Positions 1 through 64,000 of a stretch of DNA of 64,000 bases are shown here, piece after piece; position 1 is the first letter of the stretch; every line of letters starts with the position of its first letter. Under the pieces are notes generated by a model. It was not told where the DNA came from, did not search any database, and saw only the letters and a list, made by a program, of their open reading frames with translations. Position numbers and translations under genes: made by a program. The DNA is taken from positions 124,001 through 188,000 of the forward strand of contig CACEGG010000001.1 in NCBI GenBank assembly GCA_902559035.1. The letters are read 5' to 3'. Source of the DNA: an uncultured Bacteroidota bacterium (GTDB lineage: Bacteria > Bacteroidota > Bacteroidia > Flavobacteriales > Flavobacteriaceae).

Positions 1-454
1 TTCTAATGCAACTCTCCCTCCCTTTAACTTAGGGAAATTAGTTATGCAACAAATTATTGATCATACTAAGAAAATCGCTATTTCACTTAAAACTGTAGGG
101 CTTATTAATATTCAATTTGCTATCAAAGATGAAGTAGTTTATATCATTGAAGCAAACCCTAGAGCGTCCAGAACTGTTCCATTTATTGCAAAAGCTTATA
201 AGCAACCATACGTAAATTTTGCTACAAAAGTGATGTTAGGTCATTTGAAGGTTTCAGAAATTGAATATAAACCTGATTTAAAAGGATTTGCAATAAAACA
301 ACCTGTTTTTTCTTTTAATAAATTTCCAAATGTTAATAAAAGCTTAGGTCCTGAAATGAAGAGTACAGGAGAAAGTATTTTATTTATTGATGACTTGAAA
401 GATGATCAGTTCTATGAATTGTATTCAAGAAGAAAAATGTATTTAACTAAATAA
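1..454 (+). CDS. carB: Carbamoyl-phosphate synthase large subunit, C-terminal part (5' truncated by window)
   Basis: The open frame runs in from the window edge (frame starting at base 2), so the ATG at 44 is internal. The first codons read SNATLPPFNLG, continuous with the family. CarB makes carbamoyl phosphate from bicarbonate, ammonia and ATP for pyrimidines and arginine. Visible are the ATP-grasp motif IIEANPRASRTVPFIAKA and the conserved FSFNKFP and GPEMKSTGE segments. The frame stops about 25 residues after GPEMKSTGE. In the E. coli enzyme a regulatory MGS-like domain of roughly 130 residues follows there, so that domain is absent. rmuC follows after 21 bp. Confidence 0.95.
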   Translation, partial: SNATLPPFNLGKLVMQQIIDHTKKIAISLKTVGLINIQFAIKDEVVYIIEANPRASRTVPFIAKAYKQPYVNFATKVMLGHLKVSEIEYKPDLKGFAIKQPVFSFNKFPNVNKSLGPEMKSTGESILFIDDLKDDQFYELYSRRKMYLTK

Positions 455-475
455 TAATATTTCTATCTTAGAGAC

Positions 476-1582
476 ATGGATAATGTAATTCTAATATTAC
501 TATTACTTCTTTTGGTTTTTATAATTTATACTCTTAAAAGTAAAGGTAGTTCTGGGTCTAGTGAACTTTTGATTCAACTCACTAATAATTTGAGTAATGA
601 AATTCAAAATATTAGAAAAGAAGTTAGTGAAAATTCCGAAAAGAACAGATTAGAACTTGAATCCAAGTTGTCGTCAATTAATAAAGAAATAAATAACTTT
701 CACAAGACCTCTAAAGAAGATATTCAAAAACAATTTTCTGATTCTAATAAAGTTATAAAAGATGTTACTGTAGAGTTAGAAAAAATAAAAGGAACTAATA
801 AGCAGGTTTTAAGTTTTGCAAACCAAATGAAATCTCTTGAAAAAATTCTTGGTAATCAGAAACAAAGAGGGATTTTTGGTGAAATTCAGTTGGAAAATCT
901 TTTATCAAATGTATTACCGCCTGAAATTTTTCAAATGCAATATTCATTTAATAATGGTGAAATAGTTGATGCTATTGTTAAAGTTAATGATCATATAATT
1001 CCAATAGACGCCAAATTTTCTTTGGATAATTATAATAAAATGATTGAAAGTTCAGATAGCTTAGAGATTGAAGGACTTGAAAAGAAATTTAGAATAGACA
1101 TTAAATCACGAATTGATGAAACTTCAAAATACATACGACCCTCTGAAAAGACATTAGACTATGCTTTTATGTTTATTCCTGCCGATGGATTATACCAAGA
1201 TTTGTTAAATAACCGAGTCGGTTCACTTCAAATTAATTCTAAGGATTTAGTATCCTATGCTTATGAAAAAAAAGTAATGATTGTCTCTCCTATGAGTCTT
1301 TTTCCAATGCTTCAAATTACAATGAAAGCTCTAAACAATTTAAAGTTTGAAAAATCTGTGGATGAAGTTATTAAAAATGTTCAAAAACTTTCAAATCATC
1401 TAAATTCTTATCAAAACTCACATAATAGGCTTGGGAAATCTTTAAGTGCTGCCGTAAATCATTTTAATGATACATCTAAGGAATTTGGTAAAATTGATAA
1501 AGATGTTACGAAGATTTCTAATGGAAATTTTAAAATTGGATTAGATACCAATTTAGTAGAAAGACCTTCGATTGAAGATTAG
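476..1582 (+). CDS. rmuC: DNA recombination protein RmuC
   Basis: This 368-residue protein belongs to the RmuC family, predicted membrane-anchored nucleases that limit inversion at short repeats in E. coli. It has an N-terminal membrane segment (about residues 4-22), then a long charged coiled-coil region (about 30-135), then the conserved globular core beginning RGIFGEIQLENLL and containing the putative active-site stretch VDAIVKVNDHIIPIDAKFSL. A short low-complexity tail follows. It lies 21 bp behind carB on the same strand and converges on purB with only 3 bp between the two stop codons. The family is clear, but the nuclease role is inferred from the fold. Confidence 0.9.
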   Translation: MDNVILILLLLLLVFIIYTLKSKGSSGSSELLIQLTNNLSNEIQNIRKEVSENSEKNRLELESKLSSINKEINNFHKTSKEDIQKQFSDSNKVIKDVTVELEKIKGTNKQVLSFANQMKSLEKILGNQKQRGIFGEIQLENLLSNVLPPEIFQMQYSFNNGEIVDAIVKVNDHIIPIDAKFSLDNYNKMIESSDSLEIEGLEKKFRIDIKSRIDETSKYIRPSEKTLDYAFMFIPADGLYQDLLNNRVGSLQINSKDLVSYAYEKKVMIVSPMSLFPMLQITMKALNNLKFEKSVDEVIKNVQKLSNHLNSYQNSHNRLGKSLSAAVNHFNDTSKEFGKIDKDVTKISNGNFKIGLDTNLVERPSIED

Positions 1583-1585
1583 TAT

Positions 1586-2926
1586 TTATATACCGGTATA
1601 ATTTTGTGGAGAAATCTTCTTAAGTTCATTTTTAATTTCAGTGTTAATTTTTAAAGAATCGATAAATTGGTGAATTGTAGTCTTATTAATTTCTGAATTT
1701 TTTCTAGTTAATTCTTTTAAAGTTTCGTAAGGATTTGGATAACCTTCTCTTCTTAAGATAGTCTGAATAGCCTCAGCAATAACAGCCCAGTTGTTATTAA
1801 GGTCTGACTCTATTTTTTCTCTATTAACTATAAGTTTATTAATTCCTTTAACTGTAGATTTAAATGCAATTGAAGTATGTCCAAATGGAACACCAATATT
1901 TCTTAAGACTGTGCTATCTGTTAAATCTCTTTGAAGTCTTGAAATAGGTAGTTTAGCAGAAAGATGTTCAAAAATAGAATTTGCTATTCCTAAATTACCC
2001 TCTGAATTTTCGAAATCAATAGGATTTACTTTGTGTGGCATTGCTGATGATCCAACTTCATTTTTATTTATTTTTTGTTTGAAGTAATCCATTGATATAT
2101 ATGACCACATATCCCTGTTAAAATCAATCAGGATTGTGTTAATTCTTTTCATGCAGTCAAATAATGAAGCTAAATGATCATAGTGTTCTATTTGAGTCGT
2201 TGGAAATGAGTGATAAAGTCCTAAATCATTTACTAATGAGCCTGCAAATTTCTTCCAATCAACTTTTGGAAAAGCTACTTTATGAGCATTAAAATTTCCT
2301 GTTGCTCCACCAAATTTGGCAGCTATTGGAATTGAATTTAAAAACTTTAGTTGTTCAGATAATCTTATTTTGAATACTTCAAATTCTTTACCTAACCTTG
2401 TTGGTGAGGCAGCTTGTCCATGAGTACGAGCAAGCATTGGAATTTCTGAATATTCATAATTTTTTTTATCAATTAAATTTATAAGTTCAGTTAGTTCTGG
2501 TACATAAATAGTATTTAACGCATCTTTAATTGATAAGGGTATTGCAGTATTATTTATGTCTTGAGATGTTAAACCAAAATGTATATACTCTAAATATTTA
2601 TCAAGATCTAATTCTTTAAACTTATTTTTTATAAAATATTCAACTGCTTTAACATCATGATTTGTTTCTTTTTCAATTTCTTTTACATCTTCAGCATCCT
2701 TTTTAGAAAATTTAATGTAAATATTTCTAATACTAGAAATCAATTCTTTAGGAAAGTCTGTGAATATAGAAATTTCAGATTTAGATAATGCTAAGAAATA
2801 TTCTATCTCTATTAAAACTCTATATTTTATTAATGCATATTCTGAAAAATAACTTGAATAATTTTTTGTTTTTTCGTGATATCTTCCATCAATTGGGCTT
2901 ATTGCATTAAGAGAATTTAGTGGCAT
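1586..2926 (-). CDS. purB: Adenylosuccinate lyase
   Basis: PurB cleaves adenylosuccinate to AMP and SAICAR to AICAR in purine synthesis. The 446-residue length and the N-terminus (NSLNAISPIDGRYHEKT) match the E. coli-type subfamily. Three fumarase/aspartase-superfamily signatures are present: HFGLTSQDINNT near residue 117, ARTHGQAASPT near 168 (catalytic His) and the flexible serine loop GSSAMPHKVNPIDFENSEGN near 290. It stands alone on the minus strand with a consensus -7 box upstream and meets rmuC tail to tail. The ATG at 2926 lies about 24 bases after the -7 box, giving a short leader. Confidence 0.96.
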   Translation of the reverse strand: MPLNSLNAISPIDGRYHEKTKNYSSYFSEYALIKYRVLIEIEYFLALSKSEISIFTDFPKELISSIRNIYIKFSKKDAEDVKEIEKETNHDVKAVEYFIKNKFKELDLDKYLEYIHFGLTSQDINNTAIPLSIKDALNTIYVPELTELINLIDKKNYEYSEIPMLARTHGQAASPTRLGKEFEVFKIRLSEQLKFLNSIPIAAKFGGATGNFNAHKVAFPKVDWKKFAGSLVNDLGLYHSFPTTQIEHYDHLASLFDCMKRINTILIDFNRDMWSYISMDYFKQKINKNEVGSSAMPHKVNPIDFENSEGNLGIANSIFEHLSAKLPISRLQRDLTDSTVLRNIGVPFGHTSIAFKSTVKGINKLIVNREKIESDLNNNWAVIAEAIQTILRREGYPNPYETLKELTRKNSEINKTTIHQFIDSLKINTEIKNELKKISPQNYTGI

Positions 2927-2950
2927 ATAGTTTTATTTATAAAACAGCTA

Positions 2951-2958
2951 CAAAGGTA
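2951..2958 (-). promoter_or_regulatory. -7 box (TACCTTTG) for purB
   Basis: On the minus strand this reads TACCTTTG, an exact match to the Bacteroidota -7 consensus TAnnTTTG, placed 24 bases before the purB ATG. I did not find a clear TTTG at the -33 position, so the call rests on the -7 element and its location. Confidence 0.55.
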
Positions 2959-2971
2959 AGCTTTTTGAAAA

Positions 2972-3733
2972 TTATTTTCTATTTAAAACTTTATATTCTT
3001 CGTAACAACCACTAATAGCATCTAAAATCTGTAGGTCGTTTGCAGTTTGAATAAAACTATCAGAAAAATTACAATTTCTTAAAATTTCATCAATGTCAAT
3101 TTTTTCAATTTGTAGTAATTCAACCAAAGTTTCTCTATCAAACTTTGAGGATAAAAGTTCTCGTATTCTATAATCTTCTTTCATCTGTTTAAGTTTTTTT
3201 AATTGTCTTGGGTTTTTACCAAACAAATTATATAAAAAATCGGCGGGATTAAAAATAGCGTTTATAACTTTAGAAAAAGCACCAGAATTTCTTGAACCAC
3301 CCTCATAACCTCTTGTGGGAAGCCCTGGAATACTGTATCTAAAAGACTGGCTTACTGGAACATTTTTTGCATCAATTTCTAAGTATCCTGTTAATTCATA
3401 GGGTTTAACAATAACTTCTTCCAATGCATAAGCCAGCTCAGTTAATTGAATTTTCGAATTTTCAAATTTTAATAAATCATTTGTAACTCTTACTTTGATA
3501 GATTTGTATCCCAAATAAGAAAGATATAGTGTATCATTCAGCTTTGCAGGAATTTCAAATTTACCCTCTTTGTCAGTAATAACCCCAATAACTTGACTTA
3601 AATTAATTACATGAACACTAGGTATTGGCTTATTATCAGAGGAATTTTCAACAAATGCTACCAAGTTTTGATTTTGAGAAAAAATCGTATTTGATATTAT
3701 AAAAAATAAAAAGAAGAAATAAATCTTATTCAT
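2972..3733 (-). CDS. CarboxypepD_reg-like domain protein, probably exported
   Basis: A flavobacterial envelope protein of about 253 residues with no known activity. After a signal peptide (NKIYFFFLFFIISNTIFSQ) comes a carboxypeptidase-regulatory-like beta-sandwich at about residues 25-105, recognisable by PIPSVHVINL, GVITDKEGKFEIPA and LYLSYLGYKSIKV. This domain usually sits at the N-terminus of TonB-dependent receptors, but no barrel follows; the remaining 150 residues are unrecognised. The ORF track starts at a TTG (3742) inside the likely promoter, so I use the ATG at 3733. It follows rdgB after about 22 bp and may be partly read through from it, but it has its own -7 box. Confidence 0.75.
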   Translation of the reverse strand: MNKIYFFFLFFIISNTIFSQNQNLVAFVENSSDNKPIPSVHVINLSQVIGVITDKEGKFEIPAKLNDTLYLSYLGYKSIKVRVTNDLLKFENSKIQLTELAYALEEVIVKPYELTGYLEIDAKNVPVSQSFRYSIPGLPTRGYEGGSRNSGAFSKVINAIFNPADFLYNLFGKNPRQLKKLKQMKEDYRIRELLSSKFDRETLVELLQIEKIDIDEILRNCNFSDSFIQTANDLQILDAISGCYEEYKVLNRK

Positions 3734-3739
3734 AAAATT

Positions 3740-3747
3740 CAAAAATA
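3740..3747 (-). promoter_or_regulatory. -7 box (TATTTTTG), possible leaderless start
   Basis: On the minus strand this is TATTTTTG, an exact TAnnTTTG match. Its last base is 6 bases before the ATG at 3733, so transcription should begin at or next to the start codon. A TTTG at -33 is not obvious. Confidence 0.5.
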
Positions 3748-3755
3748 CAAGTTAA

Positions 3756-4334
3756 TTATGAAATAAAATCAATTAATTTTTTCATTGCAAATGATCTATG
3801 ACTAATTAAATTTTTTTCTTTTAATGTAAGTTCTGCAAATGATTTATCAAAACCATTTGGACAAAAAATTGGATCATAACCAAATCCATTATTACCTTTT
3901 GGACTATCTAAAATGTACCCCTCAACTATACCACTGAATATGTGTAATTTATTATCAATTATTAACGCTATAACGGTTTTAAATCGAGCATTTCTATTTT
4001 TAATGTTTTTTAAATTTTTTAACAATTTTTTTATATTTTTTTCTGAGTTTCTTGTTGTGCCTGCATATCTTGCTGAATGCACACCAGGCTCTCCATTCAA
4101 CGCTTCAACTTCAAGACCAGTATCATCTGCAAATACATTAATATTAAATTTTTCATAGATATATTTTGCCTTAAAAATAGCATTTCCTTCAATTGTTGTT
4201 TCGTTTTCTGGAACGTCCTCAAAATAATTTAAATCTTTTAAACTTTTTATATTGAACTTTTTTGGTAGAATTTTTTGAATTTCTAAAACCTTGTTCTGAT
4301 TAGATGTAGCAAATATTAAATTTATATTAGTCAT
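3756..4334 (-). CDS. rdgB: XTP/dITP diphosphatase (non-canonical purine NTP pyrophosphatase)
   Basis: This enzyme hydrolyses ITP, dITP and XTP to monophosphates, keeping deaminated purines out of DNA and RNA. The 192-residue length is normal. Family motifs appear in order: FATSNQNKVLEIQKIL at the N-terminus, FADDTGLEVEALNGEPGVHSA around residue 68 (metal-binding Asp pair), GNNGFGYDPIF around 148, and the C-terminal SHRSFAMKKL. Its start overlaps the end of rlmH by 8 bases, so the two are probably translated from one message. Confidence 0.95.
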   Translation of the reverse strand: MTNINLIFATSNQNKVLEIQKILPKKFNIKSLKDLNYFEDVPENETTIEGNAIFKAKYIYEKFNINVFADDTGLEVEALNGEPGVHSARYAGTTRNSEKNIKKLLKNLKNIKNRNARFKTVIALIIDNKLHIFSGIVEGYILDSPKGNNGFGYDPIFCPNGFDKSFAELTLKEKNLISHRSFAMKKLIDFIS

Positions 4335-4794
4335 TGTGGTAAGGGTGGTTATTTAAAATTGTAAGTGCTCGATATACTTGTTCAGTAAAAAATAATCTGA
4401 TTATTTGATGAGAAAATGTCATTTCTGAAAGTGATATTATTTCATTTGCCCTCTGTTTAATTTCATTAGAAAAACCATGTGCTCCACCAACAACAAAAAC
4501 AATACTCTTATTTGTTTTAAACTTGTTTGAAAGAAAATCAGCAAATTTTCTAGAGTTGAATGATTTACCGTTTTCATCTAGCAAAAAAATTAATTCATTT
4601 TTTTTTACGCTTTTTAAAACATTTTCTCCTTCAATTTTTTTTATTTCCTTTTCAGAATTTTTTTTCGATTTCAAAGAATTAACTACAATTATTTTAAACT
4701 TTTTATAAAAATTAATTCTCTTTACATACTCATTTATTAGCCTAACTAGTTCAGAACTTTTTGTTTTTCCTACAACAATTAATTTAATCTCCAT
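4327..4794 (-). CDS. rlmH: 23S rRNA (pseudouridine1915-N3)-methyltransferase
   Basis: RlmH methylates pseudouridine 1915 in helix 69 of 23S rRNA. The 155-residue protein is a small SPOUT methyltransferase: MEIKLIVVGKTKSS opens the fold, the SAM-binding knot contains FVVGGAHGFSNEIKQRA, and the C-terminus FTEQVYRALTILNNHPYHND carries the family's terminal HPYH motif. It starts 77 bp from the divergent priA and overlaps rdgB downstream. Confidence 0.95.
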   Translation of the reverse strand: MEIKLIVVGKTKSSELVRLINEYVKRINFYKKFKIIVVNSLKSKKNSEKEIKKIEGENVLKSVKKNELIFLLDENGKSFNSRKFADFLSNKFKTNKSIVFVVGGAHGFSNEIKQRANEIISLSEMTFSHQIIRLFFTEQVYRALTILNNHPYHND

Positions 4795-4871
4795 AAACTG
4801 AGCAATTGATAAATTTTAATTTATATTAGAATGTAAATATATACTATTAATAAAATTGAAAGTTTTTAATA

Positions 4872-7298
4872 ATGAATTTAATAGATGTCATTGTTCCCCT
4901 TCCAATTAGAACAACTTTTACCTACATAATCAATAAAGAAGAATTTGAATTTATTGATATAGGTTTTCGTGTTATGGTTCCTTTTGGAAAATCTAAGTTT
5001 ATTACTGGTATTGTTGTCAAAAAACACCAAAATTCTCCAATTAATTACAATCCTAAAGAAATTGAGTTTATAATTGATAAAACTCCCATTGTTACTCTAA
5101 AACAATTAAGTTTTTTTCAATGGATTTCAGATTATTATATGTGCCCCCTTGGTTTAGTTTTAAAAGTGGCTGTACCTAAGCTTTTGTTGTTAAAAAGTGA
5201 AAGTGAAATAGTTTTATTAAAAAAAGATATAAAATCGCTGAAATTGTCTGTTAATGCAGTTAATATTTTTAATTATTTAATTAAATATCAAAGAGTTTCT
5301 TTAAAAGACTTAACAGGAATATTAGATAAAAAAAATATTAGTTCAGAAATAAATGAATTAATTATTAATTCAATTATAACAGTCAAAGAAAAGGTTTATG
5401 ATTATTTCAAACCAAAGTTTCATACAACCATCTTGATAAATTCTATTTTAAACTCGTCAGAAATAATTAAACAATTACAAAAAAAGAAATCTCAACTTAA
5501 AGTATTTAATTGGGTTGGTCAAAATTCTGATAATAAGAACTTAACCATTAATGAAATAATTAATAAATGTAATGTATCGAGGCAAACAGTACTCAATTTG
5601 ATTAATTCAAATATTTTATTAAAAGTTAATAAAACTGTAAATCGTTCTCAGTTTTTTGTTGATGGTATTATAAAACCAAAAAAACTTAGTAATGATCAGA
5701 ATAAGGCTTACAACGAAATTAAATCAAGTTTTGAACTGAAAAATGTTTCTCTTTTGCATGGAGTTACATCCTCTGGTAAAACAGAGATTTATGTAAAATT
5801 AATCGCTGAACAAATAGAAAAAAATAATCAGGTTTTATATTTAGTACCTGAAATTGCTTTAACAACACAATTAATAAGCAGATTAAAAAAATATTTTGGA
5901 GAAAATTTATTGGTTTATCACTCTAAATATACTCTTGAACAAAGAACTGAAATATGGAAAACAGTTCTCGATAAACCTGGAAAAATTATTTTAGGCGCGA
6001 GATCTTCTATTTTTTTGCCTTTTAAAAGTCTAAGCCTAATAATTGTAGACGAGGAACATGAAAATGCATATAAGCAGTTTAATCCATCTCCAAGGTATCA
6101 TGCAAGAGATTCTGCAATTTATATTGCAATGCTTCATAAAGCAAAAACCTTACTTGGTTCAGCTACACCTAGTGTCGAGTCTTATTTTAACGCAGTATCA
6201 AATAAATATGGATTGATAAAACTTGATAAAAGATTTAATAATGTTAAACTTCCAAATATTCTTCTAAAGGATTTGAAAGAGTCAACAGCAAAGAAAAAAA
6301 TGATAGGAAATTTTTCTGAACATTTGATGGCCAATATTAAGTCAACTTTAAGTAATGGAAAACAAGTCATAATTTTTCAAAATAGGAGAGGATACTCCCC
6401 ATATCAAGAATGTGAATCTTGTGGATATGTTTTTGATTGTAAAAATTGCGATGTTTCTTTAACATATCACAGAATTTCAAATGAATTAAAATGTCATCAT
6501 TGTGGTTACACTTCAAAAAGTGAGAGTAAGTGTATTAAGTGTTCATCCACTTCGTTAATTAAAAAAGGTTTAGGAACTCAACAGGTTGTTGAAGAATTGA
6601 AAAATTATTTTCCCAATTACAGGGTTGAACGAATGGATCAAGATTCAACAAAAAGTAAAAATTCTTTTTTGAAATTAATAAATGAGTTTGAGGAAAATAA
6701 ATTTCAAATATTAGTAGGCACACAGATGTTAAGTAAGGGCTTGGATTTTAAAAATGTAGATTTAGTAGGAGTAATTAATGCAGATAATTTGATTTATTTT
6801 CCTGATTTTAGAGCTCAGGAAAAATGTTTTCAATTGATTCAACAAGTTGCCGGAAGATCGGGTAGGTCTAAAAGTCAGGGAAAAGTAATAGTTCAAACTT
6901 ATAATCCAAATCACAAGGTTATGCTAAAAATAAAAAGCAGTGACTATTTGGGTATGTTTAATGATCAATTAAGCGAAAGGCATACGTTCGACTACCCACC
7001 TTACTCAAGAATTATAAAAATTATTTTGAAAGATAAAAATATTGATAAAATAAAAATCAGTGCAACATGGCTTTCCGAAAGCTTAAAAACAAATTTTGAC
7101 AAATTTATTTTTGGACCTGAATTTCCATTAATTCCCAGAGTTCAAAATAAGTATATTAATAATATTCAAATAAAAATTCCAACAGATTTAAACCTCAAAA
7201 AAAGCAAAAAAATTATTTTAAAAACCATAAGTAAATTTGAATCCATTTCTTTATTTAGGAGTACTCAGATTTCCATTGATGTTGACCCTTACAATTAA
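4872..7298 (+). CDS. priA: Primosomal protein N' (replication restart helicase)
   Basis: PriA recognises stalled forks and reloads the replicative helicase. The 808-residue protein has an N-terminal DNA-binding domain (about 1-110), a winged-helix region (about 220-270), helicase motif I LLHGVTSSGKTEIYVKL near 297, motif II LIIVDEEHENAYKQ near 394, and a zinc-binding insertion with four Cys pairs (CESC, CKNC, CHHC, CIKC) near 515-565. Motifs V and VI follow (GTQMLSKGLDF, QVAGRSGRS). It is likely monocistronic, because the ribosomal operon behind it has its own promoter. The ATG at 4872 fits the family N-terminus IDVIVPLPIRTTFTY. Confidence 0.96.
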   Translation: MNLIDVIVPLPIRTTFTYIINKEEFEFIDIGFRVMVPFGKSKFITGIVVKKHQNSPINYNPKEIEFIIDKTPIVTLKQLSFFQWISDYYMCPLGLVLKVAVPKLLLLKSESEIVLLKKDIKSLKLSVNAVNIFNYLIKYQRVSLKDLTGILDKKNISSEINELIINSIITVKEKVYDYFKPKFHTTILINSILNSSEIIKQLQKKKSQLKVFNWVGQNSDNKNLTINEIINKCNVSRQTVLNLINSNILLKVNKTVNRSQFFVDGIIKPKKLSNDQNKAYNEIKSSFELKNVSLLHGVTSSGKTEIYVKLIAEQIEKNNQVLYLVPEIALTTQLISRLKKYFGENLLVYHSKYTLEQRTEIWKTVLDKPGKIILGARSSIFLPFKSLSLIIVDEEHENAYKQFNPSPRYHARDSAIYIAMLHKAKTLLGSATPSVESYFNAVSNKYGLIKLDKRFNNVKLPNILLKDLKESTAKKKMIGNFSEHLMANIKSTLSNGKQVIIFQNRRGYSPYQECESCGYVFDCKNCDVSLTYHRISNELKCHHCGYTSKSESKCIKCSSTSLIKKGLGTQQVVEELKNYFPNYRVERMDQDSTKSKNSFLKLINEFEENKFQILVGTQMLSKGLDFKNVDLVGVINADNLIYFPDFRAQEKCFQLIQQVAGRSGRSKSQGKVIVQTYNPNHKVMLKIKSSDYLGMFNDQLSERHTFDYPPYSRIIKIILKDKNIDKIKISATWLSESLKTNFDKFIFGPEFPLIPRVQNKYINNIQIKIPTDLNLKKSKKIILKTISKFESISLFRSTQISIDVDPYN

Positions 7299-7311
7299 TT
7301 AGCATTAGAAT

Positions 7312-7342
7312 TTTGTTAGTGTTTTTTAAAAATGTATTTTTG
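7312..7342 (+). promoter_or_regulatory. Promoter of rpsF-rpsR-rplI
   Basis: A complete Bacteroidota-type promoter: TTTG at 7312-7315, a 19-base spacer, then TATTTTTG at 7335-7342 (exact TAnnTTTG). The predicted start is about 15-20 bases before the rpsF ATG at 7365. It overlaps the longer ORF-track version of rpsF, which argues against that upstream start. Confidence 0.8.
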
Positions 7343-7364
7343 CGACCAATTTTTAATAAAATAT

Positions 7365-7703
7365 ATGAATCATTACGAAGCTGTTTTCATTTTAAATCCC
7401 GTTTTATCTGAAGATCAGGTAAAGGAGACAGTAAAAAAATTTGAAGACTATTTAATTAGCGAAGGGTCGGAAATTATCTCAGTAGAACACTGGGGGCTAA
7501 AAAAACTAGCTTACACGATCCAAAACAAACAAAGTGGCTTTTATAATTTAATAGATTTTAAAGCTGCTAACACTACAGTTAATTCATTTGAGACTGAGTT
7601 AAAGAGAGATGAAAGAGTTATGAGATATCTAAACGTAAAATTAGATAAACACGCTGACGCTTGGTCTGTCAAGAGAAGAGAACGTAACACTAAAAAAGCT
7701 TAA
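7365..7703 (+). CDS. rpsF: 30S ribosomal protein bS6
   Basis: bS6 binds the central domain of 16S rRNA as a heterodimer with bS18. The mature reading begins [19 protein letters not shown] and contains the conserved [20 protein letters not shown] and the C-terminal [18 protein letters not shown] use the ATG at 7365, giving 112 residues. The track's 7332 start lies inside the -7 box and adds 11 residues not found in the family. First gene of a three-gene ribosomal operon; rpsR follows after 2 bp. No Shine-Dalgarno sequence is visible. Confidence 0.96.
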
Positions 7704-7705
7704 TT

Positions 7706-7999
7706 ATGTCAACATTAGAAAAAGCAGGTAAAGCAAATCAGGGTGAAATAAGATATCTTACGCCACTTGATATAGCAACTAAAAACAACAAAAAATATTG
7801 TATGTTTAAAAGATCTGGAATCAAATATGTTGATTATAAAGATCCAGATTTTCTTTTAAGATTTATTAACGAACAAGGAAAAATTTTGCCAAGAAGATTA
7901 ACAGGAACATCTCTAAAATATCAAAGAAAAGTTTCTGTTGCAATTAAAAGAGCAAGACACTTAGCACTTTTACCTTATCAAGCCGACATGTTAAAATAA
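7706..7999 (+). CDS. rpsR: 30S ribosomal protein bS18
   Basis: bS18 pairs with bS6 on the platform of the 30S subunit. The 97-residue form contains [20 protein letters not shown] and the conserved block [20 protein letters not shown] followed by [14 protein letters not shown]. In Bacteroidota ribosomes, bS18, bS6 and bS21 are known to hold the 3' end of 16S rRNA so that the anti-Shine-Dalgarno is masked, which agrees with the lack of such sites here. Between rpsF (2 bp) and rplI (5 bp). Confidence 0.97.
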
Positions 8000-8004
8000 T
8001 AATT

Positions 8005-8457
8005 ATGGAATTAATTTTAAAAAGTGATGTACCTAATTTAGGTTTCAAAGACGATCTAGTCTCTGTTAAAAACGGTTATGGAAGAAATTATTTAATTCCT
8101 CAAGGACTTGCTGTTTTAGCTACGCCATCATCTAAAAAAGTTTTAGCTGAAAATATTAAACAAAGAGAATTTAAGGAAAAGAAAGAAATTGATGAAGCCA
8201 ATAAATTAGCAAAAAAATTAGCTAAGCTTGAAATTAAAATTGGTGCTAAATCCGGTACAGGTGGCAAGTTGTTCGGTTCAATTTCAAATTCTGACTTAAA
8301 TAGTGAACTTTCAAACTCAGGTTTTGATTTTGATAAGAAAATAATTAAAATTCAAGGCGGAACTGTTAAAAGGTTAGGAAATTATAATGCTACCCTTAGA
8401 TTACACAGAAACGTAATTCACGAATTATCTTTTGAAGTTGTTAAATCTGAAGACTAG
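8005..8457 (+). CDS. rplI: 50S ribosomal protein bL9
   Basis: bL9 binds 23S rRNA near the L1 stalk and affects reading-frame maintenance. The 150-residue protein opens with the typical MELILKSDVPNLGFKDDLVSV and GYGRNYLIPQGLAVLAT, has the connecting lysine-rich helix (about 45-75) and a C-terminal RNA-binding domain starting at GKLFGSISNSD. Last gene of rpsF-rpsR-rplI; hisS begins 77 bp later. Confidence 0.97.
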   Translation: MELILKSDVPNLGFKDDLVSVKNGYGRNYLIPQGLAVLATPSSKKVLAENIKQREFKEKKEIDEANKLAKKLAKLEIKIGAKSGTGGKLFGSISNSDLNSELSNSGFDFDKKIIKIQGGTVKRLGNYNATLRLHRNVIHELSFEVVKSED

Positions 8458-8534
8458 TTTTATATAATTATATATTAAATTCTGATTTTATTTTCTTAAA
8501 AAGTCAGATATTTGTTATATTATTATCCTAAACA

Positions 8535-9899
8535 ATGTCAAAATCACCTTCAAACCCCAAAGGAACAAGAGATTTTTTACCACTAGAGCTTTCTAAAAGA
8601 AACTATATTATTAATATTTTAAGAAAAAGTTTTAAAAACTTTGGTTTCTCTGAAATTGAAACACCTGCACTAGAAAAAAACTCGACTCTTTTAGGAAAGT
8701 ATGGTAACGAGGGAGACAGACTTGTTTTTAAAATTTTAAATTCAGGTGATAAAGTAAAAAAAGCTGATTTTAATTCATTAGAATCTAATGATTTATCATC
8801 TTTTACAAAATCTATTTCTGAGAAAGGTTTAAGATATGATTTAACCGTACCACTAGCAAGATTTGTTTCTCAACACCAAAACAATATTGCTTTTCCATTT
8901 AAACGTTTTCAAATACAAAATGTTTGGAGAGCTGATCGTCCTCAACATGGAAGATTTCAAGAATTTACTCAATGTGACGCAGATGTCGTGGGAAACAAGT
9001 CAATAATTCAAGAAATTGAGTTAATTAAATTATACGATTCTATTTTTAGTCAACTTGGTTTTAATGATTTAGTTTTTAAAATTAATCATAGAGGAATATT
9101 AAAAGGATTTGCTAATCACTTTGGTGCAAATGAAAAACTAACTCATTTTATAACATCCATAGACAAATTAGATAAAATCGGTATTGATAAAGTTATTCAC
9201 GAAATAAAATCTCAAATTAAAGACGTTCCAGTAGATGAGTTAAAAAAACTTCTTTCAGAAAGAGATGTAGAATTAGATTCCTTAAAATCTTTATTTAGTA
9301 ATAATGAAGATTCTTTAAATGCAGTAAACGATTTAACAGAAATATTTAATTTTTTCTCTGATCAAATAAAATTAAATAATGAGATTAGATTTGATTTAAC
9401 TTTGGCTAGAGGTTTAAATTATTACACAGGAACCATTATAGAAGTTTGTTCAAAAACTAATGATAGATTAGGTTCAATTGGTGGTGGAGGGAGATATGAT
9501 GACTTAACATCTTTATTTAATTTAAAAAATATAAGTGGCGTAGGTATTTCTTTTGGTTTGGATAGAATTTATTTGTTGATGGATGAAAACAATATGTTTC
9601 CTGCTCACTTAGATAAAAGTTTTGAATTTATGGTAGCTAATTTTGGTATTGAAAATTTGAAAAAGATTTCTCCCTACATTGACAAACTTAGGAATTTGAA
9701 CAATGAAATATTTATTTACCCAGATGATGTAAAACTTAACAAGCAATTTACTTTCGCAAATAAACATAATGCTTCTTTTGTAATAATTTATGGAGATAAT
9801 GAAAGAAAAAAAGATGTCGTTACATTAAAAAATATGCAAACAGGGGACCAATCCACACATGAACTCAGTAAGTTTGTCAGTATTATTAAAAAATTATAA
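8535..9899 (+). CDS. hisS: Histidine--tRNA ligase
   Basis: HisRS charges tRNA-His. The 454-residue class II synthetase shows motif 1 around PKGTRDFLPLELSKRNYI, motif 2 RFQIQNVWRADRPQHGRFQE with its conserved arginine, the histidine-specific motifs LARGLNYYTGTIIEV and SIGGGGRYDDL, and motif 3 GVGISFGLDRIY near residue 340. The anticodon-binding domain is the last ~90 residues. It faces the tRNA on the minus strand, separated by a hairpin. A near-consensus -7 box (GATATTTG, one mismatch) lies upstream near 8509. Confidence 0.96.
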   Translation: MSKSPSNPKGTRDFLPLELSKRNYIINILRKSFKNFGFSEIETPALEKNSTLLGKYGNEGDRLVFKILNSGDKVKKADFNSLESNDLSSFTKSISEKGLRYDLTVPLARFVSQHQNNIAFPFKRFQIQNVWRADRPQHGRFQEFTQCDADVVGNKSIIQEIELIKLYDSIFSQLGFNDLVFKINHRGILKGFANHFGANEKLTHFITSIDKLDKIGIDKVIHEIKSQIKDVPVDELKKLLSERDVELDSLKSLFSNNEDSLNAVNDLTEIFNFFSDQIKLNNEIRFDLTLARGLNYYTGTIIEVCSKTNDRLGSIGGGGRYDDLTSLFNLKNISGVGISFGLDRIYLLMDENNMFPAHLDKSFEFMVANFGIENLKKISPYIDKLRNLNNEIFIYPDDVKLNKQFTFANKHNASFVIIYGDNERKKDVVTLKNMQTGDQSTHELSKFVSIIKKL

Positions 9900-9907
9900 A
9901 AGAAAAA

Positions 9908-9933
9908 GGATTAAATCAAACTAGATTTAATCC
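9908..9933 (-). terminator. Hairpin terminator behind the tRNA (CAU)
   Basis: A perfect 10-bp inverted repeat, GGATTAAATC and GATTTAATCC, separated by 6 bases. On the minus strand it begins 15 bases after the tRNA 3' end and is followed by TTTTTCTTTT, a classical intrinsic terminator. On the plus strand the stem is followed by CTTATAA, a weaker stop for hisS. Confidence 0.75.
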
Positions 9934-9947
9934 CTTATAAAATGTTG

Positions 9948-10021
9948 TAGCGAGAGGGAGATTTGAACTCCCGACCTCCGGGTTATGAATCCGACGCTCT
10001 AACCAACTGAGCTATCTCGCC
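9948..10021 (-). tRNA. tRNA-Met (anticodon CAU)
   Basis: A 74-base cloverleaf. The acceptor stem GGCGAGA pairs with TCTCGCT (first pair G-U), the D arm is GCTC..GAGC, the anticodon loop TTCATAA gives CAU, and the T arm is GGGAG..CTCCC with loop TTCAAAT. The discriminator is A and CCA is not encoded. The anticodon stem has an A-C mismatch at its loop-closing pair. A CAU anticodon can mean elongator Met, initiator Met or lysidine-modified Ile. The paired 1-72 end argues against initiator; elongator Met is the best guess. Confidence 0.88.
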
Positions 10022-10036
10022 ATCTTAAAACGCGCG

Positions 10037-10067
10037 TAAATATATAAACAAATTAAATAGACTCAAA
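10037..10067 (-). promoter_or_regulatory. Promoter of the tRNA (CAU) gene
   Basis: On the minus strand, TTTG (10067-10064), a 19-base spacer and TATATTTA (10044-10037), which matches TAnnTTTG except for the last base. It lies 15 bases before the 5' end of the tRNA, the expected distance for a short leader. Confidence 0.6.
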
Positions 10068-10130
10068 CTAAGATTAAAAAATATTTAAAATTCTTTTTTA
10101 GAACTAATTTAATCTATATATTGCTACCAT

Positions 10131-10523
10131 ATGGAATTAAAAGAAAAGTTTGAAATTGAGTTTCCTATTCATGCATCTCCGCACATGCTGTACCAATACA
10201 TATCATCTGCTTCTGGATTATGCGAATGGTTTGCAGACGATGTAAATTCAAGAGGAAAATCTTTTTCTTTTATTTGGGATGGTTCTGAGGAAATAGCTGA
10301 GTTGATCTCATCTAAATCTGATACTTTTGTTAAATATAGGTGGATGGACGACTCTGAGGATCAAGATAAATGTTTTTTTGAAATTAGAATAGTTGTTGAT
10401 GAAATAACAAAAGATGTATCATTAATGGTTACTGATTTTGCCTTTGAGGATGAGATTGAAGAATCTAAAATGCTATGGGAAAGTCAGATTTCAGATTTAA
10501 AAAAATTAGTAGGTTCATCATAA
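10131..10523 (+). CDS. START-like (SRPBCC fold) domain protein, function unknown
   Basis: A 130-residue acidic protein resembling the START-like/AHSA1-type helix-grip proteins found across Bacteroidota. Features are FEIEFPIHASPHMLYQYISS at the N-terminus, the SGLCEWFADDV turn typical of activator-like SRPBCC proteins, and a C-terminal helix SKMLWESQISDLKKLV that would close the cavity. The ligand is unknown. It is 6 bp upstream of the aminotransferase gene and probably co-transcribed. Confidence 0.75.
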   Translation: MELKEKFEIEFPIHASPHMLYQYISSASGLCEWFADDVNSRGKSFSFIWDGSEEIAELISSKSDTFVKYRWMDDSEDQDKCFFEIRIVVDEITKDVSLMVTDFAFEDEIEESKMLWESQISDLKKLVGSS

Positions 10524-10529
10524 CAATTC

Positions 10530-11366
10530 ATGGTAAATTATAATGGAAAATTAATTGATAAATTAGATTCTGATTTATTAAATAGAGGTTTTTTATATGG
10601 AGATTCAGTTTTTGAGACTATTAAGATAGTAAATAATAGAATCCTTTTCTGGGAAGACCATTATCTAAGATTAATGTCTTCTTTAAGAATCATAAGAATT
10701 GAGATTCCTGTTTTCTACACACCTAAATTTTTCGAAAATCAGATTATTAAAACTTTTAGTAAACTAAGTAACAATTTTAGTGGGAGAGTTAGACTTTCTT
10801 TGTTCAGACAAGGTTCAGGTTTATATACACCCGAATCTATGAATCCTTCTTTTATTATTCACTGTTCTGTTAATGAAAACACTTTATTTGTTGCAAAATA
10901 TGAAAATTATAAAGTAGACTTGTTTAAAGATTATTATCTGAATGATAATTTACTCTCAAATTTAAAAACAAATAATAAAATAATTAACGTATTAGCAGGA
11001 GTTTACGCAAAAGAGAATAACTTAAATAATTGTGTTTTACTAAATAATAAAAAAAATGTTGTGGAATTTTTAAATGGAAATCTTTTTTTAATAAAAGACA
11101 CCATCATAAAAACTCCTCCCTTAAGTTCAGGTTGTTTAAAGGGAATAATGAGAAAAAAAATTATTACATACACGAAATTTTTCCCTCAATTTTCTATTGT
11201 AGAAGATGATATCTCTCCTTTTGAATTATTGTCTGCTGATGAAATTTGGGTGACAAATTCAATCAATGGAATAATTCCTGTTACTAATTATAGAAAGAAA
11301 ACCTTAAATAATAAAACAGCTAAAAGTTTTATAGATTTTTTAAATAATCAAATTTTAAAAATCTAA
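10530..11366 (+). CDS. Aminotransferase class IV (possible aminodeoxychorismate lyase)
   Basis: A 278-residue fold-type IV PLP enzyme. The family includes branched-chain and D-amino-acid aminotransferases and PabC, which releases p-aminobenzoate for folate. It has NRGFLYGDSVFETIKI near the N-terminus, LKTNNKIINVLAG around residue 150 (candidate PLP lysine), the glutamate in VVEFLNGNLFLIK and the C-terminal TPPLSSGCLKGIMR. The last motif is like PabC, but without pabA/pabB nearby the substrate is open. The stop codon overlaps that of yqgE on the other strand (CTAA). Confidence 0.8.
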   Translation: MVNYNGKLIDKLDSDLLNRGFLYGDSVFETIKIVNNRILFWEDHYLRLMSSLRIIRIEIPVFYTPKFFENQIIKTFSKLSNNFSGRVRLSLFRQGSGLYTPESMNPSFIIHCSVNENTLFVAKYENYKVDLFKDYYLNDNLLSNLKTNNKIINVLAGVYAKENNLNNCVLLNNKKNVVEFLNGNLFLIKDTIIKTPPLSSGCLKGIMRKKIITYTKFFPQFSIVEDDISPFELLSADEIWVTNSINGIIPVTNYRKKTLNNKTAKSFIDFLNNQILKI

Positions 11367-11908
11367 TTATGCTGTGGATTTTCAGGTGAATTTGACCAAA
11401 TTAAATATTCTCCTCCAAGATTTATTAGCTTATTTTTCCAAATTAGATCACTTGTTTTAAGGGCAATATTCTCTAATCCCAGCTCATATGAAACAATCCA
11501 TGAATTAATTTTAAGTTCTTCTTCTAATTGGCCCTCGTTCCACCCAGAATATCCGAGGAAAAATTTTATTTCACTTTTATCAATTTTTTTTTTGTTTATT
11601 AAATCTATGACGGTCTCAAAATTTCCTCCCCAATGTAATTTTTCTTTAATTTTAATTGAATTAGGAATCAAATGTGGAATGTTGTGAATGAAATATAAAT
11701 TATCTTTTTCAACTGGACCTCCAACATATATTTTGAAATTTTCATTTAATTCAGGAATCAAGTCTAATGTAGAGTATGGAGATTTTTTATTTAAAATAAA
11801 ACCTACTGTTCCTAATTTATTTTTTTCAGCTATAAGTACTACTGACCGGTTAAAATTTAAATCAATATTTAAAGTTGGGTCAGCATATAAAATATTTCCC
11901 TTTTTCAA
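11363..11908 (-). CDS. YqgE/AlgH family protein
   Basis: A 181-residue member of the YqgE/AlgH (DUF179) family, conserved but of uncertain function; AlgH was first linked to alginate control in Pseudomonas. Motifs are KGNILYADPTLNIDLNFNRS, VGFILNKKSP, YVGGPVEKDNLYFIHN and FLGYSGWNEGQLEEELKINS. Its start overlaps the fmt stop by 4 bases, suggesting translational coupling, and it converges on the aminotransferase with a 4-base shared stop. Confidence 0.9.
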   Translation of the reverse strand: MKKGNILYADPTLNIDLNFNRSVVLIAEKNKLGTVGFILNKKSPYSTLDLIPELNENFKIYVGGPVEKDNLYFIHNIPHLIPNSIKIKEKLHWGGNFETVIDLINKKKIDKSEIKFFLGYSGWNEGQLEEELKINSWIVSYELGLENIALKTSDLIWKNKLINLGGEYLIWSNSPENPQHN

Positions 11909-12858
11909 TTTAATTGTTGTTTGTCTAGTGTTTTATATCCATTTATAAATTCAAAACTTGTCATTTTTCTTTTACCTTGTATTTGTAGTTCAAGAATTTC
12001 AATAAAACCATCTTTTGTAGATGCTAATATTGAATTATCATTGAAAATTATTATTCCAGGTTGATAATCTTTAAGTGTTTTTGTATAATTATTCTTTGAT
12101 TTATAAATTTTTAATATTTTTTTATTTTCTTTAATTGATGTCCAGGCAGCGGGAAAAGGTGATAAGCCTCTTATTAAATTATGAATATTCTCCGATGAAT
12201 CATTCCAATTTATTTTTGTATTTATTTTATCAAGCTTTGGGGCTGATAAATCGTTATTACTAGCATATTGATTAATACTTTTAAAAGATTTGTCCTGTAT
12301 TAAGTCTAAGGACGATAATATCAGTTTAGATCCTATTTTTTTTAATACATTATATAAGTCTCCTGTATTTTGATTTTTATCAATTTGAACTTTTGATTGT
12401 TCAATTATATTTCCACAATCAATTTTTTCATTAATAAAAAAAGTAGTTAATCCAGTTTCCTTAAGTCCGTTAATTATAGCCCAATGTATTGGCGCAGCTC
12501 CTCTTAAGTTTGGTAAAAGTGATGCATGAAGATTAATAGTACCTAGTTTTGGAATTTTCCATAAAACCTCAGGTAGCATTCTAAAAGCAACAACGATAAA
12601 TAAATCTGGATCGAAAGATTTCATTGTATTTATAAAATCTATATTTTTTAATTTTTCAGGTTGAAAAATTTTTATATTATTTTTTAAACAGTATTCTTTA
12701 ACATTTGAAATTTTTATTTTTTTACCCCTACCTGCTTTTTTATCCTCTGCTGTAACTACTCCTAAAACATTGTGTTTAGATTTTATAAGATTATCCAAAC
12801 AGTCAACAGCAAAATCTGGTGTTCCCATAAAAATTATATTTAAAGCTTTTACAGACAT
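11905..12858 (-). CDS. fmt: Methionyl-tRNA formyltransferase
   Basis: Fmt formylates initiator Met-tRNA using 10-formyl-tetrahydrofolate. The 317-residue protein has the formyltransferase core: IIFMGTPDFAVDCLDNL at the N-terminus, the catalytic stretch GTINLHASLLPNLRGAAPIH (Asn and His of the active site) around residue 107, and KIDCGNIIEQ with the catalytic Asp around 147. The C-terminal domain begins near 205 (NTKINWNDSSENIHNLIRGL). The protein opens MSVKALNIIFMG. Confidence 0.95.
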   Translation of the reverse strand: MSVKALNIIFMGTPDFAVDCLDNLIKSKHNVLGVVTAEDKKAGRGKKIKISNVKEYCLKNNIKIFQPEKLKNIDFINTMKSFDPDLFIVVAFRMLPEVLWKIPKLGTINLHASLLPNLRGAAPIHWAIINGLKETGLTTFFINEKIDCGNIIEQSKVQIDKNQNTGDLYNVLKKIGSKLILSSLDLIQDKSFKSINQYASNNDLSAPKLDKINTKINWNDSSENIHNLIRGLSPFPAAWTSIKENKKILKIYKSKNNYTKTLKDYQPGIIIFNDNSILASTKDGFIEILELQIQGKRKMTSFEFINGYKTLDKQQLN

Positions 12859-12865
12859 ATTGATT

Positions 12866-13393
12866 TTAATTAATTGACTTAAGAATACTTGCGATTCTTT
12901 TTTTAACAGTTGTTTTATCTAAGGTTATCAAATTAACGTTTAATATTTTATAAATATTACATATTTCTGCATGTATCTTTACAGACTCTTCATAGCTCTC
13001 ATATCTAGCATTGTCATTTTTATAAATTTCTTTCCATGGTGGAAGTATGAATACATAATCATAAATAATTCCTTTTGTTTGTTCAAAAAATTTGTTTTCG
13101 AATTCAATATTCAAAAAATTTAAATATGCTATTATTTCGTGGACTCCTCTGTCAAAAAAAGTATACTTTGTATTTTGAGTTTTTTTAAACTGATCTAACC
13201 TAAGAGCCATAAGTCTTTTACTAAACTCGATTGGATCTTTAAGAAAAAATTGATCAACACCTTTTTTTTGTGCTTCTTCTGTGATTTTTCTAACGATTTC
13301 ATGTTCACAATTATGGCCCTCATTTTCGAGACCCTTTATAAGCTCAGTTTTACCTGTCCCTGGTCCTCCCGTAATCAAAATTTTTTTATTCAT
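12866..13393 (-). CDS. Small P-loop ATPase (AAA_28-like)
   Basis: A 175-residue NTPase with Walker A ITGGPGTGKTELIKGL at the very N-terminus and a kinase-like core (FFDRGVHEII, DYVFILPPWKEIY). Families of this kind are annotated AAA_28 or NadR-like, but no substrate is established and no nicotinamide domain is fused. I start at MNKKILITGG (13393) rather than the track's 13417, because the family begins directly at the P-loop strand. It is 7 bp upstream of fmt and likely its operon partner. Confidence 0.75.
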   Translation of the reverse strand: MNKKILITGGPGTGKTELIKGLENEGHNCEHEIVRKITEEAQKKGVDQFFLKDPIEFSKRLMALRLDQFKKTQNTKYTFFDRGVHEIIAYLNFLNIEFENKFFEQTKGIIYDYVFILPPWKEIYKNDNARYESYEESVKIHAEICNIYKILNVNLITLDKTTVKKRIASILKSIN

Positions 13394-13433
13394 AATAATC
13401 GTTTGCAAAATAATCAATTAATAGTACTTTATA

Positions 13434-13441
13434 TATATTTG
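13434..13441 (+). promoter_or_regulatory. -7 box (TATATTTG) for DUF493 gene
   Basis: An exact TAnnTTTG match that ends only 4 bases before the GTG start at 13446, predicting a leaderless or nearly leaderless transcript. The nearest upstream TTTG (13402-13405) is 28 bases away, too far for a standard -33. Confidence 0.5.
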
Positions 13442-13445
13442 CCAT

Positions 13446-13730
13446 GTGAATAATAGTAATGATTTTTACCTTAGACTTGAGGAACAACTTTCCAGTTCTT
13501 CTAAATGGCCTAGTAGATATCGATTTAAATTTATATTAAAATCCGATGAAAATGATATTTTAGAATTAAAAACGATTTTTAACGATATTAAAAATGCTGA
13601 TTTTTCAATTCGAAAATCCTCAAATAATAAGTTTTCTAGTATTTCAATTACTGCTGTAATGAAAACACCAATTTCCATTATAGAAAAATATAAATTGGCG
13701 TCAAAAATTAAAGGGATAATTTCATTATAA
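13446..13730 (+). CDS. DUF493 (YbeD-like) family protein
   Basis: A 94-residue protein with the ferredoxin-like, ACT-like fold of the YbeD/DUF493 family; no activity is known. The conserved features are FYLRLEEQL at the N-terminus, KWPSRYRFKFILKSD and SSNNKFSSISITAVMKTP. The start is GTG: there is no ATG in frame, and the upstream ATG at 13444 runs into a stop at once. It may start a unit with DUF4290 and murA, although DUF4290 has its own -7 box. Confidence 0.75.
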   Translation: MNNSNDFYLRLEEQLSSSSKWPSRYRFKFILKSDENDILELKTIFNDIKNADFSIRKSSNNKFSSISITAVMKTPISIIEKYKLASKIKGIISL

Positions 13731-13740
13731 TTTATTTTAG

Positions 13741-13748
13741 TAAATTTG
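13741..13748 (+). promoter_or_regulatory. -7 box (TAAATTTG) for DUF4290-murA
   Basis: An exact TAnnTTTG match, 29 bases before the TTG start at 13778. A degenerate TTTC lies 17 bases upstream at 13720-13723. Confidence 0.5.
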
Positions 13749-13777
13749 TTAAACTTCATAATTTAATTACCCTAAAA

Positions 13778-14431
13778 TTGATAGAAAATTTACAATATAA
13801 TACTGAACGTACTAAGCTAATTATCCCTGAATACGGCAGGCATTTGCATAAAATGATAGACCAAGCTTTGGAATGTGAGGATAAAGAAAAGAGAAATAAC
13901 TTGGCAAAAGCAATAATTGGTGTTATGGGAAACATGAATCCTCATTTAAGAGACGTTCCCGAATTCCAACACAAGCTTTGGGATCAGCTTTTTATTATGT
14001 CTAATTTTGAGTTAGATATAGATTCTCCATATCCATTACCCTCCAAAGAAGTATATGAAGAACGCCCTGACAAGCTAAACTATCCTCAAAATTTTCCAAA
14101 ATATAGGTTTTATGGTAATAATATAAAGAGAATGATAGATATAGCTGTGAGTTGGGAAGATGGGGAGATGAAAAAGCAACTTGTTTATGTTATTGCAAAC
14201 CACATGAAGAAGTGTTTTTTAAATTGGAACAAGGATACAGTTGAAGATGATGTTATTTTTAATCATTTGAGTGAGTTATCTAATGGAAAAATTATCTACA
14301 GCCAGAACGATAAACCTCTATCAGAATCCCAAAACCTCATTAAACTTACTAATAAGAAATTTGGCAAGTCACCAGCTCACAAAAATAATAAGAAACATTA
14401 TAGAAATTATAAAAAAAGAAATAATAACTAA
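13778..14431 (+). CDS. DUF4290 domain protein
   Basis: A 217-residue cytoplasmic protein of a family essentially restricted to Bacteroidota; its function is unknown. It opens MIENLQYNTERTKLIIPEYG, the family N-terminus, which fixes the start at a TTG codon. Other conserved stretches are NNLAKAIIGVMGNMNPHLRD and NIKRMIDIAVSWEDGEMKKQ. The last 40 residues are basic and Asn/Lys-rich, a likely disordered or nucleic-acid-contacting tail. It lies 9 bp before murA, a neighbourhood I believe is common in flavobacteria. Confidence 0.88.
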   Translation: MIENLQYNTERTKLIIPEYGRHLHKMIDQALECEDKEKRNNLAKAIIGVMGNMNPHLRDVPEFQHKLWDQLFIMSNFELDIDSPYPLPSKEVYEERPDKLNYPQNFPKYRFYGNNIKRMIDIAVSWEDGEMKKQLVYVIANHMKKCFLNWNKDTVEDDVIFNHLSELSNGKIIYSQNDKPLSESQNLIKLTNKKFGKSPAHKNNKKHYRNYKKRNNN

Positions 14432-14440
14432 TTTTTAAAA

Positions 14441-15748
14441 ATGGGTACTTTTTCTATAAAAGGTGGAGTTAAGCTAAAAGGAGAAGTGATTCCTCAAGGA
14501 GCCAAAAATGAAGCCCTACAAGTAATATGTGCCTGTCTGCTAACAGATAAAAAAGTTATTATTGATAATATTCCTGAAATTATAGATGTTCTTAAATTAA
14601 TTGATTTATTAAAATCACTTGGTGTGAAGGTTAATAAAATTAAAAAGAATAAATATTCTTTTTTAGCTGACAATGTAGACATTGATTATTTACAATCTGA
14701 AGAATTTAAGATAAAAGGAAGTAGTCTTAGGGGTTCAATAATGATTGTTGGCCCCCTTTTAGCTAGATTTGGAAAAGGTTTTATTCCAAAACCTGGTGGT
14801 GATAAAATTGGAAGGCGTAGGCTAGATACTCATTTTTTAGGATTCATTAAATTAGGTGCTTCTTTTAGATACAATAAAGAAGAATATTTTTACGGAGTTG
14901 AAGCGAATGTTTTGAAAGGTGACTATATTCTTCTTGACCAAGCTTCTGTTACAGGTACTGCAAATATTTTAATGGCTGCTGTTCTAGCCAAAGGAAAGAC
15001 AGAAATATATAATGCGGCATGTGAACCTTACATTCAGCAATTGTGTAAAATGTTAATCTCTATGGGTGCCAATATTAAAGGGATAGGCTCAAATTTATTA
15101 ATTATTGAAGGCGTTATGTCTTTGGGTGGAGTAGAGCACAAAGTTTTACCTGACATGATTGAAATTGGAAGTTGGATTGGTTTAGCAGCTATGACAAAAA
15201 GTGAAATAACTATCAAAAATGTTAGTTGGTCAAATCTTGGCCAGATTCCAAATGTTTTTAGGAAATTAGGAATAGAAATTAAAAAAGTAAACGATGATAT
15301 TTTTATTCCTGAGCATAAAAATGGATATGAAATTCAAAATTATATTGATGGTTCTGTTTTAACTGTTTCTGATGCACCTTGGCCTGGCTTTACACCTGAT
15401 TTACTAAGTATTGTTTTAGTCGTTGCTACACAAGCTAGAGGAAGTGTTCTGATTCATCAAAAAATGTTTGAGAGTAGATTATTTTTTGTAGATAAGTTAA
15501 TAGATATGGGTGCCAAAATTATTTTATGTGATCCTCATCGTGCTAATGTTATTGGACACAATTTTAAGTCTCAATTGAAATCCACAACCATGGTATCTCC
15601 AGATATTAGAGCTGGGATATCACTATTAATAGCTGCCCTATCTGCAACTGGTGAGAGCATCATTCATAATATTGAACAAATTGATCGTGGGTATGAAAAT
15701 ATTGATGTAAGGCTAGCTAAACTTGGTGCAAAAATTAAAAGAATTTAA
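14441..15748 (+). CDS. murA: UDP-N-acetylglucosamine 1-carboxyvinyltransferase, Cys-to-Asp type
   Basis: MurA transfers enolpyruvate from PEP to UDP-GlcNAc, the first committed step of peptidoglycan synthesis. The 435-residue EPSP-synthase-fold protein has KLKGEVIPQGAKNEALQ (catalytic Lys/Asn) at the N-terminus, GPLLARFGKGFIPKPGG, and ASVTGTANILMAAVLAKG. The active-site loop reads PGGDKIGRRRLDTH where E. coli has PGGCTIGARPVDLH, so the fosfomycin-target Cys115 is Asp. Asp is known to support activity and give fosfomycin resistance in other bacteria. The stop overlaps the DUF2805 stop (TTAA). Confidence 0.96.
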   Translation: MGTFSIKGGVKLKGEVIPQGAKNEALQVICACLLTDKKVIIDNIPEIIDVLKLIDLLKSLGVKVNKIKKNKYSFLADNVDIDYLQSEEFKIKGSSLRGSIMIVGPLLARFGKGFIPKPGGDKIGRRRLDTHFLGFIKLGASFRYNKEEYFYGVEANVLKGDYILLDQASVTGTANILMAAVLAKGKTEIYNAACEPYIQQLCKMLISMGANIKGIGSNLLIIEGVMSLGGVEHKVLPDMIEIGSWIGLAAMTKSEITIKNVSWSNLGQIPNVFRKLGIEIKKVNDDIFIPEHKNGYEIQNYIDGSVLTVSDAPWPGFTPDLLSIVLVVATQARGSVLIHQKMFESRLFFVDKLIDMGAKIILCDPHRANVIGHNFKSQLKSTTMVSPDIRAGISLLIAALSATGESIIHNIEQIDRGYENIDVRLAKLGAKIKRI

Positions 15749-16020
15749 TTTCTTTTTGATATTTTATTTCCAGTTGATCTTTGTCTGGAACATTTAAATC
15801 TATTTACTGAATCATCTCTAAGTTTGAAATGTTTAGTTTTTCTTCCTTGAACTCTTTTTCTCCAATGTGCAAAGCTTTTAGATTTCATTTCTCTCCTCAT
15901 CAGATCAATTACATTTTTTTCTGTTAATCCAAATTGAAATTTTATTGCCTCAAATGGTGTTCTATCTTCCCAGGCCATCTCTATAACTCTGTCAATTTCA
16001 ATTTGGTTAAGTTTAGTCAT
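15745..16020 (-). CDS. DUF2805 / TIGR03643 family small protein
   Basis: A 91-residue basic protein of the TIGR03643/DUF2805 family, which is found mostly in marine bacteria and has no known role. The conserved core is QIEIDRVIEMAWEDRTPFEA, then IKFQFGLTEKNVIDLMRREM and SKSFAHWRKRVQGRKTKH. The first half resembles a helix-turn-helix and the rest is strongly basic, so nucleic-acid binding is possible but is only inference. It is the last gene of the photolyase cluster; its ATG shares one base with the preceding stop (TAATG). Confidence 0.85.
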   Translation of the reverse strand: MTKLNQIEIDRVIEMAWEDRTPFEAIKFQFGLTEKNVIDLMRREMKSKSFAHWRKRVQGRKTKHFKLRDDSVNRFKCSRQRSTGNKISKRN

Positions 16021-17492
16021 TATAATTCAATTAAAAAATTATGGGCATCCATTAGTAGTTTTTCTTTTTTTAATGAATCCATTTTATCAAAACTACTAAT
16101 CAACATTCTCATTCTCGGATTTTTTTTAAAAAAATCTCTCTGTTTATCCATAAATGACCAAAAAAGTCCATCCCAAATATCACTCCATTCACCTTTTTTA
16201 TAGTCACTCATTTTTATAATATAATTACTACTGCTGATGTAAGGCTTGGTCGACATTAATCCTCCATCTGCAAATTGACTCATTCCATAAACATTAGGAA
16301 CCATGACCCAATCGTACGAATCTATAAATACTTCCATAAACCATTTATATACTTCATCTGGGTCAAACTCACATAAAACCATGAAGTTTCCCAAAATCAT
16401 TAGTCTTTCGATATGATTTCCATATGCACTTTTTTCTACTTTTTTTATCGTATCATCAATTGGATCAATTCCAGTGTTACCTTCATAAAAAGATTTGGGT
16501 ATTTTTCTATCAAAGTTCCAGTAGTTTTTTGTTCTTTCTTCAGAACCTTTCGAAACATAAACACCTCTAATAAATTCTCTCCAACCTATAATTTGTCTTA
16601 TAAATCCCTCTGTAGAGTTAATAGGTATTTTATTTTTTTTATAAAATTCTAATGAGTTTTTTACTACGTATTTTGGATTGAGTAGTCCAGAATTAATAAG
16701 TGGAGACAAAACACTATGATTTATAATAGATTCTCCAATAAGTACAGCATCTTCATAGATACCAAACTCATCAAATCTTGTTTTTAAAAAATCATTAAAC
16801 CATAAACGACTAGATTTAAAATCAGTTGGATATAATTGTATATCATTAATTATTCCAAAATTTTCAGTAAAGTTTTTTTGTACGTAATTAACAGAATCTC
16901 TATAGTTTTCACTTTGCAACTTAGAATAATCAAGAGTCGGAGTTTTTTTATTTTTTGGAAATTTATGCCTATTCATGTCATCATATGTCCATTTACCACC
17001 AACAGGATTTTGATCATTATCTATTAAAATTTTCATTTTTTTTCTTTGACTCTTATAGAATGATGTTTGAAACAATTTTTTTTTCTCTGGATTAAAAAAG
17101 GGTAATAAATCATCATGAGCTGTTAAAAAAAGAGGATTTTCTTCAATATTAATTTTGATATTATTTTTTTTGCATGATTTTTTTATTCTTTTTTCAAGCC
17201 AATTGTCCTCTGGATGATAAATATTAATTTCGGTAACATTTATTTTGTCTAAAAAAATTCTAATGTCTGACTCTTGGTTTTTAGTTTCTATATAAGCAAC
17301 ATCAATTCCTTTGCTGAGTAGATAATTCTCATAATTTTTCATTGAACTTCTGTGAAATACTAGCTTTTGTTTATGAAAATTGAATTGTTTAAAAAATAAA
17401 TGTTCTTCAATTAAATAAGTTTTTTTATTATTTAAAAATAAATTGCTTTCTTCAAAAAGCTGATTGGGAAATATTATATTTATGGAGTTCAA
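16020..17492 (-). CDS. Cryptochrome/photolyase-related protein lacking Fe-S cysteines
   Basis: A member of the deoxyribodipyrimidine-photolyase-related family (PhrB/FeS-BCP-like), about 490 residues. It has an N-terminal Rossmann domain (INIIFPNQLFEES) and the C-terminal FAD-binding region with STEGFIRQIIGWREFIRGVY, YGNHIERLMILGNF and VPNVYGMSQFADGG. Agrobacterium PhrB carries an [4Fe-4S] cluster on four Cys; this whole protein has only two Cys and the CxxC...C insertion is replaced by MSDYKKGEWSDIWDG. Start: the track ATG (17525) overlaps phr by 37 bases; a TTG at 17492 overlaps the phr stop as TTGA and fits the family N-terminus better. Substrate (6-4 photoproduct, single-stranded DNA, or signalling) is open. 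Confidence 0.85.
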   Translation of the reverse strand: MNSINIIFPNQLFEESNLFLNNKKTYLIEEHLFFKQFNFHKQKLVFHRSSMKNYENYLLSKGIDVAYIETKNQESDIRIFLDKINVTEINIYHPEDNWLEKRIKKSCKKNNIKINIEENPLFLTAHDDLLPFFNPEKKKLFQTSFYKSQRKKMKILIDNDQNPVGGKWTYDDMNRHKFPKNKKTPTLDYSKLQSENYRDSVNYVQKNFTENFGIINDIQLYPTDFKSSRLWFNDFLKTRFDEFGIYEDAVLIGESIINHSVLSPLINSGLLNPKYVVKNSLEFYKKNKIPINSTEGFIRQIIGWREFIRGVYVSKGSEERTKNYWNFDRKIPKSFYEGNTGIDPIDDTIKKVEKSAYGNHIERLMILGNFMVLCEFDPDEVYKWFMEVFIDSYDWVMVPNVYGMSQFADGGLMSTKPYISSSNYIIKMSDYKKGEWSDIWDGLFWSFMDKQRDFFKKNPRMRMLISSFDKMDSLKKEKLLMDAHNFLIEL

Positions 17493-18787
17493 TTGTTTAA
17501 AGCTTTTTTGTAAGTGATTAAACATCTTTCTCTTGCATATTTGTGATCTATTATTTCTTTTGCATAATCAGAATTTTTATATTCAGGAACCCATTTTTTT
17601 ATGTAGGTAAAATTTTTATCAAACTTTTTGATTTGCTCATGTGGATTAAATATTCTAAAATATGGTGCTGCATCAACTCCGCAACCAGCAACCCATTGCC
17701 AATTACCTACATTGCTTGCAGTCTCGTAATCGAAAAGTTTTTCTCTAAAATATGCTTCACCCCATCTCCAGTCTATTAATAAATGTTTGCACAAAAAACT
17801 TCCCACTAGCATTCTAACTCTATTATGCATAAAACCAGTATTATTTAATTCTCTCATTCCTGCATCAACGAACGGGTATCCAGTTTCACCATTACACCAT
17901 TTTTTAAAATCTTCTTCATTATTTATCCATTCAATTCTATCATACTTCGGTTTAAAACTTTTAGTTATTGTTTCTGGAAAATGATATAAAATTTGTTGAA
18001 AAAACTCTCTCCAAATTAATTCTTTTAAGTAAGTATTGTTATTTGATTGACTTGCTTTTTGTATTAATTTTCTTGTGCTAATAGTTCCAAATCTTAATTT
18101 GACTCCTGCTTTTGATGTAGCATCTAGTGAAGGGAAATTTCTTGTTGATTCATAGTTATCTATAATTTTTTCAGATATATTAGTTTTAAGAAAATTAATA
18201 TTAGATCTTATTAAGCTTATTTTACTACTAAATGGAATTGTATTTATATCAATAAAATTATCAATAAGCTTTTCAGAATTATACTCTTGAACTCCTAACT
18301 CATTCATTTTTTTTATCCATTTTTTAGAATAAGGAGTATATACTCTGTAGGGAGAACCGTCATCCTTAGTTATTTCGTTTTTTTCAAATAACACATGGTC
18401 TTTGAAATCAATAAATTCAATATTATTATCAATTAAAAACTTACTAATAGATGTATCTCTTTTTTTTGAGTAAGGTGTATAGTCTCTGTTAGTATAGACT
18501 TTATTTATTCTGTATTTTTTAATTAGTTCAGAAAAAACATCGATAGGTTTACCCTCCAGACAGTGTATTGATTTATTATTTTTTTGCAATACTACGTTCA
18601 TTTTCTCTATGGACTGATTAATGTAAAATAGTCTGTGATCGTTTTCTTTTAATTTGCTAATGATGTTATGATCATAAATGAAAATAGGTAATACTGGGTG
18701 ATCATTGTTTAGTGCATGAAATAGTCCACAGTTATCATCTAATCTTAGATCTCTTCTAAACCAAAATATGGATATTTTTTTATTCAA
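17489..18787 (-). CDS. Deoxyribodipyrimidine photolyase (class I cryptochrome/photolyase)
   Basis: A 432-residue blue-light repair enzyme that would split cyclobutane pyrimidine dimers using FADH. The antenna domain begins KKISIFWFRRDLRLDDN. The FAD domain contains LKELIWREFFQQILYHFPE, ETGYPFVDAGMRELNNTGFM and HNRVRMLVGSFLCKHLLIDW, then SNVGNWQWVAGCGVDAAPYF. Tryptophans equivalent to the E. coli electron-transfer triad appear present (KKWCNG, LIDWRW, VGNWQW). The start is TTG and directly abuts the stop of the SDR gene (TAATTG). A cryptochrome function cannot be excluded. Confidence 0.92.
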   Translation of the reverse strand: MNKKISIFWFRRDLRLDDNCGLFHALNNDHPVLPIFIYDHNIISKLKENDHRLFYINQSIEKMNVVLQKNNKSIHCLEGKPIDVFSELIKKYRINKVYTNRDYTPYSKKRDTSISKFLIDNNIEFIDFKDHVLFEKNEITKDDGSPYRVYTPYSKKWIKKMNELGVQEYNSEKLIDNFIDINTIPFSSKISLIRSNINFLKTNISEKIIDNYESTRNFPSLDATSKAGVKLRFGTISTRKLIQKASQSNNNTYLKELIWREFFQQILYHFPETITKSFKPKYDRIEWINNEEDFKKWCNGETGYPFVDAGMRELNNTGFMHNRVRMLVGSFLCKHLLIDWRWGEAYFREKLFDYETASNVGNWQWVAGCGVDAAPYFRIFNPHEQIKKFDKNFTYIKKWVPEYKNSDYAKEIIDHKYARERCLITYKKALNN

Positions 18788-19486
18788 TTATCCAAGATTA
18801 ATAATTGACATGCCACCATCTACACCAAATGTTTGACCAGTAACCCAAGAACTTTTATCACTTAATAAAAAGGCAGTTGAATTTGCGATATCGACAGGGC
18901 TTCCACACCTTTTTAATGGATGTCTTTCACCAGCTTTTTCTTTTTTTAAATCATTGTTTAGGAATCTTGATGCCATTGGAGTATCAGTCAATGATGGCGC
19001 TATTACATTTACTCTAATGTTGGGTGCATATTCAGCAGCCAAGGATCTTGCAAAGCCTTCAATAGCACCTTTAGAAGCAGAAACACTAGTATGAAACGGC
19101 ATCCCTACCTTGACAGCTACTGTGCTATATAAAACTATACTTGAATTTCCAGATTTTTTTAAGTTATTAATTACTTTCTGTAAAATTTTAACCATGGATA
19201 GAAAATTAATATTTAGATCTTCTTCAAAAGTTGTAGATTTAATACTTCTAAATGGTCTTAAATTTATACTTCCAGGTAAATAAACAAAACCATGTAATTC
19301 CTCAGGTACCAATTCATCATTAAAATCTGAAGCAATTGCATCATATTGTATATGATTTACATTTAAATCTTTTAAATTTTCTTTATTTCTTGAGGCTACA
19401 TAAACATTATAGTCATGTTGAACAAGTCTTATTGTTTCTAATCCTATTCCAGTTGATCCACCGATAAATAATATATTTTTTTTCAT
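18788..19486 (-). CDS. SDR-family protein without the catalytic tyrosine
   Basis: A 232-residue short-chain dehydrogenase/reductase fold. The nucleotide-binding turn ILFIGGSTGIGLETIRL is intact, a serine lies in SSIVLYSTVAVKVGMPFH, and the C-terminal GQTFGVDGGM is typical. The YxxxK active site reads VSASK, so the proton-donating Tyr is Val while the Lys stays. In my recollection the SDRs next to photolyase genes share this loss. It may bind NAD(P) without redox chemistry or act by another residue. I start at MKKNILFIGG (19486), 4 bp after the SRPBCC stop; an ATG at 19504 is also possible. Confidence 0.85.
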   Translation of the reverse strand: MKKNILFIGGSTGIGLETIRLVQHDYNVYVASRNKENLKDLNVNHIQYDAIASDFNDELVPEELHGFVYLPGSINLRPFRSIKSTTFEEDLNINFLSMVKILQKVINNLKKSGNSSIVLYSTVAVKVGMPFHTSVSASKGAIEGFARSLAAEYAPNIRVNVIAPSLTDTPMASRFLNNDLKKEKAGERHPLKRCGSPVDIANSTAFLLSDKSSWVTGQTFGVDGGMSIINLG

Positions 19487-19490
19487 TGCT

Positions 19491-19952
19491 TTAAAGTTTT
19501 CCAAAAAGTTGGTTAAGTTTATTTTCTCTAAATTGAAATATTAGTTTTAGTTTATTTTTAACAAAAATTGGATGTGCCAATTGTCCTAAAATACCAAAAG
19601 GTAGTTTATAATCAACAATGTCAACCATTTCTATTCCTCCATCAATTTCTTTAATAAAATGTTTGTGGTGCCAAAGAGAATATGGACCAAACCTTTGCTC
19701 ATCAACGAAGTACTCTTTATCTACTACATGAGTAATTTCGGTAACCCATTTAAGATTTAATCCTAGTATAGGACTAACTTTGTATTGAATTATTTGACCG
19801 GGGAAAATTTTTTTGTCAGCGCCACTCAATATTCGAAAATTCATGTATGCGGGCGTTATTTCAGTAAGATTTTTTGGGTTACTTAAAAAATTCCAAGCTT
19901 TTTCAATAGTTATTGGAAGTTTTTGACTTGTTTTAATTTGATATAATTTCAA
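19491..19952 (-). CDS. SRPBCC (polyketide-cyclase-like) protein
   Basis: A helix-grip SRPBCC protein of about 153 residues, the first gene of the photolyase cluster. It contains QKLPITIEKAWNFLSNPKNL, ITPAYMNFRILSG, VTEITHVVDKEYFVDEQRFG and the hydrophobic MVDIVDYKLPFGILGQLAHP. Relatives bind hydrophobic ligands; the ligand here is unknown. The track's start (19991) is a TTG that would add 13 residues; a TTG at 19952 gives the family-like N-terminus MKLYQIKTSQKLPI and leaves a 49-bp divergent promoter gap to the DUF2911 gene. Confidence 0.8.
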   Translation of the reverse strand: MKLYQIKTSQKLPITIEKAWNFLSNPKNLTEITPAYMNFRILSGADKKIFPGQIIQYKVSPILGLNLKWVTEITHVVDKEYFVDEQRFGPYSLWHHKHFIKEIDGGIEMVDIVDYKLPFGILGQLAHPIFVKNKLKLIFQFRENKLNQLFGKL

Positions 19953-20001
19953 TTTTTTAAATTTATTTATAACTTTCAAAAAGTATACCAACCTTTAAAT
20001 C

Positions 20002-20853
20002 ATGAAAAAAAAATCATTTCTTCTATTATTGTCCCTAATTATTGTAACATCATCCTTCGCACAACTAAAATCTCCTAACGCAAGTCCAAGATCAAATATT
20101 TCACAAATCATTGGTCTTGTTAGTATAAATCTAGATTATTCGAGACCCTCAAAAAAAAGTAGAGAAATTTTTGGTGGTTTAGTTCCATATAATAAAATTT
20201 GGAGAACAGGAGCAAATAATCCAACAACTATTTCATTTTCTGATTATGTAAAAATTAATGATCAATTGATTAGTGCTGGCGAATATCACTTGTACTCTGT
20301 CCCAACAGAATCAACACTAGATTTAGTTATTTACGAAAAAACTGATGCATGGGGTTCACTTCCCACTTTTGATAAATCTAAAGTGATAGCAAGGGTATCA
20401 AGCGATTTTATTGATTTGCCAAACACTGTAGAAACATTTACAATTTCTTTTGAAAATATTTCTAATAATGGTTCAACTCTTAATATAATGTGGGATAATA
20501 AATTAGCTGTATATAATATTGATGCTTTAACTAAAGATAAGATGATTAATAACATTAATAATGTAATGAATAATAATCCATCCTCCAATGATTACAGTAG
20601 AGCAGCCATGTACTACTTTGAAGAAGATATTGATATTGAAAAAGCAATGGAATGGATTAATAAAGCATATAAAGATTCTGATAATTTAAGATATTGGCAT
20701 TTAAGATATAAAGCATTGATTTATGAAAAAGCAGGTAAATTAAATAAAGCATTAGAGTACGCAGAAAGTGGATATAAAAGGGCAATAGAAAGTAAAGCAG
20801 TAGACGGAATAAATAGTTTAGAAATTATTTACAGGAGACTAAGTGAAAAATAA
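20002..20853 (+). CDS. DUF2911 domain protein, exported
   Basis: A 283-residue periplasmic or envelope protein with a signal peptide (KKSFLLLLSLIIVTSSFAQ). The DUF2911 beta-sandwich spans about residues 22-170 and is recognised by SPRSNISQIIGLVSINLDYS, the core FGGLVPYNKIWRTGANNPTT and SAGEYHLYSVPTE. A TPR-like helical tail follows (EKAMEWINKAYKDSD, AGKLNKALEYAESGY). DUF2911 is widespread in Bacteroidota and uncharacterised. It is divergent from the photolyase cluster and converges on the symporter with a 3-bp gap. Confidence 0.88.
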   Translation: MKKKSFLLLLSLIIVTSSFAQLKSPNASPRSNISQIIGLVSINLDYSRPSKKSREIFGGLVPYNKIWRTGANNPTTISFSDYVKINDQLISAGEYHLYSVPTESTLDLVIYEKTDAWGSLPTFDKSKVIARVSSDFIDLPNTVETFTISFENISNNGSTLNIMWDNKLAVYNIDALTKDKMINNINNVMNNNPSSNDYSRAAMYYFEEDIDIEKAMEWINKAYKDSDNLRYWHLRYKALIYEKAGKLNKALEYAESGYKRAIESKAVDGINSLEIIYRRLSEK

Positions 20854-20856
20854 TTT

Positions 20857-22518
20857 TTATTTTTTTGAGATATTTGAAAATATTATAGTAATAATCGCTC
20901 CAATAAAGTTTAACCACAGGTAGCCAATTTCAAAATATCCATATATAAAAAAAATCAAAATTTGTGATAAGCATGCAGAATAAAACACTGCATTTCCTTT
21001 AATTTTCTTGAAGAAAAAAGCAACAATAAAAATACCTAAAACAGTGCCATAAAAAAGTGATCCAATTAAATTAACTAGTTCAATTAAATTTTCAAATAAT
21101 CTTCCAACGCTTGCAAATATTATGGCAATTATTCCCCACATTACTGTAAACCATTTTGATGCTTTTAAATAATGATTATCAGATTTTTTTACTAGGTGAT
21201 TTCTTTTATACAAGTCAATAACAGTTGTCGTAGATAATGCATTAAGTTCAGATGCTGTTGAGGACATAGCTGCGCTAAGAATTACGGCAAGTAATAATCC
21301 AATTAATCCTTTAGGTAAATAGTTTAAAATGAAAAAAATAAAAATATAATCTAAATCATTTGACTCAATAGAGGAAGGGGCTATTTCATTTGTAATTGTT
21401 TTTACATTTTGTCGTATTTTCTTTTCTTCAGCATGTAATTCAACGATCTTTTTGTCAAGAGAATTGGAATTTAACAGAATATTATTTTTTATATATTTTA
21501 ACTGAGTTTCTCTTTTTTCTTTTCTCAATGAAATGAATTTCTCTTTTTCAATTATATAATCCTTATTTTGAACTTGTTCTAAATAATTAGTTACCTGTGG
21601 ATTAAAGTTTATGGGTGTATCATTAAATTCAAAAAAAACAAAGACCATTACTCCGGTCAATAAAATAAAGAATTGCATCGGAATCTTTAAAATAGCATTA
21701 AACATTAAACCTAATTGACTTTCTTTTATACTTTTACCTGTCAAGTACCTTTGGACTTGACTTTGATCAGTTCCAAAATAAGAAAGTGCTAAAAAAAATC
21801 CACCAGTAATACCACTCCAAAAGGTATATTTTTTTTCGATATCAAAAGAAAAATCTACTATTTCCATTTTTCCACCAAGGCCTGCAAGTTTTAAAGCATT
21901 GTTAAAGTTGACGTTTTCAGGAAATGAGTTTAATATTAGGAAAAATGCTATTATCATACCACTCATAATAACAAACATTTGTTGTTTTTGGGTTATACTT
22001 ACTGCTTTTGTTCCACCACTTACAGTATAAATAATTACTAGTAGACCAATAGTAAAAATTAATATTTTTAAATCCCAACCAAGTATTGTAGATAAAATAA
22101 TAGCTGGTGCAAAAATTGTTATTCCAGCTCCTAATCCTCTTTGGATTAAAAATAAGATTGAGGCTAAGGTTCTAGTCTTTCTATCAAATCTTTGTTCTAA
22201 ATATTCGTAAGCTGTATAAACTTTAAGTTTGTGGTAAATTGGAATAAAAACTAGACAAACTACAATTATGGCTAGTGGGAGTCCAAAATAAAATTGCACG
22301 AAACCCATACCTTCATCAAAAGCCTGACCTGGTGTCGATAAGAAAGTAATAGCACTAGCTTGAGTAGCCATTACAGATAAACCTACTGTTAACCAATTGG
22401 CTGACCCACCCCCTTTGAGGTGGTCTTTTATTGTATTAAATTTTCTAGTTTTATAAACTCCATAGCCAACTATGAAGGAAATTGTACCAATTAGAATAAA
22501 CCAATCAATTGAGGACAT
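20857..22518 (-). CDS. Sodium:solute symporter (SSS family)
   Basis: A 553-residue inner-membrane transporter with about 13 predicted helices, using a sodium gradient to import an organic solute. Family features are VGLSVMATQASAITFLSTPG, YTAYEYLEQRFDRKTRTLA and SAAMSSTASELNALSTTTVI. Between helices, around residues 325-385, there is a long charged, coiled-coil-prone insertion (KEKRETQLKYIKNN, KKIVELHAEEKKIRQ) absent from textbook family members. The substrate (sugar, sialic acid, amino acid, nucleoside) cannot be told from sequence and the neighbours do not help. Likely monocistronic. Confidence 0.9.
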   Translation of the reverse strand: MSSIDWFILIGTISFIVGYGVYKTRKFNTIKDHLKGGGSANWLTVGLSVMATQASAITFLSTPGQAFDEGMGFVQFYFGLPLAIIVVCLVFIPIYHKLKVYTAYEYLEQRFDRKTRTLASILFLIQRGLGAGITIFAPAIILSTILGWDLKILIFTIGLLVIIYTVSGGTKAVSITQKQQMFVIMSGMIIAFFLILNSFPENVNFNNALKLAGLGGKMEIVDFSFDIEKKYTFWSGITGGFFLALSYFGTDQSQVQRYLTGKSIKESQLGLMFNAILKIPMQFFILLTGVMVFVFFEFNDTPINFNPQVTNYLEQVQNKDYIIEKEKFISLRKEKRETQLKYIKNNILLNSNSLDKKIVELHAEEKKIRQNVKTITNEIAPSSIESNDLDYIFIFFILNYLPKGLIGLLLAVILSAAMSSTASELNALSTTTVIDLYKRNHLVKKSDNHYLKASKWFTVMWGIIAIIFASVGRLFENLIELVNLIGSLFYGTVLGIFIVAFFFKKIKGNAVFYSACLSQILIFFIYGYFEIGYLWLNFIGAIITIIFSNISKK

Positions 22519-22591
22519 AATTAAGAATAATTATTAGTCAGAATTACAAAAAATATAATATATAATATATTAAGTAATAAAATTATATTAT

Positions 22592-22605
22592 ATGGCTTAA
22601 GCCAT
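22592..22605. repeat. 14-bp perfect palindrome ATGGCTTAAGCCAT
   Basis: A perfect inverted repeat in the intergenic region between the maf stop (22607) and the symporter start (22518), in otherwise nearly pure A/T sequence. It could form a short hairpin after maf, or be an operator for the symporter. No T-tract follows directly, so a simple terminator is uncertain. Confidence 0.5.
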
Positions 22606-22606
22606 T

Positions 22607-23194
22607 TCATAAATTCATCGAATTTATAGTTTTAACAAATAAATTTGTTGGAAACCCAAGCACATTGCTATAAGACCCTTCAATTTTTTTTATTCCAATA
22701 TGACCAATATAATCTTGGATACCATAACTTCCTGCTCTATCTAAAACATCTGAGTTTTTTGTATAATAAAGTAAATCATCTTCACATAGATTATCAAAAT
22801 AAACAGTGGTTCTATCACTCACTAGAACTTGACTTTTTATTGTTGACAGACAGATGGAGCTAATTACAACATGTGAAGTATTTTCTAAAGATTTTATCAT
22901 ATCAAATGCTTCTTCTCTAGACTTTGGTTTACCAAGAGCATTATTTTTATGCCAGACAATAGTGTCACATGTTATAAGTAAATCGTTATTTTTTAATTTA
23001 TTTATAATTGGTATTGATTTTTTTTTTGCTAGGTACTCTGTTATATTATTTTCTTTTAAAGAGCTTGGAAATGATTCATCTATGCTTTGATCAATAACTT
23101 TAAATTTGACACCCATTTGTTTAAGTAGTTCGTGTCTTCGTTTAGAACGTGATGCTAATAAAACATTACAAGCGTCCAATTTTTTTGAAAACAT
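22607..23194 (-). CDS. maf: Maf-like nucleoside triphosphate pyrophosphatase
   Basis: Maf/YhdE proteins hydrolyse dTTP, UTP and modified nucleotides and were first linked to septum inhibition. The 195-residue protein has LLASRSKRRHELLKQMG at the N-terminus, LLITCDTIVWHKNNALGKPK around residue 70 with the conserved Asp, SREEAFDMIKSLENTSHVV, and the C-terminal AGSYGIQDYIG. Conserved Ser/Arg/Lys/Asp residues are present. It is 3 bp after the KdsC-like gene, part of the DUF2520-kdsC-maf run. Confidence 0.93.
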   Translation of the reverse strand: MFSKKLDACNVLLASRSKRRHELLKQMGVKFKVIDQSIDESFPSSLKENNITEYLAKKKSIPIINKLKNNDLLITCDTIVWHKNNALGKPKSREEAFDMIKSLENTSHVVISSICLSTIKSQVLVSDRTTVYFDNLCEDDLLYYTKNSDVLDRAGSYGIQDYIGHIGIKKIEGSYSNVLGFPTNLFVKTINSMNL

Positions 23195-23197
23195 TAA

Positions 23198-23719
23198 CTA
23201 AATATTTTGATTTTTTTGATTTAATTTCCACTTGCCTTGTACACGAAGAGTTTGTTCTATAATGTCTCTGACGCATCCTTTTCCACCATTCTTATCAGAA
23301 ATATAATCAGAAATTTCTCTCACCTCAGGACTAGAATCGTATGGACATGCTTTTAAATAAACTAATTTCATAGGAAATACATCAGGAAGGTCATCACCCA
23401 TATACATTGTTTTATTTAAATCAATATTATTTTTAGAGCTGTAGTCTTTAAGATCTTTAACTTTATCACTAGAATTTATATAAACATTAACAACCCCAAG
23501 TCTATTTAATCTGGCTTTTATACCTAAATTATTTGCTCCAGTAATTATTGCTACATTGTAACCAAGTTCAGTTGCTAGTTTAACAGCAATCCCATCTTTA
23601 GTATTAAAACATCTTGACTCATTGCCCTGACTATCAACTATAATTGTTCCGTCAGTAAAAACACCGTCAATATCAAAAATAAATGTATTGATTTCATTAA
23701 GCTTTTCTTTATAGTTCAT
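23198..23719 (-). CDS. kdsC: KdsC-like HAD-IIIA phosphatase
   Basis: Probably 3-deoxy-D-manno-octulosonate 8-phosphate phosphatase, which supplies KDO for lipid A attachment. The 173-residue protein has no cap domain, as in KdsC. HAD motif I FIFDIDGVFTDGTI carries the nucleophile Asp, FNTKDGIAVKLATELGYNVA follows, motif II is AIITGANNLG, and motif IV is MGDDLPDVFPMKL. Related HAD-IIIA phosphatases of other sugars cannot be ruled out. Its start overlaps the end of the DUF2520 gene by 11 bases. Confidence 0.88.
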   Translation of the reverse strand: MNYKEKLNEINTFIFDIDGVFTDGTIIVDSQGNESRCFNTKDGIAVKLATELGYNVAIITGANNLGIKARLNRLGVVNVYINSSDKVKDLKDYSSKNNIDLNKTMYMGDDLPDVFPMKLVYLKACPYDSSPEVREISDYISDKNGGKGCVRDIIEQTLRVQGKWKLNQKNQNI

Positions 23720-24470
23720 TGTTTAATTTTGTTATTTCTTTTGAAATAGTTTCATAAATTTTAAAGTGGTTAGAACCTTTTAATAAATGTAAGTGTTTTT
23801 TTATTGTTTTTATATCATTTCTAATTGCAGGACCAGTTTGAGCATTTTTTGAATTTAAGAATTTCAACTTTTCTGTAGTTTCTACAGTCAATGGGTTTAG
23901 AATATTAGTATCTATGCTATTGGACTTTAATATTTCATCGGCTATAACTCTCATGTAATTGGTAAAGTTATTGGCAAATACTGCTGAAACATGAATTGCT
24001 AATCTTTGATTACTTGACGCTATTAACACTTTTTCAGATAATAATGATCCAAGTTTTCTAATCTTCTTTAAATTTCTATCTGAATTACTCTCAATAGCAA
24101 TTGGAATTTCTTTGAAACTTATTTTTTTTTCTTTACTAAAAGTCTGAATAGGATAAAAAACCCCATGAGATAAGTGATCTGATAAAACATCCATTTTTGT
24201 TGATCCAGAACAATGTAATACAATATTATTTCTTTTGGTTGTTATTTTTTTAGAAATCTTTTTTATGTAATCATCAGATACACATATTATATAAAAATCG
24301 GCCTCTTTTAGCTTCGTTAAACAATTACAATAATTTATGGAATTATTAAACTCTTTTGGAAGAGTTTTTTTTCTTCCAAATATTTCAATCAAATTAATAT
24401 CAATATTTGACATAAAAATTTCACTAAAGTGAAATGCCAAGTTTCCAGTCCCGATTATAGAAATATTCAT
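23709..24470 (-). CDS. Rossmann-fold DUF2520 oxidoreductase-like protein
   Basis: A 253-residue protein with an N-terminal NAD(P)-binding domain ([18 protein letters not shown]) and a C-terminal helical DUF2520 domain from about residue 130. Other segments are [16 protein letters not shown] and [20 protein letters not shown] with FYPIQTFSK. The fold resembles ProC and F420-dependent NADP oxidoreductases, but no substrate is known. I start at [10 protein letters not shown] (24470), because the track's start adds 11 residues ahead of the first strand. Confidence 0.85.
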
Positions 24471-24522
24471 TAATCCATAAAAATACGAATAATGTTCATT
24501 CAATCGAATTCATTTTTTTTCT

Positions 24523-24530
24523 TACGTTTG
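24523..24530 (+). promoter_or_regulatory. -7 box (TACGTTTG) for ndk
   Basis: An exact TAnnTTTG match 17 bases before the ndk ATG, giving a leader of about 10 bases. No clear -33 TTTG at the right spacing. Confidence 0.55.
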
Positions 24531-24547
24531 CAAAAAAAATTATAAAA

Positions 24548-24967
24548 ATGAATAATAGAACGTTCACAATGATTAAACCTGACGCAGTAGAGAATGGTCA
24601 TATAGGTGCAATTTTAGAAAAAATAAATAGTGCAGGATTTAAAATTGTTGCAATGAAATTGACAAAACTTAGTAAAGAGAAGGCAGAAAAATTTTATGAA
24701 GTTCACAATGAACGTCCCTTTTTTGGTGAACTAGTAGCTTTCATGAGTAGAGGTCCTATCGTTGCTGCAATTCTTGAAAAAAATAACGCTGTTGAAGAAT
24801 TTAGAAAATTGATTGGAGCGACAAATCCAGCTGAAGCTGAAGAAGGTACCATTAGAAATTTATATGCGACTTCAATGGGCGAAAATGCTGTTCATGGTTC
24901 TGATAGTGATGCAAATGCAGAAATTGAGGGAGCTTTTCATTTTAGCTCAGAAGAAATTTTATCTTAA
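24548..24967 (+). CDS. ndk: Nucleoside diphosphate kinase
   Basis: Ndk moves the terminal phosphate between NTPs and dNTPs through a phosphohistidine. The 139-residue protein is of normal bacterial length: [20 protein letters not shown] at the N-terminus, [20 protein letters not shown], and [15 protein letters not shown], where the His is the phosphorylated residue. It is expressed from its own promoter and its end overlaps the DUF721 gene on the other strand by 9 bases. Confidence 0.97.
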
Positions 24968-25255
24968 GACAATTTTCTTAATAACAGTTTTTCCTAGTTC
25001 TTTATTTAAAAGGTCAACTATTTTTTGTTTTCCAAAACTTAATTCTTGTCTCAACACAGATGAACTAAGATTTACATAAAGGGTATTTTTTTTCAAGACA
25101 ATTTCATTAGTATATGAATTAACATTGTTTCCCATAACCTCTCTCCATAAGTTTTGTACTTTAATATTGTTAAGTCCTGAATTCAATTTATTTGAACTAT
25201 CTATAATATTTCCGATAACGTTTTTTAGGCTTTTAGATTCAAAATTTCTTTTCAT
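24959..25255 (-). CDS. DUF721 (DciA-like) family protein
   Basis: A 98-residue protein of the DUF721 family. Members in other phyla (DciA) help load the replicative helicase. This short form has [20 protein letters not shown] and [20 protein letters not shown] followed by [19 protein letters not shown], the C-terminal KH-like core. Its start overlaps the recF stop by 4 bases, so it is translated with a DNA repair gene. A DciA role is inference. Confidence 0.85.
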
Positions 25256-26340
25256 AACTTAAAAATTTTGTGAGTTGAATCAATTTCCTTAAGAATTTTA
25301 TTAGTTCTTTCAAAGTCAGTATCTGAAATAAATATTTGACCAAATAATTTGTTATTTACTAATTGAATTAATTGTTTAACTCTTTTATTGTCTAATTTAT
25401 CAAAAATATCATCTAAAAGAAGAATTGGAGAAGAATTACTTTCGGTTTTTAAATAATCAAATTGTGCTAGCTTTAATGCAATTAAAAATGATTTTTGTTG
25501 TCCTTGACTTCCATATTTTTTGATAGGGTAGTCGTTTATTTCCATTATAAGATCATCTTTATGGATACCACAACTTGTATATTGAATTATTCTATCCTTA
25601 TTAATACTGTTCTTTAGTAAATTTTCTAACGATTCATGATCTAATTGACTTTGATAATTGATATTAATCAATTCTTTATTTTGACTTATAGAGTTATAAT
25701 GTTTTTTAAAAACTGGGTAGAAATTTTCAAAAAACTTTTTTCTAGCATCATAAATTGGAATACATAATTGGGACAATTGGTTGTTATAAATTAAAATATT
25801 ATCTAAATCAAATGTATTTGTCCTAGCAAAAAATTTTAATAAAGCATTTCGTTGATTTAAAACTTTATTGTAATCGATAAGATTATTTAAATAAATTTTA
25901 TTGTTTTGAGAGATTATGCTGTCAATAAATTTTCTTCGCAGAGAGCTGCCCTCTTGAATTAAGTCTCGATCAGATGGTGAAATCATTACAAGAGGAATCA
26001 AACCAACATGTTCAGAAAATTTTTTATAAATTTTACCATTTCTTTTTATTGTTTTCTTTTTTCCTCTTTTAAGGCTACAAATAATATTTTCCTGCTGAGT
26101 GTTTTTGCTAAACATACCCTCAATAAACATATAATTTTCATCATGTTTGATAGTTTGAGAACTTATGGAATTAAAATAACTTTTTCCTGCCGATAAATGG
26201 TAAATTGAATCTAAAACATTGGTTTTACCAACTCCATTGTCACCAACAAAACAATTTATATTTTTATCAAGATCGTACACCTTATTCACTATATTTTTAT
26301 AGTTTACAACAGTTATATTTTCTAGATAAAGAGAATTCAT
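25252..26340 (-). CDS. recF: DNA replication and repair protein RecF
   Basis: RecF, an SMC-like ATPase, helps load RecA at gaps and restart replication. The 362-residue protein has Walker A CFVGDNGVGKTNVLDSIYHL near residue 32, the signature YGSQGQQKSFLIALKLAQ near 285, and Walker B SPILLLDDIFDKLD near 310. In many bacteria recF lies with dnaA and dnaN, but here dnaA is 30 kb away. It starts 112 bp from the divergent TPR gene. Confidence 0.95.
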   Translation of the reverse strand: MNSLYLENITVVNYKNIVNKVYDLDKNINCFVGDNGVGKTNVLDSIYHLSAGKSYFNSISSQTIKHDENYMFIEGMFSKNTQQENIICSLKRGKKKTIKRNGKIYKKFSEHVGLIPLVMISPSDRDLIQEGSSLRRKFIDSIISQNNKIYLNNLIDYNKVLNQRNALLKFFARTNTFDLDNILIYNNQLSQLCIPIYDARKKFFENFYPVFKKHYNSISQNKELININYQSQLDHESLENLLKNSINKDRIIQYTSCGIHKDDLIMEINDYPIKKYGSQGQQKSFLIALKLAQFDYLKTESNSSPILLLDDIFDKLDNKRVKQLIQLVNNKLFGQIFISDTDFERTNKILKEIDSTHKIFKL

Positions 26341-26452
26341 AAGATATTTTACGGAAATTATTGTAAAGAATGCAAATTATATAAAAATAATTAGTTTTTA
26401 TCCTTAATTCATTGGAATAAAATTTTATTTTTACGCATTATTATAAATTATT

Positions 26453-27205
26453 ATGGCAACATATAAAAAAAAGGGATTCAAACGAAAAACTAAAGATTTA
26501 GATAAAAATCAAAGTACTACAGCTGAAGTTTTTGATACTCTTGATCAAAGCGCTTCATCTACTGAAAAAATAGTAGCTAAATATCAAAATTATATTGTTG
26601 GATTTGTCATAACTGTTGTTGTAATTGTTTTAGGTTTCTTGGGCTACTCAAGTTTAATTTTAGAACCTAAATCAGATGAAGCAAATAATGAACTTTTTAC
26701 TGCCCAAAATTATTTTAGTCAAGCACTAGTTGATGCAGAAAATAGCGATTCCTTATTTTCACTCTCTCTTAATGGAGGTGAAGGTAAATACGGATTTTTA
26801 GACATCATAGAAAATTATAGTGGTACTAAAGCTTCAAATCTTGCTTATTACAGTGCAGGAATGGCGTACTATAATTTAAATGACTTTGAAAATGCAATCG
26901 AGCATTTAAAGAACTTTGATAGTGATGATGAAATTTTATCCGCATTAGCTTTGGGTGGAATTGCCGATTCATTTGCTGAGCTAAATCAGCTCGAAGAAGC
27001 TCTTGATTATTACGAATCTGCTTTTAATGTTTCTGAAAATAATTTTACTGCACCAAAATTTCTTTTGAAAGCAGCAAATATATCCTCAATACTAGAAAAA
27101 AATACCTTAGCTACTAAGTATTACTCCAAAATTAAAGAAGACTATCCTAAATCTTCAGAATCATTTTTAATTGATGTTCAAATTCAAAAAAACTCATTAA
27201 AATAA
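26453..27205 (+). CDS. TPR-containing membrane protein
   Basis: A 250-residue protein with a basic, Lys-rich cytoplasmic N-terminus, one membrane helix at about residues 47-68 (YIVGFVITVVVIVLGFLGYS) and a periplasmic TPR region (LAYYSAGMAYYNLNDFENAI, LNQLEEALDYYESAFN). The layout resembles YfgM/BamD-like tetratricopeptide proteins, which act as chaperone partners at the inner membrane. The function is not established. A near-consensus -7 (TATTTTTA) lies upstream, and ribH follows after 6 bp. Confidence 0.75.
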   Translation: MATYKKKGFKRKTKDLDKNQSTTAEVFDTLDQSASSTEKIVAKYQNYIVGFVITVVVIVLGFLGYSSLILEPKSDEANNELFTAQNYFSQALVDAENSDSLFSLSLNGGEGKYGFLDIIENYSGTKASNLAYYSAGMAYYNLNDFENAIEHLKNFDSDDEILSALALGGIADSFAELNQLEEALDYYESAFNVSENNFTAPKFLLKAANISSILEKNTLATKYYSKIKEDYPKSSESFLIDVQIQKNSLK

Positions 27206-27211
27206 AATTTA

Positions 27212-27685
27212 ATGTCTAGCTCTAATAATAATCTCAAAAATTTAGATCTAGAAAAGATACCATCTGCAAAAAATCTTAGATTTGGAATTGTTGTTTCAAA
27301 ATGGAACAGTAAAATAACTACTAACTTATTAAACGGTTGTTTAGAATTACTTTACAATAAAGGAGTTAACAAAGATGATATTGATATATTACATGTTCCT
27401 GGAAGTTTTGAATTGATTTATGGGTGCAAAACATTACAAAATAAAAACTACGATTCTGTTATAGCTATAGGTAGTGTCATTAGAGGAGAGACTAAGCATT
27501 TTGATTTTATTTGTAATGCTACATCAAATGGAATTAAAGATCTAAATTTATTAGATAAATGCCCTGTTATTTTTTGTGTGTTAACTGACGATAACATTCA
27601 GCAATCTATTGATAGGAGTGGAGGTAAATACGGAAATAAAGGAACTGAAGCAGCTATTGCAGCTATCGAAATGGCACTTATTTAA
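27212..27685 (+). CDS. ribH: 6,7-dimethyl-8-ribityllumazine synthase
   Basis: RibH condenses the ribityl-diaminouracil with dihydroxybutanone phosphate, the penultimate step to riboflavin. The 157-residue protein shows RFGIVVSKWNSKITTNLLNG, ILHVPGSFELIYGCKTL, VIAIGSVIRGETKHFDFICN (catalytic His region) and CPVIFCVLTDDNIQQSIDRS. It follows the TPR gene by 6 bp and overlaps crtZ tail to tail by 8 bases. ribD is about 30 kb away. Confidence 0.97.
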   Translation: MSSSNNNLKNLDLEKIPSAKNLRFGIVVSKWNSKITTNLLNGCLELLYNKGVNKDDIDILHVPGSFELIYGCKTLQNKNYDSVIAIGSVIRGETKHFDFICNATSNGIKDLNLLDKCPVIFCVLTDDNIQQSIDRSGGKYGNKGTEAAIAAIEMALI

Positions 27686-28124
27686 AATATTTTCTTGGAA
27701 CAATAAGCATTCCAAAACATTCACCATCTTTTTTTCCTAAATGTTTGTGGTGAATTTTATGAGCTCTTCTAACGCCTCTGGCGTATTTATTGTCAATATT
27801 TCTAAAAATTTTAAATCTTTGATGAATAAAAATATCGTGAACTATGAAATAAGCTAAACCATACATAAAAATACCTATAGCAATTGGTAGACCAAGCCAA
27901 AAACCATATTCACCCCAAAGAACAGTAAAAAATATACTTATAGCTGCGTATTGCAGAAAAAACATATCATTTCTTTCAAACCAAGAATCATGATCTTTTT
28001 TGTGGTGATCTTTGTGTAGGAACCATAAGAATCCATGCATAATATATTTATGTGAAAACCATGCAACAAATTCCATAAAACAAAAAGTTGCTAAAACAGT
28101 AAAAATCCAAATAGCTGTGTACAT
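27678..28124 (-). CDS. crtZ: Beta-carotene hydroxylase
   Basis: CrtZ is a membrane di-iron hydroxylase that converts beta-carotene to zeaxanthin. The 148-residue protein has several helices and the full set of histidine boxes: HKYIMHG, HKDHHKKDH, HDIFIHQR and RRAHKIHHKH. It directly follows crtB with no intergenic base. Together with crtB and crtI this implies a carotenoid pathway ending in a hydroxylated product. Ligands match the bacterial CrtZ family and not the longer plant form. Confidence 0.93.
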   Translation of the reverse strand: MYTAIWIFTVLATFCFMEFVAWFSHKYIMHGFLWFLHKDHHKKDHDSWFERNDMFFLQYAAISIFFTVLWGEYGFWLGLPIAIGIFMYGLAYFIVHDIFIHQRFKIFRNIDNKYARGVRRAHKIHHKHLGKKDGECFGMLIVPRKYFK

Positions 28125-28964
28125 TTATAAAATATTAAGTCTGTATCGAACATATGATCTGGCCAAAACATTAACTTTTTGATAGTTTGGAACCCTTATT
28201 CTCGATGATTTTATTTTTAATGGATGTGTTTTTCTTAATTTATTTAATAATTTTAAATAGTATTTGTAGGCAGTATAAACCCCAAATCTAGCAGATGAAG
28301 GAAGTTTAAAAATACCTTTTAATGCATGTCTAAAATCTTTATCAATTTCATCTAAAATGATTTTTTTGGATGGTTCGTCAAATTCATCTATGTTAAGATT
28401 TGGAAAATAGCTCCTATTTAAACCGTCATGATCAGCTTTGAGGTCTCTTAAAAAATTAACTTTTTGAAAAGCTGAACCTAAGGACATAGCATACGGCTTT
28501 AAGTCATTGTACTGATTTTTATTTCCTTTAACAAATACTTTCAAGCACATCAATCCAACTACATCAGCTGAACCATAAACATATTGATCAAATTCTTTTT
28601 TAGTTAGATATTTTTTTTTATCTAAGTCTAACTTCATGCTATTTAAAAAACTGTCAACTAACTCATAATCAATTTGATAACTATTTATTGTTTTTTGAAA
28701 AGAATTTAAAATAGGATTAAGGCTTATTTTGTCTACAATGGATTTTTTTAAATCTTTTTCAAAAAGATCTAATAGCTCTTTTTTGTCGTAATTATGAAAG
28801 CTATCTACAATTTCGTCAGCAAATCTTACAAAACCATATATATTGTAAATATCTTGTCTGATTGAGCTATCTAACATTTTTGTTGCAAGAGTGAATGATG
28901 TACTGTAAGATTCAGTAACAATCCTAGAACAACTTTCAGATACTTGGTCAAATAATTTCTTCAT
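28125..28964 (-). CDS. crtB: Phytoene synthase
   Basis: CrtB couples two geranylgeranyl diphosphates to phytoene. The protein has 279 residues from the ATG at 28964; the track start (28973) is a TTG. The squalene/phytoene-synthase Asp motifs are YGFVRFADEIVDSF (residues ~45) and KVNFLRDLKADHDGLNRS (~155), both binding Mg-diphosphate. ESYSTSFTLATKMLD is the family N-terminal motif. The start overlaps the crtI stop by 17 bases, so the genes are coupled. Confidence 0.95.
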   Translation of the reverse strand: MKKLFDQVSESCSRIVTESYSTSFTLATKMLDSSIRQDIYNIYGFVRFADEIVDSFHNYDKKELLDLFEKDLKKSIVDKISLNPILNSFQKTINSYQIDYELVDSFLNSMKLDLDKKKYLTKKEFDQYVYGSADVVGLMCLKVFVKGNKNQYNDLKPYAMSLGSAFQKVNFLRDLKADHDGLNRSYFPNLNIDEFDEPSKKIILDEIDKDFRHALKGIFKLPSSARFGVYTAYKYYLKLLNKLRKTHPLKIKSSRIRVPNYQKVNVLARSYVRYRLNIL

Positions 28965-30420
28965 TACTAACAATTAAGTCACTAACAAGCTTTCCAGAAA
29001 CTATTGCTGGTGGAACTCCAGGTCCTGGAACAGTCAGCTGACCACTAAAATACAAATTTTTAAGTTTTTTACTTTTAATTTTTGGTCTTAAAAAAGCAGT
29101 TTGTAAAAGTGTATTAGCCAATCCATAAGCATTCCCACCATATGAATTGTAATCTTTTTTGAAATCATTTACACAATAGCTCGATTTAAAAATGATATTT
29201 TTTTTAAGGGTTTGACCAGTCAAACTCTCTAATCTTTTAATAATAATTTCAAAATACTTTTCTCTTATATCATTGTTGTCATCTAAATTTGTTGCAATTG
29301 GAATTAAAAAAAATGCATTTTCACAGCCCTTTGGTGCTGTTTTTGGATTGGTAACTGAGGTAAAATTAGCATAAAATAGGGGGTCTTTTGGCCAATTTGA
29401 AATATCGTAAATATCCTTTGAGTGATTGTCAATATCAGTATCAAAAAATAGATTGTGGTGAGATACGTTTTTGAGTTTTTTATCAAAACCTACATAAAAT
29501 AATAAAGATGATGGTGCCCATGTTCTCTTAGACCAATATTTTTTTGAATATTGACGAAATTTATTGCTAAAAAGAGTTTCTGTGTGAGCGTAATCTGCTC
29601 CAGAAACTACTATGTCACTTTTTATTTTTTTATTATTTATTGTAATGGAATCAACTTTCTTCTCTACAATATTTATTGACTTTACCTCATGGTCAACATA
29701 GTATTTAACTCCTAGTGATTTGCCAAGTTCTACCATTGCTAAAACAACATCATAAAAACCATTTGTTGGTTGCCATGTTCCTAAACCATAGTCAGCATGG
29801 TTCATAAAACTATAAAAAGCTGGAGTATTTGAAGATTTAGCACCAAGAAATAAAACTGGAAACTCAAGAAGTAATCTGAGTTTTTTGTTTTTAAATCTTT
29901 TTCTTACCTCTTTTCTTATATTACTTAGAAATGAACCTGCTTTTAATACTGTTTTTTTTGTTATTAACTCAAGGGGGCTTAATCCGGGCATTTTGTATAA
30001 AAGATCAGTTACTGCTATTGCATAATTGTCTTTTGCAATTGCCATGAATTTTTCTAACGCAATAGAGCTACCTTTTTCGTGTTTTTCAAAAACTTTTTTG
30101 ATCTTTTCTAAAGAATCTTCTATTTCTATAAAATCATTTTTACCAAAAAACACTTTGTATGCTGGATTCAATTTTTTTAAGGTATAGTAATCAGATGTTT
30201 TTTTTCCAAAATCATTGAAAAACTTATCAAATACATCAGGCATCCAGTACCAGCTCGGACCCATATCAAAAGTAAATCCTTCTTTTTTAAATTGTCTTGC
30301 TCTTCCACCTAAGGAATTATTTTTTTCAAAAACGGAAACTTCATAACCTTGTTTTGCTAAGTAACAGGCTGAAACTAGAGAAGAAAACCCTGAACCGATA
30401 ATTGAAATTTTTTTACTCAT
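28948..30420 (-). CDS. crtI: Phytoene desaturase (CrtI type)
   Basis: CrtI oxidises phytoene to lycopene with FAD. From the ATG at 30420 the protein has 490 residues. The N-terminal dinucleotide motif is IIGSGFSSLVSACYLAKQGY followed by EKNNSLGGRARQF, and the C-terminal signature is YFSGQLTVPGPGVPPAIVSG. The longer track ORF begins inside a tRNA gene and is not the start. The ATG lies only 15 bases past the 3' end of tRNA-Leu, so crtI is probably transcribed from the tRNA promoter and freed by tRNA processing. Confidence 0.95.
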   Translation of the reverse strand: MSKKISIIGSGFSSLVSACYLAKQGYEVSVFEKNNSLGGRARQFKKEGFTFDMGPSWYWMPDVFDKFFNDFGKKTSDYYTLKKLNPAYKVFFGKNDFIEIEDSLEKIKKVFEKHEKGSSIALEKFMAIAKDNYAIAVTDLLYKMPGLSPLELITKKTVLKAGSFLSNIRKEVRKRFKNKKLRLLLEFPVLFLGAKSSNTPAFYSFMNHADYGLGTWQPTNGFYDVVLAMVELGKSLGVKYYVDHEVKSINIVEKKVDSITINNKKIKSDIVVSGADYAHTETLFSNKFRQYSKKYWSKRTWAPSSLLFYVGFDKKLKNVSHHNLFFDTDIDNHSKDIYDISNWPKDPLFYANFTSVTNPKTAPKGCENAFFLIPIATNLDDNNDIREKYFEIIIKRLESLTGQTLKKNIIFKSSYCVNDFKKDYNSYGGNAYGLANTLLQTAFLRPKIKSKKLKNLYFSGQLTVPGPGVPPAIVSGKLVSDLIVSNEEII

Positions 30421-30435
30421 TAAATTTAATGTTTG

Positions 30436-30520
30436 TGCGCACGAGAGGACTTGAACCTCCACGGGATTAACTCCCACTAGGCCCTCAACCTAGCGCGTCT
30501 ACCAATTCCGCCACGTGCGC
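30436..30520 (-). tRNA. tRNA-Leu (anticodon GAG)
   Basis: An 85-base class II tRNA. The acceptor stem GCGCACG pairs with CGTGCGC, the anticodon stem CTAGG/CCTAG closes the loop TTGAGGG (anticodon GAG), there is a long variable arm (TGGGAGTTAATCCCG), and the discriminator is A with no encoded CCA. It follows two tRNA-Lys genes and precedes crtI by 15 bases. Confidence 0.95.
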
Positions 30521-30533
30521 AAAAATTGAGATG

Positions 30534-30606
30534 TGACCTGGCTGGGGCTCGAACCCAGGACCCTCTCCTTAAAAGGGAGATGCTCTACCAGCTGAGCTAC
30601 CAGGTC
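30534..30606 (-). tRNA. tRNA-Lys (anticodon UUU), copy 2
   Basis: A 73-base cloverleaf with acceptor stem GACCTGG/CCAGGTC, anticodon loop CTTTTAA (UUU), T arm CTGGG..CCCAG and discriminator A. It differs from the other copy at three positions, two of which form a compensated C-G versus T-A acceptor pair. It lies 13 bases before tRNA-Leu. Confidence 0.96.
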
Positions 30607-30611
30607 TAATG

Positions 30612-30684
30612 TGACTTGGCTGGGGTTCGAACCCAGGACCCTCTCCTTAAAAGGGAGATGCTCTACCAGCTGAGCTACCAAGTC
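30612..30684 (-). tRNA. tRNA-Lys (anticodon UUU), copy 1
   Basis: A 73-base cloverleaf with acceptor stem GACTTGG/CCAAGTC and the same D, anticodon and variable arms as the neighbouring copy, 5 bases away. First gene after the promoter at 30702-30733. The two copies form a 78-bp tandem duplication. Confidence 0.96.
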
Positions 30685-30701
30685 TTAATTATTAGAGGCT
30701 G

Positions 30702-30733
30702 CAAATATAGGTTCAATAAATTTATTAATCAAA
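30702..30733 (-). promoter_or_regulatory. Promoter of tRNA-Lys-Lys-Leu and likely of crtIBZ
   Basis: On the minus strand, TTTG (30733-30730), a 20-base spacer and TATATTTG (30709-30702, exact TAnnTTTG). It ends 17 bases before the first tRNA-Lys. I found no other consensus promoter in the 15 bases between tRNA-Leu and crtI, so it likely serves the carotenoid genes as well. Confidence 0.75.
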
Positions 30734-30745
30734 GAGAATTTCTTA

Positions 30746-30753
30746 TAAATTTG
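30746..30753 (+). promoter_or_regulatory. -7 box (TAAATTTG) for aroK
   Basis: An exact TAnnTTTG match 35 bases before the aroK ATG. A degenerate TTTA is found 21 bases upstream (30721-30724). It is divergent from, and close to, the tRNA promoter. Confidence 0.5.
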
Positions 30754-30788
30754 TGAAAACTGATGGTTCAATTTAATCAGAAAGAAAA

Positions 30789-31316
30789 ATGATTAATTCG
30801 CATGTTATAGTTCTGGGTTACATGGGTTGTGGAAAATCTACAATTGCAAGAAAATTAAGTTCAATAATTGATATACCTTTTATTGATCTTGATAAATATA
30901 TTGAGACAAAATATAACATGACTATTCCTGAAATTTTTGATTCTGAAGGAGAAATTAAATTTAGAGAAATTGAAAAAGAAACTTTAGAAAAATTGTTAAT
31001 GCAAAAAGATAAGATTATTATTTCAATCGGGGGAGGAACTCCCTGCTATTTTGAAAACATGCAATACATATTAAATTCATCATCCAATGTTTTTTTTATA
31101 AATGCGACTGTTAGTACTCTAGCGAACCGTTTGTTTTATGAGAAGGATTCTCGTCCACTCATAAAATCAATAAATGATATTAATAAATTAAAGGAATTCA
31201 TTTCAAAACATCTTTTTGAAAGAATTGTTTATTATAGAAAGTCAAATCACATTATTGATGGAAACGATAATGACGTTGAAAATATATGTAATCAAATATT
31301 AAAAAAACTTATTTGA
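30789..31316 (+). CDS. aroK: Shikimate kinase
   Basis: AroK phosphorylates shikimate on the way to chorismate. The 175-residue P-loop kinase has HVIVLGYMGCGKSTIARKL (Walker A), FIDLDKYIETKY with the conserved Asp, FREIEKETLEKLL with the substrate-binding Arg, IISIGGGTPCYF and EKDSRPLI in the lid. It starts alone and ends in an 8-base overlap with the convergent PRTase gene. Confidence 0.95.
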   Translation: MINSHVIVLGYMGCGKSTIARKLSSIIDIPFIDLDKYIETKYNMTIPEIFDSEGEIKFREIEKETLEKLLMQKDKIIISIGGGTPCYFENMQYILNSSSNVFFINATVSTLANRLFYEKDSRPLIKSINDINKLKEFISKHLFERIVYYRKSNHIIDGNDNDVENICNQILKKLI

Positions 31317-31803
31317 TCAAAGCATGAATATTGTTTTTCTCAAAAATTAATTCAATATGATCGGCTATTGATGTAGAAATTGATATCCCTTTGTAATCTA
31401 CTTTTATCGGAAATTTTTTATGATTTCTATCAATCAAAACCACTGTTTTGAAACTATTTAACTCAACATCTAACAAACTTTTTGTACAATAAATCAGAGT
31501 TTTACCAGTGTTTAATACATCATCAATTAAAACTATAGATTTATTTTTTAAATATTCCTTTTCACATTCAAAAACAATATTTTTTAGTGGATATTTTTTA
31601 TTGATTTTAACAAAAAATAGTTCTGTTTTAATTTCAGTAATAGCTTTTAATTCTTCAAATATAATTTTTGATAAATTATATCCGTTCTGGTGAATGCCAA
31701 TTAAAATTATTTCAGGTGAATTTAAATTGCTTTCTAGAATTTGATAAGCTAATCTTCTGACAATTTTGTTTATTTTATTCTGATTTAAAATTATATTTTT
31801 CAA
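31309..31803 (-). CDS. Phosphoribosyltransferase (PyrR-like)
   Basis: A 164-residue type I PRTase. The PRPP-binding motif is KSIVLIDDVLNTGKTLIYC, and the substrate-side segments LIGIHQNGYNLSKIIFEEL and VDYKGISISTSIADHIEL follow the PyrR layout. PyrR is both a uracil PRTase and a pyr-mRNA regulator; no pyr genes adjoin this one, so only the enzyme-type fold is supported. The S4 gene lies upstream, 23 bp away. Confidence 0.8.
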   Translation of the reverse strand: MKNIILNQNKINKIVRRLAYQILESNLNSPEIILIGIHQNGYNLSKIIFEELKAITEIKTELFFVKINKKYPLKNIVFECEKEYLKNKSIVLIDDVLNTGKTLIYCTKSLLDVELNSFKTVVLIDRNHKKFPIKVDYKGISISTSIADHIELIFEKNNIHALIK

Positions 31804-31826
31804 AACAATATTTTTATTAAAGATAA

Positions 31827-32186
31827 TTATTCATTTAGAAAGTCGTTTATATCCCTTCTTTCTTTTTTACTAGGTTTCCCTTTGAATTTGAAATTGTTTT
31901 TGATCTTTAATAGTGTTTCCTTCTTTTCTTTTTCAGAAATAGGGGTAATATCTTTTAAGTATAAATCTAAAATTTTTGCACCAACTCTTGATGTGGGAAG
32001 ATCTAAAATTTCATATTTATTTAGAATTTGATTTTTTTTAACTGTAAAAACACTACCAATAAACACTTCGTATGATGGCTTAATTGATTTATCATTCAAT
32101 TTAACATGTCCTTTTTTACAGCTGTTACTAGCAATTGTTCTTGATTTAAAAATTCTAGAATACCATAAAAATAGGTCAATCCTCAT
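31827..32186 (-). CDS. S4-domain RNA-binding protein (HslR-like)
   Basis: A 119-residue basic protein with an N-terminal S4 RNA-binding fold: MRIDLFLWYSRIFKSRTIAS, CKKGHVKLNDKSIKPSYEV, and GSVFTVKKN. The highly charged C-terminal tail (KKERRDINDFLNE) is typical of HslR/Hsp15, which binds 50S subunits carrying a nascent chain. No heat-shock context is visible. The gene sits between the divergent FKBP lipoprotein and the PRTase. Confidence 0.85.
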   Translation of the reverse strand: MRIDLFLWYSRIFKSRTIASNSCKKGHVKLNDKSIKPSYEVFIGSVFTVKKNQILNKYEILDLPTSRVGAKILDLYLKDITPISEKEKKETLLKIKNNFKFKGKPSKKERRDINDFLNE

Positions 32187-32256
32187 TTTACAAAATTAAT
32201 ATTTAAAGTATAGTAGAAATATAAGAAAATTGTATCTTGCGGCATATTTATTTTTA

Positions 32257-33156
32257 ATGAATAATATAATAAGAAGCTCGGCATATATTTTTTTCTTTAT
32301 CATTTTATTTTACTCTTGTTCCGGAAGTGGTGATGATGATACAGATATTGTTCCAGCCGAACCGTTAATGGATCAGTACACTAAGGAAAATGATTCTATT
32401 GTAGAGTTTATGAAAACTCATTTTTATAATTATGAAGATTTTAACTCTTTGTCATCTAATTCATCAGTTGAACTAAGTATTGATACTATTGCAGGCGATA
32501 ATCTTGATAAAACACCTATTTTTGACCAAGTATCCACTTTAACTATAAATCTAATTGATGAAAATGATGAATTAGTTCCTCACAATATGTACTATGTCAT
32601 TAACCGCGAAGGAAGTGGAGCAAATCCATCTGTTGCTGACTCTGTTTTTGTTTCATACAAAGGCTTAACGCTTGGCAATACAAGTTTTGATAACAGAAAA
32701 AATCCTATTTGGCTTGATAATACATCTACAGTAAGAGGATTCGGCGAGTTTAGTTCATTGTTAAAAAGAGGGGACATTTCTACCAACACTAATGGAACAT
32801 ATGAGTTTAATAATTTTGGTATTGGTTTTGTAATTATGCCTTCTGCACTGGGTTACTACGAAAATGGAACTTTATCTTTATCGGCTTATTCTCCCTTAAT
32901 ATTTCAGATAAATCTTCACACATTAAATATAACAGACCATGACTCTGATGGTATTAATACTATTGATGAGGATTTAGATGGTGATCATATTTTTATTAAT
33001 GATGATACTGATTCAGATAATATACCAAATTATAGAGATAGAGATGATGACGGAGATGGAATTTTAACAAAAGACGAATATGACGTTGATGGTGATGGTG
33101 TTCCTGATGATTCAGACGGAGATGGAATCCCTGACTATCTTGATAATGACGAGTAA
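32257..33156 (+). CDS. FKBP-like lipoprotein with TSP3 calcium-binding repeats
   Basis: A surface or periplasmic lipoprotein of about 299 residues. After a signal peptide the lipobox is LFYSC, with the Ser-Gly-Asp-rich linker SGSGDDDTD after the Cys, resembling the export signals of surface lipoproteins. Residues ~100-225 form a FKBP-like domain (SVADSVFVSYKGLTLG, GFGEFSSLLKRGD, FGIGFVIMPSALGYYENG). The end carries DxDxDGxxD thrombospondin-type-3 repeats (DHDSDGINTIDEDLDGD, DRDDDGDGILTKDEYDVDGD) that bind calcium. I use the ATG at 32257; the track start is TTG. Isomerase activity is unproven. Confidence 0.82.
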   Translation: MNNIIRSSAYIFFFIILFYSCSGSGDDDTDIVPAEPLMDQYTKENDSIVEFMKTHFYNYEDFNSLSSNSSVELSIDTIAGDNLDKTPIFDQVSTLTINLIDENDELVPHNMYYVINREGSGANPSVADSVFVSYKGLTLGNTSFDNRKNPIWLDNTSTVRGFGEFSSLLKRGDISTNTNGTYEFNNFGIGFVIMPSALGYYENGTLSLSAYSPLIFQINLHTLNITDHDSDGINTIDEDLDGDHIFINDDTDSDNIPNYRDRDDDGDGILTKDEYDVDGDGVPDDSDGDGIPDYLDNDE

Positions 33157-33774
33157 TTAAAAGTAATAAGAAATTCCAAGAAGATATAGTTTGCCTTGAG
33201 TTGAGACATATTGATTCTTTTCCCCAATTTGATTTTCCATAAATTTGATTTCATTTTTAGTAAAACTCCTTTCAGCCCTAACATCAACTTCAATATTCCC
33301 AAATTTTACTCCAATACCATATTGAAGGCCAGTTTTGAACTTGTTTTTTAGATCATCTATTTTTAAGCTCTCAAACTCAACTTTCCCGATATATTCAAAT
33401 CTTGGTCCAGCAAAAATATTTATAAGATTATAAAACTTATAGCCTAACATTACTGGAATATCAATTTTGTTCTGAGAAAAATCAGTGATTATATTTTCAG
33501 TTTTTACAAGTACATAAGGTATGTTATAGGAATTTTTAATTTTTGAGTATGTAAGTTCGGGTCTAATAAAAAAATTTCCTAAAGAAAGCTTAATAAAACC
33601 TCCAATGTGTGCACCATTTCTAGATTCAAAAATATTTATAGCATTATCAATAGATTCTATTTCTGCATTAAGATTGATATTACTGTTAAAATTTATTCCA
33701 CCTTTAACACCATATTCAAATTGAGAAAACAAATTGAAAGAAATAAGTAAAATAATCACATTATAAAATTTCAT
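33157..33774 (-). CDS. PorT-like outer-membrane beta-barrel protein
   Basis: A 205-residue small barrel of the PorT/outer-membrane beta-barrel family. It has a signal peptide (FYNVIILLISFNLFSQ), the N-terminal strand FEYGVKGGINFNSNINLN, alternating strands (IGGFIKLSLGNFFIRPELTY, YKFYNLINIFAGPRFEYIGK) and the C-terminal YLLGISYYF, which ends in an aromatic residue for barrel assembly. PorT itself works in type IX secretion, but this could be any of its many paralogues. The stop is adjacent to the FKBP stop, with no intervening base. Confidence 0.8.
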   Translation of the reverse strand: MKFYNVIILLISFNLFSQFEYGVKGGINFNSNINLNAEIESIDNAINIFESRNGAHIGGFIKLSLGNFFIRPELTYSKIKNSYNIPYVLVKTENIITDFSQNKIDIPVMLGYKFYNLINIFAGPRFEYIGKVEFESLKIDDLKNKFKTGLQYGIGVKFGNIEVDVRAERSFTKNEIKFMENQIGEKNQYVSTQGKLYLLGISYYF

Positions 33775-34728
33775 TTATTTTCTTTTAATAACTTTTAAGC
33801 AAGAAGTGATAATGGCCTGAGAATCAATACCATATTTTTCCATTAATTGTTTAGGAGTTCCTGATTCACCAAAAGTATCATTTGTTGCTACAAATTCTTG
33901 GGGAACCGGATCGTTTTCAACTAAAACTCTAGAGATGCTTTCACCTAGTCCGCCTAAGTAATTATGTTCTTCAGCAGATACTACGCATCTAGTTTTAGCA
34001 ACGGATTTTAGAATAGCATTAGTGTCTAAAGGCTTAATGGTATGAATATTTATTACTTCAGCAGAAATACCTTTTTCTAACAGAATCTTAGAAGCTTCAA
34101 TAGCTTCCCAAACCAAATGACCTGTAGCTACTATAGTAACGTCATTTCCTTCAATCATATGAACAGCTTTTCCAATTTCAAAAGTTTGATTTTGATCGGT
34201 AAAAACAGGTACAGCTGGTCTTCCAAACCTTAAATAAACTGGACCAAAATAATCTGCAATAGCTATTGTAGCTGCTTTAGTTTGATTATAATCACAGGTG
34301 TTAATTACTACCATTCCTGGAAGCATTTTCATAAGCCCAATATCTTCAAGAATTTGATGAGTTGCTCCATCCTCTCCTAGTGTAACTCCAGCATGAGACG
34401 CACAAATTTTAACATTTTTTCCTGAATAAGCGATTGATTGACGAATTTGATCATAAACTCTTCCAGTTGAAAAATTTGCAAAAGTGCCTGTAAATGGAAT
34501 TTTTCCTCCAATTGTAAGTCCAGCTGCAATACCCATCATATTAGCTTCAGCTATACCTACCTGGAAAAATCTTTCGGGATTTTCTTCAATAAATTTATTC
34601 ATTTTTAAAGATCCTATAAGGTCTGCACAAAGTGCAACGACGTTGGGGTTTGTGCGTCCTAACTCAGCTAATCCAGCTCCAAATCCACTTCTGGTATCTT
34701 TTTTTTCTGTGTACGTATAATTTTTCAT
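33775..34728 (-). CDS. Transketolase, C-terminal subunit
   Basis: The 317-residue second half of a split transketolase: pyrimidine-binding domain (FGAGLAELGRTNPNVVALCA, QVGIAEANMMGIAAGLTIGG, with the catalytic Glu) and the C-terminal domain (AKTRCVVSAEEHNYLGGLGE). It transfers two-carbon units between sugar phosphates of the pentose phosphate pathway with thiamine diphosphate. It lies 12 bp after the N-terminal subunit gene. The two-gene form is common in Bacteroidota and archaea. DXS-like paralogues are excluded by length and motifs. Confidence 0.92.
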   Translation of the reverse strand: MKNYTYTEKKDTRSGFGAGLAELGRTNPNVVALCADLIGSLKMNKFIEENPERFFQVGIAEANMMGIAAGLTIGGKIPFTGTFANFSTGRVYDQIRQSIAYSGKNVKICASHAGVTLGEDGATHQILEDIGLMKMLPGMVVINTCDYNQTKAATIAIADYFGPVYLRFGRPAVPVFTDQNQTFEIGKAVHMIEGNDVTIVATGHLVWEAIEASKILLEKGISAEVINIHTIKPLDTNAILKSVAKTRCVVSAEEHNYLGGLGESISRVLVENDPVPQEFVATNDTFGESGTPKQLMEKYGIDSQAIITSCLKVIKRK

Positions 34729-34740
34729 TTAATTAAAGAT

Positions 34741-35580
34741 TTAATAGTCACCAATTGTTTCTTTATTTTGTGAAAGAGCAGATTTTAATTGCTCGTCGTT
34801 AGGTGCTTTACCATGCCAAGCATGGGTGTGCATCATAAAATCCACTCCATTACCCATCATAGTTTTTAACAAAACACAAATTGGTTTACCTTTTCCTGTC
34901 ATTGATTTTGCTTTTTCCATTCCCTTTAAAACATCCTCAATATTGTTACCATTTTCAATTTCAATAACTTGCCAATCAAATGCTTCAAATTTTGTCTTAA
35001 TACTACCCATAGGTAAAACATCATCAGTTGATCCATCTATTTGCTTTCCATTTAAATCTACAGTGGCAATTAAGTTATCAATTTTTTTTGCAGATGCATA
35101 CATTATTGCTTCCCAATTTTGACCCTCCTGTAGTTCACCGTCTCCGTGAAGAGAATATATTAAATTTTTATCCTTGTTGAGTTTTTTAGCTTCTGCTGCT
35201 CCAATTGCAACGGAGAGTCCCTGTCCCAAGGATCCTGATGCAATTCTAACACCCGGAAGGCCTTCGTGAGTTGTTGGGTGGCCTTGCAACCTTGAGTTTA
35301 ATACTCTAAAAGTATTTAATTCATCTACTGGAAAATATCCAGTTCTAGCCAATACACTATATAAGACTGGAGAAATATGTCCATTGGATAAAAAGAAAAT
35401 ATCTTCATCTTTTCCATTCATTTCAAAATTGTCTTTTCTATTCATGATTTTACAGTACAAAGCCACCAAAAATTCTGTGCATCCAAGGGAACCACCAGGG
35501 TGACCAGAATTTACCTTGTGAACCATTCTTAGAATGTCTCTTCTTACTTGAGTAGTTAACTCATCTAGTGTATAATTCAT
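34741..35580 (-). CDS. Transketolase, N-terminal subunit
   Basis: The 279-residue diphosphate-binding half of the split transketolase. The TPP/Mg motif is YSLHGDGELQEGQNWEAIMY with the Asn in NLIATVDLN; HKVNSGHPGGSLGCTEFLV and LQGHPTTHEGLPGVRIASGS provide conserved His residues, and MHTHAWHGKAPND a late one. It starts 18 bases from its -7 box and is co-transcribed with the C-terminal subunit. Confidence 0.93.
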   Translation of the reverse strand: MNYTLDELTTQVRRDILRMVHKVNSGHPGGSLGCTEFLVALYCKIMNRKDNFEMNGKDEDIFFLSNGHISPVLYSVLARTGYFPVDELNTFRVLNSRLQGHPTTHEGLPGVRIASGSLGQGLSVAIGAAEAKKLNKDKNLIYSLHGDGELQEGQNWEAIMYASAKKIDNLIATVDLNGKQIDGSTDDVLPMGSIKTKFEAFDWQVIEIENGNNIEDVLKGMEKAKSMTGKGKPICVLLKTMMGNGVDFMMHTHAWHGKAPNDEQLKSALSQNKETIGDY

Positions 35581-35597
35581 TGTGAAATTTTATAAAA

Positions 35598-35628
35598 TAA
35601 ATTTAGATATATACTGAACTAATACAAA
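35598..35628 (-). promoter_or_regulatory. Promoter of the transketolase genes
   Basis: On the minus strand, TTTG (35628-35625), a 19-base spacer and TAAATTTA (35605-35598), which matches TAnnTTTG except for the last base. It lies 17 bases before the ATG. Confidence 0.55.
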
Positions 35629-35698
35629 CAAAATTTGATAAATAAATACATTTTTAATTAACAATTAATAATAGATTATTTTAATAACTCGATATCGT

Positions 35699-35706
35699 TA
35701 TCTTTG
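35699..35706 (+). promoter_or_regulatory. -7 box (TATCTTTG) for tgt
   Basis: An exact TAnnTTTG match whose last base is 10 bases before the tgt ATG, giving a very short leader. No clear TTTG at -33. Confidence 0.5.
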
Positions 35707-35716
35707 AAATCATAAT

Positions 35717-36847
35717 ATGAAATTCTCACTAGAACACACTGACCCAAGGACAAAAGCTAGGGCTTGTAAAATTAAAACTGATCATGGGACAATTAACACT
35801 CCGATTTTTATGCCTGTTGGTACAGCTGCTACTGTTAAAGGTATTGATCAAAAGGTTTTAAAAAACGAGATTAACCCTGATATAATTTTAGCTAACAACT
35901 ATCATTTATACTTACGACCAGGTCCGGAAGTTATATCAAATGCTGGGGGTATTCATAAGTTTATGAATTGGAAATCACCTATATTGACTGATAGTGGAGG
36001 CTATCAAGTTTATTCACTTTCTGCAAATAGAAAAATAAAAGAAGAGGGAGTTAAATTTAAATCTCATATTGATGGTTCTTATCATTTTTTTACACCTGAA
36101 AGAGCTATTAGTATTCAACAATCAATTGGTGCAGATATAATCATGGCATTTGATGAATGCACCCCTTATCCATGCGATTATAATTATGCAAAAAAATCTA
36201 TGCATATGACTCACAGGTGGTTAAAAAGATGTTTCAATGAATTTAATAGTAATGATCCTATTCATGGCTATTCTCAAACCCTGTTTCCCATTGTTCAAGG
36301 AAGTGTTTACAAAGATCTTAGAATTCAGTCTGCTGAATACATTGCTGAAACAAATGCTTTAGGAAATGCAATTGGTGGTTTATCAGTTGGAGAACCCGCA
36401 GAGGAAATGTATGCTATGACAGAAGTTGTATGTAATGTGTTACCAGTAAATAAACCAAGATATTTAATGGGTGTGGGGACTCCTATAAATTTACTTGAAA
36501 ATATTTCTTTAGGAGTTGATATGTTTGATTGTGTTATGCCAACTAGAAATGCCAGAAACGGGATGTTGTTTACAGCACATGGAACAATAAATATTAAAAA
36601 TGAAAAATGGAAAAATGACTTTAGTAATATTGATGATGGTAATCATTCTTATGTTGACAGTTATTATTCAAAAGCATATTTGAGACATTTGTTTACTGTA
36701 AAAGAGTCTGTAGGCAGACAAATCGCTACAATTCATAACTTAGCATTTTATATGTGGTTAGTAAGAGAGGCACGAACTCATATTATTGAAGGTGATTTTC
36801 TTGAATGGAAAAACTTAATGGTTAAACAAATGAGCAATAAATTATAA
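35717..36847 (+). CDS. tgt: Queuine tRNA-ribosyltransferase, zinc-ligand-less form
   Basis: Tgt exchanges guanine-34 for the queuine precursor preQ1 in GUN-anticodon tRNAs. The 376-residue TIM-barrel protein has LTDSGGYQVYSLSANRKI (general-base Asp), GNAIGGLSVGEPAEEMYAMT and GVDMFDCVMPTRNARNGMLF (nucleophile Asp). The usual CxCxxC zinc site before YLRHLF is replaced by DDGNHSYVDSYYSKAYLRHLF with no Cys; the His remains. I recall the same change in other flavobacterial Tgt proteins. The 2-bp gap to the permease start suggests co-transcription. Confidence 0.95.
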   Translation: MKFSLEHTDPRTKARACKIKTDHGTINTPIFMPVGTAATVKGIDQKVLKNEINPDIILANNYHLYLRPGPEVISNAGGIHKFMNWKSPILTDSGGYQVYSLSANRKIKEEGVKFKSHIDGSYHFFTPERAISIQQSIGADIIMAFDECTPYPCDYNYAKKSMHMTHRWLKRCFNEFNSNDPIHGYSQTLFPIVQGSVYKDLRIQSAEYIAETNALGNAIGGLSVGEPAEEMYAMTEVVCNVLPVNKPRYLMGVGTPINLLENISLGVDMFDCVMPTRNARNGMLFTAHGTINIKNEKWKNDFSNIDDGNHSYVDSYYSKAYLRHLFTVKESVGRQIATIHNLAFYMWLVREARTHIIEGDFLEWKNLMVKQMSNKL

Positions 36848-36849
36848 GT

Positions 36850-37917
36850 TTGAAAATCCTAGATTTTTATATAATCAAAAAATACTTGATAACATTTGCT
36901 GCAATGTTATTACTATTTATACCCATTGGTATTCTAGTTGATCTTTCAGAGAAAATAGATAAATTAAATGAATTTGATGTTCCTTTAAACGAAATTGTAG
37001 ATTATTATTTAAATTTTGTTTGGTATTTTGGAAATACTCTTTATCCAATTTTTGTTTTCTTGGCTGTTATTTGGTTTACATCAAAAATTGCTAATGATTC
37101 TGAAATAATAGCCATTCTTAGCTCTGGAATATCATTTAATAGATATCTCAAACCTTTCATGATTTCCTCTTTAATAATTGCAGTATTTGCACTTTTTTCG
37201 GGTATGTTTATAGTTCCTGAAAAGAATAAGAATTATAATGAATTTCAATATAAGTATCTTAAAAAGTCTAGGGAAACATCCAAAATATATAAACAGGTAA
37301 ACGAAAACGATTTTATATATGTAAGCAGTTATAACCCAACTAGACAATTAGCATATGATTTTTCCTATGAAAATTTTGAAAATAATTCTTTAAAATATAA
37401 AATTACAGCTCGAAATATTAGATGGGTTGAACAAGATAGTATTTACAGAATGACAGATTATTTCAAAAGAAGTTTTTTAGGTAATAAGCAGTTTATAGAA
37501 AAAAAGAGATTGAAAGACACAATTTTTTCATTTAGAATTGATGAGCTTTCAACGCTAAATTATATGGCAGAAACCCAAAACTTTTTTGAATTAAATAAAT
37601 TTATCAATCAAGAAATTAAAAGCGGATCACCTTTAATTAATAATCATTTACTGGTTAGACACAAGAGATGGAGTATTCCTTTTTCGACATTTGTTTTAAC
37701 TCTTTTAGCTGTTTCAGTATCATCATTTAAAAGAAGAGAGGGAATGGGAATAAACCTTGCATTTGGAATTATTACAGCTTTTACTTTTGTTTTTTTTGAT
37801 AAGTTTTTTGCTGTTATGGTTAATAAATCAAATTTATCTCCAATACTAGGAGCGTGGATTCCTAATTTTATTTTTTTAATTCTTGCTCTATATTTTCTAA
37901 AGAATGCAAAAAAATAA
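36850..37917 (+). CDS. LptF/LptG family permease
   Basis: A 355-residue permease of the LptFG type, which with LptB and LptC extracts lipopolysaccharide from the inner membrane. Membrane helices lie at about 15-37 (LITFAAMLLLFIPIGILVD), 60-78, 98-120 and three near the end (FSTFVLTLLAVSVSSFKRRE, FGIITAFTFVFFDKFFAV). A periplasmic beta-jellyroll separates them. The start is TTG (KILDFYIIKKYL matches the family N-terminus). It overlaps the transporter gene behind it by 14 bases. LptF or LptG is not distinguishable. Confidence 0.9.
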   Translation: MKILDFYIIKKYLITFAAMLLLFIPIGILVDLSEKIDKLNEFDVPLNEIVDYYLNFVWYFGNTLYPIFVFLAVIWFTSKIANDSEIIAILSSGISFNRYLKPFMISSLIIAVFALFSGMFIVPEKNKNYNEFQYKYLKKSRETSKIYKQVNENDFIYVSSYNPTRQLAYDFSYENFENNSLKYKITARNIRWVEQDSIYRMTDYFKRSFLGNKQFIEKKRLKDTIFSFRIDELSTLNYMAETQNFFELNKFINQEIKSGSPLINNHLLVRHKRWSIPFSTFVLTLLAVSVSSFKRREGMGINLAFGIITAFTFVFFDKFFAVMVNKSNLSPILGAWIPNFIFLILALYFLKNAKK

Positions 37918-38788
37918 GTTAAAAAGTTTAATCCACTTTCATTTTATAGTATTCATTTTTGGATTTACTGCAATTTTAGGCTCTCTAATATCGATTGATT
38001 CATTATCATTGGTATGGTATAGAATGTCAATTGCTTTTGTAGTACTTTTAATTTTATCTATTATTCTAAGGATAAATATTTTTGTATCAAAAATCCTTCT
38101 TTTAAAAATGTTATTTGCTGGAGTTTTAATTGCTCTACATTGGATTACTTTTTTCAAAGCAATTAAAGTTTCAAACGTCTCTATTACTTTATCAGTACTT
38201 TCTTTAGGTGCATTTTTTACATCATTTTTAGAACCATTTTTTTATAAAAGAAAAATTATTAAGTATGAGGTTATTCTTGGTGTTATTGTAGTAATAGGAA
38301 TGTCATTAATTTTCAGGTCTCAATTATATTACCTAGAAGGAATAATTTATGCACTAATTTCTGTTTTTTTAAGTGTTGTTTTTTCTTTATTAAATGGAAA
38401 ATTAATTTCAGAATCATCGGCTTTAATTATATCAATTTATGAGTTACTTGGAGGTGTAATATTAATTTCACTAGTTCTCTTTATGATAGATGGTTTCAGT
38501 GAAAATTTTTTTAAAATTAATGATTCAGATATGTTATGGCTTTTAATTCTGGGTATCATTTGTACAGCTTATGCATATGTTGTTTCTGTGGATGTATTAA
38601 AACATTTAACCCCATATTCAACTATGATTTCAATAAATATGGAACCAGTTTACGGTATAGTTTTAGCTATATTAATTTTAGGTGAAAACAATGAATTATC
38701 TCTTGAATTTTACTTAGGATTTTTATTAATTTTCATCTCTGTGATATTGAACGGAATCATCAAATTAAATAAAAAAAAGAAAATATAA
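37904..38788 (+). CDS. EamA/DMT-family transporter
   Basis: A 294-residue, ten-helix drug/metabolite transporter with two EamA repeats (about 8-140 and 150-288). Family-type stretches are LISIDSLSLVWYRMSIAFVV and SNVSITLSVLSLGAFFTSFL in the first half, and LTPYSTMISINMEPVYGIVL in the second. The substrate is unknown. Overlap of 14 bases with the LptF/G gene implies translational coupling with tgt and the permease. Confidence 0.88.
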   Translation: MQKNKLKSLIHFHFIVFIFGFTAILGSLISIDSLSLVWYRMSIAFVVLLILSIILRINIFVSKILLLKMLFAGVLIALHWITFFKAIKVSNVSITLSVLSLGAFFTSFLEPFFYKRKIIKYEVILGVIVVIGMSLIFRSQLYYLEGIIYALISVFLSVVFSLLNGKLISESSALIISIYELLGGVILISLVLFMIDGFSENFFKINDSDMLWLLILGIICTAYAYVVSVDVLKHLTPYSTMISINMEPVYGIVLAILILGENNELSLEFYLGFLLIFISVILNGIIKLNKKKKI

Positions 38789-38805
38789 TCTTTATTAATT
38801 ATTTA

Positions 38806-38813
38806 TATATTTG
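38806..38813 (+). promoter_or_regulatory. -7 box (TATATTTG) for accA
   Basis: An exact TAnnTTTG match 15 bases before the accA ATG at 38829. It lies within the track's first codons for accA, supporting the later start. No TTTG at -33. Confidence 0.5.
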
Positions 38814-38828
38814 AATACATTTTTTAAT

Positions 38829-39782
38829 ATGGAATACTTAGATTTTGAAGCTCCTTTAAAAGAACTTGAGGAACAGTTAGCAGAGTGCAAATTAATTGGG
38901 GATAAGAGTGAAGTTGATGTTTCTGAAACTTGTGAAAAGCTGCTAAAAAAAATAGAATCCACCAAAAAAGATATCTATAAAAATATTACTCCTTGGCAAA
39001 GAGTTCAGTTATCAAGACACCCTTCACGACCTTATACTTTAGATTATATTCAAGCATTGACAAATGGTTCTTTCTTGGAACTTCATGGTGATCGAAATAT
39101 TAGTGATGATAAAGCTATGATAGGTGGATTTGGTAAAATAAATGATCAATCTTTTTTGTTTATTGGGCAACAAAAAGGATTTAATACCAAGACTAGACAA
39201 TATAGAAACTTTGGAATGGCAAATCCTGAGGGTTACCGTAAAGCATTAAGATTAATGAAATCTGCAGAGAAATTTGATATACCCATAGTTACTTTAATTG
39301 ATACTCCAGGTGCTTTTCCTGGATTAGAAGCTGAAGAAAGAGGTCAGGGTGAAGCTATAGCAAGAAATATTTTTGAAATGTTCAATTTAAGAACTCAGAT
39401 AATTTCAATAGTTATTGGTGAGGGAGCGTCTGGTGGTGCTCTGGGTATCGCTATTGGTGATCATGTTATGATGTTAGAAAATACCTGGTATTCTGTTATT
39501 TCACCTGAATCATGCTCTTCAATTTTATGGAGAAGTTGGGATTATAAAGAAAAGGCAGCTGAATCATTAAAATTGACACCCAACGATATGAAAAGAAATC
39601 ATCTAATTGATAAAATTATTAACGAACCTGTAGGCGGTGCTCATAATGATAGAGAGAAAATTTTTAAATCTGTAAAAAAAGCAATACTTAATTCGTATTC
39701 AATCTTATCAGAAAAGAATATAGATCAATTAATTTCTGAAAGAATGAATAAGTTCACTTCAATGGGTGTTTTTGATGGCTAA
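38829..39782 (+). CDS. accA: Acetyl-CoA carboxylase carboxyltransferase subunit alpha
   Basis: AccA forms, with AccD, the carboxyltransferase that makes malonyl-CoA for fatty acid synthesis. The 317-residue protein has the N-terminal helix [20 protein letters not shown], then [20 protein letters not shown], the crotonase-like core ([40 protein letters not shown]) and [21 protein letters not shown] use the ATG at 38829. accB, accC and accD are not in the window. Confidence 0.96.
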
Positions 39783-39885
39783 TCCCGTAGATATCAACAT
39801 TTTTTTATACTTATTAACAACAGGCTGTTTGTTTAAACTTTATTAAAAATAGTATTTTCATTTAATGTTTTTTTAGATTCGTTAT

Positions 39886-41403
39886 ATGGAGAAAGTTAAG
39901 CCATCATTTGAGAGATCTTTTAAATCCCCTCAGGTAGTGCCTTTTGAAAAAGGAAAGTTACCACCACAAGCCATAGATTTAGAAGAAGTTGTATTAGGTG
40001 CAATGATGATTGATAAGAAAGGTGTAGACGCAGTTATAGATATTTTACATTCTGAAGCGTTCTATAAAGAATCTCACCAATATATTTTTCAAAGTATTGT
40101 TAAATTATTTGAAAATACTGAACCTATTGATTTATTAACTGTTTCATCCAAATTAAAATCTGATGGTAAACTTGAAAAAGCTGGTGGTGAGTATTATTTG
40201 GTTCAATTAACTCAAAAAGTTTCTTCATCAGCTCATATTGAGTATCATGCCAGAATTATTTTACAAAAATATATTCAGAGAAGTTTAATAAGAATCTCAA
40301 CTGAAATAATTGAAGAATCTTATGACGAAACTAAAGATGTTTTTAATTTACTTGATAAAGCTGAATCTAAATTATATGATGTTACACAGGGTAATATCAA
40401 AAAGTCAACTGAAACTGCTCAAAGTTTAGTTATACAAGCTAAAAAGAAAATAGAGGAAATTTCAAATAAAGACGGTTTAAGTGGAATTCCCTCAGGATTT
40501 TCAGAACTAGATAAGTTAACATCTGGCTGGCAGCCAAGTGATTTAGTAATAATTGCTGCAAGACCAGGGATGGGTAAAACCGCGTTAACTTTATCAATGG
40601 CCAGAAATATGGCAGTTGCTCAAAATATACCAATAGCATTCTTTTCTTTAGAAATGTCCTCAATTCAATTAATTACAAGATTAATCTCATCAGAGACTGG
40701 ACTATCCTCTGAGAAACTTAGAACAGGAAATCTAGAAAAATTTGAATGGGAGCAATTAAATGTAAAAGTTTCAGCATTAGAAAATGCCCCTCTTTTTATT
40801 GATGATACTCCATCATTATCAATTTTTGATTTAAGAGCCAAAGCTAGAAGATTATCTTCACAACATGATATTAAACTGATTGTTATTGATTATTTACAAC
40901 TTATGACAGCTGGAGGTTCTAATAAAAATGGAAATAGAGAACAAGAGATTTCGACAATATCAAGAAATTTAAAAGCTCTTGCTAAAGAATTAAATGTTCC
41001 TGTTATAGCATTATCTCAATTGTCTAGAGCAGTTGAAACTAGAGGAGGAAGTAAAAGACCAATATTATCAGACTTAAGAGAATCTGGAGCAATTGAGCAA
41101 GATGCTGATATAGTTTCTTTCATTTATAGACCAGAATATTATAAGATTGATGAATGGGATGATGAGGAACGAACTCCCTCTGCTGGTCAAGCTGAATTTA
41201 TTGTAGCGAAACACAGAAATGGAGGATTAAATAATATTAAGCTTAAATTTATCTCTAACCTTGGTAAGTTTGAGAATTTAGATAACTTCGAAACTCCATT
41301 CGAATATCAATCCAAAATCAATAAAGATGATTTAAAGGTTAATCCAGATCAAGCTTTTGAAAGCGGAGGATATAGAGAAGACAATGATGATATGCCTTTT
41401 TAA
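39886..41403 (+). CDS. dnaB: Replicative DNA helicase DnaB
   Basis: DnaB is the hexameric fork helicase. The 505-residue protein has an N-terminal primase-interaction domain (LEEVVLGAMMIDKKGVDAVI), Walker A IIAARPGMGKTALTLSMARN near residue 224, Walker B IKLIVIDYLQLM near 329, and the C-terminal SGAIEQDADIVSFIYRPEYY. No intein interrupts it. An upstream TAGATTCG (39874-39881) could be a variant -7 box only 4 bases before the ATG. It ends 7 bp from rplT. Confidence 0.96.
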   Translation: MEKVKPSFERSFKSPQVVPFEKGKLPPQAIDLEEVVLGAMMIDKKGVDAVIDILHSEAFYKESHQYIFQSIVKLFENTEPIDLLTVSSKLKSDGKLEKAGGEYYLVQLTQKVSSSAHIEYHARIILQKYIQRSLIRISTEIIEESYDETKDVFNLLDKAESKLYDVTQGNIKKSTETAQSLVIQAKKKIEEISNKDGLSGIPSGFSELDKLTSGWQPSDLVIIAARPGMGKTALTLSMARNMAVAQNIPIAFFSLEMSSIQLITRLISSETGLSSEKLRTGNLEKFEWEQLNVKVSALENAPLFIDDTPSLSIFDLRAKARRLSSQHDIKLIVIDYLQLMTAGGSNKNGNREQEISTISRNLKALAKELNVPVIALSQLSRAVETRGGSKRPILSDLRESGAIEQDADIVSFIYRPEYYKIDEWDDEERTPSAGQAEFIVAKHRNGGLNNIKLKFISNLGKFENLDNFETPFEYQSKINKDDLKVNPDQAFESGGYREDNDDMPF

Positions 41404-41410
41404 ATAAAAT

Positions 41411-41755
41411 TTATTTTACTTTATTAACTATTTCAGCAAAAGCATCAGGGTTATTCATGGCCATATCTGCTAAAACTTTTCTATTTAAATCTATGTTGTT
41501 AGATTTCAATTTACCCATTAATTCTGAGTATGAAAGACCGTGTAATCTAGCACCTGCATTAATTCTAGTAATCCATAATGCACGGAAAGTTCTTTTCTTA
41601 TTTTTTCTATCTCTGTAGGCGTATGTTAGTCCTTTTTCAACTGCATTTTTTGCAACAGTCCATACGTTTTTTCTTCTACCAAAGTATCCTTTGGCTTGTT
41701 TAAGAATTTTTTTTCTTCTTTGTCTTGAAGCTACTGAATTTACTGATCTTGGCAT
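41411..41755 (-). CDS. rplT: 50S ribosomal protein bL20
   Basis: bL20 is an early assembly protein of the 50S subunit and represses its own operon in other bacteria. The 114-residue protein opens [20 protein letters not shown] and contains [20 protein letters not shown] and [20 protein letters not shown]. It is last in thrS-infC-rpmI-rplT and separated from rpmI by an 80-base leader with repeated complementary segments. Confidence 0.97.
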
Positions 41756-41793
41756 TTTATTTAATTTTTTGGATTAGGTGTCACTATAATGAA

Positions 41794-41832
41794 CTTTAAA
41801 CCTTTTTCCTGGTTAAACTTTGTTTAAAAACC
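41794..41832 (-). promoter_or_regulatory. Possible alternating hairpin leader before rplT
   Basis: On the minus strand three related segments follow one another: GGTTTTTAAAC, GTTTAACC and GGTTTAAAG. The middle one can pair imperfectly with either neighbour. Because the gap between rpmI and rplT is unusually long here, an L20-type regulatory leader is possible. Pairing is imperfect and AT-rich, so confidence is low. Confidence 0.3.
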
Positions 41833-41835
41833 GTT

Positions 41836-42033
41836 TTATTTCAAACGTAATTGTCTTTTTATATTATCACTATCACTGTCATTAACAAGAGTTGAGTGAG
41901 TTAACTTGAGCTTTCTTTTTTTAGATTTTTTAGTCAAAATATGACTTTTAAAAGCATGTTTTCTTTTAATTTTACCTGTTCCAGTTACCTTAAATCTTTT
42001 TTTGGCACTAGATTTTGTTTTCATTTTAGGCAT
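41836..42033 (-). CDS. rpmI: 50S ribosomal protein bL35
   Basis: A 65-residue basic ribosomal protein, [20 protein letters not shown] then [20 protein letters not shown], the complete bL35 family pattern. It lies 22 bp after infC and 80 bp before rplT, the standard infC-rpmI-rplT order. Confidence 0.97.
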
Positions 42034-42055
42034 AACTTGTTAATTCTTAAATTAT

Positions 42056-42601
42056 TTATTTCTTTGGGGCAACAAACATAATCATTTTTTTTCCTTCCAT
42101 TGTAGGTAATGACTCAACTTTTCCATATTCTTCTAGTTCTTGAGCTAACTTTAATAATAATATTTGACCTTTTTCTTTAAAAATGATGGACCTTCCTTTA
42201 AAAAAAACATATGCTTTTAATTTAGCTCCTTCTTTTAAAAATTTTATTCCATGTTTCTTTTTAAACTCATAATCATGTTCATCTGTATTGGGTCCAAATC
42301 TAATTTCTTTAACTATAACTTTAGTAGATTTAGCTTTTAAAACCTTGTCTCTTTTCTTTTGTTCATACAAGAATTTTTTATAATCTATGATTTTACAGAC
42401 AGGAGGAGCAGCTTTTGGAGAAATTTCTACTAGATCAAGCTCAAGTTCCTTAGCCTTATCTAAACCGATCTGTAGTGGGTAGATGCCAACTTCAACGTTA
42501 TCACCCACCAATCTAATTTCGTTAGCTCTAATGTCCTCATTTATTTTATGAGGATTTTCTTTGATTATTCGAGCAGGTCTTCTGCTTCTTTTCCTTCTAA
42601 T
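42056..42601 (-). CDS. infC: Translation initiation factor IF-3, non-canonical start codon
   Basis: IF3 keeps subunits apart and checks start-codon choice. The track begins at a TTG (42511), inside the conserved [20 protein letters not shown]. The frame stays open upstream to the thrS stop and encodes [20 protein letters not shown], the normal basic IF3 N-terminus. No ATG, GTG or TTG occurs there; the only suitable codons are ATT (42601) or ATA (42607). ATT is the known infC start in E. coli and allows IF3 autoregulation, so I use it (181 residues). Other motifs are [20 protein letters not shown] and [14 protein letters not shown]. Confidence 0.9.
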
Positions 42602-42625
42602 TGCTATAACTGTATATTTAAATTA

Positions 42626-44566
42626 TTAAAATTCTTTTATCGTTTCTTGAGATTTTTTTAAAATATATTTAATAAAATCATTAATTTTCATTTTTCCTAA
42701 ATCACCTCCACCATGAGTTCTTATAGGAAAAACTTCATTTTCAATTTCTTCATCTCCAATTATTAACATGAAGGGAACTTTTTTTAGTTCAGATTCACGT
42801 ATTTTTTTCCCAACAGTCTCATTTCTGTCATCTACGGTGGCGCGAATTTCGTTATTTTCTAGTAATTCTAAAACTTTTTCACTGTATTTTTTGTGTTTTT
42901 CTCCAACTGGAATTAATGTAACCTGATTAGTTGTAAGCCATAATGGAAAATTTCCAGCAGTATGTTCTATTAAAATAGCAATAAATCTTTCTAAACTTCC
43001 AAATGGTGCTCTGTGTATCATTACGGGTCTCATTAATTCATTGTTTTTATCAACATAGTTCAAATCAAATCTTTCTGGAAGATTGTAATCTACTTGAATT
43101 GTACCCAACTGCCATTCTCTTCCCAAAGCATCTTTAACCATGAAGTCAAGCTTTGGCCCATAAAATGCAGCTTCTCCGTACTCAATATTATAATTTAATC
43201 CTTTTTCTTTTGTGGCATTTATAATAGCTTTCTCAGCTTCAATCCAACTCGAATCAGTACCTATATATTTTTCTTTATTTTCTTTGTCTCTGAGAGATAC
43301 TTGCGCTGTAAAATTTTCAAATCCTAAAGATCCAAAAACATACAATACTAAATCAATTACGTTTTTGAATTCCTCATTTAATTGATCTTCAGTGCAAAAA
43401 ATATGTGCATCATCTTGAGTAAAGCCTCTTACACGCGTTAACCCATGTAATTCACCACTTTGTTCATACCTGTAAACAGTACCAAATTCAGCATATCTAA
43501 CAGGGAGTTCCTTATAACTCCACTGTTTTGAATTATACATTTCACAGTGGTGCGGACAATTCATAGGTTTTAACAAGAATTCTTCTCCATCTGCTGGAGT
43601 AGATATGGGTTGAAAACTACTTTCACCATATTTTTGGTAATGACCTGACGTAGTGTACAATTCTTTATTTCCAATATGTGGAGAAATCACTTGCTTATAT
43701 CCAGCTTTTTTTTGAGCTTTTTTTAGAAAAGATTCTAACCTTTCTCTTAACTCAGCCCCTTTAGGTAGCCATAAAGGTAATCCTTGGCCAACTTTACTAG
43801 AAAAAGTAAACAATTCTAATTCTTTGCCTAATTTTCTATGATCTCTCTTTTTGGCTTCTTCCAAAAGATTTAAGTATTCAGTTAACTCTTTTTGTTTTGG
43901 AAATGATATTCCATATACTCTAGTTAGTTGAGTGTTGTTTTGGTCAGCTCGCCAATATGCACCAGCAACACTCATTAGTTTAACTGCTTTTATTAGACCA
44001 GTATGTGGAATGTGGCCTCCTCTGCACAAATCAGTAAAATTATCGTGGTCACAAAAGGTTATCTCTCCATCTTTTAAATTTTCAATTAATTCAGTTTTAT
44101 ATTGATTTCTATTTTTTTTATAAAAGTCAAGTGCTTCTTTTTTAGAAATCGATCTTAATTTAAACTCGTGTTTTTCTCTGGCTATCTCAATCATTCTTTT
44201 TTCAATTTTTAAAAAATCTTTTTCAGACATAGAGTGTTCACCAAAATCAACATCATAGTAAAATCCATTTGAAATGGCTGGTCCAATAGTTAATTTTATT
44301 CCATCATAAAACTCTTCTAAAACTTGTGCTAGTAAGTGAGCCGTTGAATGCCAAAAAGCTTCTTTACCTTCATTATCTTTCCAGGTATAAAAAGTTAAAT
44401 TTCCATCATCAAATATTTGAGTTGTAGTTTCAATTTTTTGACCATTGAAATCTGATGATATAATGCTTCTAGCCAAACCAGAACTTATAGAAGAAGCAAT
44501 TTCATATGGTGTTAGCCCAGATTCGTATGATCTAATAGCTCCATCAGGAAATTTAATCTTTACCAT
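42626..44566 (-). CDS. thrS: Threonine--tRNA ligase
   Basis: ThrRS charges and proofreads tRNA-Thr. The 646-residue protein has an N-terminal TGS domain (VKIKFPDGAIRSYESGLTPY), the editing domain with HSTAHLLAQVLEEFY and CRGGHIPHTG, the class II core with MNCPHHCEMY (zinc Cys) and AEFGTVYRYEQSGELHGLTR, RGFTQDDAHIFC, and the C-terminal anticodon-binding domain from about residue 545. First gene of thrS-infC-rpmI-rplT; infC follows after about 20 bp in the same frame. Confidence 0.97.
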   Translation of the reverse strand: MVKIKFPDGAIRSYESGLTPYEIASSISSGLARSIISSDFNGQKIETTTQIFDDGNLTFYTWKDNEGKEAFWHSTAHLLAQVLEEFYDGIKLTIGPAISNGFYYDVDFGEHSMSEKDFLKIEKRMIEIAREKHEFKLRSISKKEALDFYKKNRNQYKTELIENLKDGEITFCDHDNFTDLCRGGHIPHTGLIKAVKLMSVAGAYWRADQNNTQLTRVYGISFPKQKELTEYLNLLEEAKKRDHRKLGKELELFTFSSKVGQGLPLWLPKGAELRERLESFLKKAQKKAGYKQVISPHIGNKELYTTSGHYQKYGESSFQPISTPADGEEFLLKPMNCPHHCEMYNSKQWSYKELPVRYAEFGTVYRYEQSGELHGLTRVRGFTQDDAHIFCTEDQLNEEFKNVIDLVLYVFGSLGFENFTAQVSLRDKENKEKYIGTDSSWIEAEKAIINATKEKGLNYNIEYGEAAFYGPKLDFMVKDALGREWQLGTIQVDYNLPERFDLNYVDKNNELMRPVMIHRAPFGSLERFIAILIEHTAGNFPLWLTTNQVTLIPVGEKHKKYSEKVLELLENNEIRATVDDRNETVGKKIRESELKKVPFMLIIGDEEIENEVFPIRTHGGGDLGKMKINDFIKYILKKSQETIKEF

Positions 44567-44621
44567 TGAATTTTTTAATTTTTACAAAGATAATATCATT
44601 GTCTTAGTTAACAACTTAAGT

Positions 44622-44840
44622 CTACTTTTTTTTAAAAATAGCATCCATTATATTTAAAAGGCCTCTAAAACCTTTGTAAACTGCCAAAATACATAATAAG
44701 ATACTAGTAATAAAAACAATTAAAAACCAAGGATGATCTTCGTTGTTAAGAGATTGAAACATTAGAGTGGGTCCTAAAAACATCAAAAAAAATGATACCG
44801 CAATATTTTTAATCCCTTTTTTAAAAAAATTATTTTTCAT
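44622..44840 (-). CDS. Small two-helix membrane protein (DUF6095-like)
   Basis: A 72-residue protein with two hydrophobic helices (NIAVSFFLMFLGPTLMFQS and HPWFLIVFITSILLCILAVY) and basic ends. It resembles DUF6095, a flavobacterial family usually next to murQ. The ATG overlaps the murQ stop by 4 bases, so it is translated with it. The function is unknown. Confidence 0.72.
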   Translation of the reverse strand: MKNNFFKKGIKNIAVSFFLMFLGPTLMFQSLNNEDHPWFLIVFITSILLCILAVYKGFRGLLNIMDAIFKKK

Positions 44841-45649
44841 GAGTTTCCATGTTTAATGGCTAATCTGACACTATTATATTTTTTTAGCAAATTATTAGCT
44901 TTTTCTTGACCCACGTTTAGTTTTTCCATGACAATATTAACAGCTCTTTTAGAAAGTTTTTTATTTGTTAATTGCATATCTACCATTTTATTTCCTTTAA
45001 CTTTTCCAATTAAAATCATAGCAGTAGTTGAAATCATATTTAAAACCAATTTTTGAGCGGTTCCTGCTTTCATCCTTGAACTACCTGTAATAACTTCTGG
45101 ACCAACTTCAACTACGACAGGGTATTGGCAAATTTTAGATAAGGGACTTCCGGGGTTACATGTTATGCAGCCTGTTGGTATTTCGTTTTGAAAGCAATTT
45201 TTAATTGCACCTAATACGTACGGAGTTGTTCCAGAAGCAGCTATTCCCACAACAAAATCATTTTTATTTATGCTGTGTTTTTGTAAATCATTCCATCCTT
45301 TTAATTCATCATCCTCAGCGTTTTCAATACTTTTTCTTATTGCTTTATCACCACCAGCAATTATCCCATTTACAAGATTACTTTTAACTCCAAAAGTTGG
45401 GGGGCACTCGGATGCATCAACTACTCCTAATCTACCACTAGTACCAGATCCAATATAAAATAATCTCCCACCATTATTTAATTGATCAACTAATTTGTTT
45501 ATTAAAGTATTAATAGATTCAATTTCATTTTTAACATTTAATGCAACTGATTGATCTTCATCATTAATTATTTTTAGTAAATCTATTGAGGATTTTAGCT
45601 CTAAATTGTCATAATGTGAATCTGATTCTGTAATTTTTTTAAAGCTCAT
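44837..45649 (-). CDS. murQ: N-acetylmuramic acid 6-phosphate etherase
   Basis: MurQ removes the lactyl ether of MurNAc-6-phosphate to give GlcNAc-6-phosphate in cell-wall recycling. The 270-residue SIS-fold protein has RLFYIGSGTSGRLGVVDASE, CPPTFGVKSNLVNGIIAGGD, VGIAASGTTPYVLGAIKNC and GSSRMKAGTAQKLVLNMIST. No murP or nag genes adjoin it, so the source of MurNAc-6-phosphate (import, or AnmK) is not visible. 10 bp after DUF4249. Confidence 0.94.
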   Translation of the reverse strand: MSFKKITESDSHYDNLELKSSIDLLKIINDEDQSVALNVKNEIESINTLINKLVDQLNNGGRLFYIGSGTSGRLGVVDASECPPTFGVKSNLVNGIIAGGDKAIRKSIENAEDDELKGWNDLQKHSINKNDFVVGIAASGTTPYVLGAIKNCFQNEIPTGCITCNPGSPLSKICQYPVVVEVGPEVITGSSRMKAGTAQKLVLNMISTTAMILIGKVKGNKMVDMQLTNKKLSKRAVNIVMEKLNVGQEKANNLLKKYNSVRLAIKHGNS

Positions 45650-45659
45650 TTAAGCAAGA

Positions 45660-46499
45660 TTAGTCAAAAACTCCGTCGGGAGCATCATCTTTTGATAATC
45701 TAAAATAATCAAATTCATAAACTCTAAAGTATCCAAGAGGAAATTTTTCTTCAGAAACTAAATTTGAGATGTTTCCTCTAATTATTGAACTTGAGGTAGA
45801 AAATGGTCTTCCGTTTTGTGCACCAGCTTGAGAAGTTAATATATTGAGATAGTTGTAGTAATTTTCACTAATACCATTAATTTCAATATTTATAAAATCA
45901 GAATTTTGTAAATATTCGGTTTTATCAATAAAAAATGAAAAAGTAAATTCATTTCCATTTATATATTTATCTAAAGCAGGTAAATAATCATATTTTCCTG
46001 ATTTTTTTGGTCCAAATTTCCATAAATAATAATTTCCTTTTTCTGGTGGATCAATAAAGGTAACTCTCAGTTCAACCTCATCTTTATTTAATGATTTCCT
46101 ATCACCAAATATTACCGATTTAATTTTTGGAGTTGTGATTAGCTTTTCAGAAGATGTATAAGTGTTTTCGTTTCTAATTATTGATAAAACAAACTCTTCT
46201 TTATTGATGTTTTCAATTATGCTCGAATACTCTTTTTTATCATTATTGTAAACTAAATTATAAACTATTTGATTAGTTTCAATTTTGACTGAAGCATTTT
46301 TTACTATACTTTCTTGATCTGAAAAATATGGAATTGTTTCACTGAGTTTTACAGATGCAATTCCATCTATACTGTCCCTATGTTTAGAAATATTGGCATC
46401 TATAACTAATCTTTTATCATCAAATTCTGTATCTATATCAATTACCTTTTCACAGCTATGAAAAATAATTATTAAGATGATTAATTTTAATAGCCTCAT
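45660..46499 (-). CDS. DUF4249 lipoprotein
   Basis: A 279-residue outer-membrane-associated lipoprotein of the DUF4249 family. The signal ends in FHSCEKV (lipobox Cys) and is followed by DTEFDDKRLVIDANISKHRD, IASVKLSETIPYFSD and the C-terminal GNISNLVSEEKFPLGYFRVY. DUF4249 proteins usually pair with a TonB receptor, as here; the start shares one base with the receptor's stop (TAATG). It is shorter than many relatives. The substrate is unknown. Confidence 0.85.
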   Translation of the reverse strand: MRLLKLIILIIIFHSCEKVIDIDTEFDDKRLVIDANISKHRDSIDGIASVKLSETIPYFSDQESIVKNASVKIETNQIVYNLVYNNDKKEYSSIIENINKEEFVLSIIRNENTYTSSEKLITTPKIKSVIFGDRKSLNKDEVELRVTFIDPPEKGNYYLWKFGPKKSGKYDYLPALDKYINGNEFTFSFFIDKTEYLQNSDFINIEINGISENYYNYLNILTSQAGAQNGRPFSTSSSIIRGNISNLVSEEKFPLGYFRVYEFDYFRLSKDDAPDGVFD

Positions 46500-48853
46500 T
46501 AGAATTTAAAATTATAAGTTATACTTGGGACAATTCCAAAGATAGAAAGTTGAACTGCTTCATTTTTTAATGTTTCACTATTTTCTCTAAAAAATATAGA
46601 ATTGGCATTATCTCTATTGTAAATATTATAAAAACCAAAAATCCATTCACTTTGAATTTTTTTATTCTTTTGTGGAATTAATGATACTGAAATGTCAAGT
46701 CTATGGTAGTTTGGTAATCTTTTTGAATTTCTAGGTCCGTAATTTGGAATATTTAAATCCATAAAGTTGTATTGTCCTATTGGATAATTTGTGGGTTGCC
46801 CAGTTTGGAAAATAAAATTTGTATTGAATGTGATTTTTTTAGAAAGTTTGTAATTCGATACAAAGCTTAAATCATGGGTTTTATCATGACTTGTATAATA
46901 CCAATTTCCATTATTTATTCCAGTTTCTAAACTAGTTCTACCCTCTGTTTTTTGTTGTGATTTTGATAAGGTGTACGCTATCCAATATTTATGATTTCCT
47001 TTGTTTTTTTTTAATAAAAATTCAAGTCCAAATGCTCTAGATTTACCAGCAAGTAATATTCTTTCAACTGCTTCATTAGCTACAAGATCTGCTCCGTCGA
47101 TGTAATCTAATCTATTATTTATTTTTTTATAAAATACTTCCGTTTCAAAATTAAACTGCTTCCTAATTTTAGATTTTAAACCTATTGCCCACTGATCTAG
47201 TCTTTGTGGTTTTAAATAAGGTCCACTTGGCGTCCAGACATCTAATGGGGCAGGAGCACTAGTATTAGAAATTAAATGAATGTATTGATTTAGTCTATTA
47301 TAACTAAATTTTAGTGACGTATTTTCAAAATTATATGCAATGTTAATTCTTGGCTCAATATTTCCATAAGATTTAATAATTGTTTTGTTATTATCAAATT
47401 GGCCAGTTTCTTCTGCACCTTTATAAATTCCAAGAGTATTATCAAAAACTAACGGATTTTCGTTCACATATGTATTAAGACCATTTTGTTTAAACCTTAA
47501 AAATTGATTAAATCTTAATCCATATCTGAGAGATATTTTTGAATTAACTTTTTGAACAACATCAAAATATGCTGAATTCTCCAAAGCATATTTCTTATTT
47601 AAATCTTTGAAATTTATTCCTGAATTATTAATTGGCTTGATTTTTCCAGGGTTAAATTCATAATAAATGGAGTTTAATCCGTAATTAAATTGGATATTAT
47701 CAGTAAAATAATTTTTTAAATCAAACTTAACATTTAGATTTTTAATTCCTGAGTTCCAATTAAAACCAATAAAATCTAACGTTAATCCATAATAGTAATC
47801 ACTGTAAATTAATGAGGTATTAGAAAATGTTTTATCATTTATTAAGTGATTCCATCTAACATTAAAAGTAGAATTGCCGTAAGTGTTGGAGAATGTATTA
47901 TTCAATCTAAATAGATCTCTACCAAAGTATCCTGATAAAAAAATTGTGTTTTTTTCATCAATTTTGAAATTCGATTTAGTATTTAAATCATAAAAGTAAG
48001 CTATATTTTCAATATCAGTTAACTTTAAAAATAAGTGTGCGTAAGATCCTCTCCCTGCTATAAGAAAGGAACTTTTATTTTTTTGAATAGGTCCTTCAAA
48101 AAGTAATCTACTAGAAATTAAGCCAATACCACCACTTAATTTATTTTCTTTACTGTTACCATCTTTTTGATAAACATCTAGAACTGAAGATAATCTGCCA
48201 CCATACGCTGCAGGTATACCTCCTTTGTACAATTTAAGTTCTTTTATTGCATCTGAATTGAAAACTGAAAATAATCCAAAAAGATGTGATGAATTATAGA
48301 TAATGGCTTCATCAAATAGTATAAGATTTTGATCTCCTGCACCTCCTCTTACATTGAATCCTCCTGTTCCTTCTCCAGCGTTAGAAACACCAGGTAATAA
48401 TTGAATTGTTTTTAAAAGATCAGATTCACCAAATAAAACTGGGGTTTGTTTAATTGTTTGATTTGATAAAATATTGAGACTCATTATAGGTTTTCTAATG
48501 TCTATTTCTTCTGCATTTTGAGTTACAATAACTTCATCGAGGCTTTCAATGTTTTCTTCTAAATAGAAGTTTTGTTTTGTGTCTTTTTGTAGTTCTATAG
48601 TTTCATTTATAGTCTTAAATCCGATAGAACTTATTTCTAGTTTGTAGGTACCTTCGCGAATTGTGATGGAATAGAATCCATAACTATTAGTTATCGTTCC
48701 TGTATTCAACTCTGGAATGATAATGTTAGCTCCAATAACTATTTCGTTACTTTCTGCAGACATTATATATCCACTGATTGTGTGAGAGTTGTTTTGAGAG
48801 TATAGTAAATTAAATGCTAAAAAAAATAAATAAAAAAATTGTCTTTTTAGCAT
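46499..48853 (-). CDS. TonB-dependent receptor with CarboxypepD_reg domain
   Basis: A 784-residue outer-membrane receptor. The signal peptide (YLFFLAFNLLYSQ) is followed by a carboxypeptidase-regulatory-like domain (about 25-105: GYIMSAESNEIVIGANIIIP), the plug (about 120-225: PGVSNAGEGTGGFNVRGGAG, NLILFDEAIIYNSSHLFGLF) and the 22-strand barrel, ending FGIVPSITYNFKF with terminal Phe. No SusD-like partner is present; DUF4249 is the accessory protein. The cargo is unknown. Transcribed with DUF4249 and probably murQ. Confidence 0.93.
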   Translation of the reverse strand: MLKRQFFYLFFLAFNLLYSQNNSHTISGYIMSAESNEIVIGANIIIPELNTGTITNSYGFYSITIREGTYKLEISSIGFKTINETIELQKDTKQNFYLEENIESLDEVIVTQNAEEIDIRKPIMSLNILSNQTIKQTPVLFGESDLLKTIQLLPGVSNAGEGTGGFNVRGGAGDQNLILFDEAIIYNSSHLFGLFSVFNSDAIKELKLYKGGIPAAYGGRLSSVLDVYQKDGNSKENKLSGGIGLISSRLLFEGPIQKNKSSFLIAGRGSYAHLFLKLTDIENIAYFYDLNTKSNFKIDEKNTIFLSGYFGRDLFRLNNTFSNTYGNSTFNVRWNHLINDKTFSNTSLIYSDYYYGLTLDFIGFNWNSGIKNLNVKFDLKNYFTDNIQFNYGLNSIYYEFNPGKIKPINNSGINFKDLNKKYALENSAYFDVVQKVNSKISLRYGLRFNQFLRFKQNGLNTYVNENPLVFDNTLGIYKGAEETGQFDNNKTIIKSYGNIEPRINIAYNFENTSLKFSYNRLNQYIHLISNTSAPAPLDVWTPSGPYLKPQRLDQWAIGLKSKIRKQFNFETEVFYKKINNRLDYIDGADLVANEAVERILLAGKSRAFGLEFLLKKNKGNHKYWIAYTLSKSQQKTEGRTSLETGINNGNWYYTSHDKTHDLSFVSNYKLSKKITFNTNFIFQTGQPTNYPIGQYNFMDLNIPNYGPRNSKRLPNYHRLDISVSLIPQKNKKIQSEWIFGFYNIYNRDNANSIFFRENSETLKNEAVQLSIFGIVPSITYNFKF

Positions 48854-48913
48854 AATGAACCTGGTATTTTAATTGTATGGTATCAATAAATATGCCAGTA
48901 GAGTTAAGATAGA

Positions 48914-50140
48914 TTACTTTAAGCTAGACTCTAACCCATTTTTTATACAATCCAAAAATTCCTGTGTGTTTAGGTAATGTGATCTATTTAGTTCATCTCC
49001 GTGAATAAGAAGTGCTAAATCTTTTGTCATTTGACCATTTTCAACGGTCTTAATACAGACAGACTCTAAAGTTTTACAAAACTCAATTAATTCAAGATTT
49101 TGGTCAAGTTTTCCTCTGTGAGCTAGTCCTCTAGTCCATGCAAATATTGAAGCAATAGGGTTTGTTGAAGTTTCATTTCCTTTTTGATGTTCTCTGTAGT
49201 GTCTGGTTACAGTTCCATGTGCCGCCTCAGCTTCCATTGTTTTTCCATCAGGTGTTACGAGAGTTGATGTCATTAGTCCCAGAGAACCAAAACCTTGAGC
49301 TACAGTGTCTGATTGAACATCCCCATCATAATTTTTACAAGCCCAAACAAATCCTCCATTCCATTTCATCGCAGCAGCAACCATATCATCAATTAATCGG
49401 TGTTCATAAGTGATACCAATTTCCTCAAACTTTTCTTGAAATTCATTGGTATAAACCTCATAGAAAATATCTTTAAACCTGCCATCATAAGCTTTAAGAA
49501 TTGTATTTTTTGTAGATAGGTATAATGGCCACTTCTTTGTAAGAGCTTGATTCATACATGATCTAGCAAATCCATATATAGAAGAATCTATATTATACAT
49601 GCTCATAGCAACACCATTTTCTTGAAAATTGTAAACCTCCCAAGAAATAGGTTTATCACCATTTTCGGGTGTAAATGTCATGGTAAGCTTCCCTTTTCCA
49701 TGTGTGACAATATCAGTAGCTTTATATTGATCTCCAAAAGCATGTCTTCCAATGCAAATAGGCTTTGTCCAACCTTGAACATATCTTGGTACATTACTCA
49801 TGATAATAGGTTCTCTAAATACTGTACCACCAACAATATTTCTAATAGTTCCGTTGGGTGATCTCCACATTTTTTTTAATGTGTATTCAACAACTCGATC
49901 CTCATCAGGTGTAATTGTTGCACATTTAATACCTACATTATATTTTTTTATAGCTTCAGCTGAATCAATAGTCACCTGATCATCAGTAAAATCTCTGTGT
50001 TTTACACTTAAGTCAAAATATTTGATGTCTAACTCTAAATAAGGAAGTATTAATTTGGTTTTAATAAAATCCCAAATGATTCTTGTCATTTCATCTCCAT
50101 CCAATTCGACAACTGGATTCTGAACTATAATTTTTTTCAT
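48914..50140 (-). CDS. icd: NADP-dependent isocitrate dehydrogenase (eukaryote-like type)
   Basis: IDH converts isocitrate to 2-oxoglutarate in the TCA cycle. The 408-residue protein belongs to the homodimeric subfamily related to eukaryotic NADP-IDH and not E. coli Icd: [47 protein letters not shown] and [20 protein letters not shown] fit that group. The ATG at 50140 is 13 bp after rplS. Confidence 0.95.
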
Positions 50141-50153
50141 GAAACTTATAAAT

Positions 50154-50504
50154 TTATCTTCTTACTTCCTTAATTCTAGCTTTTTTACCTCTTAGTTCTC
50201 TAAAGTAAAAGATTCTCGATCTTCTAACTCTACCTCTTTTGTTAACTTCAATTTTTTGGATTGCTGGTAAATTGAAAGGAAATATTCTTTCTATCCCGAT
50301 TGTTCCAGACATTTTTCTAATCGTAAAAGTTTTAGTTAGTCCAGTTCCCTTGATTTGAATTACAACACCTTTGAAAAACTGAGTACGAACTTTTTCTCCT
50401 TCACGGATTTCGTAATAAACAGTTATAGTATCTCCGGATTTGAAATTTGGGATTTCTTTTTTTGTTACAAATTCGTCTTGTACGAATTTAATTAAAGATT
50501 CCAT
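50154..50504 (-). CDS. rplS: 50S ribosomal protein bL19
   Basis: bL19 is a 50S protein at the subunit interface. The 116-residue protein contains [40 protein letters not shown] and [20 protein letters not shown], then the basic C-terminus [29 protein letters not shown] (50574-50581, with TTCG 19 bases upstream) may be its variant promoter. trmD is 105 bp upstream, transcribed in the same direction. Confidence 0.97.
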
Positions 50505-50609
50505 TGTGTAAGATTTAAATTAATTTAATACAACATCCACGATTATCGTCAGTGGTTATATCAAAATCGAATGCGAATATACATTTTTTGTTTTATTTAT
50601 CGAAAGAAA

Positions 50610-51284
50610 TCAATCAAAAATATCAGGGCGTAATTTTCTTGTTCTTTCAATCGCTTTTTCTTCTCTCCAGTTCTCAATTTTTAATTGATCTCCAGAAAGA
50701 AGTATTTCAGGTACTTTCAAATCTTCGAATGTTGAGGGTCTTGTGTATACAGGGGGAGCTAATAAATTATCTTGATATGAGTCAGTAAGAGCTGATGTTT
50801 CATCTCCTAGCACTCCAGGTATTAATCTTATTATTGAATCACATAAAACTGCAGCAGGTAGTTCTCCACCAGACAAAACGTAATCTCCGATTGAAATTTC
50901 CATAGTAATTAGACTATCTCTAACTCTTTGATCAACACCCTTGTAGTGACCACATAAGATAATTAAATTACCTTTTAATGATAATTGATTAGAAATTTTT
51001 TGATTCAACATTTTACCATCTGGAGACATGTAAATGATTTCATCGTAAGTTCTTTGTTTTTTTAATAAATCAATACACTTTTTTATTGGTTCAATCATCA
51101 TTACCATCCCAGATCCTCCGCCATATTGATAATCATCTACTTGTTTTCTTTTGTTTGAGGCATACTTTTTTAAGTCGTGGAAACAAATTTCAATAATTTG
51201 CTTATCGATAGCTCGTTTTAGTATTGAAGCATTAAAAGGACTTTCTATTAGTTCGGGTAAAACACTAATAATATCAATTCTCAT
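50610..51284 (-). CDS. trmD: tRNA (guanine37-N1)-methyltransferase
   Basis: TrmD methylates G37 of tRNAs with G36, preventing frameshifts. The 224-residue SPOUT protein has IDIISVLPELIESPFNASIL, DYQYGGGSGMVMMIEPI, LCGHYKGVDQRVRDSLITME (knot) and ISIGDYVLSGGELPAAVLCD. It is 2 bp after the HtrA-like protease gene. The rimM partner is not seen here. Confidence 0.96.
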   Translation of the reverse strand: MRIDIISVLPELIESPFNASILKRAIDKQIIEICFHDLKKYASNKRKQVDDYQYGGGSGMVMMIEPIKKCIDLLKKQRTYDEIIYMSPDGKMLNQKISNQLSLKGNLIILCGHYKGVDQRVRDSLITMEISIGDYVLSGGELPAAVLCDSIIRLIPGVLGDETSALTDSYQDNLLAPPVYTRPSTFEDLKVPEILLSGDQLKIENWREEKAIERTRKLRPDIFD

Positions 51285-51286
51285 AA

Positions 51287-52663
51287 TTATTCAAAGATAA
51301 GCCTTTCTTTCTCACCTTCTGGACTAAAAAATATCATTTGATTAATTTTTGTATTTGAGTTAATTAAGGATAAATCATCAGTTTTTTTAATAGAAATTGA
51401 GTTAATTTCAGTTAAAATATAACCTTCTCTAATACCCATTCTATACAAAGAGCTATTTCTATTATTTGAAACCTTAACGCCATGTGATAAATCAATTTCC
51501 TCCAATTCTTCTATTGACATGTCTCTTAATTGCATGCCTAAGAAGCTAACATTTGTATTTTTTTCTAATACTACATTTAAATTTAATTTAGCAGTATCTC
51601 TAATTAATCCAACAGAAATTATATCTCCTGGTCTTTTAGTACTTAAGTAACCCGATAAATCTGAAAATTTTTCAATTTTGATATTATCCAAACTAATAAT
51701 AACATCACCTTTCACAATTCCTGCCTTAGCAGCGCCCATTTCAGTTTGAACATCATTTATATAAAACCCTTCTGTTAAATTTAAATTTAATTCATCCGCT
51801 GATTTAGAATTAAGTCCAAAACCTGTAACCCCTAATAAACCCTTTTGAACATTTCCATATTCAATAATATCTTCAAAAACTTTTCTTGCTATATTACTTG
51901 GAACAGCAAATGAATATCCTACAAATCCGCCAGTTCCACTAGTAATTGCTGTATTGATTCCAATTAAATCCCCATCAGTATTTACTAAAGCTCCTCCGCT
52001 ATTACCTGAGTTTACAGCAGCATCAGTTTGAATAAATGATTGATTTTTTGAGTCGTAGTCATTCAAATCTCTGGATTTTGCACTTATAATTCCTGCTGTA
52101 ACAGTTGAGGTTAAATTAAATGGATTTCCTACGGCTAAAACCCATTCTCCAATTTTTGTTTGATCAGAATCTGCAAATCTAATGTAAGGAAATGATTCTT
52201 TTCCTATAATTTTTAATACTGCAATATCTGAAACTTCATCGCTTCCGAGAAGTTCAGCTTCGTATGTCTTATTTTCATTTGTTGTTACTTCAATTGTTGT
52301 TGCATTTTCAATAACATGATTGTTTGTAATTATGTATCCATCTTTAGATATAATAACTCCAGAACCCATACCAACCTTTGTTCTTTCGCTTTTATTAAAG
52401 TAATCCCAAACTGATGAATTTGATCCAGTAACACTAGTGTTTTTTACGTGAACAACAGAATGAATAGTCTTTTCAGCAGCTTCAACAAAATCAACAGATT
52501 TTAATGAATTATTTTTTGAATTTGGGTTGTATGAAATGTTAACAACATTATCTTCCTTGTTTAGTTTAAGATCATCCGAATGATTAAAATAAAAATTGTG
52601 AATAATTAAAGCTAAAACTGCTCCTAAAAGAGAGATTAATAAAGTTGATATTATTTTTTTCAT
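51287..52663 (-). CDS. Trypsin-like serine protease with two PDZ domains (DegP/DegQ/HtrA family)
   Basis: A 458-residue periplasmic quality-control protease. The N-terminal signal or anchor (IISTLLISLLGAVLALIIHN) is followed by the chymotrypsin-fold domain with the triad in ITNNHVIENATT (His), SDEVSDIAVLKI (Asp) and VNSGNSGGALVNTDG (Ser). PDZ1 lies around 275-370 (FYINDVQTEMGAAKAGIVKG), and a second, poorly conserved PDZ around 375-450 (MGIREGYILTEINSI). Co-transcribed with trmD. Confidence 0.93.
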   Translation of the reverse strand: MKKIISTLLISLLGAVLALIIHNFYFNHSDDLKLNKEDNVVNISYNPNSKNNSLKSVDFVEAAEKTIHSVVHVKNTSVTGSNSSVWDYFNKSERTKVGMGSGVIISKDGYIITNNHVIENATTIEVTTNENKTYEAELLGSDEVSDIAVLKIIGKESFPYIRFADSDQTKIGEWVLAVGNPFNLTSTVTAGIISAKSRDLNDYDSKNQSFIQTDAAVNSGNSGGALVNTDGDLIGINTAITSGTGGFVGYSFAVPSNIARKVFEDIIEYGNVQKGLLGVTGFGLNSKSADELNLNLTEGFYINDVQTEMGAAKAGIVKGDVIISLDNIKIEKFSDLSGYLSTKRPGDIISVGLIRDTAKLNLNVVLEKNTNVSFLGMQLRDMSIEELEEIDLSHGVKVSNNRNSSLYRMGIREGYILTEINSISIKKTDDLSLINSNTKINQMIFFSPEGEKERLIFE

Positions 52664-52771
52664 TGATATTAAATTTTAATCAAAATTAAATTTTTAAATA
52701 TTTACAAAATAAATTTTTAACTACTTTTTAACAACTTATACTTTTTTATATATTCGTTTCATTAAAAATAT

Positions 52772-53551
52772 ATGAAAATAAAATTTCAAAAATTTCAAGG
52801 AACTGGAAATGACTTCGTTATAATTAAGAATAAAGATCTATTATTCCCCTCTAATAACAATAAACTAATAGAAAAATTATGTGATAGGAAGCATGGCATA
52901 GGATGTGATGGTTTAATATTAATTAACCCCTCACAAAGTTCAGATTTTGAAATGATATATTATAATTCAAATGGTTTTTTGGGTTCAATGTGCGGAAATG
53001 GTGCAAGATGTTCAGTTAAGTTTGCTCAAATTCATAATCTTATAAATAATAATACTTCATTTGAGGCTTATGATGGAAACCATGAAGCATCCATCGAAAA
53101 TAATATTATTTCATTATCAATGAAACCAGTTAATAATATTAAAATTTTTAATGATGGTTTATTTTTGGATACTGGCTCCCCTCATTATATCAAAGTTGTT
53201 AATAATATTGAAAATTTAGATGTATACAATGAAGGAAAATTGATTAGAAATAGTAAAGAATACAAAGAAAAGGGAGTAAATGTAAATTTTGTAAAAATTT
53301 ATTCCAAAGATGAATTTCAAGTCAGAACCTATGAAAGAGGGGTTGAAAATGAAACACTTTCATGTGGAACAGGTGTTACAGCAGTTGCTTTGGCAATGTT
53401 TCACTCAGGTAGAACCGATTCAAAGAAAATTAACATAAAAACAAAAGGAGGAGAATTAACTGTTAAATTTGATACAAGTGAGCTTGGATATAACAATATA
53501 AAGTTAATTGGAAAAGTAGAAATGATATTCTCTGGTGAAATAGAAGTCTAA
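52772..53551 (+). CDS. dapF: Diaminopimelate epimerase
   Basis: DapF converts LL- to meso-diaminopimelate for lysine and peptidoglycan. The 259-residue protein has two catalytic Cys in GSMCGNGARCSVKF (about residue 72) and NETLSCGTGVTAVALAMF (about 200), the N-terminus KFQKFQGTGNDFVII and SPHYIKVV. A TATATTCG (52749-52756) may be a variant -7 box. It abuts mltG directly (TAAATG). Confidence 0.95.
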   Translation: MKIKFQKFQGTGNDFVIIKNKDLLFPSNNNKLIEKLCDRKHGIGCDGLILINPSQSSDFEMIYYNSNGFLGSMCGNGARCSVKFAQIHNLINNNTSFEAYDGNHEASIENNIISLSMKPVNNIKIFNDGLFLDTGSPHYIKVVNNIENLDVYNEGKLIRNSKEYKEKGVNVNFVKIYSKDEFQVRTYERGVENETLSCGTGVTAVALAMFHSGRTDSKKINIKTKGGELTVKFDTSELGYNNIKLIGKVEMIFSGEIEV

Positions 53552-54604
53552 ATGGAAAATAAAAAATTATATAAAATTATTATATCTATTGGGCTTTTAA
53601 GTTTTTTATTCATATCCTCAGCTGTTCTTTATAATTATTATAAAACTTTTTACTCAGAAAATACAAATTTTAGTGATGAATCTGTTTTTATTTATATTAA
53701 ATCTGGTACAGGTTTGAAAAGTTTAAGAAATGAAATTTCACCATATATAAAAGACACCTCTACTTTTTTTAAGGCAGCTTATAAAACTAAGTTTATAATG
53801 AATATAAAGGCTGGAAAGTATGAATTAAAAAAAGGCTTTTCTAATAAAGAAATTATTAATTCTTTAAGATTTAAAAACATTCCTATTAAAATTACTTTTA
53901 ATAATATGGAACGTATTGAAAATTTAGCCTCAAGAGTTTCTAAGTTTATTGAAGCAGATAGTTTGAGTTTGATGAATTCATTCAATAATGAAGTATTTTT
54001 GGAAAATAATAACCTTAATACAGAATCTGTATTTTCTATTTTTCTTCCAAATACTTATGAATTTTATTGGAATACATCTGCTGATGAATTTAGAAATAAG
54101 ATGCTAAATCAATTTAATTTATATTGGAATCTCTCAAGAAAGGAAAAAGCCAAATCTTTAAATTTGTCCCCTGTTGAGGTTTCTGTATTAGCCTCAATAG
54201 TTCAACGTGAAACCCCTAAAGTAGATGAAAGACCTACGATTTCAGGAGTTTATTACAATAGACTTAAAAAAAGAATGAAATTACAGGCTGATCCCACCGT
54301 TGTTTATACGATAAAAGAAAAAAAAGGGTTTAATAAGAAAATTAGAAGAGTTTTATATAAAGATTTAAAAATAAAATCTCCCTATAATACCTACATAAAT
54401 AAAGGTCTGCCACCAGGTCCAATATACATGCCTGATTTTAGTTCAATTGAATCTGTTTTGAACTTAGAATCTCATGACTATTTGTTTTTTGTAGCAGATG
54501 TAAAAAGACCCGGCTATCACATGTTCGCTAAAACAAATAGACAACACAATAAAAATAAACGTCAATACACAAGTTGGCTCAGAAAAAATAACATAAGAAG
54601 ATAA
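53552..54604 (+). CDS. mltG: Endolytic murein transglycosylase
   Basis: MltG (YceG) cuts nascent peptidoglycan strands and so ends glycan chains. The 350-residue protein has one membrane helix (about 9-28: KIIISIGLLSFLFISSAVLY), a LysM-like region (GTGLKSLRNEISPYIKDTST) and the catalytic domain with VLASIVQRETPKVDERPTIS (catalytic Glu) and MKLQADPTVVY. Directly coupled to dapF. Confidence 0.94.
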   Translation: MENKKLYKIIISIGLLSFLFISSAVLYNYYKTFYSENTNFSDESVFIYIKSGTGLKSLRNEISPYIKDTSTFFKAAYKTKFIMNIKAGKYELKKGFSNKEIINSLRFKNIPIKITFNNMERIENLASRVSKFIEADSLSLMNSFNNEVFLENNNLNTESVFSIFLPNTYEFYWNTSADEFRNKMLNQFNLYWNLSRKEKAKSLNLSPVEVSVLASIVQRETPKVDERPTISGVYYNRLKKRMKLQADPTVVYTIKEKKGFNKKIRRVLYKDLKIKSPYNTYINKGLPPGPIYMPDFSSIESVLNLESHDYLFFVADVKRPGYHMFAKTNRQHNKNKRQYTSWLRKNNIRR

Positions 54605-54636
54605 CTGATTGATTTACAGATAATTAAAATTTTGTG

Positions 54637-54644
54637 TATGTTTG
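54637..54644 (+). promoter_or_regulatory. -7 box (TATGTTTG) for the lysozyme-like gene
   Basis: An exact TAnnTTTG match. The track's GTG start (54634) is inside it, so the ATG at 54682 is used instead, giving about 30 bases of leader. A degenerate TTTA lies 20 bases upstream. Confidence 0.55.
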
Positions 54645-54681
54645 CCGCATAATTAAAATTGATTTTAATTTTTTATTAGAT

Positions 54682-55302
54682 ATGATTTCTAGTATTTACA
54701 AAAACAATTTGATGTTGATAGTTTTCTTCTTTTTAACTACATCCTTCAATTCCTTCAATAATTTTATTACAATTCCAAACTATGATAATTTAGCTTTTGA
54801 ATATGTGGTTTCTGATTATTCAGATGAGAAGATGACAAATTTTATTTTTCTTGAAAAAGATTTTATTGGATTTAAAGAACTCTTAGCCTACAAAGAATCA
54901 ACTGGAAGTTACTCTAGAATAAATAAATTTGGTTTCATGGGTAAATTTCAATTCAATTTAAATACCCTTATGATGTATAAAATTAAAGATGCCAAAGTTT
55001 TTCTTGAAAATCCTAAACTTCAAGAAAGGGTGTTTTTGATTAATGTTCAAAGAAATAAATGGATTTTAAGAAAAGATATTAAATGGTTTGTTGGTGCTAG
55101 AATCGATAATACCATTATTACTGAGTCTGGAATTATAGCGGCAGCTCACTTAGCTGGTCCAGGAAATGTAAAAAAATATCTAAGATCTGGTGGAAAACAT
55201 AATCCAAAAGATGCTTTCGGAACATCTATTTCATTGTACATGGATTATTTCAAAGGCTACGATATTACAATGGTTGAATCTATTAGAAAGCCTAAGATAT
55301 AG
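54682..55302 (+). CDS. Lysozyme/transglycosylase-like exported protein
   Basis: A 206-residue protein with a signal peptide or anchor (LMLIVFFFLTTSFNSF). The rest resembles lytic-transglycosylase-like domains seen in flavobacteria: LLAYKESTGSYSRINKFGFM carries a Glu-Ser-Thr pair where such enzymes place the catalytic Glu, followed by GKFQFNLNTL and IAAAHLAGPGNVKKYLRSGG. Some relatives are annotated as LysM peptidoglycan-binding, but no LysM is visible here. It follows mltG but has its own promoter. Murein hydrolysis is plausible, not proven. Confidence 0.65.
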   Translation: MISSIYKNNLMLIVFFFLTTSFNSFNNFITIPNYDNLAFEYVVSDYSDEKMTNFIFLEKDFIGFKELLAYKESTGSYSRINKFGFMGKFQFNLNTLMMYKIKDAKVFLENPKLQERVFLINVQRNKWILRKDIKWFVGARIDNTIITESGIIAAAHLAGPGNVKKYLRSGGKHNPKDAFGTSISLYMDYFKGYDITMVESIRKPKI

Positions 55303-55303
55303 T

Positions 55304-56005
55304 CTATATTGATTGGATTAAAAATATAGTAGGTCTTTTATTTAGTTCTGGTTTGTTTGCTTTCCAATATTGAATCGTCTTTGTTTCAATGAATTCTGAA
55401 TTTAATGTTATATCCCGTGCAAGACAGAGCTCTGTAGAAGATTTTAGAGTATTAATTAGTTCAGCAAATAATTTATCATTTCTATATGGTGTTTCCATAA
55501 AAATCTGAGTCGTGGTGAATGATTTTTTTTCAAGATTTTTAATCATATTTTTTCTTTCTATTTTATCAATAGGTAGGTATCCATTAAACTTGAAGCTTTG
55601 TCCATTCATTCCTGAGGACATTAGTGCCATAAATATTGAAGAAGGCCCGATTAAAGGAACTACAATAATTCCTTTTTTGTGCGCTAGTTTGACTGCCTCA
55701 GCTCCGGGGTCTGCAATTCCCGGACAACCAGCATCAGAAATTAAAGCCATATCTGATCCATTCAAACATGGATTTAAAATATTATTTAATTCAAACGTAG
55801 CGGTATGTTTATTTAATAAAGAAATTTTTAGTTCAGTTTGTTTTTTTTTTGGAGAAATATTTTTAATAAAAGCTCTTCCAGGCTTTTCATTTTCAAAAAT
55901 GAAAAAACTGATCTTATTAATTAATGCAACATGAGATTTAAGAACGTAGTTATCATTAAAATCGCCTAATTGATTTGGAACAAGATATAACTTTCCAAAG
56001 TTCAT
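55304..56005 (-). CDS. SAM-dependent methyltransferase, RsmI-like (tetrapyrrole methylase fold)
   Basis: A 233-residue protein of the RsmI branch (16S rRNA ribose methylation at C1402). The start MNFGKLYLVPNQLGDFND precedes SDMALISDAGCPGIADPGAE and LIGPSSIFMALMSSGMNGQS, with the SAM-site EKKSFTTTQIFMETPYRNDK and LARDITLNSEFIETKTI. It is shorter than E. coli RsmI (286) and lacks its C-terminal tail, typical for a Bacteroidota paralogue. The substrate is inferred. Confidence 0.85.
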   Translation of the reverse strand: MNFGKLYLVPNQLGDFNDNYVLKSHVALINKISFFIFENEKPGRAFIKNISPKKKQTELKISLLNKHTATFELNNILNPCLNGSDMALISDAGCPGIADPGAEAVKLAHKKGIIVVPLIGPSSIFMALMSSGMNGQSFKFNGYLPIDKIERKNMIKNLEKKSFTTTQIFMETPYRNDKLFAELINTLKSSTELCLARDITLNSEFIETKTIQYWKANKPELNKRPTIFLIQSI

Positions 56006-56017
56006 GATCAAAGAATT

Positions 56018-57442
56018 TTATACCGTAAATTTCTTTGATAAATCCTCGACGTATTTTCTAAACTGTTTGTCAGTGAAAGATAGGTTATCGACTGTTTTAC
56101 AAGCATGAAGAACAGTGGCATGATCTCGGTGGCCTATTTGAGATCCTATACTTGCTAAGGATGCTTTAGTGAATTTTTTGGCAAAGAACATTGCCAATTG
56201 TCTTGCTTGAACTATATGTCTTTTTCTAGTTTTAGATTGTAATGTAGAAACATCCATTTGAAAATATTCGGAAACAATTTTCTGTATGTAATCAATTGAT
56301 ACTTCTCTTTTTGTATTCTTGACAAATTTTTCAACTACACTTTTTGCTAATTCAATAGTAATTTCTTTTTTATTAAAAGAAGACTGAGCGATCAATGAAA
56401 TTACAGCACCTTCTAATTCTCTAACATTCACTTTTACATTTTTCGCAACATAATCTATTACTTCATTAGAAATTTCAAGACCATCTCTGTAAAGTTTATT
56501 TTTTAAAATAGAAACTCTTGTTTCATAGTCAGGTCTTTGCAGCTCAGCAGAAAGTCCCCATTTGAACCTAGATAATAACCTCTGTTCAATATCTTGCATA
56601 TCTACAGGTGCTTTATCTGATGTTAAAATAACTTGTTTACCGTTTTGGTGTAAATGATTAAAGATGTGAAAAAACACATCTTGTGTTCCTGTTTTACCAG
56701 ATAAAAATTGAACATCATCAATAATTAAAACATCTATGATTTGATAGAAATGAATAAAATCATTTCTATTATTTTTTTTAACAGAATCAATGTATTGTTG
56801 AGTAAATTTTTCTGCAGAAATATACAAAACGGTTTTTTCAGGGAACTTTTCTTTAACATTAACTCCAATTGCATGTGCTAAGTGTGTCTTACCTAAACCA
56901 ACTCCACCAAAAATTAATAATGGATTGAAAGAAGTTCCCCCAGGTTTATTAGAAACTGCTAATCCTGCAGATCTAGCTAACCTGTTGGCATCGCCCTCAA
57001 GAAAGTTATCAAATGTATAATTTGGATTTAACTGAGATTCGATTTTTAGATTTTTAATACCTGGAATTATAAAAGGATTTCTAAGTTCCGTTTGTATATT
57101 ACTTAGAGAAAAGTCAATTTTTTGAGAGGGTAAGTCAGTTTTGTATTGACTTGGAATTTTTTCTGTATATGGATTAACATTTCCATAAGTATTCTCCATT
57201 TTTATTACATAAATAAGTCTAGCATTTTCGCCAAGTTCCTTATTTAGTGCAAGTTTTAATAATTTGACGTAATGCTCTTCAAGCCACTCATAAAAAAATT
57301 TACTAGGGACTTGAACACTAAGTACGTTGTTTTCAAATTTTATGGGCTTGATTGGTTCGAACCATGTTTTATAAGCTTGAATCTGTATATTGTCTTTTAT
57401 GAATTTGAGACAATTATTCCAAACAGATTCAGCTGTAGCCAT
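56018..57442 (-). CDS. dnaA: Chromosomal replication initiator DnaA
   Basis: DnaA binds origin boxes and opens the duplex. From MATAESVWNNCLKFIKDN (57442) it has 474 residues: domain I (about 1-85), a variable domain II, AAA+ Walker A LIFGGVGLGKTHLAHAIG and Walker B VLIIDDVQFLSGKTGTQD, and domain IV with the DNA-binding signature SIGSQIGHRDHATVLHACKT. The track's start (57478) adds 12 unconserved residues. No DnaA-box cluster is evident in the 176 bp upstream. Confidence 0.96.
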   Translation of the reverse strand: MATAESVWNNCLKFIKDNIQIQAYKTWFEPIKPIKFENNVLSVQVPSKFFYEWLEEHYVKLLKLALNKELGENARLIYVIKMENTYGNVNPYTEKIPSQYKTDLPSQKIDFSLSNIQTELRNPFIIPGIKNLKIESQLNPNYTFDNFLEGDANRLARSAGLAVSNKPGGTSFNPLLIFGGVGLGKTHLAHAIGVNVKEKFPEKTVLYISAEKFTQQYIDSVKKNNRNDFIHFYQIIDVLIIDDVQFLSGKTGTQDVFFHIFNHLHQNGKQVILTSDKAPVDMQDIEQRLLSRFKWGLSAELQRPDYETRVSILKNKLYRDGLEISNEVIDYVAKNVKVNVRELEGAVISLIAQSSFNKKEITIELAKSVVEKFVKNTKREVSIDYIQKIVSEYFQMDVSTLQSKTRKRHIVQARQLAMFFAKKFTKASLASIGSQIGHRDHATVLHACKTVDNLSFTDKQFRKYVEDLSKKFTV

Positions 57443-57618
57443 TTTAAATTTTTGTTTTTGGTTGTTGAAAATCATCAAAATCCGTGAAATCTTAATGATA
57501 ATTACTATGTAACAAATATGTGCAAATTTTTATTAAAAAAAAATGATTTTGCTATTGAATATTAATTTTTTTTTGTTCATATTAAAGAATCTAAAAATTA
57601 ATACTCTTTTATACTTTT

Positions 57619-58014
57619 TTGGAACATAAAATAGAAATACTAGTTCGCTATAGTGAAACGGATCAAATGTCTTTTGTTTATCACGGCAATTATGTTAAAT
57701 ATTTTGAAATGGGTAGAATAGCTTGGCTTAAAAATAAAGGAATTTCCTATAAAGATATGGAAGATAATGGTATTATTAACCCAGTAATCGATCTTAAAAT
57801 TAATTTTAGAAAACCAGCTTTATTTGACGATAAATTAATTTTGACAACCTCATTGAAACAAGCTCCATCATACATGATTGAATTCAATTATCAAATTCAT
57901 CGAGAAAAAGAATTATTAACGCACGGATACACTAAGTTAATTTTCCTGAACTCAGAAAATAAGAAACCAATTAGATGTCCTGATTATATTTTAAAAAAAA
58001 TTAAAATGGCTTAA
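57619..58014 (+). CDS. Acyl-CoA thioesterase (4HBT/YbgC type)
   Basis: A 131-residue hotdog-fold thioesterase. VRYSETDQMSFVYHGNYVKY contains the catalytic Asp region of the YbgC/4-hydroxybenzoyl-CoA family, and FRKPALFDDKLILTTSLKQA and REKELLTHGYTKLIFLNSEN complete the fold. It probably cleaves medium- or short-chain acyl-CoA. The start is a TTG (no in-frame ATG upstream). Its end overlaps ribD by 14 bases tail to tail. Confidence 0.9.
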   Translation: MEHKIEILVRYSETDQMSFVYHGNYVKYFEMGRIAWLKNKGISYKDMEDNGIINPVIDLKINFRKPALFDDKLILTTSLKQAPSYMIEFNYQIHREKELLTHGYTKLIFLNSENKKPIRCPDYILKKIKMA

Positions 58015-59014
58015 AAAATTTTAAATAATCATTACCTATTTTAATTTTTTTACTTAAATGTCCTCTTAACTCAGGACCTTTTATACCATTATCTAACTTT
58101 TGACTGCTTTCAAAAATTCTAGCTTCATCCCAACAATCATTTTTAATAAACAGATCTAAGGTTTTTCTTCCACCCTCAACAATAACTGATTGTATATTAT
58201 TTTTGTGCAGTTCATTACATATATGTGAGGAAGGATTTTTATTTTTTAGAAATTTACTTATTACCAAAGTATTAGATTCGTTATTAAAGACATGGTAGTC
58301 GCTTTTTAATTCTTGTTTATCATCCAATATTATTCTTACAGGATTATTTCCTTTAATATATCTTGCGTCTAGATGTGGGTTGTCGCTAATAATCGTATTA
58401 AAACCAACCATTATTGAATGTTCTTCAGAACGCCATTTGTGAACTAATTGTCTGCTTTCTAAAGAGCTAATTAGAAATGGTTTAGCATTCTTTTTTTTTA
58501 GTGGAGCAATAAAATTATCTTTTGTTATAGCCCATTTTAAAATGATATAGGGTCTATTTTTTGAATTAAAATGTAAAAAGTTTCTGTGTAATTTTTTACA
58601 CTCCTTATCTAAAATACCTGTTTTTACATTTATTTCTCTTTCTTTTAAAAAAGAAACACCCTTTCCATTAACTTTAGGACTATTATCCAAAGTACCAATA
58701 ACTACATTTTTAATTTTGCTTTTGTGAATTAAATGAACACAAGGAGGTGTTTTTCCAAAATGAGAGCAGGGCTCAAGAGTAACATAGAGCGTGCTTTCAA
58801 TTAAATCATTAGGATCTTTAATTGAGTTTATAGCATTAACTTCTGCATGATTACAACCATAATCACTAGTCACTCCCTCAGCAATTATCGTATCATTTTT
58901 GACAATTAATGCACCAACAGAGGGGTTAGGATAATATTTTGAACTATTTTTTTTTGCAATTTCAATACATCTAGACATATATTTTTCATGTATTGATAGT
59001 TCATTTATATCCAT
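58001..59014 (-). CDS. ribD: Bifunctional riboflavin biosynthesis deaminase/reductase RibD
   Basis: RibD deaminates and then reduces the pyrimidine intermediate of riboflavin synthesis. The 337-residue protein has the zinc deaminase domain (NHAEVNAINSI, TLEPCSHFGKTPPCVHLI) in residues ~1-145 and the reductase domain (~150-337; IILKWAITKDNFIAPLKKKN, SVIVEGGRKTLDLFI). It fits RibH in the window, though not in one operon. The opposite strand starts a GNAT operon 53 bp away. Confidence 0.95.
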   Translation of the reverse strand: MDINELSIHEKYMSRCIEIAKKNSSKYYPNPSVGALIVKNDTIIAEGVTSDYGCNHAEVNAINSIKDPNDLIESTLYVTLEPCSHFGKTPPCVHLIHKSKIKNVVIGTLDNSPKVNGKGVSFLKEREINVKTGILDKECKKLHRNFLHFNSKNRPYIILKWAITKDNFIAPLKKKNAKPFLISSLESRQLVHKWRSEEHSIMVGFNTIISDNPHLDARYIKGNNPVRIILDDKQELKSDYHVFNNESNTLVISKFLKNKNPSSHICNELHKNNIQSVIVEGGRKTLDLFIKNDCWDEARIFESSQKLDNGIKGPELRGHLSKKIKIGNDYLKFFKPF

Positions 59015-59067
59015 TCAAAAGGTTTTTTAATATAATGTGTATAACTTTACAAAAGTAGTTTTAAAAT

Positions 59068-59565
59068 ATGAAAATTAGTAATGGATTTTTAATTAGAGAA
59101 GTTCAAAAAGTTGATAACAAGGCTATTGAAGCTACTTTATCTAAAATAATGAGAGAATTTGATGTTCCAGAAACAGGAACTGCCTTAGCTGATCCAGAGT
59201 TGAAAACTATATTTGAGACTTATAATACTAACAACTCAATATATTTTATTTTGGAAAAGAATAATTTAATATTTGGAGGAGCGGGTATATCAAAATTAAA
59301 ACATACAAATGAAAACATATGTGAACTACAAAAAATGTATTTTTTAAAAAATGCAAGAGGATTAGGCTTGGGTGATAAAATGATTGATTTATGTCTAATG
59401 AAAGCTAAAGAATTTGGATATGATAAATGTTATATTGAAACCATGTTTAATATGGAAAGTGCACAAAAACTCTATTTAAAAAAAGGATTTTCTTATTTAG
59501 ATAAACCTAAGGGAAATACCGGACATTCATCATGTCCAGTTTGGATGATTAAAGATTTGAAATGA
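59068..59565 (+). CDS. GNAT-family N-acetyltransferase
   Basis: A 165-residue acetyl-CoA-dependent transferase. The pyrophosphate-binding motif is ARGLGLGDKMIDLCLMKAKE, followed by GYDKCYIETMFNMESAQKLY, LYLKKGFSYLDKPKGNTGHS. The substrate is unknown. The stop overlaps the prmC start by 4 bases (ATGA), and prmC overlaps ligA the same way, forming a tightly coupled GNAT-prmC-ligA unit. A near-consensus TAACTTTA lies upstream. Confidence 0.88.
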   Translation: MKISNGFLIREVQKVDNKAIEATLSKIMREFDVPETGTALADPELKTIFETYNTNNSIYFILEKNNLIFGGAGISKLKHTNENICELQKMYFLKNARGLGLGDKMIDLCLMKAKEFGYDKCYIETMFNMESAQKLYLKKGFSYLDKPKGNTGHSSCPVWMIKDLK

Positions 59566-60404
59566 ATTTAGAGCAATTTCATAAATTAATAAGAAATAGG
59601 TTAAACCATAAATTTGATAATAATGAAGTGGAGGAATTCTTTTTTAGATTAATAGATTATTACTGTCAAATTGATAAAATAAAATATATTATAAATTCTA
59701 AGTTAGAATTAAAAAAAAAAGATGAGATTAATTTAATTAACTCATTAGATTTATTAGAAAATGAATCTCCAATTCAATATGTTATTGGACAATCTCAATT
59801 TATGGCTATGACCTTTTTAGTTAACCATCACGTTCTAATTCCAAGACCAGAGACAGAAGAACTTGTGCGCTGGATTGTTCAAGATTTACATTCAAATAAA
59901 AGAGTTTTAGATATTGGAACTGGTTCAGGATGCATAGCTACAAGTTTGTCTAAACTTATGGACAATTGTATCGTTCACGGTTGGGATATTAGTAGTAATG
60001 CTTTAGATATAGCATCAAAAAACTCAAAAAATAATTCTGTAAATGTTAAATATGATTTGGTAGATATAACAAATGAAAAGCAGTGTTCCGAAAAATTCGA
60101 TATTATAGTCTCAAACCCGCCCTACGTTACCCAAGATGATAAGTTATTGATGTCAAAAAATGTGATATCTTATGAACCACATATTGCATTGTTTGTAAAA
60201 GAAAATGATCCATTATTTTTTTATAAAAAAATATTAAATTTTTCTAAAAAAAATTTAATATCAAATGGAACAATATATTTTGAAATAAATGAAAATTTCT
60301 CAAAACAGGTAAATAAACTTTTAAAAAAGGAAGGATTTCACGATATTATAGTCAGAAAAGATTTCAGAGGAAAATATAGAATGGTTAAGGCAACTAAAAA
60401 ATGA
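59562..60404 (+). CDS. prmC: Release factor glutamine methyltransferase
   Basis: PrmC methylates the GGQ glutamine of RF1 and RF2. The 280-residue protein has an N-terminal helical domain, ESPIQYVIGQSQFMAMTFLV, IPRPETEELVRWIV, SAM motif I VLDIGTGSGCIATSLSK, and the NPPY motif in IIVSNPPYVTQDDK near residue 185. Coupled to the GNAT gene and to ligA by 4-base overlaps. Confidence 0.96.
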   Translation: MNLEQFHKLIRNRLNHKFDNNEVEEFFFRLIDYYCQIDKIKYIINSKLELKKKDEINLINSLDLLENESPIQYVIGQSQFMAMTFLVNHHVLIPRPETEELVRWIVQDLHSNKRVLDIGTGSGCIATSLSKLMDNCIVHGWDISSNALDIASKNSKNNSVNVKYDLVDITNEKQCSEKFDIIVSNPPYVTQDDKLLMSKNVISYEPHIALFVKENDPLFFYKKILNFSKKNLISNGTIYFEINENFSKQVNKLLKKEGFHDIIVRKDFRGKYRMVKATKK

Positions 60405-62389
60405 ATCCAGAAAAAGAAATAATAAATTTAAGAAATGAAATTCATAAGCATACTCATTTATATTATGTTGAGGATGCTCCTGTCATAAGTGACTATGAAT
60501 TTGATATTTTGTTAAAGAAATTAGTTGATTTTGAAAATAAATTTCCAAATTTTTTTGATACTAACTCTCCAACTCAAAGGGTAGGGGGCAAGGTCTCTAA
60601 AAGTTTTCAGAGTATTGAACATGATTTTCCAATGTATTCATTAGATAACTCCTACAGCAAAGAAGATTTAGAAAACTTTCATAATAGGGTTTTAAAAAAA
60701 ATTCTAAATAAAGATTTGAACTATTTATGTGAATTAAAATTCGATGGTGTTTCGATTAATCTTACATATGAAAATGGAATTTTTGTAAGAGCTGTGACTA
60801 GAGGTGACGGAATTAAAGGAGACGATGTCACTGAAAATGTAAAGACTATAAAAACTATTCCCCTTAAACTAAAAGGAAATTTTCCCTTAAAATTTCAAAT
60901 AAGAGGTGAAATATTTATTGGTTTAAATGACTTTGAAAAAATGAACAAAGAAAGGGCTCAAAACGGTCTAGAACCTTACATGAATCCAAGAAATACAGCG
61001 TCTGGAAGTTTGAAATTACAAGACAGTGCTATAGTTGCAAAAAGACCATTACAATGTTTTTTATACCAGGTTATTAGTGATAACTCTAAAACTCAAATTG
61101 ATAATTTAAATTTTGCAAAAAATTGGGGTTTTAATATTTCAAATACATATAAGCTTTGTGATAATATTAACGAGGTTTTTCAGTTTATTAATAATTGGGA
61201 TAAAGAAAGAAATAATTTAAATTTTGAAATAGATGGTGTAGTCGTAAAGGTTAATCAAATTAATTATCAAAAAATATTGGGTTTTACTTCAAAGTATCCA
61301 AGATGGGCAATAGCATATAAGTTTAAAACTATGCAAGCTCAAACTACATTGAAATCTGTTTCATATCAAATTGGAAGAACTGGAGCTGTTACACCAGTTG
61401 CTAATTTAGATCCAGTATTGCTGGGTGGAACAATTGTTAAAAGAGCTTCTTTGCACAATCAAGACCAAATAAATAAATTAAACCTTCATTTAAATGATCG
61501 TGTTATAATTGAAAAAGGGGGTGAAATTATTCCAAAAATTGTTGACGTTGAAGTTTCAAAAAGAAATTTGAACTCTGAAAAAATAATATTTATTAATAAT
61601 TGCCCTAATTGTTTGTCTTATCTACAAAAAAATGAATCTGAGGCTCATCATTATTGTCCTAATGCTTTTTCATGTCCCCCACAAATAACAGGAAGAATTC
61701 AGCATTTTATTTCAAGAAAAGCTATGGATATTAACGGTATTGGAAACGAAACTATTGAATTAATGTTTAAAAATAATCTAATCTCTAATTATGCTGATTT
61801 ATACTCATTAAAAAAAGAAGATTTACTGAGTCTTGAAAGAATGGCTGAAAAATCTGTCGAAAATATATTCCAAGGTCTTAACAACTCAAAAAAAATTCCA
61901 TTTCAAAGAGTTCTGTTTGCTTTGGGTATTAGGTACGTTGGTCAAACTGTATCAAAAAATCTTGCTAATGAATATAAGTCAATTGATAATTTGATTTCAA
62001 AAACTTATGATGAATTAATTATGGTAGATGAAATAGGTGAACGCATTGCAAAAAGTGTTGTAGATTTTTTTAATGATTCTGAGAATATTTTAAATATTGA
62101 AAAACTAAAAAATGTAGGCCTTCAATTTGAAACAAATACAGTCGTTTTAGACAGTAAAATTTTTGATAATAAAACTTTTGTTGTTTCTGGTGTTTTTGAT
62201 AATTATTCAAGAAATGAATTGAAAAAAACAATTGAACTAAATGGCGGTAAAAATTTGAGTTCGATTAGTTCAAAGACTTCATATCTTTTAGCTGGAGATA
62301 AAATGGGTCCAAGTAAGCTAAAAAAAGCACAAGATTTGGGCATTCAAATTATTTCAGAACTAGATTTTATTACTATGCTGAAAGTTTAA
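60401..62389 (+). CDS. ligA: NAD-dependent DNA ligase
   Basis: LigA seals nicks using NAD. The 662-residue protein has the Ia domain, the nucleotidyl-transferase core with adenylated Lys in CELKFDGVSINLTYENG (near residue 115), TRGDGIKGDDVTENVKTI and MNPRNTASGSLKLQDS, an OB fold (GRTGAVTPVANLDPVLLGGT), a four-Cys zinc finger (CPNCLSYLQKNESEAHHYCP with a following Cys), helix-hairpin-helix repeats and a C-terminal BRCT domain. The stop overlaps the metallophosphoesterase stop (TTAA). Confidence 0.97.
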   Translation: MNPEKEIINLRNEIHKHTHLYYVEDAPVISDYEFDILLKKLVDFENKFPNFFDTNSPTQRVGGKVSKSFQSIEHDFPMYSLDNSYSKEDLENFHNRVLKKILNKDLNYLCELKFDGVSINLTYENGIFVRAVTRGDGIKGDDVTENVKTIKTIPLKLKGNFPLKFQIRGEIFIGLNDFEKMNKERAQNGLEPYMNPRNTASGSLKLQDSAIVAKRPLQCFLYQVISDNSKTQIDNLNFAKNWGFNISNTYKLCDNINEVFQFINNWDKERNNLNFEIDGVVVKVNQINYQKILGFTSKYPRWAIAYKFKTMQAQTTLKSVSYQIGRTGAVTPVANLDPVLLGGTIVKRASLHNQDQINKLNLHLNDRVIIEKGGEIIPKIVDVEVSKRNLNSEKIIFINNCPNCLSYLQKNESEAHHYCPNAFSCPPQITGRIQHFISRKAMDINGIGNETIELMFKNNLISNYADLYSLKKEDLLSLERMAEKSVENIFQGLNNSKKIPFQRVLFALGIRYVGQTVSKNLANEYKSIDNLISKTYDELIMVDEIGERIAKSVVDFFNDSENILNIEKLKNVGLQFETNTVVLDSKIFDNKTFVVSGVFDNYSRNELKKTIELNGGKNLSSISSKTSYLLAGDKMGPSKLKKAQDLGIQIISELDFITMLKV

Positions 62390-63300
62390 ACATCTATAGA
62401 CATACCTTCTTGATGTTTTTTATTTTCTGAAAAATAAAAATCAATTTTACCAAGATTAATTCCAAAGCAACCGACTTGATTAATAATTACATCTTTATTT
62501 TCTAAATTTTTTACTTTAATAGGCTCATCCAAAAACGTGTGGGTATGACCTCCAATAATAAGATCAATATTTTTAGTTTGTTTAGCAAGGATTAAATCAC
62601 ACATTATGTTTTTATCCTTTGAATAAGAAAACCCAAGGTGGGACAAGCAAATTATGAGATCACAATTATGATTATATTTTAAGTCATCTGAAATATCTTT
62701 TGAAATTTCTATTGGATTTAAGTACTTAACTCCTTTGTAAAGTTTTTTTTCAACCAGTCCTTCAAGTTCAATTCCTAGCCCAAAAACTCCTATTTTAATC
62801 CCGTTAATGTTAAATATCTCATGGCTTTTAATTTTATTTTCAAGGGGAGTATTTTTTAATGTATAATTAGAATTCAAAAAAGAAAAATTAGCATGTTTTA
62901 AAACTTTTGATAATTTTTCCATTCCGTTATCAAACTCATGATTCCCTAATGTTGAAGCATTGTAACCCATTTTGCTCATCAACTTTAGTTCTAATTCTCC
63001 ACCAAAAAAATTAAAATATGGAGTTCCTTGAAAAACATCTCCAGCGTCTAAAACTAAAGTATGTGGATTATCTTTTTTTATTAGATTTATTAGATTTGCT
63101 CTTGCAATCACACCACCACCATTTGGGTTTAATGGGTCGTTTTTTGGAAATGGATCAATATGACTATGTACATCGTTCGTGTGAAGAATTGTTATCTTTT
63201 TTAAACTATTATCAAAATAGTCATCATTAATAAAATATGGCAACGTCAATCCGTAGATTGATGAAAATTTTATTTTTTTTAAAAAATGTCTTCTTTTCAT
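62386..63300 (-). CDS. Metallophosphoesterase, 5'-nucleotidase N-terminal domain only
   Basis: A 304-residue exported phosphoesterase. MKRRHFLKKIKFSSIYGLTL resembles a twin-arginine signal (RRxFLK). The binuclear metal motifs are ITILHTNDVHSHIDPFP, LVLDAGDVFQGTPYF, TLGNHEFDNGMEKL and LIIGGHTHTFLDEPI. The nucleotide-specific C-terminal domain is missing from this gene but is encoded by the gene just upstream, overlapping it by 4 bases. Together they make a split 5'-nucleotidase or sugar-hydrolase (UshA-like) pair. Confidence 0.9.
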   Translation of the reverse strand: MKRRHFLKKIKFSSIYGLTLPYFINDDYFDNSLKKITILHTNDVHSHIDPFPKNDPLNPNGGGVIARANLINLIKKDNPHTLVLDAGDVFQGTPYFNFFGGELELKLMSKMGYNASTLGNHEFDNGMEKLSKVLKHANFSFLNSNYTLKNTPLENKIKSHEIFNINGIKIGVFGLGIELEGLVEKKLYKGVKYLNPIEISKDISDDLKYNHNCDLIICLSHLGFSYSKDKNIMCDLILAKQTKNIDLIIGGHTHTFLDEPIKVKNLENKDVIINQVGCFGINLGKIDFYFSENKKHQEGMSIDV

Positions 63301-64000
63301 TTTAACCTTATAATTCTATTGTCTAATTTCCCAATAATTTCTTTTTTACTTTGAATATATTTGATTAAAACTTCTCTTAAATTTAAATCAAGCGAATAAA
63401 GTTCAATAGGGTTAGCAAAAAAAACCATTTTATCACCTCCCTCTTGTAAAAAGTTTGAAGTCAATACATAATAGTTTTTACTTACATCAAATCTTTTTTG
63501 TTTGATTTTAATTTCTGTTGTATCATTATTTTTGAAAACTATTTCTAATCCTGCAGAGGGGTGTGCTAAATTTTCAGAATCAATATATTTTACTAACTCT
63601 AATACTTTTTTCCCAGAAATTTGTACTATAGTTGCAGAATTTTTCCAGGGCATAATCGTAAATAAATCATGTTGAGTTATTTTTCCTTTATTTAAAGTTC
63701 CTCTGATTCCTCCAAAATTAAATAATGCAAAATCCAGTTCTTTTGATTCTGTTTTTTTAAATTCTGTATTAATTTGTTTATACAATATGTCAGCAATTAG
63801 ATTTCCAAGAGTTGATTCTAGTTCTGAGTCTCTAATGCTGTAAAAGCCTTTGCTGTATCCAATAACTTTTTCTAAAGTTTTTATTTCTTTTCTGTATGGA
63901 TCAATTATTAATTCAAGTTCATTATTGTTAATTGAATCTTTAATTTTTATATTTTTTTCAGTTGAAACTTTAATTATGCTGGTCTTATTATTTGTACATG
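63297..64000 (-). CDS. 5'-nucleotidase C-terminal domain protein (5' end outside window)
   Basis: The frame remains open from the track start (63785, a TTG) up to the window edge and reads ESTLGNLIADILYKQINTEF, the classic start of the 5'-nucleotidase C-terminal domain, then FNFGGIRGTLNKGKITQHDL, MPWKNSATIVQISGKKVLEL, SAGLEIVF and LTSNFLQEGGDKMVFF. So the gene runs off the window. A Cys followed by TNNKTS at the edge could be a lipobox. It overlaps the metallophosphoesterase start by 4 bases, so the pair is coupled. Confidence 0.85.
   Translation of the reverse strand, partial: CTNNKTSIIKVSTEKNIKIKDSINNNELELIIDPYRKEIKTLEKVIGYSKGFYSIRDSELESTLGNLIADILYKQINTEFKKTESKELDFALFNFGGIRGTLNKGKITQHDLFTIMPWKNSATIVQISGKKVLELVKYIDSENLAHPSAGLEIVFKNNDTTEIKIKQKRFDVSKNYYVLTSNFLQEGGDKMVFFANPIELYSLDLNLREVLIKYIQSKKEIIGKLDNRIIRLK

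Follow-up and report, generated by a model that had tools for sequence, protein, structure and literature searches.

Five consecutive genes in the window, by which we mean the whole stretch of 64,000 nucleotides that was analysed (G000:C1:124001-188000, from a genome of 1.58 Mb that is 88.6% complete), probably form a photoreactivation operon that deals with both main UV lesions, in which a DUF2805 protein would serve as a repair accessory and an SRPBCC and an SDR-like protein as a co-regulated light-stress arm. In the mechanism that we propose, the five genes would act as one translationally coupled operon. The class I-type photolyase would repair cyclobutane pyrimidine dimers and the Fe-S-free photolyase-related protein (DPRP) would repair (6-4) photoproducts, in each case by electron transfer from FAD driven by light. 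DUF2805 would be a small nucleic-acid-binding aid to direct-reversal repair, chiefly to the (6-4) photolyase, and the SRPBCC and SDR proteins would act on a hydrophobic small molecule. The ORF list of the window places all five genes on the minus strand, from 19952 down to 15745:

19491..19952, minus strand: SRPBCC (helix-grip/START-like) protein, first gene of the unit, 153 aa, TTG start
18788..19486, minus strand: SDR-like protein, 232 aa, ATG start
17489..18787, minus strand: predicted class I-type CPD photolyase, 432 aa, TTG start, PF00875 and PF03441
16020..17492, minus strand: DPRP, predicted prokaryotic (6-4) photolyase of the iron-sulfur-free type, 490 aa, TTG start
15745..16020, minus strand: DUF2805 / TIGR03643 protein, 91 aa, helical core and conserved basic tail
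19953..20001, no strand: divergent intergenic region upstream of the unit, 49 bp, presumed promoter region

The genome is that of a small-genome, rhodopsin-bearing marine flavobacterium. Open reading frames and domain scans bear out the five same-strand genes listed in a first-pass annotation (SRPBCC, SDR-like, class I photolyase, photolyase-related, DUF2805), and the junctions are exactly as described there when the sequence is re-read. Four bp separate the SRPBCC stop from the SDR ATG at 19486, the photolyase TTG at 18787 directly follows the SDR TAA with no gap, the photolyase and DPRP genes overlap by TTGA, and the DPRP and DUF2805 genes by TAATG. The start of the DPRP is taken as the TTG at 17492 because relatives start near it, rather than as the ATG at 17525 of the ORF list, an alternative start that would overlap the photolyase by 37 bp. 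Upstream, the unit is bounded by a divergent DUF2911 gene identified by domain scan (20002-20853, plus strand), and its 3′ end overlaps the convergent murA gene (14441-15748) by 4 bp (15745-15748). The exact five-gene unit was seen as such in the window and in one marine relative only (L183, Flavobacteriales MED779), in which these genes follow one another in the same order, no more than 2 bp apart or overlapping by 1-4 bp. Since this relative keeps the tight coupling at 66-73% protein identity, the coupling is conserved and not due to chance.

The first of the two photolyase-type proteins carries both PF00875 (3e-40) and PF03441 (5.8e-73). Its scores against TIGR03556 (340 bits, cut-off 884.6) and PRK10674 (296 bits, cut-off 506) lie below both cut-offs, and 'class I-type' here stands for class I or class III. 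The second, the DPRP, contains the DPRP N-terminal domain (PF04244, 2.4e-50) and the helical FAD domain. Its best solved relative is PhrB, with a PDB match over residues 48-496 (E 1e-73). Residues H371, Y429 and Y435 of the window protein (numbered from the ATG at 17525) correspond to the PhrB active-site residues H366, Y424 and Y430, the equivalents of which are invariant in all 90 DPRPs aligned from the class. The four cysteine positions that hold the [4Fe-4S] cluster in the FeS-BCP group are P355, K443 or a gap, a gap, and D449 in the window protein, and none is Cys. Across the alignment, the same 51 of the 90 DPRPs have Cys in all four columns and the remaining 39 have it in none. A midpoint-rooted FastTree tree keeps these two sets apart, and the window DPRP groups with the cluster-free set. 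All 39 cluster-free proteins have Phe in place of the electron-transfer residue Tyr391, and 24 of them have Tyr in place of W342.

The window DPRP thus appears to belong to a deep clade of a known type (PromaPL), without all four Fe-S cysteines and with the catalytic residues kept. Because cluster-free prokaryotic (6-4) photolyases have already been described (PromaPL, 'subgroup M'; PMC9178010; PMC9426592; PMC12082625), we infer from its family that the window protein is also a prokaryotic (6-4) photolyase. With 39 of the 90 sampled class DPRPs, the Fe-S-free clade is a rich natural source of enzymes with which the purpose of the cluster could be studied.

The first-pass annotation had also supposed that similar neighbourhoods recur in marine bacteria, and they do, there and elsewhere. 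We fetched 80 named loci of up to about 16 kb with the DUF2805 profile; judged by title, every one is from Bacteroidota apart from a MAG labelled Sphingomonadales. All five families are found within 16 kb in 21 of these loci and four families in 11, the full sets being mostly from Flavobacteriaceae. For example, the operon order in Polaribacter, Algibacter, Winogradskyella and others is flavin reductase, DUF2867, cry-DASH, DPRP, cryptochrome-like protein, DUF2805, FolE, SDR, TspO, SRPBCC and photolyase, with the photolyase at the end being orthologous to that of the window (about 60% identity). Among 247 sampled genomes of the class, the full set is also found in two unrelated Bacteroidota families in other gene orders (L078 in family f42 and L106 in family f38). 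In relatives the clusters also include cry-DASH, flavin reductase, GTP cyclohydrolase I (FolE), TspO, carotenoid genes and LitR-like MerR/B12 regulators, which supports the earlier suggestion that the unit is part of a larger light/UV gene set. Near some DPRP loci we also found carotenoid genes, an ECF sigma factor and, in L106, a MerR protein with a B12-binding_2 domain.

Counting genes on the same strand within 4 kb of 90 DPRP loci from 32 families of the class, we found a photolyase at 39 loci (21 families), DUF2805 at 22 (18 families), an SDR at 22 (13 families), a flavin reductase at 17 (10 families), a short photolyase-like protein at 16 (11 families) and an SRPBCC protein at 8 (5 families). 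Overall, DUF2805 and DPRP, the two proteins that the earlier annotation named for a neighbourhood search, are co-located in 24 genomes from 19 families of the class, which in effect bears out that check. The co-location of all five families across distant phyla, which the earlier annotation had proposed as support for a system, was not found; the full five were seen in Bacteroidota only. The only cross-phylum adjacency seen involves DUF2805, DUF2256 and DPRP on two Acinetobacter plasmids, where DUF2805 is oriented towards a DUF2256-DPRP pair next to it. No DPRP is annotated near DUF2805 on the plasmids examined from Vibrio, Pseudoalteromonas and Nostoc, and no DUF2805 was found in phage genomes.

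Beyond these neighbourhoods, we describe a new association: DUF2805 tracks the prokaryotic (6-4) photolyase genome-wide, whether or not the genes are linked, and DUF2256 does likewise. The window DUF2805 protein matches its domain at 122.7 bits (PF10985, cut-off 22.5) and TIGR03643 at 118.3 bits (cut-off 66.55). Of the 247 class genomes, 94 carry DUF2805, 92 carry DPRP and 79 carry both (odds ratio 57, p = 6e-35, by a Fisher test that ignores shared ancestry). Partial answers to shared ancestry come from the family level, where DUF2805 is present in 34, DPRP in 33 and both in 30 of 68 families (p = 2e-11), and from a second sample of other Bacteroidota classes, where 35 of 37 DUF2805 genomes carry a DPRP and no DUF2805-DPRP pair was found within 20 kb. 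DUF2256 is found in 96 of the 247 genomes, 84 of them with DPRP (p = 1e-42), and all three occur together in 77. DUF2805 is present in 79 of the 92 DPRP-positive genomes (86%) compared to 14 of the 74 (19%) that have another photolyase-domain match and lack DPRP; PF03441 weakly matches DPRP too, so DPRP carriers may be photolyase-positive by construction, but setting them against the 74 remains a fair comparison. For AlkB (PF13532), used as a comparator, the odds ratio with DUF2805 is only 8.

Some genomes have DUF2805 without DPRP. Conversely, DUF2805 is absent from the DPRP-carrying controls Caulobacter, Synechococcus elongatus and Haloferax, and Rhizobium plasmids with DPRP have no DUF2805 match. 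As it is absent from many DPRP carriers, DUF2805 is not essential to the enzyme. A pairing of DUF2256 with Fe-S-type DPRP only was rejected on inspection, the window genome and many cluster-free genomes carrying DUF2256. Few open-access papers name DUF2805 or DUF2256, and the portions of them examined tie neither domain to photorepair.

DUF2805 is also found in a different company. At 33 of the 80 named loci there is no photolyase match, and many of these come from Flavobacteriaceae and have an AlkB-type 2OG-Fe(II) oxygenase gene upstream of DUF2805. Over all named loci, AlkB is upstream of DUF2805 on the same strand within 1.5 kb in 17, all Flavobacteriaceae, with 4 bp overlaps in several and a divergent paralogue at two (L153 and L154); this adjacency may be one inherited locus. 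At L300, a locus from another class, the AlkB gene lies downstream of DUF2805 and overlaps it, and SelR comes next. Photolyases and AlkB are unrelated, yet both perform direct damage reversal and flip bases. Its adjacency to both types of enzyme leads us to regard DUF2805 as most likely a small protein that binds nucleic acids and assists direct-reversal repair, above all that by the prokaryotic (6-4) photolyase.

The AlphaFold2 model of DUF2805 is all-helical (pLDDT 79.8; helices 5-16, 22-29, 33-43 and 46-56) with a low-confidence tail, and conservation is very high across the whole protein, basic tail included. Searches against the PDB gave no significant match by fold and none by sequence. 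A weak match to an HTH family in 24 of 58 members (best E 0.0015) would be compatible with nucleic-acid binding without proving it. Photolyases are usually pictured as single-protein repair machines. A bolder and more tentative possibility is that DUF2805, with DUF2256, is a dedicated direct-reversal helper, a very small protein that binds DNA and aids base-flipping enzymes (for the most part prokaryotic (6-4) photolyases, but AlkB in some lineages), for instance by loading them onto damaged DNA or by distorting such DNA. If so, a protein that follows one photolyase class throughout a phylum and also adjoins AlkB would become a candidate accessory factor of direct reversal, and two domains of unknown function would gain a concrete, testable hypothesis. 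Their link to the prokaryotic (6-4) photolyase is the part worth following.

The helical model, the HTH matches and the frequent position beside photolyase genes would also suit an HTH-like transcription regulator of light/UV genes with no part in repair. We consider this unlikely: such conservation of a whole protein and its basic tail is unusual for a specific regulator, the co-occurrence with DPRP persists where the genes are not adjacent, and DUF2805 is the last gene of the window operon. It is quite unlikely that DUF2805 acts instead on RNA or translation under light stress, as does RudS, which removes tRNA s4U and is found in light-responsive operons (PMC11417400). The conserved basic tail would fit, as would the grouping of DUF2805 with translation domains in GOS metagenomes (PMC3597751), but the latter correlation is of abundance only and the neighbours of DUF2805 are DNA direct-reversal enzymes.

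Another reading concerns the DPRP, which might be a CryB-like blue-light signalling cryptochrome in what would mainly be a light-sensing pathway. R. sphaeroides CryB (RsCryB), from the same group, regulates gene expression (PMC9178010), and the replacements at Tyr391 and W342 point the same way. The invariance of the residues taken as catalytic and the description of the cluster-free PromaPL as a (6-4) photolyase (PMC9178010; PMC9426592) nevertheless make this very unlikely. Finally, the restriction of the exact unit to the window and L183, and of most full sets to Flavobacteriaceae, would be expected if close relatives had inherited a neutral cluster whose genes share no function. We give this hardly any credence, as gene order differs in f42 and f38, DUF2805 and DPRP co-occur across classes without linkage, and tight coupling is retained at about 70% identity.

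Under the preferred reading, a photoreactivation operon with DUF2805 as repair accessory, the remaining two genes would belong to a light-stress arm. The SDR-like protein matches PF13561/PF00106 and keeps the Rossmann glycine motif, His132 and Lys139, with Val135 instead of the tyrosine of the classical YxxxK motif. In an alignment with 66 homologs, 64 of the 67 proteins have Val, Ile, Met or Thr in place of this tyrosine, 66 keep the lysine, and 60 of the 64 have a His three residues before the lost tyrosine. Because the catalytic tyrosine is lost in the family, the protein is not a canonical SDR reductase; catalysis via another residue and a binding role are both possible. The SRPBCC protein has a sub-threshold Pfam match (polyketide-cyclase/SRPBCC, 21.6 bits, cut-off 23.4) and none by sequence search against the PDB. 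Its AlphaFold2 model (pLDDT 90.9) confirms a predicted helix-grip fold, with a Foldseek probability of 1.00 to START/Bet v 1-like structures. In relatives, SDR and SRPBCC genes sit with carotenoid, pterin (FolE) and TspO genes. Rather than repairing DNA, the two proteins most likely form a co-regulated light-stress arm and bind or act on some small hydrophobic molecule.

Light control of the unit is unproven because no LitR/CarH-type regulator was found in the 88.6% complete window genome, in which the B12-binding domain (PF02310) has no match and one short MerR ORF (113 aa) is present. A search of the open-access literature found no usable light-transcriptome papers on flavobacteria.

Among known enzymes, the window DPRP resembles the FeS-BCP proteins (PhrB, CryB, Cc(6-4)PL) in its near full-length match to PhrB and its active-site His/Tyr/Tyr, and differs from them in lacking all four cluster cysteines and in having Phe and Tyr in place of Y391 and W342. 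With PromaPL, marine Synechococcus Phr2 and 'subgroup M' (PMC9178010) it shares the DPRP domain and the missing cysteines, a likeness drawn from these two features; unlike that group, it belongs to a Bacteroidota clade and lies in an operon with a class I-type photolyase. At the level of operons, the UV-B-inducible operon of Synechococcus PCC 7335 (PMC9649867) also has two photolyases in overlapping genes and is proposed to act on both UV lesions. It differs in being described as a two-gene operon without SDR, SRPBCC or DUF2805 and in its second enzyme, which is PhrSph98-like and bifunctional.

In Pseudomonas, the light-induced LitR/PplR photolyase regulon (PMC9758184) comprises phrB, a short-chain dehydrogenase, an FAD oxidoreductase, UfaM, CryB (cryptochrome/photolyase family) and FolE, and so does not support the earlier statement that the SDR has no role in known photorepair. 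Like the window unit, it is polycistronic, with start and stop codons that overlap or lie close, and it combines a photolyase with a short-chain dehydrogenase. Unlike it, the window unit comes from a genome in which no LitR was found, includes SRPBCC and DUF2805, and has no UfaM, FAD oxidoreductase or FolE. The unit is a compact variant of this known type, the light-induced photolyase cluster, with its own light control presumed.

In the operon-type SDRs, the catalytic tyrosine of the YxxxK motif is gone in 64 of the 67 sequences aligned (window 18788-19486 and homologs in loci L061-L240), and the Tyr-less members still carry the lysine of the motif and a nearby histidine. The operon-type SDRs constitute a Tyr-less SDR subgroup.

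DUF2805 is also found overlapping the gene of an AlkB-type oxygenase:

L169:7393-8258, overlapping DUF2805 and AlkB-type oxygenase genes
L190:7393-8255, overlapping DUF2805 and AlkB-type oxygenase genes
L300:4511-5382, overlapping DUF2805 and AlkB-type oxygenase genes

An S1/P1 nuclease gene is convergent to the pair in L169, and a SelR gene comes next after it in L300. DUF2805 genes are duplicated in tandem in L177, L181, L188, L191 and L193, loci with mostly Flavobacterium titles. One genus of Flavobacteriaceae has a divergent paralogue of DUF2805, scoring about 75-84 bits (L151-L154); AlkB adjoins some copies, and the genomes concerned are often without DPRP.

On contig C8 of the window's own genome (G000), a rhodopsin fragment at the contig end (L253:2-517) adjoins a lycopene-cyclase-like ORF, and the same contig carries an unlinked DUF2256 gene (L252:9070-9228).

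Genome G129 holds a second-DPRP fragment with internal stops (C137:36573-36818), about 2.7 kb from an intact DPRP. On the mobilizable Acinetobacter plasmids L242 and L245, DUF2805, DUF2256 and DPRP lie side by side, a photorepair set able to move.

Follow-up and report, generated by a model that had tools for sequence, protein, structure and literature searches.

The window, a 64,000-nucleotide stretch of DNA from a marine flavobacterium, encodes an SDR in which valine occupies the place of the catalytic tyrosine of the YxxxK motif, and the gene lies inside a photolyase cluster. This raises the question of whether the protein has given up its chemistry or performs it with another residue, and what its substrate would then be. 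An earlier note, made from the sequence alone, took it for a protein that can hold NAD(P)H and lacks a proton donor, and suggested that it could be a sensor, a chaperone for flavin reduction, or a different enzyme. The last is the best of these options, and the interpretation as a whole is partly supported. Conservation across its relatives indicates that the SDR is probably a working reductase and not a broken copy.

The SDR gene and its photolyase cluster

Five genes follow one another on the minus strand, in the order SRPBCC, SDR, photolyase, DPRP-type and DUF2805/TIGR03643:

19491-19991, minus strand: SRPBCC-like protein, opening the trio; its PF03364 match is weak and falls short of the curated cut-off; immediately precedes the SDR gene in 79/80 Flavobacteriia loci
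18788-19486, minus strand: classical-type SDR without the Tyr, 232 aa, middle gene of the trio; from the ORF and its translation, Pfam and an AlphaFold2 model
17489-18787, minus strand: DNA photolyase (PHR), closing the trio; PF03441 6e-73, PF00875 3e-40; 80/80 loci
16020-17525, minus strand: DPRP-type photolyase/cryptochrome-related protein, overlapping the end of the PHR gene; PF04244 2e-50
15745-16020, minus strand: DUF2805/TIGR03643 protein, at the end of the cluster; PF10985 8e-36, TIGR03643 1e-34

The SDR ORF is counted from an ATG, with an alternative in-frame TTG start possible at 19504, and its stop codon is directly followed by the TTG start of the photolyase gene. Since the genes are separated by four bases, by none, or overlap, this spacing leads us to read the cluster as one operon.

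The setting in a photolyase cluster, as the earlier note had it, recurs well outside the window. The SRPBCC-SDR-photolyase trio is fixed in the 80 loci from named genomes, the photolyase gene following the SDR in all of them and the SRPBCC gene preceding it in all but one. Among 65 other loci, made up of deeper Bacteroidota and four plasmids, a photolyase or DPRP-type gene lies within 8.5 kb of the SDR in 26, and the SDR family is also found without a nearby photolyase. The DPRP-type gene is present in 8/80 Flavobacteriia loci and 13/65 of the others. A PF03441 photolyase is encoded by 73/80 SDR-bearing Bacteroidota genomes versus 83/217 without the SDR, counts that ignore shared ancestry.

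Several other features of these neighbourhoods are recorded here. Distant Bacteroidota also have the DUF2805/TIGR03643 gene close to photolyase genes and the SDR (8/65 loci). A strongly conserved core, VDEQRFGPYALWHHKHF, runs mostly unchanged through 21 sequences of the SRPBCC partner, whose Pfam match lies below the cut-off and which seems to be an uncharacterised family. In five loci (L214, L227, L247, L258, L260) a TetR (TetR_C_23) gene is accompanied by an ABC1-kinase-like gene in the vicinity of the SDR or photolyase. One contig filed as Candidatus Nitrotoga (L058) bears a Flavobacterium-type trio; a search centred on its genome led back to those same Bacteroidota genomes, which makes it probable that the record is misassigned and very probable that it is a Flavobacterium.

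The SDR itself matches PF13561 (1e-38) and PF00106 (3e-26). Its AlphaFold2 model (mean pLDDT 95.7) has the classical SDR fold, with a TM score of ~0.9 to classical SDRs and 6y4d and 5ff9 as the nearest folds. The glycine motif that the earlier note saw as retained is present as GGSTGIG (G9, G13, G15), corresponding to the GxxxGxG cofactor motif. In SDRs the residue after beta-2 is a guide to the cofactor, arginine at this position pointing to NADPH. Arg33 is found there in 102/105 family members, which suggests that the family uses NADPH. The NNAG motif of classical SDRs is absent, being replaced by YxPG[ST]INL in the window's subgroup and by other forms in a deeper subgroup. The active-site stretch reads LYST122VAVKVGMPFH132TSV135SASK139, in which the following codons matter here:

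19121-19123, minus strand: Thr122 codon, catalytic Ser position; T in 76 and S in 29 of 105
19091-19093, minus strand: His132 codon (CAT), K-7, the proposed acid; invariant in 105/105 and 67/67 relatives, with the spacing of FabI Tyr156/Lys163 (PMC10864336)
19082-19084, minus strand: Val135 codon (GTT), K-4, the canonical catalytic Tyr position; V/I/T in 105/105 and 67/67 relatives
19070-19072, minus strand: Lys139 codon (AAA), catalytic Lys position; invariant in both alignments
18920-18922, minus strand: His189 codon, in the lid region; 66/67

The codon thus bears out the claim of valine for tyrosine, and the catalytic Tyr of YxxxK is absent from the window's SDR and from every relative aligned.

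Age of the tyrosine loss

Relatives were gathered from the same genus and family, from the 80 loci of named bacterial genomes, almost all of them Flavobacteriia, and from sampled Bacteroidota, of which 82/297 genomes match at E<=1e-45, two of the 82 being counted as canonical relatives only. The named loci were retrieved via two peptide patterns, and because one of these spans the Tyr position, part of that sample is biased. Across 105 aligned members the Tyr position holds V in 92, I in 12 and T in one, never Y, and His132, Ser134 and Lys139 each occur in all 105. The 67 deeper members, found by profile, hold V in 33, I in 33 and T in one; His132 is again invariant, the other catalytic residues are retained (K139 and T/S122 in 67/67, N94 in 62/67), and His189 is missing from a single sequence. 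Relatives on Mesorhizobium, Methylobacterium and Legionella plasmids show the same Tyr-less pattern. The canonical Tyr is present in those SDR paralogs in the genome of the window's SDR that have a readable motif. Plasmid matches from Thermus, Rhodococcus, Phyllobacterium, Antarctobacter and Caballeronia do not belong to the family, being canonical SDRs with Tyr, and were used as outgroups.

A tree built from 48 sequences of the Tyr-less family and 19 canonical SDRs gathers the family on a single branch with support of 100/98, and of 97 after the motif columns are taken out. The closest within-genus pairs have dN/dS values of about 0.03-0.09, and 117 pairs give a median of 0.10, dS being saturated in many of them; close SDR copies evolve under strong purifying selection. 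The restriction to V, I or T throughout the family, the single clade and the low dN/dS together imply that the loss is old, occurred once on the tree, and affects a protein under selection. The alignments and tree place the replacement of the canonical Tyr by a small aliphatic residue in the family ancestor. This agrees with the reasoning of the earlier note that a Tyr missing throughout would mark an ancient and functional loss. Among the papers searched, none dealt with a Tyr-less SDR near photolyases.

The relatives also refute a sequencing error, a pseudogene or a decaying copy, which one missing Tyr and nothing else might have brought to mind. The same residue class is found in all relatives, from many independent genomes, close-pair dN/dS is below 0.1 and the frames are open, leaving this explanation a negligible probability. 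As a separate observation, one relative (G012:C13) has SDR copies at 6180-6872 and 9699-10388 on opposite strands, with a third copy on another contig.

Candidate proton donors and related enzymes

Loss of the tyrosine need not abolish activity. E. coli FabG with Y151F, Y151S, Y151I or Y151R is still active in vivo, the triple mutant S138A/Y151F/K155A is also active, and FabG mutants are active with ACP substrates or in vivo (PMC7973133). Because Y151-replaced FabG works, a missing Tyr does not prove an SDR inactive. Natural Tyr-less SDRs are listed in the same paper; human peroxisomal enoyl-CoA reductase, for instance, has the SDR fold with Phe in place of the Tyr (PMC7973133). A Vibrio vulnificus NADPH-binding SDR likewise has the fold and no Tyr, but its Lys is missing too (PMC7973133), whereas Lys is invariant in the window's family.

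These results bear on the possibility that the SDR is a catalytically silent NADPH-binding protein acting as a redox sensor, scaffold or photolyase helper. Such a protein would be consistent with the family-wide loss of the canonical acid alongside a kept cofactor motif and Lys, and with an operon in which SRPBCC and photolyase are tightly coupled. We nevertheless regard it as unlikely, given that FabG keeps its activity despite Tyr loss (PMC7973133), that some family members have no photolyase nearby, and that H132, K139, Asn94, Ser/Thr122 and H189 are among the family's most conserved positions, beyond the needs of cofactor binding.

The earlier note had allowed for a displaced Tyr close to the Lys and nicotinamide. 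No Tyr is conserved across the 105 and 67 aligned members: Tyr69, in the place of the first Asn of NNAG, was rejected with N/H/F/C in 20/67, and Tyr120 with Phe at position 120 in 82/105. Near the motif, just one side chain is both invariant and chemically suited to the role, that of His132, which lies seven residues ahead of the Lys. E. coli FabI places its catalytic Tyr156 at the same distance from Lys163 (PMC10864336). In 6y4d and 4bms, the closest SDRs of solved structure, K-7 is occupied by His and the Tyr is present as well; in a close relative of 5ff9 this residue, His170, is among those contacting docked NADPH (PMC10499049), and a review of imine-reducing SDRs admits histidine as a proton donor (PMC7540600). 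Judging by the alignment, His132 would face the nicotinamide. The claim that the proton donor is lacking therefore stands for the canonical Tyr and is doubtful beyond it, with an invariant His at the position of the FabI Tyr.

The best sequence and fold matches, 5ff9 (noroxomaritidine/norcraugsodine reductase), 6y4d (a Zephyranthes SDR) and 4bms (a Ralstonia ADH), share with the window's SDR the Rossmann fold, the His at K-7, and the Lys and Ser/Thr in place, but keep the catalytic Tyr and have ~28-30% identity in the fold comparison. We know of no photolyase linkage for these SDRs. FabI-type enoyl-ACP reductases, which are divergent SDRs, resemble the family in having an acid at K-7 plus the Lys (PMC10864336). 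They differ in that the acid is Tyr in FabI and His in the family (67/67), and the profiles that give the family its highest scores are those of classical SDRs.

A reductase of the enoyl or dienoyl type whose substrates are unsaturated or photo-oxidised lipids, with His132 used like the K-7 Tyr of FabI, would make direct use of this shared position (PMC10864336). The Phe of peroxisomal enoyl-CoA reductase (PMC7973133) and the enone/imine reductase activity of 5ff9 (PMC7540600) are in keeping with it, as are furan-fatty-acid genes (FAD oxidoreductase, DUF1365, CFA synthase-like) at the Mesorhizobium and Legionella plasmid loci. Lipid genes, however, occur in only about 3/65 loci outside Flavobacteriia and were seen in none of the Flavobacteriia loci, and the SDR lacks the YxxMxxxK motif, which makes a lipid substrate rather improbable.

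SDRs that adjoin photolyases are also known from proteobacteria, where RSP_1087, PME6630 and PSPTO_1119 belong to phrB/ChrR or LitR operons associated with light or singlet oxygen (PMC9758184, PMC5507510). We judged this type from three SDRs of UfaD-containing loci, two in phrB operons and one near a ChrR/sigma pair. They carry YGASK or YGPTK together with NAG, and score ~75 bits with the family profile versus >180 for family members. Orthology to the RSP_1087/PME6630 type was rejected on these motifs and this score, which mark it as a different, canonical SDR. Photolyase-neighbouring SDRs, the set that the earlier note would have aligned, are consequently not one family, and since the window's family is not orthologous to the phrB-operon SDR, the light-induction data for that operon are not transferable. 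Furan fatty acids showed no detectable change when RSP_1087 was deleted (PMC7380195).

The gammaproteobacterial operon runs phrB, NTF2-like, SDR, FAD oxidoreductase, DUF1365 and CFA synthase, and its SDR is canonical (YGASK, NAG). In photolyase operons, the canonical SDR of gammaproteobacteria (L316 5291-6001, L317 4270-5001) thus comes with an NTF2-like protein, and the Tyr-less SDR of Flavobacteriia with SRPBCC; both partners are presumably small and ligand-binding.

Pterin and flavin genes and the proposed substrate

Genes of cofactor metabolism recur beside the SDR in the 65 other loci, with a flavin-reductase-like gene nearby in 15, FolE in 10 and PTPS in 7; Pfam confirms the three identities. 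Seven genomes from four families (L217, L222, L229, L246, L249, L255, L261) have PTPS and FolE right beside the SDR, the pair lying on the other strand in L249. FolE alone adjoins the SDR in a further two families, at L257 and at L234, of which L234 belongs to the deeper subgroup. The series at L246 is PTPS, FolE, SDR, flavin reductase and photolyase. The linked PTPS has a motif of the GKCNNPN-HGHNY type. The PTPS/FolE linkage is a minority arrangement, absent in the Flavobacteriia loci examined, and the genome from which the window comes carries FolE and PTPS on other contigs.

Sepiapterin reductase, likewise an SDR, follows GTP cyclohydrolase I and PTPS in the tetrahydrobiopterin pathway. 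The seven loci in which FolE and PTPS adjoin the SDR are reminiscent of this arrangement, but the sepiapterin reductase profile TIGR01500 reached its curated cut-off in none of the 15 genomes tested, in which other SDRs ranked highest. The linked PTPS had no match in two SDR-bearing genomes (G028, G134), and the linked FolE is the sole copy in five genomes, where it must also serve folate. Pterin-dependent hydroxylases are found in 53/80 SDR-bearing genomes versus 44/217 without the SDR, counts that again ignore shared ancestry; none was found in the window's own genome, which is 88.6% complete. Pterins are tied to light responses elsewhere: light-inducible loci of pseudomonads (proteobacteria) join phrB and cryB with folE, folX and folM (PMC9758184), and DASH cryptochromes use pterins as antenna pigments (PMC3546692).

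We tentatively propose that the SDR is an NADPH-dependent reductase in which His132 stands in for the lost Tyr and whose substrate is a reduced pterin or a related light-linked cofactor, a reading we favour while holding it to be somewhat short of probable. Lys139 would still hold the nicotinamide ribose, and His132, at the site that FabI-type enoyl reductases use for their catalytic Tyr, would act as acid or substrate anchor. The substrate may be a small light-related cofactor, with a pterin from GTP cyclohydrolase I and 6-pyruvoyl-tetrahydropterin synthase as first choice and a flavin-type substrate as second. The linkage of FolE, PTPS and photolyase, taken with the pseudomonad loci (PMC9758184) and the DASH antenna (PMC3546692), puts the pterin first; confidence in it is modest because the linked FolE is often the sole copy, two genomes give no match to the linked PTPS, TIGR01500 is negative, and the genomic correlation with pterin-dependent hydroxylases has to be reckoned with. 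The adjoining photolyase or cryptochrome could use the reduced pterin as its antenna or cofactor, and the SRPBCC partner could bind the ligand or pass it on.

Against this proposal may be set an ordinary carbonyl reductase with a dispensable Tyr and an unrelated substrate, linked to the photolyase through light-stress co-regulation only. The active Y151-replaced FabG (PMC7973133) and the mixed neighbours (flavin reductase, ABC1 kinase, TetR, MarR, DUF2805) would be compatible with such an enzyme, but it leaves the strict invariance of His132 and the family-wide exclusion of Tyr unexplained, and we consider it doubtful.

The proposal of a reductase that uses His132 can be taken further. In its most specific form, the family would have shifted its proton donor from Tyr at K-4 to His at K-7 and would supply a reduced pterin chromophore or cofactor to photolyases and cryptochromes with SRPBCC as ligand carrier, a combination that we advance as speculative and, taken whole, unlikely. 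If the SDR is active, it would represent an SDR family that has dispensed with the textbook Tyr in the course of natural evolution and is widespread enough to test how chemistry is relocated within an active site. If its substrate is a pterin or flavin, the trio operon of Flavobacteriia would be tied to the question of the photolyase antenna or cofactor, and two uncharacterised families, the SDR and its SRPBCC partner, would gain a function.
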